Below, one piece after another: positions 1 to 41,012 of a DNA stretch of 41,012 nt (positions are counted from its first letter, which is position 1; every line of letters starts with the position of its first letter). The stretch is from NCBI GenBank assembly GCA_017483465.1, contig JAFUWN010000085.1, forward strand, positions 1 to 41,012. The letters run 5' to 3'. This DNA is from Oscillospiraceae bacterium. GTDB taxonomy: Bacteria > Bacillota > Clostridia > Oscillospirales > Ruminococcaceae. Below the pieces are notes generated by a model. The model did no database searches, had not been told where the DNA came from, and saw nothing but the letters and a program-made list of their open reading frames with translations. The position numbers and the translations under genes are program-made.

Positions 1-104
1 CATACTGTACGATTAGACAGTAAAACCTGCTATCTTAACTTTTCAAGATACATGTGAGTGCCTTTTCTGTCAGTAACGGTTTTCTCACAAATCTGTCTGA
101 TTAC

Positions 105-133
105 AGTATAGCATATTTATTTTTATTTGTCAA
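105..133 (-). promoter_or_regulatory. Sigma-A promoter reading off the left edge
   Basis: On the minus strand TTGACA (133-128) and TATACT (110-105) are separated by 17 nt. Transcription would start near 98 and leave the window, so the target gene is not visible. Confidence 0.6.
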
Positions 134-149
134 GAAACGAAAGGAGGGA

Positions 150-193
150 GCGGCATTCCTCCCCGACCTAAGAGGTCGGGGGTATCCTGCCGC
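150..193. repeat. Strong nested hairpin, IS200/IS605-end-like or terminator
   Basis: A perfect 9-bp stem (161-169 with 173-181, loop AAG) lies inside a second 6-bp stem (150-155 with 188-193). The core resembles the hairpin at 40882-40903: both have a CCTCCCC-type left arm, an AGG...GGGGG right arm and a trailing TCCT. It lies just beyond the stop codon of the minus-strand gene ending at 207, so it may simply end that transcript, although the following T-run is broken. Confidence 0.5.
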
Positions 194-206
194 CTATTGA
201 TGAACT

Positions 207-689
207 TTAATCAAATTCGACACACATCAGTGTAATATTTTCCGCTGGTTCTATTGTTTTACGGGGGGCATGTTTTCTGTACAGAGGCTTTCCTGTTGTA
301 GTAATACCGCAGAAACCGACAGCACATGTTTCATCCAGCAGGTCTGTTTTCAGCTTGTCCTGTGCGAATGCTCTGATTTCGCTGTTGGATTCAAATTTAT
401 CGATTGGCATGTACCAGATAATGACAGGCGGCTGTTTCATGTTCTTTGTCAGTGATTCCAATAATTCGGGTACTCTTTTGTTATATGCGGTTTCGTAGGG
501 AATGTGTTCTTCAAACATGCAAAGTGCGGCCATTTTTGAAAAATCATAAATAATTTCATCATTTTCGGTGATACCGATAGCTGCCGGTGCGAAAATATCC
601 GGCAGAAAAGAAAGGGCATAGGCATTATCCATAAAATACTCATCACAAAGGATATTTTGGAGATCGAGATTTGTCATGGTTATTGTCAC
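207..689 (-). CDS. Hypothetical cytosolic protein, about 160 aa
   Basis: I do not recognise this family. The protein is acidic and soluble, with no signal peptide or membrane segment, and has a hydrophobic stretch near residues 90-97 (PPVIIWYMP) and a Cys-containing stretch near residues 120-126. Two starts are possible: GTG at 689 and ATG at 677. The AGGAGG at 711-716 is 18 nt or more upstream of either, so the start is uncertain. It has its own promoter (738-766) and is a monocistronic gene between the exporter ATPase and a strong hairpin. The stop is TAA. Confidence 0.7.
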   Translation of the reverse strand: MTITMTNLDLQNILCDEYFMDNAYALSFLPDIFAPAAIGITENDEIIYDFSKMAALCMFEEHIPYETAYNKRVPELLESLTKNMKQPPVIIWYMPIDKFESNSEIRAFAQDKLKTDLLDETCAVGFCGITTTGKPLYRKHAPRKTIEPAENITLMCVEFD

Positions 690-737
690 AGCACAGCGAG
701 GCTGTTTCCTCCTTTTTGGTTGAATTTTTATGCGTAA

Positions 738-766
738 AGTATATCACATTTTGCACAGCTTGTCAA
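738..766 (-). promoter_or_regulatory. Promoter of the 207-689 gene
   Basis: TTGACA (766-761) and TATACT (743-738) have a 17-nt spacer on the minus strand. The expected start is near 731, giving a leader of about 40-50 nt. Confidence 0.65.
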
Positions 767-779
767 GTGTTTCTGATTT

Positions 780-1448
780 TTATCCTTGCAGTTGTCCGGC
801 ATTCATACGGAAAAGCCTGTCTGCATACTGAGCTGCATTGGTTTCATGCGTCACGGCAAAAACGGCAGCACCGTCCTGAGCGGCCTGTCTGAGAAACTGA
901 AATACAATTTCAGTATTCTGATCATCAAGATCACTGGTAGGTTCATCTGCGAGAATCAGTTCGGGTTTTCTTAAAAAAGCTCTTGCAATGGCCATTCTGC
1001 GGAGTTCACCGCCGGAGAGTTCCGCAGGCAGAGCGGTTTTCAGATGAGCGATCTCCAGTTTTTCGAGCAGAGCAAGAGCCTCGGTTTCGTGAGCTTCTTC
1101 ACCATAGAGAGTATACGGCAGGCAGATATTTTCCAGAACAGTGAGACTGTGCAGAGCAGTCTGCCCCTGCGGAATCACACCGATATGCTGATTTCTGAAT
1201 CTGGACAATTCCTGATCAGGGAGCTGATAAATATCTTTGTCATCAATCAGGACACGTCCGGAAGTAGGTGTCATCAGACCGGAAAGCATATGCAGAAACG
1301 TACTTTTCCCGGAACCGGAACGCCCTGTCAGAACCGCAAACGAACCGCTTTCCAGAACAAAATCTGTTTCCTGAACGGCACAGAAACGATTGGTATTTTT
1401 AGTTTCACGGATAAATTCTTTGGACAGTTTTTCGGCTTTCAGAATCAT
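780..1448 (-). CDS. ABC transporter ATP-binding protein (MacB/LolD type)
   Basis: This 222-aa ATPase powers the FtsX-type permease encoded just upstream. The Walker A motif GRSGSGKST is near residues 41-49, the signature LSGGELRRM is near 143, and the Walker B motif with DEPTSDLD is near 166. The length fits the LolD/MacB ATPase family, whose transporters work as mechanotransmission pumps acting on substrates outside the cytoplasm. It starts with ATG two bases after the permease TGA, so the two are translated together. It is the last gene of the long minus-strand block. The substrate cannot be read from the sequence. Confidence 0.9.
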   Translation of the reverse strand: MILKAEKLSKEFIRETKNTNRFCAVQETDFVLESGSFAVLTGRSGSGKSTFLHMLSGLMTPTSGRVLIDDKDIYQLPDQELSRFRNQHIGVIPQGQTALHSLTVLENICLPYTLYGEEAHETEALALLEKLEIAHLKTALPAELSGGELRRMAIARAFLRKPELILADEPTSDLDDQNTEIVFQFLRQAAQDGAAVFAVTHETNAAQYADRLFRMNAGQLQG

Positions 1449-1450
1449 GA

Positions 1451-2656
1451 TCAGGTATCTCCTCTCAGAATCAGGGCAGTATCAATACGGCTGATACGGA
1501 ATGCAGAGACAGAAACGGCAATACATCCAGTCAGTATGGTAAGTATTACAGCCGCAAGGACATAGCCGGCAATCTGCACGGCAGACGGCAGAAGAAACGG
1601 AAGATTCAGAAATTCTTCAATCACCTGCTGGAACGGCAGAAGAATCAACAGACCGAGAACCGCACCCATCAGGCTTCCGGCCAGACAGAGCAGCAGAGCT
1701 TCCTGCATGACGATTCCGGCAAGTTGATTCTGAGAAGCACCGATCACCCGGAGCACGGCAAATTCTTTTTTACGCTGACTGATACTCATAGCAAAAGCCA
1801 GGAGCAGAATGAGCATTCCGGCAATCCAGACGACAATAATTAAAATGCTGATAATATCCGAAACACCCGCCAGACTGTCAGAAATACCGGAAATCATATC
1901 TTTTGTCCGGACGGCTTTGACTTTCTTGACATGAAGATTAATATCATTGAGGACATCTTCAACAGTATAGCCTTCTGCGGCATTGATCAGCACACAGGAG
2001 ACGACTTTATCCGGATTGATATTTTTAAATTCATTCATATTTTTATCCAGAGAAGACTGAATCAGAGCTTTGATTGTCTCCTGATTGGTAAAAACAGCTG
2101 TATCGAAACTGGTTCCGGTTTTATCGAGTTTTGCGGCAACACGGCACTCCACGCCGTAGAATATGAGAGTATCACCAACAAAGGCATTCAGATCATTTCC
2201 GACGATAATATCATATTTCTGAAGAGTCTGTCCATAACTTTTTTTAATCCAGGGTGTAATCGTAAAATCTGTATCAGGATCAAAACCGATAATCTGAACA
2301 GAAAGCGAACAGCAGCCGGAACTTGCCGAAGCTAAGAAAAACTGTGCAGAAATCTGTCCGATTCCCTCAGTAGAAGCAATTTTCTGATATTTTGCCTCAT
2401 CCATATAGAAATAGCCTGTTGCCCCCTGTAGAACGATAGTTTCAAGATTGGATTTAGTAGCTGCTTCATAGGGAACAACCATAATATCCGCACCGAGCCG
2501 GGATTCAAGTGAATGCAGTCCGGTTTTCAGGCTGGTGATCATGAGCGTACCGCCGAAGATCATCAGAGACAAGATTGCTGTCAGGAAGATAAGAATTGCC
2601 GTCCGGACGGGGTTTCCTCTGAGATTCCGGAGCGGCAGAGCACTGGAAATTTTCAT
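1451..2656 (-). CDS. FtsX/MacB-type ABC transporter permease
   Basis: A 401-aa permease with one N-terminal membrane helix (about residues 13-36), a large extracytoplasmic domain, and three C-terminal helices. This is the topology of the FtsX/MacB_PCD family. The reading frame stays open to 2758, but the ATG at 2656 (MKISSALPLRNL) is the likely start. It overlaps the upstream TGA as ATGA, a classic coupling arrangement, and begins at the usual family N-terminus. Partners are the ATPase downstream and the small DUF4418-like membrane protein upstream. No distinctive substrate residues were seen. Confidence 0.88.
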   Translation of the reverse strand: MKISSALPLRNLRGNPVRTAILIFLTAILSLMIFGGTLMITSLKTGLHSLESRLGADIMVVPYEAATKSNLETIVLQGATGYFYMDEAKYQKIASTEGIGQISAQFFLASASSGCCSLSVQIIGFDPDTDFTITPWIKKSYGQTLQKYDIIVGNDLNAFVGDTLIFYGVECRVAAKLDKTGTSFDTAVFTNQETIKALIQSSLDKNMNEFKNINPDKVVSCVLINAAEGYTVEDVLNDINLHVKKVKAVRTKDMISGISDSLAGVSDIISILIIVVWIAGMLILLLAFAMSISQRKKEFAVLRVIGASQNQLAGIVMQEALLLCLAGSLMGAVLGLLILLPFQQVIEEFLNLPFLLPSAVQIAGYVLAAVILTILTGCIAVSVSAFRISRIDTALILRGDT

Positions 2657-3066
2657 GATTCTGTGTCCTCTTTTCTGTGGAGAATACAAGCGGCCATACC
2701 ACAGAGAATGATACAAATACTGATGACAATCACAGCCGGTTTCATGACGGCATGGCAACGCATAGTATTCATCATACAGAGGCTGATCAGATGATTGGGA
2801 ATTCCGAGGGCAAGAGCGGCAATTCCCTCAAGGCTCAGGGCGATACCGGATTTTGTTTTCCCGTCTTTGAAAGCGAATGTCATGACCAGGCTCAGAACGA
2901 GCAGAACCAGACCGATTCCGAAAACCGCCTGTTCTGCCCAGTGGCAGGCCATCCAGCTGCCGTCTTCCTTAGGCCCGCAGGCATGGAACAGAAATTTTGT
3001 TCCGAAGCAGAGCAGAGCACTCAGCACACAGAGAATCACATCAAGAACGACTGTTATTTTTTTCAT
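2653..3066 (-). CDS. Small four-helix membrane protein, DUF4418-like
   Basis: A 137-aa protein with about four hydrophobic helices and conserved-looking Cys/His positions: FHACGPKEDGSWMACHW near residues 27-43 and MNTMRCH near 99-105. The layout and the GPKEDGSWMACHW segment match my memory of the DUF4418 family, whose function is unknown. An AAGGAG site precedes the ATG. It is coupled by ATGA to the FtsX permease, so it is probably an accessory subunit of that exporter or of the iron block. The Cys and His residues on the outer side could bind metal or heme, but that is inference. Confidence 0.75.
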   Translation of the reverse strand: MKKITVVLDVILCVLSALLCFGTKFLFHACGPKEDGSWMACHWAEQAVFGIGLVLLVLSLVMTFAFKDGKTKSGIALSLEGIAALALGIPNHLISLCMMNTMRCHAVMKPAVIVISICIILCGMAACILHRKEDTES

Positions 3067-3101
3067 AAAAACTTCTCCTTAAAAACAAAAATAAAATAAA
3101 A

Positions 3102-3989
3102 TTAACAGGAATAGTCCTGATCTGCCATAGGATATAGCTGATAAAACACCTCAGAAGCATAGTTTTCATCACGGATATGCGAAGAAAAATTCTGATCTGA
3201 TTTCAGAAAATACGTTTCTGTCTGCATTTGTTTATCCCAGGTAATATCGAGATTATAATATAAATCATCAATTCTGACGATATTCCAGGCATGAAACTCC
3301 GTATCTCCGTCCGGAAGCTGAGCAGTTCCGGTAATAATCCGGGTGTCGATACCGGTTTCTCTGAAAAGGCGGTATAACAGGACAGCATAGCCCTAACAGA
3401 CGGCATGATGATATTTCAGAGCACCGTAAGCCGTAGATTTCAGATGATAATAATTATTTTTCTTATGAATCAGATCATAATCAACAGTATCATAGACATA
3501 TTGATAAATTTTTCTGATTTTCTCATATTCTGATGTAGTTTTCCGGAAATCAAGATTTCTGATAATTTCCTGAATCTGCTGAGAAACTTCCCGTTCCTGT
3601 TCCGGGGTGGTATAATAATCCGGAATAATTTCGATTTCATAGCAATAATCCTGATTCTGGATTTCATAGCGATACTGCATTTCATAGCCGCCGTACTGAT
3701 GAAAAATATAATCTCCCTCTTCGGGGTTTTCCGTTTCTGCAAGGGCATACTGCATGAGTTCTCTGACCAGAGTGCCGATATCCTGCATATTATCGCTGTG
3801 AGAAGTATAATTGATTATAATTTTAGTATCATGCTTCCGGAGAGAGTTTCTGACAGCGGCAATTACAGTATCTGCATTTGAAAAATAAACGCTCAAATCT
3901 TTCCGGACTTCGTAGTGTTCCGGAGCGGAGCAGGCATTCAGGAAGATACAGCCTATTAAGATAAATATAAGAAAAATTTTATTTCTCAT
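3102..3989 (-). pseudogene. Transglutaminase-like lipoprotein with in-frame TAG after the catalytic Cys
   Basis: Read through, this is a 295-codon frame. It has a lipoprotein signal (MRNKIFLIFILIGCIFLNAC, lipobox Cys 20), a globular region, and a transglutaminase-like core with the expected triad: Cys198 in HHAVC, His233 in EFHAWN and Asp248 in YNLDITWD. Codon 199 (3395-3393) is TAG where the family normally has Gln (VCQGYA). The frame then stays open for 96 codons to a TAA at 3102, with no other damage. The start at 3989 overlaps the end of frdB by 11 nt. It is either a very recent nonsense allele, a suppressed stop, or a base error. Truncated at TAG, it would lack His and Asp and be inactive. 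Confidence 0.8.
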
Positions 3990-4671
3990 GTCTGAACTTC
4001 CGTTTCCAGACGGCAACAGCATTGGAATTGACCAGTAACTGATCAATCTCGATTCCTGCCGGACAGATCTTGCGGCAGGCGAGAGATTTTCCGCAGCCTT
4101 CATAGATATGTTTCTGATAGGCCTTGAAAATTTCTTTTTTCTGAGCTTCCGGCAGAGCAGTCAGAAGTCTTGCCGTAAGAGTCATAGCGGACATACCGGC
4201 AAAATCACCGCCGGCATAGAAATTCGGACAGATTTCAAGACAGCAGCCGCACTGGAGACACCGGGAAGCTTCATAAGCGGTCTGAGAACCGTTAGTTTTC
4301 GCATTTTCAGCAAACCAGAGTTTCATAGTTTTCAGATTCTCGAATAAAATTGTTCTGTCAACGATCAGATCAGCAATCACAGGAAATTTCCTGAGCGGTT
4401 CGATTCTGACAGTTCCGGCTTTGACAAATTCTTTGAGAGACGTATCACAGGCAAGCCGGGGCTTCTGATTGATGAGCATTGCACAGGCACCGCATTTTTT
4501 CTGGAGGCAGCTGCATTCCCATCTGACAGGATTTTCCAGAGTCTGATTCAGATCATTCAGAGCCGAAGCAATATTCGCAGTATCGTCCGGGGTCTGATAG
4601 TCATAGCATTTCCAGACGGGTGTATCCTCCGGAGAAGTCCGGCGTAGAATTTCCAATTTAAGTGTTATCAT
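3979..4671 (-). CDS. frdB: Fumarate reductase/succinate dehydrogenase iron-sulfur subunit
   Basis: A 230-aa electron-transfer subunit of the fumarate reductase family. The N-terminal ferredoxin domain has C55, C60, C63 and C75 for a 2Fe-2S cluster. The C-terminal domain has C138, C141, C144 and C148 (CxxCxxCxxxCP) for 4Fe-4S, and C193, C199 and C203 for the 3Fe-4S cluster. It overlaps the flavoprotein stop codon as ATGA and is followed with overlap by the transglutaminase-like gene. It would pass electrons between the flavoprotein and the cytochrome b encoded upstream. Confidence 0.92.
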   Translation of the reverse strand: MITLKLEILRRTSPEDTPVWKCYDYQTPDDTANIASALNDLNQTLENPVRWECSCLQKKCGACAMLINQKPRLACDTSLKEFVKAGTVRIEPLRKFPVIADLIVDRTILFENLKTMKLWFAENAKTNGSQTAYEASRCLQCGCCLEICPNFYAGGDFAGMSAMTLTARLLTALPEAQKKEIFKAYQKHIYEGCGKSLACRKICPAGIEIDQLLVNSNAVAVWKRKFRHEK

Positions 4672-6251
4672 GTATCAGACCTCATTTCAGGAATCGGCCG
4701 GAAAGAAATCCGGACTTGTGATTCTGTTTCACATTCTGAAACGGTAGTTTTCCGGAACGCTTCGTTTTTATCCGGATAATCTTCCCGATAGTGAGCACCC
4801 CGGCTTTCTTTTCGCTCCAGAGCGGAGAGAAGCATAGCTTCCGCAAGAAGCAGACGATTCTTTTCATAGAAAGTATAATCTTTCTGTTCCGAGAGAGAAT
4901 GCAGATTTTCAAGAGCCGTCTGTAAAGAACGCTGATTCCGGACGATACCCAGACCGGATACTAAAATCTGACTGATATTCCGAATCAGCACAGGACTTGC
5001 CGGAGGGGGAATTTCTCCGGAATAGTTTATATTTTCTTCTGAAATAAAATCAGCAGAATTGATGATTGTTTCAGCGGCTTTTCTGCCGCCGTAGAGAGCA
5101 CCGAGCATAGAATTTCCTCCGAGGCGGTTAGCACCATGATACTGACAGGAACATTCACCGGCGGCATAGAGATGTTTTATATTAGTTCTGTGAAATTCAT
5201 CCGTATCAATACCGCCCATAAAATAGTGAATGCCTTCTCTGACGGGAATAGGATTTGTTTTCGGGTCAAGATGAAGATAATGCAATATTTCCTGCCGGAG
5301 ATCAGAAAGCTTTTTCTGCCATGTTAATTCAGGTAATTCTGTCATATCGAGGAAGACTTCTCCGCCGAATTCTCTCCGGACGAAAAACATTTCCCTTGCG
5401 ACAACATCACGGGGCATTAAATTTTTAAGTTCCGGATATTTCTCCTCCATGAAATAGCATTTCTGATTCTGTTTCATGATATAGAGTCTTCCGCCCTCAC
5501 CTCTAGCGGCTTCGGTAACGAGGCAGCGTTTGCCGGAAATGCCGATTGTTGTCGGATGATATTGCAGCATTTCAAGATTGGCAAGAGCCACACCCTGCCG
5601 GAATACAGTGGCTGTGACATCACCGGAATTCTGTGTTGTTCCGGTAGTCACTCCGGGAAAGATACCGTTCATACCGCCGGAACATAACAGCACAATGCCC
5701 TTGAAATCAAGCAATTCTCCCGTATAGAGATTCTGGATTCTGACACCAGAGCAGATCTGATTTTCCAGCAATAATTTAATAAAATTATGATGGGAATACC
5801 TGTGAACCAGACCGGAAGCCTCATATTTCCGAACCTGATCAATCAGAGCAGTCATGATAATTTTACCTGTACTGCTTCTGGCATAGGCAGTTCGTTTTTT
5901 CTTCTGACCGCCGAAATTCCGCAGCATAATATCAGAATCGGTCATATTGAACGGAACGCCGAGATTTTCGAGCCATCTGACAATTTCCGGAGCATGACCG
6001 GTCAGATTCCGGACGGCATTCGGATCAGCAAGCCAGACACCGCCTTTAAGCGTATCTTCATAATGATACTGAACAGAATCCTGTTCTCCCATAGTATCCA
6101 GAGCGGCATTGATACCGCCTTCTGCCAGGACAGACTGTGCCCGTTCGGAATTCTGGAGAGAAATCAATGCACAGGAGATATTTTTTTCTGCGAGAGCAGC
6201 AGCGGCAGACAATCCGGCCAGCCCTGCTCCGATGATAATAACATGCTGCAT
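4668..6251 (-). CDS. frdA: Fumarate reductase/succinate dehydrogenase-like flavoprotein subunit
   Basis: A 527-aa FAD protein that would interconvert fumarate and succinate on the cytoplasmic face. It has an N-terminal dinucleotide fold (GAGLAGLSAA, residues 8-17), EGGINAAL (44-51), the substrate His232 in QYHPT, Arg250 in ARGEGG, and His342 in HYFMGG. At residue 39, immediately before SVLAEGG, there is Gln where covalently flavinylated family members have His, so FAD is probably bound non-covalently. L-aspartate oxidase is the main alternative. The adjacent three-cluster iron-sulfur subunit and four-His cytochrome b favour a fumarate reductase. A GAGG site precedes the ATG. Confidence 0.88.
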   Translation of the reverse strand: MQHVIIIGAGLAGLSAAAALAEKNISCALISLQNSERAQSVLAEGGINAALDTMGEQDSVQYHYEDTLKGGVWLADPNAVRNLTGHAPEIVRWLENLGVPFNMTDSDIMLRNFGGQKKKRTAYARSSTGKIIMTALIDQVRKYEASGLVHRYSHHNFIKLLLENQICSGVRIQNLYTGELLDFKGIVLLCSGGMNGIFPGVTTGTTQNSGDVTATVFRQGVALANLEMLQYHPTTIGISGKRCLVTEAARGEGGRLYIMKQNQKCYFMEEKYPELKNLMPRDVVAREMFFVRREFGGEVFLDMTELPELTWQKKLSDLRQEILHYLHLDPKTNPIPVREGIHYFMGGIDTDEFHRTNIKHLYAAGECSCQYHGANRLGGNSMLGALYGGRKAAETIINSADFISEENINYSGEIPPPASPVLIRNISQILVSGLGIVRNQRSLQTALENLHSLSEQKDYTFYEKNRLLLAEAMLLSALERKESRGAHYREDYPDKNEAFRKTTVSECETESQVRISFRPIPEMRSDT

Positions 6252-6264
6252 AGAAACCTCCTTA

Positions 6265-6813
6265 TCAGAAATTCCAGCGGAGATAATAAATCACGAATCC
6301 GATTCCGGACAGAATTAAAATCACAGACAGGATGAATAAAATATCTATCATGATTTTAGCATAGCTTTTTGTTCCGACGGCGATCATCAGCGGTCTGATA
6401 TTGGTCAGGACATGAACAGCAATAGAAATCACAAGCAGAATCTGTGAAAGCAATTGCAGAGTTCCGAAATAGCTTAACCGGTAAACGCCGTCCTGATTTT
6501 TTCCGAGGAAGAGCAGAACATGAAATAAAATAAAAATCATGATGGCAAAGCCGCTGATTCTTCTGAGCCAGAATAATTTATTTTCTTTGGGATAAGATAC
6601 CCCTGCTTTTTTCTGGATTCTGAGTGTATCGACAGTCAGTTTACAGCCGATTCCCACATGAATCAGAATGAGAATCAGCATAATCCAGGCAACAGCCTGC
6701 ATAATACCCGAACCGCCGGCCATCCATCCGGCGAGCTGGAAACTTCCGGCAATGGCATGAATCAGAAATAAAGCTAAAATGCTCATGCTTAATATGGCAT
6801 TGAATTTTCTCAT
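6265..6813 (-). CDS. Cytochrome b membrane anchor of the fumarate reductase-like complex
   Basis: A 182-aa membrane protein with five hydrophobic helices. Four histidines sit within or at the ends of helices (H19, H52, H98, H134). This is the pattern of the dihaem, single-subunit cytochrome b of succinate:quinone oxidoreductases, which exchanges electrons with menaquinone. The gene order cytochrome, flavoprotein, iron-sulfur protein is the one found in Bacillus and Wolinella. It is coupled to the upstream gene by an ATGA overlap (6810-6813), tying the complex to the iron and flavin genes. Confidence 0.82.
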   Translation of the reverse strand: MRKFNAILSMSILALFLIHAIAGSFQLAGWMAGGSGIMQAVAWIMLILILIHVGIGCKLTVDTLRIQKKAGVSYPKENKLFWLRRISGFAIMIFILFHVLLFLGKNQDGVYRLSYFGTLQLLSQILLVISIAVHVLTNIRPLMIAVGTKSYAKIMIDILFILSVILILSGIGFVIYYLRWNF

Positions 6814-7319
6814 GATTCCGCCCCCTGAACTGCAACAACTTCGACATCCGGCAGAGCGGATAACCGGTCTGTATGATAGACATCTGCAAATTCCTGTGAC
6901 ATGACAAGAATATCAAATTTCAGATGTTCGGCTTTTGAGAGCAGCAAGACCGTATCTTCAGTTTTGATTTCACACTGATGTTCCGGCAGACGGGACTGAT
7001 AATTTTCAGCGAGAGTTCTGGCATTGAGATCATCAGAAGCGACAGAACAGAGAATATCTTCAAAAATCAGGTCGATTTCCCTGCCGGAAAAGAAATTTCT
7101 CCAGATTTCGAGGGCTTCGGAATCGGTATGTTTTTCGAGATTGATAAATACCAGATACTGTCCTGACGGCTGATCGACAATCACAGAAGCACTGGAAACC
7201 GAATCCGGATTATGTGTCAGGAGAGATTTTCCGTAATCGGTTTGCAGAAACGGAATGCCGAGTATCAGAAACAGCACTAAGATGTCAGAAAAGATATGTT
7301 TGATGATAGTCATAATCAT
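6810..7319 (-). CDS. Membrane-anchored hypothetical protein between the FMN-binding protein and cytochrome b
   Basis: A 169-aa protein with one N-terminal hydrophobic helix (about residues 5-24) followed by a soluble domain, probably outside the membrane. I do not recognise the domain. The start is the ATG at 7319, which shares one base with the TAA of the FMN-binding gene (TAATG); its own TGA overlaps the cytochrome b start. Such tight coupling on both sides suggests a subunit or maturation factor of this redox module. A second ATG two codons later is possible. There are only two Cys and no haem motif. Confidence 0.7.
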   Translation of the reverse strand: MIMTIIKHIFSDILVLFLILGIPFLQTDYGKSLLTHNPDSVSSASVIVDQPSGQYLVFINLEKHTDSEALEIWRNFFSGREIDLIFEDILCSVASDDLNARTLAENYQSRLPEHQCEIKTEDTVLLLSKAEHLKFDILVMSQEFADVYHTDRLSALPDVEVVAVQGAES

Positions 7320-7768
7320 TATTGTTCGGCCTGTTTGAGGGCTTTGCTGACGGCTTCTTTGAACTCGTTATAATTCACAGTTGCACCGCTGATGGCATCG
7401 ACTTCTTTGAGACTGCCTTTTTCGACCAGCTGAGCGGCATATTTATCACAGGCAGCAAGGGCTTTCTGAGCTTTATTATAGAAATCCTTATTTGCAATTT
7501 CCCCGTTTTCCTTACCGTATTCAGAATCTTTAAGAGAGCCGTCCAGTTCATAAGTTTTAAACTCACAAGCGGTAACAGCTCCGCCGGAGATTGTCAATTC
7601 TACAACACCATAGCCGTTTCCGGCAGTAGAATCATCTTCATCATTGACATAATTTTCACTCTGAGCCGTGTAAGTACCGTCTGCGTAGGATTTGCTTCCG
7701 CACGCCGTAAGGCTCAGAACAGATACGGAGCATAATACAGCAGATAATAATTTTTTATTGATTTTCAT
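7319..7768 (-). CDS. FMN-binding domain lipoprotein
   Basis: A 149-aa lipoprotein with signal and lipobox LTAC (lipid on Cys23) and a short FMN-binding domain (PF04205 type) ending in the DAISGAT motif at 124-130. In relatives the Thr or Ser of such motifs receives FMN from ApbE; Thr130 is the candidate, but no ApbE gene is in the window. The ATG at 7768 is preferred over the one at 7774 because its distance to the GGAGG is normal (9 nt). The gene lies inside the end of the ATPase gene. It probably carries electrons on the outer face of the membrane; a role in ferric reduction is inferred from the neighbours. Confidence 0.85.
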   Translation of the reverse strand: MKINKKLLSAVLCSVSVLSLTACGSKSYADGTYTAQSENYVNDEDDSTAGNGYGVVELTISGGAVTACEFKTYELDGSLKDSEYGKENGEIANKDFYNKAQKALAACDKYAAQLVEKGSLKEVDAISGATVNYNEFKEAVSKALKQAEQ

Positions 7769-8525
7769 GGGCATGTTCCTCCGCCTGAATTTCTTCTTCT
7801 GATTTGAGATCTTTTTTCGTCACATGCGTACCTTCTTCATCGAAATGAATTTTACCGGTAAAGTTCTGATTCTGCACTTCTTTGACGACACGGCCGTTTC
7901 TGAGCACAACCGTTCTCTGAGCGACTTCAGCGACTTCCGGGTCATGTGTGACGACAATCAGAGTCGTTCCCTCGTTGTGGAGTTTATGAAACAGATCGAC
8001 AACAATTTCTTCATTGGCTTCATCAAGATTACCGGTAGGCTCATCAGCCAGGATAATTTCCGGATAATTGATCAAAGCTCTTGCAACGCAGACTCTCTGC
8101 TGTTCACCGCCGGAGAGCTGACTCGGCAGATGTTTGGCACGGTCAGCAAGGCCGACACGCTCGAGAGCTTCCATCGCTTCTTTTTCATCCGGCAGACTGT
8201 GATAATACTGAGCGAGCATGACATTTTCCACAGCAGTCAGATAATTGACAAGATGGAACTGCTGAAAGATCAGGCCGATTTTATCTCTTCTGACAGTAGT
8301 CAGATTCTTGGCATTTTCTTTGGAAATATCAACACCGTCAAGAAGCACTTCTCCCTTGCTGGGCTTATCCATACAGCCGATAATATTCATCATCGTACTT
8401 TTACCGGAACCGGAAGGCCCCATAATGGAAACCCATTCGCCCTTTTCGACTTTCATATTGACGTTATCAAGGGCATGTAACTCGCCGTAGATTTTATAGA
8501 CATTTTTCAATTCCAATAAGCTCAT
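7755..8525 (-). CDS. ABC transporter ATP-binding protein of the P19/FTR1 iron system
   Basis: A 256-aa ATPase with Walker A GPSGSGKST, signature LSGGEQQRV, and Walker B followed by DEPTGNLD. The closest style is MacB/LolD. A charged, His-containing tail of about 30 residues extends beyond the usual end (ending EEHAHENQ). The frame is open to 8585, but the ATG at 8525 (MSLLELKNVYK) is the natural start. It serves the two FtsX-type permeases encoded directly upstream, as in the Campylobacter P19 locus. Confidence 0.9.
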   Translation of the reverse strand: MSLLELKNVYKIYGELHALDNVNMKVEKGEWVSIMGPSGSGKSTMMNIIGCMDKPSKGEVLLDGVDISKENAKNLTTVRRDKIGLIFQQFHLVNYLTAVENVMLAQYYHSLPDEKEAMEALERVGLADRAKHLPSQLSGGEQQRVCVARALINYPEIILADEPTGNLDEANEEIVVDLFHKLHNEGTTLIVVTHDPEVAEVAQRTVVLRNGRVVKEVQNQNFTGKIHFDEEGTHVTKKDLKSEEEIQAEEHAHENQ

Positions 8526-8541
8526 AAATAAAACACCTCTT

Positions 8542-9693
8542 TTATTCGCCTTTGAGTACCAGAGCCGGATCGACTTCCGTCGCACTCCGGATCGGCATCA
8601 GACTGGACAGCCCTGTCACGAGAACGGAAACTAAGATTGTAATCGGCACGAGAGCAGGCATAAACGAAATCGAACTGCTGAATACATGAATGCTGACCTG
8701 CTGAGCGAAAATAAATCCGAGTACAGAACCCAGAACCCCTCCGAGACCGCCGAGCATCATGCTTTCACCTAAGAATTCTTTGATAATACTGGTATCAGAA
8801 GCACCGATCGCCTTTCTGAGGCCGATTTCTTTTCTTCGTTCCGTGACGACAGCAGTCATGGTAGTTGCAACACAGATCATTGTCAGAGCCAGTACGACAA
8901 CAGTAACAAGCAGGACAAGAGCCTGTAATTTCGTCAGAACCGTAGTTTCTGAGGCAGTCACTCTCTTGACGAGTCTTGCATTGACAGAAGATACGGTATT
9001 ACTGATCGTATCGGCATAGCCGGACAGTTCATCAGAAGAAGCCGAAACGCTGAGTTCAGCAATATCAATATCTCCGGCTTCTCCTGTAAGAGCTTCCATA
9101 TCAGAAAGAGAGATATATAAATAATCTTCTTCCGAGCCGCCTGTATCGAGAATCCCTGTGATTTCAAATTCTAAAATATTATCCTGAATTGTATCATCAC
9201 CGGAAGCCATTTCAGCAGGTGTATAGCTGACTTCGAGCAATTCTCCGGATTTGAGATTAAAAGATTCAGCCAGAGCCGCACCGACAAGAATCTGACCATC
9301 AGAAGAGGGATATTGTCCCTCAATATGCCAGTAAGGGCTTGTTGACTGTACGCTGGTCATATCTGTAGCCGCAGCGATGACAGGACTTTCATGAATCCGG
9401 ACATTTTCATAGCGATAGGGAGTCACGCCGACCAGCTGATCGGCTTTGATCAGAGCCGCTCCCTGCTGTACATCTTCGAGGGTAATTTTTTCATCAGCGG
9501 CAGTAAAGATCATATTTGCCCCGTAATTACGGAACTGTGCTCCCATCTGACGGGGAACATCATAATAGATTGTCACGAGTCCGGAAAGTACGGTTGCTCC
9601 GATTGCAATCGAAAGCAGAGCGACTAACATTCTGGAACGCCTTCTCATCAGAGAGGCAGTAATCATACGGAAATACATTTGTCTTTTTTTCAT
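8542..9693 (-). CDS. FtsX-type permease 2 of the iron-uptake ABC module
   Basis: A 383-aa permease with an N-terminal helix, an outer domain of about 200 residues, and three C-terminal helices. It ends in a typical MacB/FtsX tail (SATEVDPALVLKGE). It follows the first permease by 18 nt and precedes the ATPase by 16 nt. In Campylobacter the equivalent pair flanks P19 and FTR1 and is needed for full iron use, by established knowledge. The two permeases here differ clearly and would form a heterodimer. Confidence 0.88.
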   Translation of the reverse strand: MKKRQMYFRMITASLMRRRSRMLVALLSIAIGATVLSGLVTIYYDVPRQMGAQFRNYGANMIFTAADEKITLEDVQQGAALIKADQLVGVTPYRYENVRIHESPVIAAATDMTSVQSTSPYWHIEGQYPSSDGQILVGAALAESFNLKSGELLEVSYTPAEMASGDDTIQDNILEFEITGILDTGGSEEDYLYISLSDMEALTGEAGDIDIAELSVSASSDELSGYADTISNTVSSVNARLVKRVTASETTVLTKLQALVLLVTVVVLALTMICVATTMTAVVTERRKEIGLRKAIGASDTSIIKEFLGESMMLGGLGGVLGSVLGFIFAQQVSIHVFSSSISFMPALVPITILVSVLVTGLSSLMPIRSATEVDPALVLKGE

Positions 9694-9711
9694 GATAGAT
9701 TATTCTCCTGA

Positions 9712-11004
9712 TTAATGTCCGCCGTGGAGGACTTCCGCAGGGCGGAGCCGTAACAGCATTCTGATTGCGGGAATACTTCCGGCGAGTGTGACTAAAACAA
9801 CAAGAATGGCAACAATCGGAATCACAACCGGTTTCATGGAAATCGCAGAGCCGAATACTGTATGGCCGATAATCTGAGCGAATCCGAATCCGGCAAAAAA
9901 GCCGATAATCCCGCCGAACACAGCAGTAATAAAGATTTCCGTCAGTACAAGGCCGGAAATGGCACCGTTCTGAGCACCGATTGCTTTCATAAGGCCGATT
10001 TCGCTGCTGCGTTCCATCACGCTTGCGGTAACCAGATTGCAGATACCCAGAGCGGCACCGATCATGCTCAGGATAGTAATTAGAATCATGAGCAGCTGTG
10101 TTTTTTCCATGATCGCACCTTCGGAGTCGGCAACCTGCCGGACGGGAGAAGCAACAGAATCGGTAATTACTTCCTGAATCTGATAGCAGATCGAGCTTGC
10201 ATAAGCTGTACAGTACCAGATTTCATACTGACTGACCGTCAGGGAGCTGGGGTCTTTGGCGGCTTTTTCGGCAAGTTCGTTATCGGGAGTTGTCAGGGCA
10301 CTGACTTCAATGCTGTCGATACAGCCGTCAAGATCAGCCAGCTCCTGCACAGCATTGAGCGGAGCAAAGATCTGATCATCTTCCTCGCCGCCTGCATCGA
10401 AAATACCGGCGATTTTAAAAATTTTCCCGCCGTCAGAGCCTTTCACATGGATGGTATTTCCGACAGAGAGATTTAATTTCTTTGCCAGAGCCGTGCCGAT
10501 CATAGCAGAATCTTCCTGATTTGAGGATTGTTCATCAAGCCAGTCACCGGATTCGATTTCCCACCAGCTTCGCAGACCGGCAATTCCGGCATCGAGCTGT
10601 TCTCCGGTAGGGAGTTCCATATGATGATTGAACCAGCTGCCGATTATTTTAATTTCAGAGCCGTCATCAAGTGTACTGTTTACGGTCACAAAAGGAGCAT
10701 AATCGACAATATTGAACGCCCAGAAAATCGTTTTGATTTTGCCGAGTTCATCTTCACGGAGATAAGCACCGGTATTCTGACCGCCCTCGACTTCGTATAA
10801 TTCATTCAGAACGGAAGCCGATTTCGGAACAACTGTGATATTGGCTCCGTAAGTTTTGAGTTCCTGATTGACTTTATCACCGACATCAAACATTACACTG
10901 AGCATAGCTGCTGCAAGAGAAGCACCGAGGGCGATAGTAAAAGCGATCATCAGCATTTTTTTCCACTGCCGGAGCAGAGTTCCTTTGATCATTCTGAAAA
11001 ACAT
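9712..11004 (-). CDS. FtsX-type permease 1 of the iron-uptake ABC module
   Basis: A 430-aa permease with the same four-helix layout as its neighbour and a longer outer domain (about residues 40-300). It ends in RLRPAEVLHGGH. The frame opens at 11058, but the ATG at 11004 (MFFRMIKGTLLRQWKK) has a proper GGAG site 10 nt upstream and matches the family N-terminus. It lies 16 nt after the DUF2318 gene. Confidence 0.88.
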   Translation of the reverse strand: MFFRMIKGTLLRQWKKMLMIAFTIALGASLAAAMLSVMFDVGDKVNQELKTYGANITVVPKSASVLNELYEVEGGQNTGAYLREDELGKIKTIFWAFNIVDYAPFVTVNSTLDDGSEIKIIGSWFNHHMELPTGEQLDAGIAGLRSWWEIESGDWLDEQSSNQEDSAMIGTALAKKLNLSVGNTIHVKGSDGGKIFKIAGIFDAGGEEDDQIFAPLNAVQELADLDGCIDSIEVSALTTPDNELAEKAAKDPSSLTVSQYEIWYCTAYASSICYQIQEVITDSVASPVRQVADSEGAIMEKTQLLMILITILSMIGAALGICNLVTASVMERSSEIGLMKAIGAQNGAISGLVLTEIFITAVFGGIIGFFAGFGFAQIIGHTVFGSAISMKPVVIPIVAILVVLVTLAGSIPAIRMLLRLRPAEVLHGGH

Positions 11005-11020
11005 AGAGTCTGCTCCTTTC

Positions 11021-12292
11021 TTATTTGAATTCTTTCTCGAATTCGGCAAGGCCGTCAACAGGAACGAGAATTTTCCCGTTTTCGATACTATAGGGAATTA
11101 CAATAGGATTACAGCCGCCTTTGAAGCCGATTGTATTGATATTCATCACGACATCACAGAGATTGCAGACGACCTGACCGTCTTTTTCGTAATAGCCTGT
11201 TTCACCGCAGATATCGCAGGCATCCAGACCGATGCCGTAAGAAGAAGAATTCGGTTTCTTGATGACAATAAATCTGATAGCGACATCATTTTCAGTCGTA
11301 TAGGCAAATCTGTGCAGATGACCGTCCTCGACCTGTTCAAAGCTGACTTCAACATTGCCGTTCACGACAGGAGCGTCTTCCACCGGAGAGAGTTCTATTT
11401 CTCTGTTGGCAATGACTTTGAGTTCCGTCAGGTTGAGCAGACTCAGTACCAGACAGGTACAGGCAAGGCCGGCCCATCTTTTATTGATCAGCCATTTTTT
11501 AAGAATTTTTCTTTTTTCGGCAGGTGTTTTATAAGGTTCATTGACATGAGCACTCTTAATCCAGATCAGCACCGGAATCAAAATTGTGACGATCATAATG
11601 CCGAAAATAAACCAGTTGTCATGATTGGAAGAAAACGCCGCAATTTTGAACAGCGAGAAATCACCGAATAATTTATGATTCTGAATCATTTTTTTAGTCA
11701 GCATGATTCTCAGGCACATACTGATCTGCCGGATACCGTTGACTCCGAGAGCCAGACTCAGCACAAGCATCATCTGTGAAGAACTCAGACGAATCAGACC
11801 TTTTCCGGCAGAAAGTCCGGCTAAGAAAACCAGAATCAGGCCGAACAGAATACCAATGACTTTAAAAATAAAAGCAGTTGACAGAACTGATTTTTCAACA
11901 AGCAGAATCGAATACGGATAAATAATCACATTCGGGAGGGCATAAGTCAGGGTAATCATCATAATGACACATAACAAAAAAGAATTTGCTAAGTCGCTGA
12001 CCGGTCTGATGAGTTTTCTGAGTGCCGAAAAAATCCAGAATAATACCAATGCACACAGAGTAATAAAAAACAGGATTAATATAATTTCGTTCCATTTGGC
12101 AGAAGTCAGCAATTTCGTACCGTTCTTGAGATAAGTAACAGTTCCTGCACCGAGCAGACCGCCGATCAGACCGATCAGAGCGAAAATTCTGCCTGTTTTG
12201 TGAAAACAGTATTTGAGATATTCATAAAGCATACCTGTCAGCAGAGCCATAGAGAGCAGAGCTTCTGTGGTATCTGTAAAATATTTAAGCAT
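11021..12292 (-). CDS. DUF2318-type iron-sulfur or metal-binding polytopic membrane protein
   Basis: A 423-aa protein with about eight to nine membrane helices in the first 290 residues and a soluble C-terminal domain. That domain has a cysteine cluster (DACDICGETGYY, then VVCNLCDVV, then FKGGC), the hallmark of DUF2318 as I know it. The gene sits between P19 and the two permeases in Campylobacter-type iron loci, the same place as here. It probably moves electrons or metal across the membrane; its exact role is unknown. A strong hairpin separates it from the P19 gene upstream. Confidence 0.85.
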   Translation of the reverse strand: MLKYFTDTTEALLSMALLTGMLYEYLKYCFHKTGRIFALIGLIGGLLGAGTVTYLKNGTKLLTSAKWNEIILILFFITLCALVLFWIFSALRKLIRPVSDLANSFLLCVIMMITLTYALPNVIIYPYSILLVEKSVLSTAFIFKVIGILFGLILVFLAGLSAGKGLIRLSSSQMMLVLSLALGVNGIRQISMCLRIMLTKKMIQNHKLFGDFSLFKIAAFSSNHDNWFIFGIMIVTILIPVLIWIKSAHVNEPYKTPAEKRKILKKWLINKRWAGLACTCLVLSLLNLTELKVIANREIELSPVEDAPVVNGNVEVSFEQVEDGHLHRFAYTTENDVAIRFIVIKKPNSSSYGIGLDACDICGETGYYEKDGQVVCNLCDVVMNINTIGFKGGCNPIVIPYSIENGKILVPVDGLAEFEKEFK

Positions 12293-12320
12293 GGAAAGAC
12301 CTCCTTTTTTAGGGATTCTT

Positions 12321-12355
12321 AAAAACGCACAAGTGCGCCGTGCAGGACACGGCGC
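12321..12355 (-). terminator. Intercistronic hairpin pair between P19 and DUF2318 genes
   Basis: A perfect 8-bp GC-rich stem (12335-12342 with 12348-12355, loop 5) overlaps a shorter stem (12326-12329 with 12334-12337). On the minus strand the shorter stem is followed by five Ts (12325-12321). The two stems share bases and exclude each other. It may act as a partial terminator or an mRNA stabiliser that raises the level of FTR1-P19 over the downstream genes. Confidence 0.5.
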
Positions 12356-12383
12356 ATAGATTGTGTATCATAATCGGTAAAAA

Positions 12384-13103
12384 TTACCATTCCTGAGGAG
12401 TATATTCCCAGCCTTCATAAGTAACGGTCAGATTGCCGTCAGCAAAGTAGTCATCAAATGTACCGCCAGGGCCTGTTTCTGCATCGATATGGAGCAGATA
12501 GCCGTTTTCTTCAGGGCTGTGGAAAGTGAATTCCAGAGTATAAACATCAGCCTGATCAAGCTTGATATTTGCACCATAGTGAGGGCCGTCAGAAGCACTC
12601 ATAACCATGAAAGAACCTTTTGCAGCATCAGAGCCGTCAGAAGCGATAACTCTGTAATCAACTGTCATATAAGGCACCCAGTCACCAACACCGAAGCCGA
12701 GGTTATTTTCAAGAGCAGAAACGTCAGCTTCCAGATGGAGATTGAAATCTTCAATGCTCTCATTACCGCCGGACATCGGAACAGGCTGGAAGTATACAGC
12801 AGATACATTCAGGAAACCGCATTCTTCGTCTTCAAAGATCGGAATTTCAGTAAAGCCGGCAGCTTCGTCCGGAGCAGCGGCAGCAGCCTCGCTCTTGACT
12901 TCAGCGTCAGCGGCTTCTGCTGTAGTAGCTTCATCAGCAGCGGAATCAGCCGGAGCTTCAGAGCTGGAATCAGCAGCAGCAGCGGATGTTTCAGCAACAG
13001 AAGAATTTTCTGCTGTAGGTGTAGATTCTGTATTGCCGCCGCAGGCTGTGAGAGACAGAGCCATAGAAGCGAGCAGGGCAATGCCGATTAATTTCTTTGT
13101 CAT
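12384..13103 (-). CDS. P19/Tp34-family iron-binding lipoprotein
   Basis: A 239-aa lipoprotein with signal and lipobox LTAC (Cys21), a Ser/Ala/Glu-rich tether of about 65 residues, and a P19/Tp34 domain (PF10634 type). Family hallmarks are visible: HLEADVSAL, GFGVGDWVPYMTVDY and ASDGPHYGANIKL. The His of HLEAD and the His of DGPHYG belong to the known metal site, along with a Met near PVPMSGG. P19 proteins bind Fe and Cu outside the membrane and work with an FTR1 permease, which is encoded immediately upstream. AGGAGG lies 9 nt before the ATG. Confidence 0.92.
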   Translation of the reverse strand: MTKKLIGIALLASMALSLTACGGNTESTPTAENSSVAETSAAAADSSSEAPADSAADEATTAEAADAEVKSEAAAAAPDEAAGFTEIPIFEDEECGFLNVSAVYFQPVPMSGGNESIEDFNLHLEADVSALENNLGFGVGDWVPYMTVDYRVIASDGSDAAKGSFMVMSASDGPHYGANIKLDQADVYTLEFTFHSPEENGYLLHIDAETGPGGTFDDYFADGNLTVTYEGWEYTPQEW

Positions 13104-13185
13104 TGTTCATTTCCTCCTAAATCAATTCTGACAAAAATTTTTAAATTTTATATTTCAACCTGATAAAAATCAGGATGAAAGGCTG

Positions 13186-14853
13186 TTATGCTTTTGCCTT
13201 TTCAGGCTTTTGTCTGGCAGGTTTCTGCTTGGGTTTGAGTTCTTCTTCAAACTGTTCATCAGATTCTGTCAGGAAGTGAATCCCCTCTCCGATACTGATC
13301 AGAACAGGAATGCCGGACCAGCATGTTGCAAAATAGAGCAGACCTTTGCCGTATTTGCCGAGATAGAATTTGTGAATCCCCAGACCGCCGAGTACAATCG
13401 CAAGTACACCGGCTTCCCTGCGGTTTCTGGAATTCCATTTCTGCATGATGAAAATCATGATCGTGATGAAAATCAGGATCAACTGCGGAACAAGCGTTTC
13501 CAGACAAGGATAGATTCCCAGAACATCAAAGAAATTATTGGAGGGAATCAGATTTGCCAGGATTGCCGGAGAAGTCATCGTCATGACATCGCCTTCGATC
13601 AGTTCTCTGATGCCAGAGCCTAAGAACGAGATTGACATCACGAACATCAGAATGCTTGTACCCAGGAAGAAAGGCCGGATCGGGAGCTTGACACTCAGGA
13701 ATCTGATTGCTAAGAAAACGAATACTAAGATGACGCAGCCAACTCCGAAACCGCCCCAGACATAGGGGGTATCATCAGGGTCAGACAGCAGAGGCTGATA
13801 GAAAAGAATCACTTCAGCCCCCTCACGGAATACAGCTAAGAAAGCAGTAAAACCGAGAGTAAAGACATTTCCTGTTTCAGCGGAGATTTTAATCTGTTCG
13901 TCAATATATTTCGTCCACGCTTCGGATTCGGCTTTTGAGACCATCCAGTTGCTGACATAGAACAGCACGAGTACGGCGATCAGAGCAGTAATGCCCTCGA
14001 TAATTTCCTGATTGGCACTGTTTGCGAGTTTCAGCAGACTGAGCAGCCATGCACAGAGGAAGCTTGCCGCAATTGCCAGGACACATCCGGCATATACGAA
14101 CTTGAGCTTGTCTTTATTGCCGGACTTGACTAAATAAGCGATAATCGCACCGACAACCAGAATAGCTTCCAGGCCTTCTCTGACGATAATACCGAGACAA
14201 GCCATAAATGTTACCCATCCGCCGCCGCCGCCTCCGACACTGACAGCATTTGCCGAAGGTGTGACAGAAGTCGTTTCTGCCTGAGTTTCTTCGGCCGGAG
14301 CATTGGTATCTGCCTGAACGGCTTCTTCGGCCTGTGTTTCAGCAGAAGCAGAATTTCCGTCTTTGGAGAGGCCGCTTGTGCCGGTATCGCCCACGCCGTC
14401 GAGTTTATTGGCATCTGTATGAAGCATTTCACTGAGCTTGCTCAGTTCGGTAAAGAATTCGTCTGTTGTGCCGTTATTTTTGGTTACCGTCTTGCAGGCA
14501 CTGAACTGAAGTTCGACTTCTGTTTTACGGCTTCCGGCGATATAGCCCATAGCCACACGTTCAAAGCCGGTTGTTTCATAATAGCCGTAATACGCAGCAT
14601 TTACAGCAGAATGTGCATTTTTGGCATCGCCTGCCTGATAGAGTTCATCAGCAGCGGTAAGTACAGCATCCATCGCATTGGCGACATCATTCCACGTTCC
14701 GGAAGGAGCACCGGTCTGTTTGTATTCTTCCCATGTAGCAATATATTCTCCTGCGGCAGAGACAGCGAGCTGTCCGAAACAGGAAAGAATACATGCAATT
14801 GTCAGCAGCAGCGTACTGACAGCACAGAACAGCCGTTTTTTCTGTAACGGCAT
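13186..14853 (-). CDS. FTR1-family iron permease with N-terminal outer domain and C-terminal TM2 domain
   Basis: A 555-aa high-affinity iron permease. In order it has: signal peptide (1-34), a helical outer domain (about 35-150), a Thr/Glu/Ala linker (165-205), the FTR1 seven-helix core with the two iron-binding motifs REGLEA (225-230) and REGAEV (343-348), then a TM2 domain (about 478-530, GGLGIHKFYLGK) and a basic Lys/Pro tail. The TM2 fusion is not part of the standard family. The ATG at 14853 has GGAGG 9 nt upstream; an earlier in-frame ATG at 14901 lacks a site. It is the first gene of the iron block, behind a 190-nt leader. Confidence 0.92.
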   Translation of the reverse strand: MPLQKKRLFCAVSTLLLTIACILSCFGQLAVSAAGEYIATWEEYKQTGAPSGTWNDVANAMDAVLTAADELYQAGDAKNAHSAVNAAYYGYYETTGFERVAMGYIAGSRKTEVELQFSACKTVTKNNGTTDEFFTELSKLSEMLHTDANKLDGVGDTGTSGLSKDGNSASAETQAEEAVQADTNAPAEETQAETTSVTPSANAVSVGGGGGGWVTFMACLGIIVREGLEAILVVGAIIAYLVKSGNKDKLKFVYAGCVLAIAASFLCAWLLSLLKLANSANQEIIEGITALIAVLVLFYVSNWMVSKAESEAWTKYIDEQIKISAETGNVFTLGFTAFLAVFREGAEVILFYQPLLSDPDDTPYVWGGFGVGCVILVFVFLAIRFLSVKLPIRPFFLGTSILMFVMSISFLGSGIRELIEGDVMTMTSPAILANLIPSNNFFDVLGIYPCLETLVPQLILIFITIMIFIMQKWNSRNRREAGVLAIVLGGLGIHKFYLGKYGKGLLYFATCWSGIPVLISIGEGIHFLTESDEQFEEELKPKQKPARQKPEKAKA

Positions 14854-14861
14854 TTTCAGGA

Positions 14862-14989
14862 CCTCCTTGTTTTTATAGTATATTTCCCTATAGCAAGCCA
14901 TTTTTAGTTAGTTCAAACTAACCATGATACAGGATTCCCTGCACAATAAAGGCAAGGAGGGACTGCTGTGCGGAGTTCCGACAGCAGTC
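14862..14989 (-). promoter_or_regulatory. Leader of the FTR1 operon with hairpin and possible anti-Shine-Dalgarno
   Basis: In the mRNA a long stem (14961-14969 with 14981-14989, extended by CGGA/TCCG inside) is followed by CCUCCUUG (14960-14953). This is perfectly complementary to the 8-nt CAAGGAGG at 14869-14862 that serves the FTR1 start. Pairing would hide the ribosome site. Whether a ligand or protein controls this cannot be seen. Confidence 0.4.
14907..14922. promoter_or_regulatory. Palindrome in the FTR1 leader, possible metalloregulator operator
   Basis: A perfect inverted repeat, GTTAGTT CA AACTAAC. TTAG/CTAA half-sites are reminiscent of DtxR/IdeR boxes rather than Fur boxes. It could also be the stem of an RNA hairpin. 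Confidence 0.4.
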
Positions 14990-15046
14990 ACATTATCTGA
15001 AAAATTCTGAGCAAATATTACATCACAGATAAATCCTACAAGAAAT

Positions 15047-15075
15047 ATTTTAGCATAGTCTAACTGAAAAATCAA
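15047..15075 (-). promoter_or_regulatory. Promoter of the iron-uptake operon with overlapping TTAG-N6-CTAA site
   Basis: TTGATT (15075-15070), a 17-nt spacer and TAAAAT (15052-15047) on the minus strand. An imperfect palindrome TTAG-N6-CTAA (15050-15063) covers the upstream part of the -10, where a repressor would block RNA polymerase. The rest of the gap 14854-15182 shows no gene that I can support. Confidence 0.6.
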
Positions 15076-15182
15076 GTCTGTACGGAAGATTTGTAAGCTG
15101 AAACAAAAAATTCGCATTCCTGAGAAAGATATTAGTCACAACAAACAGAAATACAGATACACAAGTTAGCTTTGGTTTACAA

Positions 15183-16643
15183 TCAGGATTTATTTTCCGG
15201 TTTGCTGAGGCTGATGCAGACTCCGGCGAGCATCCAGAAAAGCGGTGCGGAGGTGATACCGCTGATTCCGATCAGCATCAGAAGAAGATATACTATCACA
15301 GAACTGAAAATGCTGAAATACAGCCAGCTGTCCTGTTGTTTGCAGGCTTTTGCACCCCGGATGAGAGTCAGAATCATCAGGGCAAGGAACAGCAGCAGCA
15401 TGGGAATGCCCAGTGTTCCGGCAAGATGGAGATAATAATTATAGCATCTGTCAAAAACATTGGGATTGCTGGCAATGATACGATTCTGGTATAACTGCGG
15501 ATAAACAAGACTGTCGGGGCCGCTTCCGGCGAGAGGGTATTTTTTAATGATTGCAAGTGTATTTTTCCAGAGATAGCCATAAGAATCGGACAGGCTTGTG
15601 ATTTCAAAACTGCCGTTAGGATTGGCAGAACCGTTCCGGACATAATAGCCGCTCACAGCGAGCCGGTAGGAACTGTCTTCCCAGATAATACCGCCGTCAT
15701 AGAAAGTGAAATGATTGGAAATCTGAACATTTTCTCCGGTTTCACGGCTGTAGGTTTGATTGAGAGCAGGAGAAAACCAGCTCCAGACAAACGCAAGCAG
15801 AACGGCAATTACTGCTGTTATGATACAGGGAGTCAGTTTTTTTCCTGCTTTTTTCACAAGTGCATAGACCAGAGCGATCAGAATCGCAAGAACTGTGCCG
15901 ATCACACCGATCAGGCATTGTGTCCGGATCGCCGTCATAGCAAAGCAGAAAATACAGATCAGGTTGATCAGTTTCTGTTTGCTGTCTTCTGTGAAAACGG
16001 CTTCTGTAAAGGCAGGAATCATGAGGAGAGTCAGAATCAGGGCTAAGAAAACGGGGCTTCCGGCCAGTCCGGATGGCAGACAGAGATCAAATAACAGCAG
16101 CGGTTCCAGATTTCTGTAATAATCCGGAAAGCCGATCGGCAGCATCTGGAGCAGACTCCAGAAACATTCGGCAAGCCCCATATAATACATGCCGTGGAGA
16201 AGTTTCAGACGGTTATCATCTGTGCCGAGCTGTGCTCCGAGCAGAAAGAAACTGCCATAGAACAGCAAAGAAAGCCAGCCTTCGCTTCTGCCGTCAGAAC
16301 CGAACAGAGAAATGCTGTAGAAATAAGAATTATACAGGCTGACCAGTCCCCAGATCAGCATTGCCCCCAGCAGATACGCAGGGAGATAGAGCTTTTTTGG
16401 TGTTTCGTCTTTCATGAATCCGATAAATACAAATACGATTGCAAATACACCAATGATAGACAGAGCCATGCCCGGAACGCTGTAGACTTTGAAAAATTCC
16501 AGCGGAATGCTGAACAGCGGCATCAGAATCAGAAAGCCTGTCAGGATTTTGAGATTATAGTCATAATAGCTTTCAGGGGTCATATTGAGAATAAAATTGG
16601 ATTTTTCAGTAGTACCAAAAATCGTTTTTGCCGTTTTCGGCAT
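15183..16643 (-). CDS. O-antigen ligase/Wzy-like polytopic membrane protein
   Basis: A 486-aa protein with about eleven to twelve membrane helices and one large outer loop (about residues 310-390). That loop contains SGYYVRNGSANPNGS and a later YPLAGSGPDSLVYP segment. This general layout is that of O-antigen ligase/polymerase family proteins (WaaL/Wzy), which join glycans on the outer face of the membrane. Sequence signatures in this family are weak, so the substrate is unknown. The ATG at 16643 is chosen over GTG at 16652 because the AAGGAG lies about 8 nt upstream of it. Confidence 0.75.
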   Translation of the reverse strand: MPKTAKTIFGTTEKSNFILNMTPESYYDYNLKILTGFLILMPLFSIPLEFFKVYSVPGMALSIIGVFAIVFVFIGFMKDETPKKLYLPAYLLGAMLIWGLVSLYNSYFYSISLFGSDGRSEGWLSLLFYGSFFLLGAQLGTDDNRLKLLHGMYYMGLAECFWSLLQMLPIGFPDYYRNLEPLLLFDLCLPSGLAGSPVFLALILTLLMIPAFTEAVFTEDSKQKLINLICIFCFAMTAIRTQCLIGVIGTVLAILIALVYALVKKAGKKLTPCIITAVIAVLLAFVWSWFSPALNQTYSRETGENVQISNHFTFYDGGIIWEDSSYRLAVSGYYVRNGSANPNGSFEITSLSDSYGYLWKNTLAIIKKYPLAGSGPDSLVYPQLYQNRIIASNPNVFDRCYNYYLHLAGTLGIPMLLLFLALMILTLIRGAKACKQQDSWLYFSIFSSVIVYLLLMLIGISGITSAPLFWMLAGVCISLSKPENKS

Positions 16644-16683
16644 AAGAATCACTCCTTGGTTAATAAAAAAATAGCAAAAGATA

Positions 16684-16704
16684 AGGGCGGCAAAGAGCCG
16701 CCCT
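16684..16704 (-). terminator. Terminator of rny
   Basis: A perfect 8-bp stem (AGGGCGGC with GCCGCCCT, loop AAAGA) lies 14 nt after the rny stop. On the minus strand it is followed by a T-rich but interrupted tract, so read-through into the next gene is plausible. Confidence 0.65.
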
Positions 16705-16718
16705 GACGTAACGTCTGT

Positions 16719-18374
16719 TTATTTTGCGTAATCCGCAACCCGACTTTCACGAATCAGATTGACTTTAATCTGACCTGGATATTCCATTTCGTTTTCAATC
16801 TGCTGAGCAATCTGACGGGCAACAAGCACCATTTTTTCATCATTGATGATATCCGGCTGAATCATGACACGGATTTCACGGCCTGCCTGAACTGCATAGC
16901 ATTTTTCAACGCCTTTATAAGACATACAGATTTCTTCCAGTTTTTCAAGCCGCTTGATATAGCTGTCATAATTTTCGCTTCTTGCACCGGGACGAGCCGC
17001 AGAAATGGCATCGGCTGCCTGTACGATACAGGCGATCGCTGTACGGGGTTCGACATCATTATGATGGGCTTCGATGGCATGAAGCACTTCTGCATTTTCA
17101 TGACATTTCCGGCAGACATCCACACCGAGCTGAACATGAGAGCCTTCCATTTCAGAAGTCAGAGCTTTGCCGATATCATGCAGCAGACCGGCACGTTTGG
17201 CAAGACTGACATCCACGCCGAGTTCCGCAGCAAGTACACCGGAAAGCTGAGCGACTTCGATCGAATGTGTCAGAACATTCTGACGATAGCTGGTTCTGAA
17301 TTTCAGGCGGCCTAATAATTTGATCAACTCATGATTCAGGCCGTGAACGTTGGTTTCCAGAACAGCCCGTTCGCCTTCCTGTTTGATTTTATGTTCGACT
17401 TCACGTTTTGCTTTTTCGACCATTTCTTCGATACGGCTCGGATGGATACGGCCGTCAGAGATCAGTCTTTCCAGAGCGATTCTTGCAATTTCCCTGCGCA
17501 CCTGATCGAAGCAGGAAAGTGTAATTGCTTCCGGCGTATCGTCAATAATCAGATCAACACCGGTGAGCGTTTCGAGAGTACGGATATTTCTTCCTTCACG
17601 GCCGATAATTCTGCCTTTCATTTCGTCATTCGGCAGAGCGACAACGGAAACAGCGGCTTCCGAAACCTGATCAGAAGCACATTTTGCGATAGCAAGAGAA
17701 ATATAGCTTCTTGCTTTTTCCTCGCATTCTTCTTTGAGCTGCTGTTCATAAGAAGAAATTTTCACAGCTTTTTCGTGTACCAGATCTTCTTCAAGGGTTT
17801 TGAGCATATATTCTTTTGCCTGTTCACGGGTCAGTTCAGAGATACGCTCCAGAGTAGAAATTTGTTCCTGTCTGATATTTTCAGCTTCTGTCTTGAGATT
17901 TTCGACTTCCTGCATTTTTTCCTGAACAGCCTGTTCTTTCTGTTCTGCTGCATCGATTTTTTTATCAAGAGTTTCTTCTTTCTGATGAATCCGGCGTTCT
18001 TGTTTAGAGATCTCGTTACGCCTGTCACGGATTTCTTTTTCTGCTTCCTGACGGAGTTTATAAATTTCGTCCTTTGCTTCGACCAGAATTTCTTTTTTTC
18101 TGTTTTCGGCTTCTTTATCTGCCTCTTCGAGCTGTAACTTTGCCTGCTGAATCAGCCGTTCTGCTTCAGCGGTCTGTTGTTTTGCAGTCTGCATTTCATC
18201 CTGAGCCGCTTTCTGAGCCGCTTTGAGTGTTGCTTCGTCTTGCTGGCGGCGATGTTCTTCGCCTTTGGCAAAGCCTTCTTTTTCAGCGGACTGCAGTTTT
18301 CCGGAATAGAATTTCCAGACAAAGATGACAGCCGCAATCAGGACGACAATTACTCCGATCAAAAAACCTGTCAT
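16719..18374 (-). CDS. rny: Ribonuclease Y
   Basis: A 551-aa membrane-anchored endonuclease that starts mRNA decay. It has an N-terminal helix (about 2-20), a long Glu/Lys/Gln-rich coiled coil (about 25-195), a KH domain with [15 protein letters not shown], and an HD domain with HSIEVA and LLHDIGKA (the metal-binding His-Asp pair). It ends in the usual VADYAK-type tail. The ATG at 18374 is better spaced from GGGAGGT (8 nt) than the one at 18380. The family is usually about 510-530 aa. Confidence 0.96.
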
Positions 18375-18537
18375 TCGCATTACCTCCCTTAAATTTGTAA
18401 AGTTTGTTTTCGTGATGAAATTGCTGAAACTTCACACAGGCGGTAAATGCCGCTTCCTGTATTTGTTCAATTTTCAAAAAATATAAATAGATATATAAAG
18501 CCGCAAATACGCCTGCATAAGCTTACAGATATAAATT

Positions 18538-18607
18538 GCTGCCCATGGGCAGCCGTCCATATCATTCACAATATTATTATTGTAACTTTTTTTCGGAAAT
18601 TTGTCAA
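18538..18607 (-). promoter_or_regulatory. Promoter of rny and leader palindrome
   Basis: TTGACA (18607-18602), a 17-nt spacer and TACAAT (18584-18579) on the minus strand give a leader of about 200 nt. A perfect 16-bp palindrome with CCATGG at its centre (18538-18553) lies early in that leader; it lacks a U-tract and is not a terminator. The remainder of 18381-18772 holds nothing else that I can support. Confidence 0.6.
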
Positions 18608-18772
18608 GAGGATATGCAAAAAAATTTCTGAAAAGCAGATTTTTATTGCAAATTGTTTTCCGGACAAGTACACATGAATTCGCTATGCGTACAAAATCAA
18701 CAGGGAAAGGGGTGGAAATTCTTCTGTTTTCGTGTAAAGCGACAAAATTGCAGAGGAAATACAAGAAATTAC

Positions 18773-18801
18773 TTGCAAAACTGCCAATTCTGCTGTATAA
18801 T
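18773..18801 (+). promoter_or_regulatory. Promoter of the aminotransferase gene
   Basis: TTGCAA (18773-18778) and TATAAT (18796-18801) with a 17-nt spacer; AGAAAGGA lies upstream of the ATG at 18843. Confidence 0.65.
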
Positions 18802-18842
18802 AAATTAGAAATTTCAAATCACCAGAAAGGAACGATTTTTTC

Positions 18843-20117
18843 ATGAACCTGAGAGAATACAGAATCGAAGAATTAAACGCTTTTTATGAAACCTGCAAGA
18901 GTACTTATGCGGACTATCAGTCCCAGAATCTGAAACTGGATATGTCCCGTGGCAAGCCCTCCCCTGCCCAGCTGGATTTGAGTGCAGGACTGCTGGACTG
19001 TCTGAATAATGAAGATCTGAACGGTGAAGCCGGAGATTATAGAAATTACGGTCTTCTGGACGGCATTCCGGAGGCAAAGAGATTATTTGCCCCCATGCTG
19101 AACGTCAAGCCGGAAGAAATTTTTATGTTCGGAAATGCCAGCTTGCAGGCTATGTATCTGACTGTCAGCTATGCCTATACACATGGACTGTTAGGGAATA
19201 CGCCCTGGAAAGATCTGGAGAAAGTAAAATTTTTATGTCCGGTGCCGGGTTATGACAGACATTTCAGAATTACAGAATTTTTCGGCATCGAGATGATTAA
19301 TATTCCGACAGATGAAAACGGCCCTGATATGGATATGATTGAAAAATTAGTATCAGAAGATGACAGTATCAAGGGAATCTGGTGTGTACCGCAGTATTCC
19401 AACCCGTCCGGTGTGGTTTACAGTGATTAGGCAGAAAAGAGATTTTATGCTCAGAAGCATGCCGCAAAGGATTTCCGTATTTTCTGGGATAATGCATACT
19501 GCATTCATCATCTGTGTGATAATCCCAGGATCATTCTGCCGATTCTGGAAGAAGCCAGAAAGAACGGCAACGAGAATATTGTCTATATTTTCGCTTCTAC
19601 TGCAAAAGTAACCTATGCCGGAGCAGGTGTCTCCATGTTAGCGGCTTCTCAGGAAAATCTGAAAGATCTGACAAAAGCCCTGAGTGCATTCACAATCAGT
19701 TTTGATAAGATCAATCAGATGCGTCATGTAAAATTTTTTGACGGCAAATTTGAGAATGTTCTTGCACATATGGAAAAGCAGAGAGCCTTGCTCGAACCGA
19801 AATTCAAGACCGTACTGGATACCCTGAATGCTGAAATCAGACCTTTGGGCATTGGTGAATGGACAGAACCGAAAGGCGGTTATTTCGTATCATTCAACGC
19901 ACCGGCAGGCTGTGCCAAGAGAATTGTACAGCTCTGCAAAGAAGCCGGCGTTGTTCTGACCGGAGCAGGTGCGGCATTCCCCTACGGCAAAGACCCGGAA
20001 GACAGAAATATCAGAATCGCACCTTCTTACCCGTCTGTAGAGGAACTTCAGAAAGCAATGGATTTATTTGTACTCTGTGTAAAAATGGCTGCTGCCGAAA
20101 AACTGCTGAACGCATAA
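18843..20117 (+). pseudogene. PLP-dependent aminotransferase (MocR-like, PF12897 type) with in-frame TAG
   Basis: Read through, this is a 424-codon class I aminotransferase of the group that uses aspartate or other amino acids. It has NYGLLDGIPEAKRLF, GNASLQAMYL, VPGYDRHF, PQYSNPSGVVYSD, DNAY and the PLP-binding Lys255 in FASTAKVTYAGAG. Codon 196 (19428-19430) is TAG, between YSD and AEKRFYAQKHAAKDF, where relatives have a variable polar residue (often Glu). CAG or GAG to TAG is one change. The frame then continues for 228 codons to TAA with every conserved motif intact. Truncation at TAG would remove the catalytic Lys. Confidence 0.82.
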
Positions 20118-20132
20118 AATAGTAATTTACCG

Positions 20133-20163
20133 CACTGGCTGTCTACGGACAGTCAGTGTTTTT
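20133..20163 (+). terminator. Terminator of the aminotransferase gene
   Basis: An 11-bp stem with one G-T pair (20133-20143 with 20148-20158, loop TACG) followed by TTTTT. Confidence 0.8.
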
Positions 20164-20171
20164 ATGATCTG

Positions 20172-20309
20172 AAAAAACAAAGAATCCTCTGTAAGGGAAC
20201 AGAGGGTTCTTTGCCATGATATAGGGATTATAGGGATTTTTATAATTAACGCTGGAGTTACGTTAATTACTTCTAAAAGGGGGAGAATATTATTCTTATT
20301 TCTAAGAAC
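20172..20309 (-). ncRNA. Putative small RNA, copy B
   Basis: Predicted 138-nt minus-strand transcript. A 5' hairpin (20308-20303 with 20298-20293, GAAA loop) starts within two bases of the predicted +1. A 9-bp middle hairpin follows (20269-20261 with 20251-20243) with a CUCC-containing loop. Next comes an unpaired stretch with two UCCC motifs and UAUAUCAUG, then a 15-bp terminator stem (20213-20178) followed by six Us. There is no credible ORF. The order of elements and the unpaired core match copy A. Target and function are unknown; UCCC motifs in Gram-positive small RNAs often pair with ribosome-binding sites. Confidence 0.65.
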
Positions 20310-20315
20310 AATCAT

Positions 20316-20360
20316 AGTATAACATCCTTTTGTGATAATTATATGAAAACAATATGAAAG
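20316..20360 (-). promoter_or_regulatory. Response-regulator-type promoter of copy B
   Basis: Three direct repeats (CTTTCAT, TTTTCAT, TTATCAC; TCA at 20357, 20346 and 20335) at exact 11-bp steps end 10 nt before TATACT (20321-20316). There is no good -35. This is the layout of PhoB/PhoP-type activated promoters. Confidence 0.6.
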
Positions 20361-20392
20361 TTTTGGATATAATCTTTTATCTGGAATTACAG

Positions 20393-20511
20393 AAAAAACA
20401 CAAAAATCCTCTTCCGAGGACTCTTGTGCATGATATAGGGATTATTGGGGATTTATAATAACGTTGGGGTAAAACGCTATTACCTGAGTAAACAGTCATT
20501 TCTAATGACCA
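20393..20511 (-). ncRNA. Putative small RNA, copy A
   Basis: Predicted 119-nt minus-strand transcript directly after the kinase gene. A 5' hairpin (20509-20504 with 20500-20495, AGA loop) starts at about +3. The middle 9-bp hairpin (20481-20473 with 20465-20457) has a UUACCCC loop. The unpaired core has AUCCCC and AUCCCUAUAUCAUG, and the terminator stem (20428-20399) is followed by six Us. The core and architecture match copy B while stem sequences differ with compensating changes, which argues for conserved RNA structure. No protein is evident. Confidence 0.68.
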
Positions 20512-20517
20512 TAGTTT

Positions 20518-20573
20518 ATTATATCTGCTGTCAATGACAGCAATATGATAATCATGTGATAATTTTGTGAAAA
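20518..20573 (-). promoter_or_regulatory. Response-regulator-type promoter of copy A
   Basis: Four direct repeats (TTTTCAC, TTATCAC, TTATCAT, CTGTCAT; TCA at 20570, 20559, 20548 and 20537) in exact 11-bp steps end 10 nt before TATAAT (20523-20518). The last repeat equals the E. coli Pho-box half-site. The array begins one base after the kinase stop codon. Confidence 0.68.
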
Positions 20574-22004
20574 TCATCTGATTTCAAACCAGAAAACAGA
20601 ACCCTCCCCTAGTTTGGAGCGGACTCCGTAGCCATAATTATGCAGTTTCAGGATTGCCTTGACAATAGAGAGACCCAGGCCGGTTCCGACGACTTCACGC
20701 TTATGATTTTCACTGCGATAATATTTATCAAAAATTTTCTTGATTTTATCTTCTTCAATACCTGCTCCGGTATCACGGACTTCAATTCTGACTCCCTGTT
20801 CTGTATTGATTTGTTTTACAAAGACCTGTTTGTCATCGCCTGTATAGTTAATTGCATTATTGATCAGATTGCAGACAACACGTTCCATTTTACCGGCATC
20901 ACAGGTCACTTCTCTGGATTCATCCGGAGTAAATGACAGATGATAGCCCATCTGTTCGGATACGCCTTTATAGCGTGAGCAGATTTCTGTCATCCAGGCA
21001 GTGACATCAAAAGTAGTCGGTTCGAGTTTCTGACTGCCGTTTTCGAGTTTGGATAAATCCAGAATATCATTGACAAGCATAGTCAGTCTGTCAGTTTCTT
21101 CTATGATCACTTGCAGATGAGCATTTCTCTTGACAGGATTATCACCGGACAGATCACGGATCATTTCGGCATAGGCTTTGAGCATCGTGAGCGGAGTCCG
21201 GAGATCATGCGAAACATTGGCGATCAGATCTCTCTGCATGGTATCGACTTTAGAGATTTCATGTTCTGCATAAGTAAGAGTCTGAGCGAGTTCGTCAACT
21301 TCTTTATAGCCGCCGCCTTTGAATTCTGTATCATACTGCCCGTGAGCCATGCGTTTGGCAGATTCGGTAATCTGGATAATCGGCACAGAAAGGCGGTTTG
21401 CCAGTATCAGAGCGATAATAAAGCCGGCGACCAGTAATAGAATCGCAATCATCAGGAGCAGGCGTTTTAATAACAATACGGTTGTACCGACAGGTTCCAG
21501 AGCCGTATTGAACAGCATATAGCCGTCAGGGTTCTGCACATCTCCGATCACGCTGCCGAGAACGAGGGTTTTCATATTGATCTGTTCATCAAAGACATTC
21601 ATGCAGATTGTACCGGTTTCACTGTTCTTGACTTCCTGCTGAATCTGGAATAAATAATTATGCCATCCGTGAAGAAGACAGCGGTTGCCCATGACATCGC
21701 TTTGATAGAGCACATAATTTCTGCTGTCGATAACAGAAATACAGATCTGATTGCTGAACGAAACCGATCGCATAGTTTCTTCAAATTCATCTGTATCATA
21801 GGCTTTAATCAGTTCGCTTGCGATATTTTTAGTTTCCTGAATTTTGAAATAATAATAAAATTTTTCCAGGAAAGCGACTTCAATCAGGAGAAGTCCGGAA
21901 GCAATGACAGTAAAGATAATAAAAGCCATTGCAAGGAGTGTATGCAGAGAAAGACGGCTTTTCTCTTTTTGGGCTTTAATTTTTGTTTTTTTCTTATTCA
22001 GCAT
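20574..22004 (-). CDS. Sensor histidine kinase
   Basis: A 476-aa membrane kinase. It has a first helix (about 25-48), an extracytoplasmic sensor region (about 50-180), a second helix (about 185-210), HAMP, HisKA with the phospho-His in ANVSHDLRTPL, and HATPase with NLINNAINY, DTGAGI and GTGLGLSIVKA. It lacks a PAS domain, unlike typical PhoR. The frame opens further upstream, but the ATG at 22004 begins MLNKKKTKIK before the first helix and overlaps the response-regulator gene by 11 nt. Its signal is unknown. Confidence 0.93.
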   Translation of the reverse strand: MLNKKKTKIKAQKEKSRLSLHTLLAMAFIIFTVIASGLLLIEVAFLEKFYYYFKIQETKNIASELIKAYDTDEFEETMRSVSFSNQICISVIDSRNYVLYQSDVMGNRCLLHGWHNYLFQIQQEVKNSETGTICMNVFDEQINMKTLVLGSVIGDVQNPDGYMLFNTALEPVGTTVLLLKRLLLMIAILLLVAGFIIALILANRLSVPIIQITESAKRMAHGQYDTEFKGGGYKEVDELAQTLTYAEHEISKVDTMQRDLIANVSHDLRTPLTMLKAYAEMIRDLSGDNPVKRNAHLQVIIEETDRLTMLVNDILDLSKLENGSQKLEPTTFDVTAWMTEICSRYKGVSEQMGYHLSFTPDESREVTCDAGKMERVVCNLINNAINYTGDDKQVFVKQINTEQGVRIEVRDTGAGIEEDKIKKIFDKYYRSENHKREVVGTGLGLSIVKAILKLHNYGYGVRSKLGEGSVFWFEIR

Positions 22005-22692
22005 TAGAATCAAATTTATAGCCCATGCCCCGGAGAGTGACAATAAACTTGCGATACTCACCGAGGCTGTTTCTCAGCATTTTAATATGTGTATCGACTG
22101 TTCTGTCATCACCGAAGAAATCATAGCCCCAGACGGATTCCAGAAGCTTGTCACGGGTGAGGGCAAGGCCTTTGTTTCTGACTAAATAAAATAACAAATC
22201 ATATTCTTTGGGAGTCATAGAAGCCTTTTTGCCGTCAACATAGACTTCTCTGCCGGCCATGTCAATTTCGAGACCTTCAAAGACGAGAGTTTCCCGTTTG
22301 GATTCTTTCGGCTCTGTAGTCTGAACAGAATTTTTACTTCTCATAAGAACGGCTTTGACACGGGCCATTAATTCTTTCGGAGAGAACGGCTTGACAACAT
22401 AGTCATCCACGCCGATTTCAAAGCCGAATAATTTATCATATTCCTCGCCCCTTGCAGAGAGCATAATAATAGGAACATTTTTATGTTTCTTGATTTCCTT
22501 GCTGGCAGAATAGCCGTCTAACTTCGGCATCATAACGTCCATAATAATCAGGTCATAATGATTTTTCTTGCATTTTTCGACGGCTTCCATACCGTTTTCA
22601 GCCTCATCAACGTCATATTCTTCAAATTCAGCGTATTCTCTGACGACGGCCCTGATATTGACCTCATCATCAACGATTAATAACTTGCTCAT
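21994..22692 (-). CDS. OmpR/PhoB-family response regulator
   Basis: A 232-aa regulator with a receiver domain (acidic pair VDDE, phospho-Asp52 in LIIMDVMMP, Lys in VVKPFSPKEL) and a C-terminal winged helix (LTRDKLLESVWGYD, DDRTVDTHIKMLRNSL, TLRGMGYKF). Members of this family bind direct repeats with 10-11-bp spacing. That makes it the prime candidate for the arrays at 20332-20360 and 20534-20573. The ATG at 22692 (MSKLLIVDDE) is chosen although the frame opens earlier. Confidence 0.94.
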   Translation of the reverse strand: MSKLLIVDDEVNIRAVVREYAEFEEYDVDEAENGMEAVEKCKKNHYDLIIMDVMMPKLDGYSASKEIKKHKNVPIIMLSARGEEYDKLFGFEIGVDDYVVKPFSPKELMARVKAVLMRSKNSVQTTEPKESKRETLVFEGLEIDMAGREVYVDGKKASMTPKEYDLLFYLVRNKGLALTRDKLLESVWGYDFFGDDRTVDTHIKMLRNSLGEYRKFIVTLRGMGYKFDSNAE

Positions 22693-22728
22693 TACTGAAC
22701 AGCCCCTTTCATGGTTTTTATATATTAT

Positions 22729-22757
22729 AGCATATTTTGATAAAACAGGCAAGTCTT
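22729..22757 (-). promoter_or_regulatory. Promoter of the two-component operon
   Basis: On the minus strand TTGCCT (22757-22752) and TATAAT (22734-22729) have a 17-nt spacer. No 11-bp repeats were seen here, so autoregulation is not evident. Confidence 0.6.
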
Positions 22758-22805
22758 TTTTCAGAGAAAAACAGGTTAAAATTTTATTAAAAAATCTGAT
22801 AAGAT

Positions 22806-22834
22806 TTGACAAGCTTACAGGAGTATGCTATAAT
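22806..22834 (+). promoter_or_regulatory. Promoter of the 22884-25205 gene set
   Basis: TTGACA (22806-22811) and TATAAT (22829-22834) with a 17-nt spacer, about 45 nt before the first ATG. Confidence 0.7.
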
Positions 22835-22883
22835 AGAGATAATTTCAGATATGATAATAATATATTTAAGAGGAGGAATTAAA

Positions 22884-23264
22884 ATGGGCTTTATCAATCC
22901 GTTCCAGAAGAAAAATGAAATCTGGAAATATAAATACAATACACATGAAATCATGATTACGCTGAAGCGTTCGAGTGCGAAAGCCTCCAGAGTTGCATTA
23001 TATATCAACGGAGAGAAAGTAAACGAAGGCTTGCTCCGGTTACATGCGAATCTGGAAGGCTCCCTTCCGAGCGGAGAAACGGTATTTATCAAATTAGAGA
23101 GCGGTCTTGATAATATCGAATGTCAGGTGATTGTCGGAAAAAAGCTTTCTCTGGAGAAGCATGGAAAAGATATTTCTGATGATGAAGTACAGACTTTTGC
23201 GGCAATGGGAATGCTTTCATCAGGAGCTTTACAGCTTCCCGAAAATGACTATGATGATTTTTAA
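22884..23264 (+). CDS. Small cytosolic hypothetical protein
   Basis: A 126-aa acidic protein beginning MGFINPFQKKNEIWKYKYNTHEI and ending in an Asp-rich tail. I do not recognise the family. The pattern of short alternating hydrophobic strands suggests a mainly beta fold. AGGAGG lies 7 nt before the ATG. It is first of four co-directional genes, spaced 12 nt from the next, so it is probably co-transcribed with the paralogous membrane proteins downstream. Confidence 0.78.
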   Translation: MGFINPFQKKNEIWKYKYNTHEIMITLKRSSAKASRVALYINGEKVNEGLLRLHANLEGSLPSGETVFIKLESGLDNIECQVIVGKKLSLEKHGKDISDDEVQTFAAMGMLSSGALQLPENDYDDF

Positions 23265-23276
23265 GAAGATGATTTT

Positions 23277-23771
23277 ATGGAAACAGAATTTTGTTATATC
23301 AGTGAAAAACGCTATCTGAATACAATAGTTTTTCTTACGGTTCTTTTTATTATTTTTCCTGTTTGTTTTGCCATATTCAAAATTTCTCAGTTTTTCATAT
23401 TTCCTGTTACTCTCATTTCCACTATTCTGTTTGCCATTCTGGAGAACCATCTCAGTAATCTGAAAGGCGAATTTGAAGCCGATGAAGAAGTCTGTATCTT
23501 TACGCTTTCTAAAAAAGAACTGCATTTTAAATACGAAGAAATTACAGGAATCGAGCTTGCTAATTTTCCCGAAAACGGCAGAGGCGGAAGCTTAATCGGA
23601 TATAAGATCAAGCTGAAGATGAGAGTAAAAAATATGAATTATGTCATTCAGCAGGAAATGAAATTAGATTACAATTTACAGAAACATCCTGAACAGATTG
23701 CGAAAAAGCTGGAACAGATGGAATTAACGGAAATCGGAAATTTTCTGAAATGGAAAACAGGGCTGTACTAA
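23277..23771 (+). CDS. Paralogue 1 of a tandem membrane-protein family
   Basis: A 164-aa protein with two adjacent N-terminal helices (about 17-60) and a cytosolic domain of about 100 residues that looks like a PH-type beta domain (strand-rich, ending in a long helix). Shared family marks are: start FCYIS, KELHFKYEEITGIELANFPE, GGSLIGYKIKL, and the end LTEIGNFLKWK. Function is unknown. The three tandem copies have the same order of parts. Confidence 0.75.
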   Translation: METEFCYISEKRYLNTIVFLTVLFIIFPVCFAIFKISQFFIFPVTLISTILFAILENHLSNLKGEFEADEEVCIFTLSKKELHFKYEEITGIELANFPENGRGGSLIGYKIKLKMRVKNMNYVIQQEMKLDYNLQKHPEQIAKKLEQMELTEIGNFLKWKTGLY

Positions 23772-23783
23772 GGAGATGAGCCT

Positions 23784-24707
23784 ATGAAAAAAGAATTTTT
23801 TTATATCAGTAATCTGAGCTATATATTTTTTGCTCTTATGCTGATACTTATGCCTGCCGGCCTGATAGGTTTTGGATGCCTTTTTATTGAGGACGGAAAA
23901 TATATAGGAATCGGAACAATTGTGTTTCTGATATGGCTGATTCCGCTTGTATTGTATTATTTATGCCGTTATCTGAAAGCCACTTTTCAGGGAGATGATA
24001 AAGCCTTTGATTTCAGATTCAGATTCAAGTCTGAAAATCTGCATCTGGATTATAAGGAGATTAAAAAATGCGAATTACTGAATTATCCGGAACATAATCG
24101 TTTCGGCAGTCTGATAGGTTATAAAATCCATCTGCAAATCACAGATAAAGAGAATCATGAACATGTGATTCGGCAGTATGTTTCCGCAGATTACAGTTTT
24201 ATGGACTATCCGCAGGGACTTCCGAAAGAAGTCAAAGAAGCGGAACTGACACAGATCGGAAATTTTATCAAATCGAAACTGAACCCTGCGAATCTCAAAA
24301 AAACAGAAAAGAAAGAGTCTCCAGAATCTGAAACGGATACTTCCGTGATGTATACAAATATCGCAGATACACCGGAGATACAGGAGATACTGAAAGCACT
24401 CCGCTCAAAGAAATACATCAAGAAGATTGAAAATGAATTTACTTATGATTTTATTAAAGAAGTCTATCAGCAAAATCTGATTCTGACGCTGACGAATGAC
24501 GATACCTATTATGATAACGATGATTTAAAAATCCGGTTTGAGAACATTTCTGATTTAGAATCGAATCTGAAAGGCATTATGCCTCCTGCTTTCACGATTC
24601 TTGACCACATGTCTGAGGGATATTCACCTGAAACCAGATATGAATTAATCGAAGACGAATGGAATATTTTATCATTTTATTTTGAAAAAGCGGAAATCCT
24701 GAGCTGA
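23784..24707 (+). CDS. Paralogue 2 with a C-terminal extension
   Basis: A 307-aa protein. Residues 1-170 match the neighbours (start MKKEFFYIS, two helices, LHLDYKEIKKCELLNYPE, RFGSLIGYKIHL, LTQIGNFIKSKL). After a charged linker (about 172-190) comes a domain of about 115 residues (TPEIQEILKALRSKKYI onward) that the others lack. I do not recognise the extra domain. Spacing of 12 nt from copy 1 and 15 nt to copy 3 suggests one transcript. Confidence 0.75.
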   Translation: MKKEFFYISNLSYIFFALMLILMPAGLIGFGCLFIEDGKYIGIGTIVFLIWLIPLVLYYLCRYLKATFQGDDKAFDFRFRFKSENLHLDYKEIKKCELLNYPEHNRFGSLIGYKIHLQITDKENHEHVIRQYVSADYSFMDYPQGLPKEVKEAELTQIGNFIKSKLNPANLKKTEKKESPESETDTSVMYTNIADTPEIQEILKALRSKKYIKKIENEFTYDFIKEVYQQNLILTLTNDDTYYDNDDLKIRFENISDLESNLKGIMPPAFTILDHMSEGYSPETRYELIEDEWNILSFYFEKAEILS

Positions 24708-24722
24708 TAAGAAGGTGCTTTT

Positions 24723-25205
24723 ATGGAGAAGAAATTCAGATATATCAGCGAAAACTGTGAAGGCTTGATTATGTTATGCGTGATCGGCTTTGCCTTTAAT
24801 CCTGATATTTCCGGTTGGGCTAAAACAAGTACTGCATTTTTTCTCTACTGGATATGTTTTATCATCATGCTGATTTTCATATTCTGGAGCTGTCATATTT
24901 CAGGAAAATGTTTTGCAGATGATGAAAAGATAGCATTTCACCTATGGTTCGGACAAAAGAAAATTTTTTATTATCATGATATTAAATTAATAGATTGCAC
25001 TTATGAATATTATCATAATAAAAGCGATGAAGGCTATCTGATTCATCTGACAATCGAAACCAAAGAACGGAGTAAATTTACCATCACACAGAATCTTCCC
25101 TATGAGTCCAGATTTATTACAAATCCTGAATATTTCTTGGAAAAACTGGAAGCAACAGAATTCATGCAGATTAAAAATTTCATAGAATCAGAAATTTCCT
25201 CTTGA
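24723..25205 (+). CDS. Paralogue 3 of the tandem membrane-protein family
   Basis: A 160-aa protein, the most diverged copy. It starts MEKKFRYIS, has two helices (about 15-60), FADDEKIAFHLWFG, and the end FMQIKNFIESEIS in place of LTQIGNFIKS. Function is unknown. Its stop codon overlaps the -35 box of the thrS leader promoter, so no terminator separates it from the T-box transcript. Confidence 0.74.
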   Translation: MEKKFRYISENCEGLIMLCVIGFAFNPDISGWAKTSTAFFLYWICFIIMLIFIFWSCHISGKCFADDEKIAFHLWFGQKKIFYYHDIKLIDCTYEYYHNKSDEGYLIHLTIETKERSKFTITQNLPYESRFITNPEYFLEKLEATEFMQIKNFIESEISS

Positions 25206-25230
25206 CAAATTGAAAATTTTGTGCTATGAT
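25202..25230 (+). promoter_or_regulatory. Promoter of the thrS T-box transcript
   Basis: TTGACA (25202-25207) and TATGAT (25225-25230) with a 17-nt spacer; predicted start near 25237. Confidence 0.75.
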
Positions 25231-25236
25231 AGATTC

Positions 25237-25511
25237 ATAATCTAATAGCAAACGATGACGGAGAAGTCTTTATCATCGGCACAGAGCCATGAAATTACAG
25301 AGAGCAGTTCGCAACGGGGCTGAAACGAACGGCATTTCAAAATGATGATAAAGAATACCACTCCTGAGCCTGTCCAATCCACAGCGGCTGACCGCCGTTA
25401 TCGGGTCAATGAGGTGTGTATATTTTTTTATATATGCATGAATTCAGGTGGAACAGCGGTAACAATCGCCCTGAAACTATAGAGAATCTATAGTTTCAGG
25501 GTGTTTTTATT
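25237..25511 (+). promoter_or_regulatory. T-box riboswitch controlling thrS
   Basis: A leader of about 275 nt. The Stem I distal part has AGAGAGCAG. The specifier loop is GAATACCACTCC, with the Thr codon ACC at 25357-25359. The T-box core GGTGGAACAGCGG (25447-25459) has TGGA for the tRNA acceptor end. A perfect 15-bp terminator stem (25469-25483 with 25487-25501) and T-rich tail follow. By established knowledge, uncharged tRNA-Thr stabilises the antiterminator and allows thrS transcription. The gap 25206-25541 is fully explained by this element. Confidence 0.92.
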
Positions 25512-25541
25512 TTAATATCAAAAAAAGGAGATTGATTGATT

Positions 25542-27494
25542 ATGCTGAAACTAACACTGAAAGACGGTTCAGTCCGTGAAGTCGAAGAAAATCTGACAGC
25601 GGCCGAAGTCATCAAGGGCATCGGCATGGGCTTATATAAAGCGGCCTGTGTAGTCAAGATTGACGGAGAAGTCTGTGATCTGAGAACAGTTCTGACGAAA
25701 GACTGTGCATTTGAAGTCCTGACATTTGATGATCCGGAGGGTAAAAAAGCCTTCTGGCATACGACCTCGCATATCTTAGCACAGGCAGTCAAGAGATTAT
25801 ATCCGGAAACAAAACTTGCGATCGGCCCTGCAATTGACGGCGGATTCTATTATGATTTCGATACGGAACATCCTTTCAAACCCGAAGAACTGGAAAAGAT
25901 CGAAGCCGAAATGAAAAAGATCGTCAAAGAAAAACTGCCTCTGGAAGCATTCCAGTTAAGTCCGGAAGAAGCTCTTCAGAAGCTCAAAGACATGGACGAA
26001 CCCTATAAAGTAGAGCTTTGCGAAGAACATGCGGAAAAGGGCGAACCGATTTCTTTCTACAAGCAGGGAGAATTTGTTGATCTGTGTGCAGGTCCTCACC
26101 TGATGACAACAGAACCGGTCAAGGCATTCAAATTATTATCCTGTACAGGTGCATACTGGAGAGGTTCTGAAAAGAATAAATCTCTGTCGAGAGTATACGG
26201 TACATCTTTCCCGAAAGCTGCTCAGCTCGAAGAAGAACTGAAACGCCGTGAAGAAGCAAAACTCCGTGATCATAACAAATTAGGCCGTGAACTGGAATAT
26301 TTCACTACAGTAGATTATGTCGGTCAGGGTCTGCCGATTCTGCTTCCGAAGGGTGCAAGAGTCGTTCAGCTGCTCCAGAGATGGGTAGAAGACTACGAAC
26401 AGGCACACGGCTGTATTCTGACAAAAACTCCGCTTTTTGCGAAGAGAGATTTATATAAGATTTCCGGACACTGGGATCATTATCTTGACGGTATGTTTGT
26501 TGTTGGTGATCCGCAGGATGAAACAAAAGAATGTTTTGCACTCCGTCCGATGACATGTCCGTTCCAGTATCAGGTATATCTGAATAAACAGCGTTCTTAT
26601 AAAGAACTGCCCATGAGACTGACAGAAACATCCACATTATTCAGAAACGAAGATTCCGGCGAAATGCATGGATTAATCAGAGTCCGTCAGTTTACGATTT
26701 CAGAAGGTCATTATATTTTAAGACCTGATCAGCTCGAAGAAGAATTCAAAGGCTGTCTGGAATTTGTAAAATATTTCCTCGGAACAGTCGGCTTACTGGA
26801 TGATTGTACTTACAGATTTTCACAGTGGGATCCTGCCAATCCGAAAAATAAATATGAAGGCACAAAAGAACAGTGGGATGAAGCTCAGGGAGCTATGGGC
26901 AGAATTCTGGATAATCTGGGTCTTGACTATACAATCGGCATTGATGAAGCCGCTTTCTATGGCCCGAAACTCGATGTACAGTATAAAAACGTATACGGCA
27001 AAGAAGATACTCTGGTAACGATTCAGATCGACATGATGCAGGCAAAGAAATTCGGCATGGAATATATTGATAAAGACGGAACTAAGAAAATGCCTTATAT
27101 CATTCACAGAACCTCTCTGGGCTGTTTCGAGAGAACACTCGCCTATATGATCGAACATTTCGCCGGAGCTATGCCGTTGTGGATTGCACCGGAACAGGTA
27201 AAAATCATTCCGATTGCTGATCGTCATCTTGATTTCTCAAATGAAGTCAGAGAAGCTCTCACAAATGCCGGAATCCGGTGTTCAATTGATGACAGAGCTG
27301 AAAAAATGGGTAAGAAAATCCGTGAAGCAACACTCGATAAAATCCCGTATATGCTGACAATCGGTGATAATGAAGTCGAAGCAAAGACAATTTCCGTCCG
27401 TACCAGAAAAGGCGATAATCTGGGCAATATGACCCTTGATGAACTGCTTTCTAAACTGTTGCTGGAAATTTCCACAAAAGCAAAAGAATCTTAA
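25542..27494 (+). CDS. thrS: Threonyl-tRNA synthetase
   Basis: A 650-aa class II synthetase. It has a TGS domain (1-60), an editing/SAD domain with HTTSHILAQAV and EFVDLCAGPHL, a catalytic core with RNEDSGEMHGLIRVRQF (motif 2), HRTSLGCFERTLAYMIEHF (motif 3 region), and an anticodon-binding domain (last 100 residues). The length is normal. AAAGGAG precedes both TTG 25536 and ATG 25542; ATG is preferred. It is controlled by the upstream T-box. Confidence 0.97.
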   Translation: MLKLTLKDGSVREVEENLTAAEVIKGIGMGLYKAACVVKIDGEVCDLRTVLTKDCAFEVLTFDDPEGKKAFWHTTSHILAQAVKRLYPETKLAIGPAIDGGFYYDFDTEHPFKPEELEKIEAEMKKIVKEKLPLEAFQLSPEEALQKLKDMDEPYKVELCEEHAEKGEPISFYKQGEFVDLCAGPHLMTTEPVKAFKLLSCTGAYWRGSEKNKSLSRVYGTSFPKAAQLEEELKRREEAKLRDHNKLGRELEYFTTVDYVGQGLPILLPKGARVVQLLQRWVEDYEQAHGCILTKTPLFAKRDLYKISGHWDHYLDGMFVVGDPQDETKECFALRPMTCPFQYQVYLNKQRSYKELPMRLTETSTLFRNEDSGEMHGLIRVRQFTISEGHYILRPDQLEEEFKGCLEFVKYFLGTVGLLDDCTYRFSQWDPANPKNKYEGTKEQWDEAQGAMGRILDNLGLDYTIGIDEAAFYGPKLDVQYKNVYGKEDTLVTIQIDMMQAKKFGMEYIDKDGTKKMPYIIHRTSLGCFERTLAYMIEHFAGAMPLWIAPEQVKIIPIADRHLDFSNEVREALTNAGIRCSIDDRAEKMGKKIREATLDKIPYMLTIGDNEVEAKTISVRTRKGDNLGNMTLDELLSKLLLEISTKAKES

Positions 27495-27510
27495 TTCTAT
27501 ATTCAGCAAT

Positions 27511-27537
27511 CCTCCCGAAAATTTCGGGGGGATTTTT
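27511..27537 (+). terminator. Terminator of thrS
   Basis: A 9-bp GC-rich stem (27511-27519 with 27523-27531) followed by a T-run, 17 nt after the thrS stop. Confidence 0.85.
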
Positions 27538-27576
27538 ATGATATATCAATTTTAAGGAAAATTTTACTAAAAAGTA

Positions 27577-27605
27577 TTGAAATTTTCTTTATTTTAGTGT
27601 ATAAT
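27577..27605 (+). promoter_or_regulatory. Promoter of the WG-repeat dockerin gene
   Basis: TTGAAA (27577-27582) and TATAAT (27600-27605) with a 17-nt spacer; AAGGAG lies upstream of the ATG at 27665. Confidence 0.65.
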
Positions 27606-27664
27606 AAAATTATCAACATTTCAATGTTAAATTTATGTTGAAAACTAATTAAGGAGAATTTTTT

Positions 27665-29344
27665 ATGAAGAAAATGTTAGCTTTCGTTTCTGCTCTGTGT
27701 ATGCTGAGCCTGTCTGTTCCGGTTCAGGGGTTCGCAGAAGAAACAGCAGAAATTGATGTTTCTGCACAGGTACAGGAAGCCGATCGGCTGAATACGGATT
27801 ACAGTGTTTCTATGAAAAAGCTGGATGTGCAGTCAGCAACGGTTGGATCAATTGGCAAAGGCTATGCAGTAGTAGAATCAGGAGATTTTGGAGCGATTAT
27901 TGACAAAGACGGAAATATCACTTATACGGCAAAAGCAGGAGAGATTGAAATCTGGAATCGGATAACAGGTTCTGATGTATTATCCGATACATGCGGCTTC
28001 AGAAGCTATTCTCCAACGGATAATGTTACCTGGCGTAACTTAGATAAGGCAGGAAAACAGCTGTCTTCTTATCGTCTGCCTGACGGTACACTGCTCGCAG
28101 GAAATTATGATTACGGCAGTATTATGAATGATGGCGTTGCTGTTGTGGCCAATGTTGTAGACGAGCCAGGTAAAAGTGTAGATTACCGGGATGAAGAAAC
28201 AGGAGAAGAATACGGTGACGAATATGAAAAATATCTACAGGCTTTTATTATCAACAGTGACGGAGAAGTGTTATATACATTTCCGGAAGGCTGTTATTTC
28301 ATGAATTCCTATACTGATACTTATGAAGATGAGAACGGCGAGACACAGACCGAAACAAGCTATTATTACACTAACTGGATGGGCTTCGGAATGCCTTCCG
28401 AGGGCTTAATCGGGTTCGGTACAGTAGAAGAACCGGAAAATTCAGCCCTGTGGAATGGCTGCTGCGGCTATATGGACTATGAAGGAAATATTGTCATCCC
28501 GCAGAATTTCAGTAACGTGGGGGCATTTTCCGAAGGTCTTGCATGGGCGGAATACGGCGGCGGAACAGGACATGACTATGGTCTGGGCTATATTAACAAA
28601 TCCGGTGAAGTTGTCATTCCTTTCGGAAAATATTGGAGTGTATCAATTTTCAAAAATGGTCTGGCTTGTGTCGCTGTTGACACATACGAAGAACCAACGG
28701 AAGAAGAAACAACAGAGGAAGGTACTCTCGGTCATACTCATATATCCACATGGCATGAAGCAATACCGAAATATGGCTATATCAACAAGAATGATGAAAC
28801 TGTCATTCCGTGTGAATATGACGATTTGCAGGGAACTTTTGACGGCGATTATGTCTACGCACAGAAAGACGGAAAATACGGCTATATCAATCAGAAAAAT
28901 GAAACCGTCATCCCCTTTGAATATGATGATGCAGGGTATACAGCAGGAGATTTGTTCCCTGTCCAAAAAGACGGAAAATACGGTCTTGTGGATAAAAATA
29001 ATCAGATTGTCATCCCTATGATATTTGATGATATTGCTGATTATGAAAATGACGGCATAATTTTTGCTGTACAGGATAATCAGGTGTATTCCTTTGAAAT
29101 TACTCCCGAAGCAGAACAGACCTCTTCTGAAACAGAAGACTTCCTGCCCGGCGATGCCGACAGCAACGGCAAAGTTGATATTCTTGATGTCATCACGCTG
29201 AATAAAGCTATCATGGGAAAAGAAAATCTCACAGATACGCAGATCAAAACGATTGATTTCAATCAGAACGGCAAGCCCGATTCGGAAGAATCCCTCACAC
29301 TCCTGAAATATATCGTCGGCCTGATTACCGATCTGACCGCATAA
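27665..29344 (+). CDS. Secreted WG-repeat protein with C-terminal dockerin
   Basis: A 559-aa secreted protein. It has a signal peptide (1-24), then WG-type beta repeats through most of the chain, clearest at CGYMDYEGNIVIP, LGYINKSGEVVIP, YGYINKNDETVIP, YGYINQKNETVIP and YGLVDKNNQIVIP. A Glu/Thr-rich insert lies near residues 340-355. A dockerin fills about 495-555, with two Ca-binding loops (DADSNGKVD and DFNQNGKPD). WG repeats make propeller-like binding modules; no catalytic site is seen. It would attach to a cellulosome and bind a surface or substrate. Its dockerin is close to that of the 32455-34101 protein. Confidence 0.88.
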   Translation: MKKMLAFVSALCMLSLSVPVQGFAEETAEIDVSAQVQEADRLNTDYSVSMKKLDVQSATVGSIGKGYAVVESGDFGAIIDKDGNITYTAKAGEIEIWNRITGSDVLSDTCGFRSYSPTDNVTWRNLDKAGKQLSSYRLPDGTLLAGNYDYGSIMNDGVAVVANVVDEPGKSVDYRDEETGEEYGDEYEKYLQAFIINSDGEVLYTFPEGCYFMNSYTDTYEDENGETQTETSYYYTNWMGFGMPSEGLIGFGTVEEPENSALWNGCCGYMDYEGNIVIPQNFSNVGAFSEGLAWAEYGGGTGHDYGLGYINKSGEVVIPFGKYWSVSIFKNGLACVAVDTYEEPTEEETTEEGTLGHTHISTWHEAIPKYGYINKNDETVIPCEYDDLQGTFDGDYVYAQKDGKYGYINQKNETVIPFEYDDAGYTAGDLFPVQKDGKYGLVDKNNQIVIPMIFDDIADYENDGIIFAVQDNQVYSFEITPEAEQTSSETEDFLPGDADSNGKVDILDVITLNKAIMGKENLTDTQIKTIDFNQNGKPDSEESLTLLKYIVGLITDLTA

Positions 29345-29350
29345 AAACAG

Positions 29351-29377
29351 CCCTCCGGATTTTCCGGAGGGTGTTTC
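29351..29377. terminator. Bidirectional terminator between convergent genes
   Basis: A perfect 9-bp stem CCCTCCGGA/TCCGGAGGG with a T3 loop. Plus-strand tail TGTTTCT; minus-strand tail CTGTTTTTA. Confidence 0.8.
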
Positions 29378-29414
29378 TGTAAAGATAAGAAAGATAAGAA
29401 ATATTCAAAACCTG

Positions 29415-30395
29415 TTAAGGCTCTAAATCAAACAGCTGATGATAGAAATTCGCATAGTCTGTTCTGCTTTCTTTTGTGAATGCAATCGCAGAAGACGGAT
29501 GCAGATTCATCTTGCCTGTCAGCAGATACTGAATATCATAGCCCCATTTCAGACCCTCTTCTGTTTTCAGCTTCAGTGTATAATCTTCATAGAATTTCAG
29601 AATCGGAGTCAGATTATATTTCGGATTTTTCAGGAATCCAAGCAGAAGCTCCATTGCACAGTTGCCTGCACCTCTGCCCATGCTTCCGACAGTGGCATCG
29701 AGGAAGCTTGCCCCCATCGAACAGCTTTCGACAGTATTGGCAAAGGCCATCTGCTGATTGTTATGAGCATGAATGCCGACTTGTTTTCCGGCAGGTTCCA
29801 TGTATTCCAGATACATCTTAGTCAGTTCCTGCACCTGTTCCGGGAACAGAGCACCATAGCTGTCAACGATATAAACGGCTTTGATCGGCGTATCTGCAAG
29901 CAGCCGGAGAGCTTCTTCAATATCTTCTGTTCTGGCTTTGGAGATGGCCATAATATTGCAGGTTGTTTCATAGCCTAAACTTGCGGCATATTCGATCATT
30001 TCGATTGCAGCGGGCATGGTATGAATATAAGTCGCTACACGAACCATATCCAGCACGCTTTCTTCTTTCGGGAGCAGATCTCTCTGAAGATTGGTTCTGC
30101 CGACATCGGCCATGACGGATAATTTCAGATCTGTATCATTATTGCCGACGATTCTGCGGAGATGTTCTTCTTTGCAGAATTTCCAGTCGCCGAATTCTTC
30201 TTTCTTAAAAACATCAGTATCAGCGAGATAGCCCATTTCCATATAATCGACACCGGCACGGAGATTTGCCAGATAGAGTGCTTTTACAAAATCATCTGTG
30301 AAAAAGAAATTATTCACCAGTCCGCCGTCACGGATTGTTGCATCAAAGACCTTGATATCCGGTCTGTAAGTCATTAAATTACCTTTGCGTTCCAT
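29415..30395 (-). CDS. DRE-TIM metallolyase, 4-hydroxy-2-oxovalerate aldolase-like
   Basis: A 326-aa TIM-barrel protein of the HMG-CoA-lyase-like/DRE-TIM family. It opens FDATIRDGG (Arg-Asp catalytic pair), has YIVDSYGALFPEQ on an inner strand and the metal-binding HAHNNQQMAFAN, then GSMGRGAGNC. These enzymes cleave or form C-C bonds next to a keto acid. Homologues near sugar or surface-glycan genes are known, but the substrate cannot be told here. GGAGGA supports the ATG at 30395. It stands alone with its own promoter and operator-like repeat. Confidence 0.85.
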   Translation of the reverse strand: MERKGNLMTYRPDIKVFDATIRDGGLVNNFFFTDDFVKALYLANLRAGVDYMEMGYLADTDVFKKEEFGDWKFCKEEHLRRIVGNNDTDLKLSVMADVGRTNLQRDLLPKEESVLDMVRVATYIHTMPAAIEMIEYAASLGYETTCNIMAISKARTEDIEEALRLLADTPIKAVYIVDSYGALFPEQVQELTKMYLEYMEPAGKQVGIHAHNNQQMAFANTVESCSMGASFLDATVGSMGRGAGNCAMELLLGFLKNPKYNLTPILKFYEDYTLKLKTEEGLKWGYDIQYLLTGKMNLHPSSAIAFTKESRTDYANFYHQLFDLEP

Positions 30396-30427
30396 ATTGA
30401 TTCCTCCGGAATTTTATATTTTATCAG

Positions 30428-30490
30428 TTTAAAGCGTTTAAGCTTTAAATCACTATAGTCAATCATAGCACTTTTTGCAATAAAAATCAA
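30428..30490 (-). promoter_or_regulatory. Aldolase promoter with operator-like inverted repeat
   Basis: On the minus strand TTGATT (30490-30485) and TATGAT (30467-30462) have a 17-nt spacer. A perfect 8-bp inverted repeat TTTAAAGC-N6-GCTTTAAA (30428-30449) lies just after the expected start, a typical repressor position. Confidence 0.6.
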
Positions 30491-30529
30491 GTGTTTTTTC
30501 AAACTTTTTTATTTTTGTGAATTTTAAAT

Positions 30530-30559
30530 AAAAACAGCTCTGAAACAGGAGCTGTTTTT
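30530..30559. terminator. Terminator after the zinc-ribbon gene
   Basis: An 11-bp stem AAAAACAGCTC/GAGCTGTTTTT with T-runs on both sides. It serves the minus-strand gene ending at 30634. Confidence 0.75.
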
Positions 30560-30633
30560 ATATTTTATTTAATAAAAATTTAAATTCTGATTTATCATAC
30601 TAGTCACACTTCATTAAATTGGAATTATAAAAA

Positions 30634-31191
30634 TCAGAGTAATAAATATTGAATATCAAATACAGCAGCAAATACAATTGCAATTATAACCGAAATAGCT
30701 GTATCTGCTACAAATAAAAGATAATATTTAAAAATATTCCATCCTTTACGATTTTTCTTTGCATCTGGTTCGATGGGCTTTTTTACTGCAAGCATTGGCG
30801 GTATGATAAAGAAAACACCTAATGCCACAATCAGTGGCAACATAAAATAATTTGTAAAATAATAATACTCCAGACAGCATACCATCACCCAAACAAAATT
30901 TAGAACTGCCTGTATGATGATCCATTTCCAGAATTTCTTCTTCCATTTCTGGAATGCTGCATGATCAAAAAGCTGACCAGGAGGAAAATTCTGATACTGC
31001 TGCATTGGCATTTCATTTCTGGTGACAAACTGCGGATTCGGATTTCGTACCGGACGGCTGTACTGCTGCTGATTGTGAGCTTGTTCTATGATAATATCAG
31101 AATCACAGAATTCACAATGTACAACTTTTGTACTGGTTGTGATATTCAATACCCCTCCGCAATGCGGACAGGTCAGCGGCTGTAGATTCAT
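30634..31191 (-). CDS. Zinc-ribbon membrane protein
   Basis: A 185-aa protein. The N-terminal zinc ribbon has two Cys pairs (CPHCGG at 9-12 and CEFCDSD at 26-29). A Gln/Pro-rich linker follows (about 40-75), then three hydrophobic helices (about 90-110, 115-135, 160-182). Such ribbon-plus-helices proteins are common and functionally undefined in Firmicutes. It follows the 31210-32349 gene by 18 nt with an AAGGAG site, so the two form an operon. Confidence 0.78.
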   Translation of the reverse strand: MNLQPLTCPHCGGVLNITTSTKVVHCEFCDSDIIIEQAHNQQQYSRPVRNPNPQFVTRNEMPMQQYQNFPPGQLFDHAAFQKWKKKFWKWIIIQAVLNFVWVMVCCLEYYYFTNYFMLPLIVALGVFFIIPPMLAVKKPIEPDAKKNRKGWNIFKYYLLFVADTAISVIIAIVFAAVFDIQYLLL

Positions 31192-31209
31192 AAATTTCTC
31201 CTTTTCTGT

Positions 31210-32349
31210 TTACCAGACATGATAATTCTGATTCACAAAATATACCAGCTGTGAAAGACGTAATTCTTCTATTTTGATATTCTCATCCTGAATGGCTCTG
31301 GAAACAGTTTCAAATTTTCCGCTGCTCCGGAGCAGATTGTATACTTCTTCCTGACTGGGATTGTATTTCCGGAAATACTGTTCTACTGCATCGGTCATAT
31401 AGCCATAGCTTCTGACCTGTGATTTTTTGAGTTCAAATTCCGGCTTGCCGTAGTCAAATACTGGAATCAGAGCATCGTTATCCCGGAAATTCACAACTGT
31501 CTGTGCAACAATCTCCGGCAGAAAAGCAACCAATTCGACAGCAATGGAATAATCCGGACAGAATCTGTGAATTTCCTGATATGCTTTCTGACGGGAAGTT
31601 TCATCCGTAATATCCGTCATTTTATCCAGAGCCAGAAATGTCAGATCTCCGACATTCTGCTTTGTGAACGGACAGGGCTGATAAGTTTCCTGATCCTGAA
31701 TTAATAATAAAAATAATTTATTGATATTTTTCTGTCTTTCTGTTCTGCTGAAAATCTCCTGATACAGCAGATCAGTCAGATCAGGATAGACCGTGCCGTT
31801 GATTTTCGCTTCACAAACCTGCTTATTTCCCATATCTGCTGAAAAAAGATTAATCCAGTAGACACGCTTTGTTCCGAGATATTCCGGCATTTTCTCTTTC
31901 ACGATATTCCAGAGGTTCACAGCTTTTCCCTCGCCTCTGTGCAGAATGATCTTTTCTTCCGGCACATGAAACTTATATTTCTCATGAATGATCTCTGAAA
32001 TGATTATTTCATCATCCTGTTTCTCGAGCGTATGCAGAACAGGTTTCAGAACGCTTTCGATCATTTCCGAAACACAAGTTTTCATTGCTTCCTCAAGCGA
32101 ACGCCCTGTGCCTGCAAACACCTGTACTAAATCTTCATCGAACCATTCATGTTTCAGAATCAATAACAGCTGTGTACTGAAATACTTTTCATGACTGCTC
32201 ACCTGTCCGAGCTCCAGGCTGATACGCAGTGCATGACCGATATCATGCAGGGTATCGCCCTCCCATACGGCATCGGGACAGGCTTCTTTTATCACAGCAA
32301 GCAGAATCTTCCGCTGTTCTTCGGGCTGTAATGTATCGAAATCGGGCAT
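31210..32349 (-). CDS. Hypothetical soluble protein, 379 aa
   Basis: I do not recognise this family. It is an acidic cytosolic protein without signal or membrane segment, mainly helical in look. It has an HDIGHALRISLELG stretch near residue 35 (resembling but not proving an HD motif) and a central LHRGEGKAVNLWNIV. The ATG at 32349 is chosen: the AAGGAG upstream lies 8 nt away, while it abuts the GTG at 32358. It is first in a two-gene operon with the zinc-ribbon membrane protein. Confidence 0.75.
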   Translation of the reverse strand: MPDFDTLQPEEQRKILLAVIKEACPDAVWEGDTLHDIGHALRISLELGQVSSHEKYFSTQLLLILKHEWFDEDLVQVFAGTGRSLEEAMKTCVSEMIESVLKPVLHTLEKQDDEIIISEIIHEKYKFHVPEEKIILHRGEGKAVNLWNIVKEKMPEYLGTKRVYWINLFSADMGNKQVCEAKINGTVYPDLTDLLYQEIFSRTERQKNINKLFLLLIQDQETYQPCPFTKQNVGDLTFLALDKMTDITDETSRQKAYQEIHRFCPDYSIAVELVAFLPEIVAQTVVNFRDNDALIPVFDYGKPEFELKKSQVRSYGYMTDAVEQYFRKYNPSQEEVYNLLRSSGKFETVSRAIQDENIKIEELRLSQLVYFVNQNYHVW

Positions 32350-32385
32350 AATTTCCACTCCTTTTCACTGCAATCTTACCTTTTC

Positions 32386-32414
32386 AGTATAACATAAATT
32401 CAGCACTCTGTCAA
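32386..32414 (-). promoter_or_regulatory. Promoter of the 32349-30634 operon
   Basis: TTGACA (32414-32409) and TATACT (32391-32386) on the minus strand with a 17-nt spacer. Confidence 0.7.
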
Positions 32415-32417
32415 TAG

Positions 32418-32441
32418 AAAAAACTCCTGCCGGAGCAGGAG
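32418..32441 (-). terminator. Terminator of the cohesin/dockerin gene
   Basis: A perfect 7-bp stem CTCCTGC/GCAGGAG, then six Ts on the minus strand, 14 nt after the stop codon. Confidence 0.85.
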
Positions 32442-32454
32442 CTTTTCAAAAAAA

Positions 32455-34101
32455 TCACATTGTAAAATCAGAAATCAGGCCGACAATATATTTCAGAAGT
32501 GTAAGAGATTCTTCCGAATCGGGCTTACTGTTCTGATTGAAATCAATCGCTCTGATCTGCGTATCTGTGAGAGCTTCTTTTCCCATGATGGCTTTATTAA
32601 TCGTAATGACATCTAAAATATCAACTTTGCCGTTGCCGTCGGCATCGCCGGGTACAAAATCCTGCTGTGCTTCGTCTTTGTCAAACGGCATTCCGGAAAT
32701 TGTGAAATTCACAGTGACAGTTGTCCAGCTTTTGAAGTCATCCGGATTGATAATCATCCAGTTATATTCATCTGCATTTTCCAGTTCAGAAAGCTGACCT
32801 TCCACAGAACGGGCATCTTCGGGAAGACCGCCGATCCACATATTATAAATATTAGACCGAAGCTCAAATCCGTCATCACTGGAAGTATAATTTTTTGCTG
32901 TCATAGCAATCTCAGTATCATCCATCATAATACTGTCAATCGTAATGACTGCACCCGGATAGTTGGCCTCCAGCCAAGGAATAATAACTGCCATGAATTC
33001 TACACCGCTGATTCCTTCGGCAATTGCATCTTCACCCAGTGCTTCGGCAGAAACACCGACAGTATAGGAACCATTTCCGGTGATTTCCGCTTTGATCGGG
33101 GTCAGATGTTCATAACCGTCAATAAAGCCCTGATAAGTAGGCCACCAGCCGCCGTCAACAAAATTCAGATAAGCGACATTTTCTTCTACATCATCCTGAA
33201 CTGTATGTTCTTCTTCACTTTCCGATTCTGTTTCTGTATCGGGTTCAGTATCCGGTTCTGTTTCGTTTTCCGTATCGGTTTCGGTCTCTGTTTCGGACGG
33301 CAGAGGTTCACCATCAATCTGAATCCAGCCGTCTGTAGTCTGAATCGAATAAGAAATACCCTGTGTCATATCGCCGAATTTTGCTTTGGCATCGAAATTT
33401 TCAGTCAGCAGAGTAATATCATATTTTTCTCCCGGTGCTGCCTCTTCCGGAAGTGTCACAAGAAGCAAAGCAAGATTTGTGATCTTTGCAGCTGCAATAT
33501 CGCTTGCCCATGTCAGCCAGGTTGTATTATAAATATCGGCTCTGGTTGTATCAAAATATGAAAAATTTTCCGGACTTCCGGCCATTCTGAAAGCGGTTCT
33601 GTATTCCGCAACTTCATAGCTGACTCTGGAATCCGCATTCACACCGAATTCAAATGCAGAAACGCCCGGATTGTTTTCCAGTGAAATCCAGACAGGTATC
33701 TGATGATTGGTTGCTTCCAGTTCTTCCATAGTGACAGTAATCTGATCGGCTTTCAGAGAAACAGCCGTTTCGGATTCTGTGCCCGCCGGACAGGTTTTCA
33801 GAAATTCTTCCAGTGTACCTGAAAAGCTGCCGGAGCCTATTCCTGCCGCATATTGCAGAACATAAGAAGCATCATAGGCCGTAACAGCACTGTCACGGTC
33901 AATATCTCCGGATTCTGCGGTAATTTCAGTTTCATTTCCGACACCCAGATTGGCAGCAGCAAGCAAAATTTCTGCTGCATCGGCCGCATCTATTGCCTGG
34001 CTATTGTCTACATCACCAAGTGCTGCATTGACCGGCATCATAGCACAGGTTTCCAGCATAGCGGCGGCTGACAGGACAGCAATCATTTTTTTCATTTTCA
34101 T
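32455..34101 (-). CDS. Secreted cohesin-like protein with dockerin-like modules at both ends
   Basis: A 548-aa secreted protein. It has a signal peptide (1-26) and a dockerin-like module (28-90, loops GDVDNSQAID and GDIDRDSAVT). Next is a cohesin-like beta domain (about 115-255, with IPVWISLENNPGVSAFEFGV and the ITNLALLLVTLPEEAAPGEKY type strand pair). An acidic Thr/Glu/Asp linker follows (266-305), then an unknown beta domain (about 308-470) and a C-terminal dockerin (484-540). Cohesins with one dockerin are adaptor scaffoldins in Ruminococcus cellulosomes; two dockerin-like ends are unusual. The N-terminal module is weaker than the C-terminal one. A GGGGGA site precedes the ATG. Confidence 0.78.
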   Translation of the reverse strand: MKMKKMIAVLSAAAMLETCAMMPVNAALGDVDNSQAIDAADAAEILLAAANLGVGNETEITAESGDIDRDSAVTAYDASYVLQYAAGIGSGSFSGTLEEFLKTCPAGTESETAVSLKADQITVTMEELEATNHQIPVWISLENNPGVSAFEFGVNADSRVSYEVAEYRTAFRMAGSPENFSYFDTTRADIYNTTWLTWASDIAAAKITNLALLLVTLPEEAAPGEKYDITLLTENFDAKAKFGDMTQGISYSIQTTDGWIQIDGEPLPSETETETDTENETEPDTEPDTETESESEEEHTVQDDVEENVAYLNFVDGGWWPTYQGFIDGYEHLTPIKAEITGNGSYTVGVSAEALGEDAIAEGISGVEFMAVIIPWLEANYPGAVITIDSIMMDDTEIAMTAKNYTSSDDGFELRSNIYNMWIGGLPEDARSVEGQLSELENADEYNWMIINPDDFKSWTTVTVNFTISGMPFDKDEAQQDFVPGDADGNGKVDILDVITINKAIMGKEALTDTQIRAIDFNQNSKPDSEESLTLLKYIVGLISDFTM

Positions 34102-34148
34102 AAAAATTCCCCCTGAATACGATATAAAAAAAGGTAATATATTCTACT

Positions 34149-34177
34149 ATTATACATGTTTTTTCAAACAATGTCAA
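34149..34177 (-). promoter_or_regulatory. Promoter of the cohesin/dockerin gene
   Basis: On the minus strand TTGACA (34177-34172) and TATAAT (34154-34149) with a 17-nt spacer; divergent to the lysozyme promoter. Confidence 0.72.
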
Positions 34178-34229
34178 GTATATTTCTGTATTATTTTATG
34201 AAATTTTTTTGTGTTTTTCAGGAAATACC

Positions 34230-34258
34230 TTGACAAATACAGGATTGTATTGTATGAT
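34230..34258 (+). promoter_or_regulatory. Promoter of the dockerin lysozyme gene
   Basis: TTGACA (34230-34235) and TATGAT (34253-34258) with a 17-nt spacer. Confidence 0.72.
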
Positions 34259-34294
34259 AAATAAGACAAATCAGAAAAAGGAGTTTTTTTATTT

Positions 34295-35608
34295 ATGCTG
34301 AGATATAAAACATTGCTTGCAGGCCTTTTCACAGGAATACTCCTCTGCTCTGCAGGTATCTCCGCCAAGGCCTCTTCCGGCTATGATATGGAAGTCAGTC
34401 AGAACGGTATTGACTTCATCTGCGAACTGGAAGGCTTCAGCCCTGCTTGCTACTGGGATTATTCACAGTCTTCCATCGGCTATGGCACAAAATGCACACA
34501 CTCTTCCGTTCAGCCGCATAAATCCGGCCTGCATACGATTACAAAAGAACAGGCTATGCTTGATATGCATTCTGAAATTGATAAAGATTATATCATCAAA
34601 GTCCGGAATCAGACCGCCGGTCTTGATCTGACACAGAATCAGTTTGATGCTCTCATCAGCCTTGCCTATAACTGCGGCGGCGGCAGAAACAGAATCTATG
34701 ACAGTCCGCTTGTACAGTATCTCAGGGGGGAACTTACAGAATCCGAAGCAAGAAATCAGTTCGGAAATTATATCGTCTATGCCGGAGGCAGTTACCTTCC
34801 GGGACTGCATAACAGACGAGTGAAAGAAGCAAATCTGTTTTTTACAGATGACAGCATTCAGAAACCCAGAAATGCTGTTCTTTCCGTTCAGAATCAAAGA
34901 ACTGTATTCGATGCTTCCGAAGAAATTATGTTTACTCTCAAAGCTGATTATGCAGAATCTTATTTTCTGAATATCGTATACAATGATGAACCTCTGATGG
35001 CTCCGGAAATCAAAAACAGTTCGATCTATACCCATGTTTTCGATCAGACAGGACATTACAGCGTGACTCTTATCGCTTATAATACTTACGGTTCTGCATC
35101 CAGTGAAAAACTGGAATTTGATGTTGTCGATTCCGGTGACTGTCCTCATGACTGCTTCCTGACAACTCCCGAAAGCAGAACACTGTTCCGGACTGATGAA
35201 ACAATTCATTTTGATATGACTTCTGAAAATGCCGATTTCTTTGTGTTCCGGATTATGAAAGATAACACTCTGATCGGTACTTCTCCGGTCACAAAACAGG
35301 ATAATGCCTACTCTTATGAAGCCGCTTTCAGTACTGCTGGAACATATACCGTCTATGCAGAAGCCTATCATAATAATTATTCTTCTAAAAGCCGGAATAT
35401 TACGATCACAATTGCAGATTCAGAATTTATGGGCGATATTAATCTTGACGGTATGATCAATATTGATGATCTGCTTCTGATGCAGGATTATTTGCAGAAA
35501 CATACGATTTTCAGTAAGGCTCAGGCAGAAGCCGCCGATCTTAATCATGACAATCTCTGCAATATTTTTGACTTTATCGCTCTGAAACAGAAATTATTAC
35601 AAAAATAA
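34295..35608 (+). CDS. Secreted GH24 (phage-type) lysozyme with C-terminal dockerin
   Basis: A 437-aa secreted protein. It has a signal peptide (1-27) and a GH24 lysozyme domain (about 33-190) with the catalytic Glu46 in CELEGF, Asp55 in YWDYS, IGYGT at 61-65, and NQFDALISLAYNCGGG. Then come two Ig-like beta repeats (about 195-285 and 290-372, both with DxTxxIxFxM/L-type strands). A dockerin fills 380-437 (GDINLDGMINIDDLLLMQ and DLNHDNLCNIFDFIALKQ). GH24 enzymes cleave peptidoglycan between MurNAc and GlcNAc; a dockerin on one is unusual. AAAGGAG precedes the ATG. Confidence 0.88.
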   Translation: MLRYKTLLAGLFTGILLCSAGISAKASSGYDMEVSQNGIDFICELEGFSPACYWDYSQSSIGYGTKCTHSSVQPHKSGLHTITKEQAMLDMHSEIDKDYIIKVRNQTAGLDLTQNQFDALISLAYNCGGGRNRIYDSPLVQYLRGELTESEARNQFGNYIVYAGGSYLPGLHNRRVKEANLFFTDDSIQKPRNAVLSVQNQRTVFDASEEIMFTLKADYAESYFLNIVYNDEPLMAPEIKNSSIYTHVFDQTGHYSVTLIAYNTYGSASSEKLEFDVVDSGDCPHDCFLTTPESRTLFRTDETIHFDMTSENADFFVFRIMKDNTLIGTSPVTKQDNAYSYEAAFSTAGTYTVYAEAYHNNYSSKSRNITITIADSEFMGDINLDGMINIDDLLLMQDYLQKHTIFSKAQAEAADLNHDNLCNIFDFIALKQKLLQK

Positions 35609-35627
35609 TAATCCTATTAAATAAAAT

Positions 35628-35665
35628 AAAACTCTGTAAACAGGCCGTTTACAGAGTTTTTTGAT
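35628..35665. terminator. Bidirectional terminator
   Basis: A perfect 14-bp stem (35628-35641 with 35647-35660) with a T-run on both strands, between the convergent lysozyme and esterase genes. Confidence 0.85.
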
Positions 35666-35673
35666 ATTCAGAT

Positions 35674-36969
35674 TCAGGAAAGCAGCAGACGCTTTAAAGC
35701 AATTAAATCATAGATATTAATCATCTGATCTTCTGTCAGATCAGCACTCTGCCAGTCAGCCAGTTTCTCCCTGCCAAGCAGATATTTCTGTAATTTGATA
35801 ATATCCGCAACCGAGCATTTCCCATCCTGATTGACATCGCCCTTGACAGAACTGCTCTCAGAACCGGCTGTATAAACATTCTGATACATCGTTTCTGCCC
35901 AGATACGCCGCATTTCTTCATAGCCCTCGCTGTTCGGATGAACACCGTCAGAACTCAGATATTCCGGATGTTCTTTCATGACGGCATCGAAATCAGGTCC
36001 TTTGATCACTTCCGGAAATTCTTCATAAATCTTATCAATCATCGCATTATAATCATCCAGATAATCCGCAACACCCGGCTCTTCCGCATGAGGAATCTTC
36101 GGCAGAACCGGAATTTTTCCGGCTTCAAGAACTTTCTGAATCATAGCAACTGTATTTTCATAATATTTCTGTGCTCCGGACTGATTCCCCCATGCATCGT
36201 TTGTACCATATGCAATGCTGACATATCTGCCAGGAAATACAGAAAGCCATTTATCAATATTATTTAATCCGTCAGTACTGGTGATTCCTCCGATTCCTCC
36301 GTTTTCCTGAACCGGAAAATAATTTGCATCCAGTCTGTTAATATACGTTGCAAAACCTGTTCCAAAGCAGTTATTCATCCCTCCGGCTGTAATCGAATCG
36401 CCGTAGAAAATCCAGCTGTCAGAGATACCCTCAGAGACATCATGAATATCAAAATTGACCATGCAGTTACCCTCTGTTTTTTCATCAACTCCGGTGATGT
36501 GCAGACGAATCCAGTTATAGCCCTCGAAATTGACAATATGCTGTCGGGAACTGAGCGTATTTCCGGTTACGGTTTCGACAATTTCCCATCCGGTTTCAGG
36601 ATAATCACCGCCGTCAGCAGCATTGATTTCAATCGTATAATCAGAAGGCTCCATATTGCGATTGATATACAAGCCAATCACATCATAAGCACTGGTATTA
36701 TACCAGACAGCATCGATAATTTTTCGATTTTCTTCCGGAACTCCGGATAAATCATAGGCAAGATAATCATCCGGAGCAGCTCCCTGCCAGAACGAATAAT
36801 AATAATCATCATTTCCGGCGACAGCTGTCGCCGGATTCGTTCCGGAATAAGCCGGACAATTCCGGCTGATCACCGGATTCGGAGTGACTGCCGCTGAACC
36901 AGGCAGACTCATCGGCAGAGTCGCAAGCATCAAAGCACTTGTCATAGCAGATAAAAATTTTTTCTTCAT
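35674..36969 (-). CDS. Secreted SGNH/GDSL esterase with C-terminal dockerin
   Basis: A 431-aa secreted esterase. It has a signal peptide (1-27), an N-terminal beta-sandwich (about 30-180) and an SGNH hydrolase domain with block I YGDSITAGG (Ser192), NGGIGG near 223-228, YGTND (Asn257) and block V DGVHPN (Asp341, His344). The dockerin is at about 376-431 (GDVNQDGKCSVADIIKLQ and the INIYDLIALKRLLL end). Two-domain esterases of this plan remove acetyl groups from xylan or other plant glycans (CE2/CE3-like); the family number is not certain. It lies 39 nt after a small gene in a four- to five-gene minus-strand cluster. Confidence 0.88.
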   Translation of the reverse strand: MKKKFLSAMTSALMLATLPMSLPGSAAVTPNPVISRNCPAYSGTNPATAVAGNDDYYYSFWQGAAPDDYLAYDLSGVPEENRKIIDAVWYNTSAYDVIGLYINRNMEPSDYTIEINAADGGDYPETGWEIVETVTGNTLSSRQHIVNFEGYNWIRLHITGVDEKTEGNCMVNFDIHDVSEGISDSWIFYGDSITAGGMNNCFGTGFATYINRLDANYFPVQENGGIGGITSTDGLNNIDKWLSVFPGRYVSIAYGTNDAWGNQSGAQKYYENTVAMIQKVLEAGKIPVLPKIPHAEEPGVADYLDDYNAMIDKIYEEFPEVIKGPDFDAVMKEHPEYLSSDGVHPNSEGYEEMRRIWAETMYQNVYTAGSESSSVKGDVNQDGKCSVADIIKLQKYLLGREKLADWQSADLTEDQMINIYDLIALKRLLLS

Positions 36970-37008
36970 AACACAAAATTTCCCCTTATAATAAATTTAT
37001 TTCAGAAA

Positions 37009-37341
37009 TCACATGCCGATCATTGTGAACATGTAATATTCTTTGAGTGTATTATTTACCCATTTGTCGGCTTCCTGTAAGCACTCAAGTACTTCTCCGC
37101 CGAGTTCAGAAGCTTTCTGCATAAGCAGAATCCATTGTTTCTCTGAAACTTCTGTTTCACCGAGCGGATCATATTCCGGAATGATGATTTTAAAAAGCTC
37201 TTCCAGACCGAGTTTATAATGCATATCTTCTGAGATCAGCAGAGAATCATTTTTCCAGAAGCTGACACCATCGAAATGACCTTTCTGCCATTCATGATAG
37301 CAGGTATTTTCTCTTTCCTGTTCTGTAATAAAATATTTCAT
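37009..37341 (-). CDS. Small hypothetical protein in the cellulosomal operon
   Basis: A 110-aa acidic cytosolic protein beginning MKYFITEQERENTCYHEWQK. I do not recognise it. It is helical in look, with several Trp and Glu residues and no signal peptide. An AAGGA site precedes the ATG. It lies between the esterase gene and the frameshifted membrane gene; small cytosolic proteins in such a place could be immunity- or antitoxin-like, but nothing in the sequence proves that. Confidence 0.68.
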   Translation of the reverse strand: MKYFITEQERENTCYHEWQKGHFDGVSFWKNDSLLISEDMHYKLGLEELFKIIIPEYDPLGETEVSEKQWILLMQKASELGGEVLECLQEADKWVNNTLKEYYMFTMIGM

Positions 37342-37353
37342 AGCTGAATCCTT

Positions 37354-37771
37354 TCAGTCAGAATCTATCCGGATAAGAATATACTCTTCCCCCTCAAATG
37401 TGAAAGAGATTTTGTTTTTATCGAGCTGATAAGGAATCTTATCAGCAACATATCTTCCTCTGACGATATGCCCGTCTTTTGCGACAGTTTCTGAGATTTT
37501 ACAGAGTTCAATATAATCTAAGTTAATTGGAATGCAAAAATTTTCTTCTTGATCATCATGATAAAATTTAGCGAATGCACTAAAAGAATGCGGATCAGTA
37601 TGATCGACAATCAATTTTGCAGATTGATCTTCGGTTTGATAAGTACCGGACAGATCTTTCGGTTTTTTATATAAAATTGAAACACTTACTAAGAGAATCA
37701 GGCAAATCAGTTGATAGATGATAAATGCTTTCAGTACGAATTTAAATAAGTTTTTCGTAACTTTCTTTCAT
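37354..37771 (-). pseudogene. Membrane-anchored hypothetical protein with frameshift at its start
   Basis: The frame ending at 37354 is open back to the TGA of the previous gene and reads KKVTKNLFKFVLKAF, then a hydrophobic helix (IIYQLICLILLVSVSIL), then a domain of about 100 residues. It has no ATG of its own. The expected ATG at 37771 overlaps the upstream TGA (ATGA) but is one base out of frame: removing one A from the first AAA codon gives M-K-K-V-T and the whole protein. As written, ATG yields nine codons. It is either a one-base insertion, a sequence error or slippage. A shorter protein from TTG 37614 is possible. Confidence 0.6.
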
Positions 37772-38097
37772 GGAATCGGCTGCTTCTGCGGATATATTTT
37801 ATGACATTTTTCAAGCGAAGCACCTGCTTCATCAGAAATATAAATCTCGGCTGATTTTGATAAATCATTTTCTGAAAATTTCTCTGTATGAATCAGCTGG
37901 ATGATCTTTTCCGCATTGTGAGCAGAATCATCCGTTTCGAGCCATAAGCCTAAGACTGTACCGGAAAGATAATCATAACCGTTATCTTTTACTTGCTGAT
38001 TCGTATATTCTTCGATACGCTCCGGAAGCGTATAGCGGATATCTAAATCAGGATTCGTCATTTTCTTAGCATCGAGAGTAATAATAATCGTCTGCAT
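37768..38097 (-). CDS. Small hypothetical protein in the cellulosomal operon
   Basis: A 109-aa cytosolic protein beginning MQTIIITLDAKKMTNPDLDIRYTLPERIEEYT. Its N-terminal strand, helix and acidic middle recall small alpha/beta proteins; I do not recognise the family. It starts 14 nt after the hydrolase stop with AAAGGA upstream, so it is co-transcribed. Its TGA overlaps the ATG of the frameshifted membrane gene. Confidence 0.68.
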   Translation of the reverse strand: MQTIIITLDAKKMTNPDLDIRYTLPERIEEYTNQQVKDNGYDYLSGTVLGLWLETDDSAHNAEKIIQLIHTEKFSENDLSKSAEIYISDEAGASLEKCHKIYPQKQPIP

Positions 38098-38111
38098 AGA
38101 AACAGTCCTTT

Positions 38112-40724
38112 CTATTTTTTCAGCAGAGCCTTTTTCATGAATATTAGATCATAGATATTCACAATTCCGTCATGATTCGTATCCGAAGCAGATGGATTCG
38201 CTACAGATTTCCCGGAAAGAAGCCATTTCTGAAGAGCAATCACATCAAGCAGATTGAAATTTCCATCATTTGTGACATCCATTTCGATTGCAGAAGTTTC
38301 CGGAGCAGGATAGCCATAGAATGCTAATTCGTTGAAATCGCCTCCGCCCTTGACGATTCTGATCGTATCAGTCGGAATGCTGTCAGCTGTGAGTTCGATA
38401 TTTCTGGACATGTAAGAGCCTAAATCATTCGACCACAGGAGCGTATTTGTCGCATCGTCATAGATTTCAATACTGCCTGTTCCGTAAGTATCAAAAATAC
38501 CGAATCCGGTCAGAACATATTTCTGATCAAGCTTGACGATTCCGGTAATATCCGAGGCTTTGACATTCGTTTCCGGCGTTTTCAGCGAACTTGTATTACT
38601 ATAGATAAATTCCGGCATAGAGTCGGGTTCATCGAACATTCTTTCAAACTGATCAGGTTTGTTTTCTTCTGTGACTTCGAGAGAAGCCGGAGTGATATAT
38701 TTTCCCTTGCCGTTGATGATATTCTGAGCCGAACCAGAGAATTTTACAAATACAGGCGTTTCGGAAACATCAACAGAGACGGTAGAATCTATTGTTCCGT
38801 CAGATTTCATAATATTATCATCGAAAAATAATCTGGAAGTGACACCCTCTGCATAAGTACCTAATTCTGTCAGATAAGCATAGCTGAAATTTCCGGCAGG
38901 GAGACTGTAATTTTTGATAACTTTATCTTCGGAAGTCGGCGACCAGAGACAATGAATTTCATCACCTGTGATTCTGTCCTTGAAGATATAATCTTTAACT
39001 TCATCTGTGGAATTATCGCGGATGAAATCCGCATTTTTAAGCATATTTGTCATACCTGCGGTATAATACCAGGCTAATTTTTTACTCCATTCGCCTTTGC
39101 CTGTCGTCAGACCGGAGTTATAATAAACTCCCTCACCCTCATCACGGAGCTGGAATTTCGTCATACGATCGACACCCGCACCGATACTCATGAGATATGT
39201 CCTTGCGACTCTCTGGGCATATCTTAATTGATACAGATCATTATCATGATGATCAGCAATATTTTCATTTTCACAGTCAGCCATAGGCACTTCAAATTCA
39301 GAAATCCAGAGTTCCGTGCCGGGAGCATTCTGATCTATCCAGTTCTGAATTTCCTGAACTCTCTCAGCAAAGCCGGAATCTTCGGGATTGTAAGTATCTG
39401 CTCCCATATGGATATTAATGATATCAACAGCAAATTTTTTATCAGCTCTGTGATAGCTGAACCAAATTTTCATTTCATCAAGATATTCCAGAAAAGAAGC
39501 CGTATTGAGCATACCGCCCATAGCAAGTTTGAAATCAGGATCAGCCGTCTTAACACCGGCATTCGGAATAGTACCTTCATGACCGTCATAATCAGCGGAA
39601 CACATAGCAGCTAATTCGTAAGGAGAAAAGAAATTTTTCTTACCGTTCCATGTTTTATTAGGCTCATTGGAATTTTCAAGAGCATTTAATAAATTCAGTC
39701 CTGTCTTGATTTCAGAATTATCCGACACGTTCAGAGTAGAAATATCTATATTCTGATTCTTGCCGTAACGTGCGGCGATCTGATAAAATGCCTGTGCATG
39801 AAGTGCATAGCTTTCCGGATTAAGCGTATCTGCACCGGACGGAACGGCAATTTCCGGAGGATTCTCACCGGAAATATAGGTGCTTCCGCCCTGAAAACAG
39901 GGAATCACACTGATATTCCGGGCTTTCAGAGCAGAATAATAACTATCCATATCGCCCCAGGAACCCTGTGTAAATTTGACTTTTCCGGAATCGTCATAAA
40001 GCCAGTTGAAATTGTGATATTCCCGGACATTGCCTCCGGCCATCATAGCAGACATCGGGTCATCAATAAAGGCATTGAATCCGATTCTCTGACCGGCTGT
40101 CAGATCGGTTTTCGGAAGAGCGGCCGGAGATGGAGCATCATAAGCTTTCTGAGCAGCAGATAACTCCGAAACCTGATAGCCATAAATTGCCAATTCACTG
40201 ATACCGCTGTCTCCGGCAGATGTAGAAAATCTTAAATATCTGGTTTCACGGGGAGTTTCAAAAGAAAGACCTCGCCAGGCCTGATACCAATCTGTCTCGA
40301 AGCTTGTAATTTCATTCCAGCTGAAAGGCTCTCCGTCCTGAACAGTCCATGTCTGAACACCGTTGGTATCTAAGAAACAGATACCTGTAACGATATAATT
40401 CGCACCGAGATCAATAAAGAAAACATCATCACCGAAATCAGCCTGATAATTCGGCTTCCAGTTCTGATTTTTGGTAGTTTTTTCCCAGATTTCCGCAGAA
40501 ACGCTTGTATTCTCCGGAGATTCCGGGGCATAGTCCTGCTGATCAAAAAGCACATCCGCAAAGTTGAGATAATCCGCTCCCAGATAGACCAGATTTTCAT
40601 CATAGATTTTAAATTTTGAAGCATCTAATTTGACAGAAGATTCCGCTCTGGCCGGAACAGAGAACACTACGGCCTGAACTGTCAGGAGCAGAGCAGTCAG
40701 AAAAGCAACAGATTTTTTGTACAT
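38112..40724 (-). CDS. Secreted GH-A-clan-like hydrolase with two CBM-like domains and dockerin
   Basis: An 870-aa secreted enzyme. It has a signal peptide (1-28), a CBM-like beta domain (about 30-185), a TIM-barrel hydrolase (about 205-570) with candidate acid Glu354 in NSNEPN and nucleophile Glu476 in LWISEFE, a C-terminal beta domain (about 575-665), a second CBM-like domain (about 675-810), and a dockerin (814-870). Both CBM-like domains end in the same ELAIYGY/ELAFYGY strand. The pattern fits clan GH-A, but I cannot give the family or substrate. The ATG at 40724 has a GGAGGT site. It ends in TAG, the only such terminal stop among the 37 genes; the dockerin is complete there. Confidence 0.87.
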   Translation of the reverse strand: MYKKSVAFLTALLLTVQAVVFSVPARAESSVKLDASKFKIYDENLVYLGADYLNFADVLFDQQDYAPESPENTSVSAEIWEKTTKNQNWKPNYQADFGDDVFFIDLGANYIVTGICFLDTNGVQTWTVQDGEPFSWNEITSFETDWYQAWRGLSFETPRETRYLRFSTSAGDSGISELAIYGYQVSELSAAQKAYDAPSPAALPKTDLTAGQRIGFNAFIDDPMSAMMAGGNVREYHNFNWLYDDSGKVKFTQGSWGDMDSYYSALKARNISVIPCFQGGSTYISGENPPEIAVPSGADTLNPESYALHAQAFYQIAARYGKNQNIDISTLNVSDNSEIKTGLNLLNALENSNEPNKTWNGKKNFFSPYELAAMCSADYDGHEGTIPNAGVKTADPDFKLAMGGMLNTASFLEYLDEMKIWFSYHRADKKFAVDIINIHMGADTYNPEDSGFAERVQEIQNWIDQNAPGTELWISEFEVPMADCENENIADHHDNDLYQLRYAQRVARTYLMSIGAGVDRMTKFQLRDEGEGVYYNSGLTTGKGEWSKKLAWYYTAGMTNMLKNADFIRDNSTDEVKDYIFKDRITGDEIHCLWSPTSEDKVIKNYSLPAGNFSYAYLTELGTYAEGVTSRLFFDDNIMKSDGTIDSTVSVDVSETPVFVKFSGSAQNIINGKGKYITPASLEVTEENKPDQFERMFDEPDSMPEFIYSNTSSLKTPETNVKASDITGIVKLDQKYVLTGFGIFDTYGTGSIEIYDDATNTLLWSNDLGSYMSRNIELTADSIPTDTIRIVKGGGDFNELAFYGYPAPETSAIEMDVTNDGNFNLLDVIALQKWLLSGKSVANPSASDTNHDGIVNIYDLIFMKKALLKK

Positions 40725-40761
40725 AAAAGAAATACCTCCGTTCTGATTTGATATTATTTTT

Positions 40762-40790
40762 ATTATACAACTTTCTAAGAGAAACTGCAA
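40762..40790 (-). promoter_or_regulatory. Promoter of the hydrolase operon
   Basis: On the minus strand TTGCAG (40790-40785) and TATAAT (40767-40762) with a 17-nt spacer, about 30 nt before a normal leader. Confidence 0.7.
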
Positions 40791-40837
40791 TAAAATTTTT
40801 GTAAAATTTATTTCTTGAAAAATATTTTGTAAAATAA

Positions 40838-40866
40838 TTGACAAATAGTAAAAAACATGTTATAAT
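40838..40866 (+). promoter_or_regulatory. Strong plus-strand promoter running into the IS end
   Basis: TTGACA (40838-40843) and TATAAT (40861-40866), 17-nt spacer, near consensus. The start would fall at about 40873, at the very edge of the IS-end hairpin. Confidence 0.72.
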
Positions 40867-40870
40867 GAAG

Positions 40871-41012
40871 CGTGACATCCTCCCCCGCCTATAGAGGCGG
40901 GGGCTTCCTCCCACAAAAGCGGGCAGTCGGTTCTCGTTCGATAGTACCAGTGTACTAAGCATAAGCGAGCTACCCCCGTGTGTCCCACGGTTCTTTTTTC
41001 AGGCTATGCGGA
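40871..41012 (-). mobile_element. End of an IS200/IS605-type element with possible omega-RNA scaffold
   Basis: A perfect 9-bp stem (40882-40890 with 40895-40903, loop ATAG) with flanking GACATCC and CTTCCTCCC is typical of right ends of IS605/IS1341-like elements. A complex GC-rich stretch at 40905-40995 (including GTGGGACACACGGGG on the minus strand) resembles the TnpB guide-RNA scaffold. The body of the element lies beyond the window. Confidence 0.6.
40970..41012 (-). CDS. C-terminal fragment of a TnpB-like protein (partial)
   Basis: The minus-strand frame reads PHSLKKEPWDTRG and stops with TAG at 40972-40970. A Lys-Lys-Glu-Pro stretch just before the stop is common at TnpB C-termini. Only 13 codons are visible, so this rests mainly on the adjoining element end. 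Confidence 0.4.
   Translation of the reverse strand, partial: PHSLKKEPWDTRG

Follow-up and report, generated by a model that had tools for sequence, protein, structure and literature searches.

Two conserved small-RNA genes behind an OmpR/PhoB-type two-component system in an Oscillospiraceae bacterium

Two small-RNA genes in tandem behind a two-component system

On the minus strand of the window (the whole stretch of 41,012 nucleotides that was analysed), an OmpR/PhoB-type two-component system is followed by two small-RNA genes, referred to here as copies A and B. Comparison with relatives shows A and B to be conserved as structured RNA genes, and shows that their promoter ladders and their association with this regulator are conserved as well. 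As far as can be judged from sequence comparison, the two-component system probably has two paralogous trans-acting sRNAs as its main strict-box output in this genome; they would be activated through the repeat ladders and pair with mRNAs through C-rich segments.

In the proposed mechanism, the kinase would sense a signal and phosphorylate the response regulator, which would then bind the 11-bp TCA repeats standing in for a -35 box. Binding would switch on both RNA genes, whose transcripts would end at separate terminators. Acting post-transcriptionally, the RNAs would use their ACCCC/ACUCC loops, the UCCCC/UCCC core and, in B, the C5 stretch; base-pairing close to the ribosome-binding sites of particular mRNAs is the most likely mode. 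Activation rather than repression is suggested by the position of the boxes next to the -10 box, and action in trans by each unit ending at its own terminator with the next gene being convergent; the signal, the pairing mechanism and the targets are likewise what we infer. The order on the minus strand is response regulator, histidine kinase, RNA gene A, RNA gene B and a convergent aminotransferase gene, with the following features:

21994..22692, minus strand: response regulator gene, OmpR/PhoB type (receiver plus winged helix), about 232 amino acids; Pfam Response_reg 1.1e-31, Trans_reg_C 8.4e-25
20574..22061, minus strand: sensor histidine kinase gene, 495 amino acids; Pfam HisKA 3.7e-19, HATPase_c 3.6e-23
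about 20573-20391, minus strand: copy A overall
20534..20573, minus strand: copy A repeat ladder, four TCA units in 11-bp steps; TCA spacing kept in relatives
20518..20523, minus strand: copy A -10 box TATAAT, 14 bases past the last TCA
20391..20511, minus strand: sRNA A (predicted transcript start); fold z -4.9, model match 70.7 bits, relatives
20494-20510, minus strand: sRNA A 5' hairpin
20455-20483, minus strand: sRNA A ACCCC-loop hairpin
20430-20454, minus strand: sRNA A unpaired core
20398-20429, minus strand: sRNA A terminator hairpin, with U tract
about 20378-20172, minus strand: copy B overall
20332..20360, minus strand: copy B repeat ladder, three TCA units in 11-bp steps
20316..20321, minus strand: copy B -10 box TATACT, 14 bases past the last TCA
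20174..20312, minus strand: sRNA B (predicted transcript start); fold z -7.5, model match 68.9 bits
20289-20312, minus strand: sRNA B 5' hairpin
20275-20288, minus strand: sRNA B C5 stretch
20242-20270, minus strand: sRNA B C-loop hairpin
20216-20240, minus strand: sRNA B unpaired core
20176-20215, minus strand: sRNA B terminator hairpin, with U tract

Promoters and RNA structure

An earlier note on this DNA had described ladders, -10 boxes, hairpins and terminators in both copies, and this two-copy observation is confirmed. The TCA units of copy A (TTTTCACA, TTATCACA, TTATCATA and CTGTCATT) begin directly behind the kinase stop codon. The direct repeats are indeed four in A and three in B, and the distance from the last repeat to the -10 box is, as had been claimed, equal in the two. 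Across the 2.91-Mb genome, a strict three-box pattern is matched three times, each time within the A or B promoter, against 0 control matches. Such 11-bp TCA repeats are similar to the Pho box. A naming of the regulator as PhoB was dropped, since none of the 25 best NCBIfam models for the regulator and the kinase reaches its own cut-off.

The fold energy is -35.1 kcal/mol for A and -38.5 kcal/mol for B (z-scores of -4.9 and -7.5), and for each copy 0 of 200 shuffled sequences are equally stable. The folds bear out a 5' hairpin from about +2, an unpaired core (AAAUCCCCAAUAAUCCCUAUAUCAU in A and AAAAUCCCUAUAAUCCCUAUAUCAU in B) and a U-tract terminator in both copies. The middle hairpin with a C-rich loop stood up as well; its stem, given earlier as 9 bp, folds as 11 bp. 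Additional support for the 5' hairpin comes from 131 sequences, 93% of which fold better over their first 40 bases than their own shuffled mean. Own promoter, own terminator and conserved structure, the marks of a two-component-controlled trans-acting sRNA, are found by sequence and comparison.

Conservation as RNA genes

A DNA search of 38 genomes of the window's genus, own genome included, gives matches in 31, and A and B are distinguishable, separate types in the loci read. Scanning GTDB species genomes with an exact 20-base core pattern yields at least 117 stretches; among the matches listed (80 titles), 62 are labelled Ruminococcus, including isolate records of R. flavefaciens and R. callidus. 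Members of Ruminococcus are widespread in gut and rumen, and cellulose degraders are among them. The core is nearly invariant while the stems vary freely; in loci found with the pattern this invariance is partly by construction, the pattern itself fixing the core, and the pattern-free DNA search of the genus genomes arrived at the same core. The ACCCC loop is missing in 6 of 117 type-A sequences, and the spacing between stem and core shifts by single bases among relatives.

An alignment of 28 type-A sequences (A3), hand-picked among 77 representatives for an ungapped loop, has 95.4% of its cells paired and two-sided changes in 22 of 25 pairs. None of 500 shuffles scores as high on any of five measures, and slid versions are only 36-46% paired. 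A wider alignment (A2) holds 68 of the 77 representatives, the nine omitted including the six without the ACCCC loop, and another (A4) was made from 50 chosen loci and fitted to the model. A 62-sequence alignment that also takes in B types and other genera is 96.5% paired. It was, however, fitted to the model, and on one measure of the five, the number of pairs with two-sided change, 118 of 500 shuffles reach the observed value. Covariation, the recovery in 31 of 38 genus genomes and covariance-model matches across genera (below) together uphold the claim of two homologous sRNA genes behind a two-component system.

Two other readings of the conserved segment were weighed against an RNA gene, and both appear most improbable. 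A small peptide gene might be suspected from an ATG-started frame running through the core in copy A. Only 49 of 131 sequences, though, have an ATG, GTG or TTG start from which reading stays open across the core, and two different frames are involved; peptide coding was rejected on this count, and the covarying stems and the single-base changes in stem-to-core spacing argue against it too. Alternatively, since both units end in terminators behind the kinase gene, the structures could be two intrinsic terminators of the kinase operon accompanied by chance hairpins. The separate promoters, the conserved core, middle hairpins that covary across genera and the RNA copies located away from the kinase make this scarcely credible.

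Taxonomic range and variants

In the family, a first covariance model matched 17 of 197 genomes; in the order it matched 2 of 295, namely the own genome and another from the same family. With a second model, the search of relatives that had been proposed for these RNAs gave matches in 50 of 396 family genomes and 14 of 126 genera. Strong matches (E 1.5e-8 or better) come from 46 family genomes in 11 genera, a count from which four weak family matches (E 4.5e-5 to 8.4e-4) were kept out; two of these four are without a match to the kinase sensor. Together with the 22 of 25 pairs carrying two-sided changes, these 46 genomes answer positively whether the structure is conserved in related genomes, a test named beforehand. 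At the class level, 5 of 391 genomes matched, namely the own genome and four weak matches outside the family. Searches over 40 genomes were run with strict filters, which can miss weak members.

Two of the four weak class-level matches (L252 and L254) lie in one genus of another family. Both have TCTCTATATCAT before the terminator and share TATCTCTATATCAT, followed by the terminator. This element is possibly a distant relative of the A/B RNA and was not counted in the range.

Within the family, a variant RNA occurs in two genera. It carries AACCCCCAAUAAUCCUAUAUCAU and, in the case read most closely, three UUACCCC loops. Further relatives came from reading 40 kinase-downstream regions, which were chosen from sensor-region matches with several genomes per genus; 39 are from genomes without a model match and one (G207) from a genome with a weak one. 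Six divergent relatives in four genera were recognised in this way, three of them in one genus and all with C4 stretches. In four of them CCAUAUCAUAA precedes the terminator; another has AUAUCAU ahead of its C-run, and the last has UAUAUCG. Without filters, four of the six score 32.5, 29.9, 24.0 and 21.7 bits; the L283 region, which was not counted as a relative, also reaches 21.7 bits without filters.

Link to the neighbouring regulator

For linkage, 97 of the 117 pattern loci were used, after dropping identical, edge-cut and N-bearing sequences and one chance match (L113). In 84 of the 97 loci the kinase gene is found on the same strand no more than 2.5 kb upstream, and in 78 the distance is within 500 bases. 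Among the 13 loci without a nearby kinase, three have less than 500 bases of upstream sequence and ten have at least 1.3 kb. Of the kinase matches, 88 have a readable start, and 85 of these have the regulator just upstream.

The repeat spacing is kept in relatives. The 114 type-A upstream regions include many close relatives and are not all independent. They hold 158 TCA pairs at a spacing of 11, 87 at 22 and 40 at 33, compared with at most 18 at any spacing that is not a multiple of 11. Of these 114 regions, 49 have ladders of at least three rungs, compared with 4 of 2280 shuffled ones; for type B the figures are 11 of 15 regions and 0 of 300 shuffled. Copies whose RNA is not behind the kinase carry ladders of at least three TCA/ACA rungs in 8 of 10 cases for A, 6 of 7 for B and 4 of 6 for the variant, with a shuffle rate of about 1% for this rule; in kinase-linked A loci the same [TA]CA rule with at least three rungs holds in only 32 of 87.

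The kinase sensor region is matched in 46 of the 46 strong-RNA genomes versus 196 of the 396 family genomes overall (Fisher p about 4e-16, with genomes treated as independent of phylogeny). The RNA has no strong match in 150 of the 196 genomes with a sensor match, a number that includes some missed by the strict filters. In the 40 kinase-downstream regions, a ladder plus -10 box occurs within 500 bases in 6 of the 6 with a divergent RNA versus 2 of the 34 without. These two are L329, where it stands before another gene, and L339, with two rungs far downstream. A ladder upstream of the regulator's own gene is seen in 30 of 71 loci, none recognisably of the window's genus, against 0.6 expected; -10-like hexamers were counted 17 times at 14 bases past the last rung and 22 times at 22 bases. 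In the window and the seven closest relatives inspected, the regulator promoter has at most two rungs. The ladder at the regulator's own promoter is a feature of other genera and not of the window or these relatives.

Taken together, control of A and B by the neighbouring OmpR/PhoB regulator is well supported, and we infer it from this comparative evidence. The boxes of OmpR-family regulators resemble one another, and another member of the family might therefore drive A and B, with the neighbouring system linked by synteny only. The RNA copies away from the kinase and the ladder-less regulator promoter of the window would be in line with that. Against it, the promoter of the neighbouring regulator carries a ladder in 30 of 71 loci, every one of the 46 strong-RNA genomes has the sensor match, and 32 of 34 RNA-less kinase-downstream regions (exceptions L329 and L339) have no ladder plus -10 box. 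We regard a different regulator as quite improbable.

The earlier description of a self-contained regulator and sRNA circuit holds in part: the link to the regulator stands, with 84 of 97 loci linked, and the arrangement is not always self-contained, as shown by displaced B copies and ten A loci. B-type copies are displaced in seven genomes of the same genus, three of which have A and B on one contig, 6.6 to 10 kb apart. Of the displaced B RNAs at L220, L221, L224 and L226, three lie between an aminotransferase gene and a SpoVAD-like gene; at L226 the RNA is beside the SpoVAD-like gene, with no aminotransferase in view. Those at L223 and L225 are near a SpoIIIAA-like gene. The names of these neighbours (aminotransferase, SpoVAD-like and SpoIIIAA-like) are our presumed assignments.

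Some ladders precede other genes. At L329, which is from another genus, a TCA/TCA/ACA ladder with GAAAAT at the usual offset lies about 215 bases past the kinase stop codon, and an apparent protein gene comes next. On the reverse strand of L288, in one other genus, a weaker ladder right behind the kinase precedes a PPIC/SurA-type foldase gene, with no RNA; this ladder was seen by eye and fails the final ladder rule. The arrangement gives a faint hint that the system may respond to envelope or secretion stress.

Possible regulon beyond the RNA pair

In the 38 genus genomes, the strict triple box occurs 33 times, spread over 16 genomes; 24 of these sites are at RNA promoters and the other 9 are not (eight of these nine were inspected), with 0 in the control. 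In the window's genome, the confinement of the strict triple box to the two RNA promoters offers a clean case for asking why a two-component system would act mainly through sRNAs. A looser pattern of two boxes and a -10 box, allowing two mismatches, gives 39 sites, ten of which were looked at, versus 10 in the control; because this exceeds the control, additional weaker targets of the regulator are possible.

One site, before a gene for a membrane protein that we took for foldase-like, was set aside: among 30 orthologue loci of the same genus it recurs in only 3, counting the own locus (L297, L301 and L305). Three more loci have pattern matches elsewhere, and the other readable orthologue upstream regions have an ordinary TTG..TATAAT promoter. 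The first 345 residues of the protein have no Pfam match. The box at this gene may be lineage-specific. Feedback of the RNA on the regulator mRNA was also considered and rejected, the regulator leader not being conserved.

Targets and mode of action

The C-rich loops and the highly conserved unpaired core suggest pairing with mRNAs, by analogy with csRNA or LhrC. The earlier note had proposed predicting targets from the UCCC core; a long-complement search, a duplex test and inspection of the top matches brought no convincing target. Apart from the two genes themselves, no place in the genome matches the complement of the A core at 17 of 20 bases. The duplex test set segments of A and B against 310 genes, crudely predicted in about 441 kb of genome sequence; shuffled segments and coding windows served as controls. 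Complementarity to the 310 predicted ribosome sites was not above that of shuffled segments. The UCCC core as a general anti-Shine-Dalgarno sequence is therefore not borne out at these 310 sites, and anti-Shine-Dalgarno pairing would need fewer bases than the conserved core has.

Among the segments, the C5 stretch of B favours ribosome sites most, with 67 versus 35 in coding windows; its shuffles average 52.9 versus 35.7, and 11 of 40 reach the count. A search with this stretch gives 29 sites, one being B itself, versus 16 in the control. Fifteen of the 29 were inspected, and five have a start codon within the next 16 bases. One of the five, the ribosome site of an SBP_bac_5 lipoprotein gene, pairs with the C5 stretch at -19.4 kcal/mol and is a weak candidate. 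The strongest core match (L270) was dropped as an internal gene site, lying within what we take to be queA.

So highly conserved a core would suit a protein site as well as a single fixed RNA partner, and this keeps protein binding in play. Under that alternative, regulation would be as described and the RNAs would bind a protein as decoy or co-factor, with the ACCCC loops and the core as docking sites. It would account for a core that hardly varies while the stems vary freely (the core being fixed by the search in pattern-found loci), for the lack of excess complementarity to ribosome sites and for the recurrence of C4 loops, which number up to three per RNA in one variant and also appear in some terminator loops. 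Yet it comes without a candidate protein, and the C-rich unpaired motifs of other low-GC Gram-positive sRNAs work by pairing, according to the available part of PMC4132741; we consider it unlikely. Equally tentative is a broader version, in which the regulator would mainly switch a dedicated RNA. Its core, present in both paralogues and kept across genera, would bind a single fixed partner (either a protein or a conserved RNA) instead of many ribosome sites, so that the strict-box output would be almost wholly post-transcriptional. Should this doubtful version be true, it would be an RNA class for which we know of no counterpart. Pairing with particular mRNAs is still the reading that we favour.

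Comparison with known systems

Functionally, csRNAs and LhrC come closest to A and B, which by the features tested belong to neither. As the earlier note had stated, the RNAs match no named family: the window contains no Rfam family at gathering thresholds, and a permissive search gave four matches, all below gathering scores, all on the plus strand and none credible. LhrC is in Rfam. The window is without an Rfam family match, and A and B differ from LhrC also in core sequence and host. The likeness to LhrC1-5 of Listeria (the LisRK regulon) lies in several C-rich unpaired sites, as described for LhrC in the accessible text of PMC4132741. According to works cited in the same text, the C-rich motifs of RsaE, FsrA and other UCCC-bearing low-GC Gram-positive sRNAs are said to bind targets; A and B share such motifs with RsaE and FsrA, but have no Rfam match and were negative in the ribosome-site pairing test.

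The streptococcal csRNAs are driven by CiaRH through direct repeats TTTAAG-N5-TTTAAG with an 11-bp period, and the unpaired region between their stem-loops is conserved, as far as the available part of PMC3091779 goes. Copies A and B are alike in being related sRNAs, several per system, with a two-component regulator, an 11-bp repeat period and a conserved unpaired region between stem-loops. In contrast, their repeats are TCA-centred (e.g., TTATCACA), and their host belongs to the Ruminococcaceae, whereas CiaRH is reported only in streptococci in the text available from PMC8186281. Unlike the csRNAs, in which an anti-AUG CAU comes before the anti-SD sequence, the A/B core has its CAU 3' of CCC, as judged by reading, an order that does not suit joint pairing with the SD and the following AUG of a target; copy A, moreover, directly follows its kinase gene.

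In the openly licensed papers searched, no title or abstract reports an RNA of the A/B type, and none names a Ruminococcus regulatory sRNA. As far as these searches go, A and B form a new RNA family of a known functional kind. Its unusual traits are the kinase-linked RNA gene, the highly conserved core and a strict regulon that in this genome equals the RNA pair. With a conserved RNA family, a candidate regulator, a defined DNA box and a conserved core at hand, signal, regulator-box contact and targets are each directly testable.

Neighbouring genes

The convergent aspartate aminotransferase gene (window 18843-20120, plus strand; Pfam Asp_aminotransf on the first piece) has a single in-frame stop codon at about 19428-19430, where the relatives L009 and L010 have none. 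The interrupted gene could be a pseudogene or reflect an assembly error. The second gene past the sRNA pair encodes RNase Y (RNase_Y_N, KH and HD; window 16719-18380, minus strand). At L222, a B-type RNA is also found near an aminotransferase gene and a frame that we take to be RNase-Y-like.
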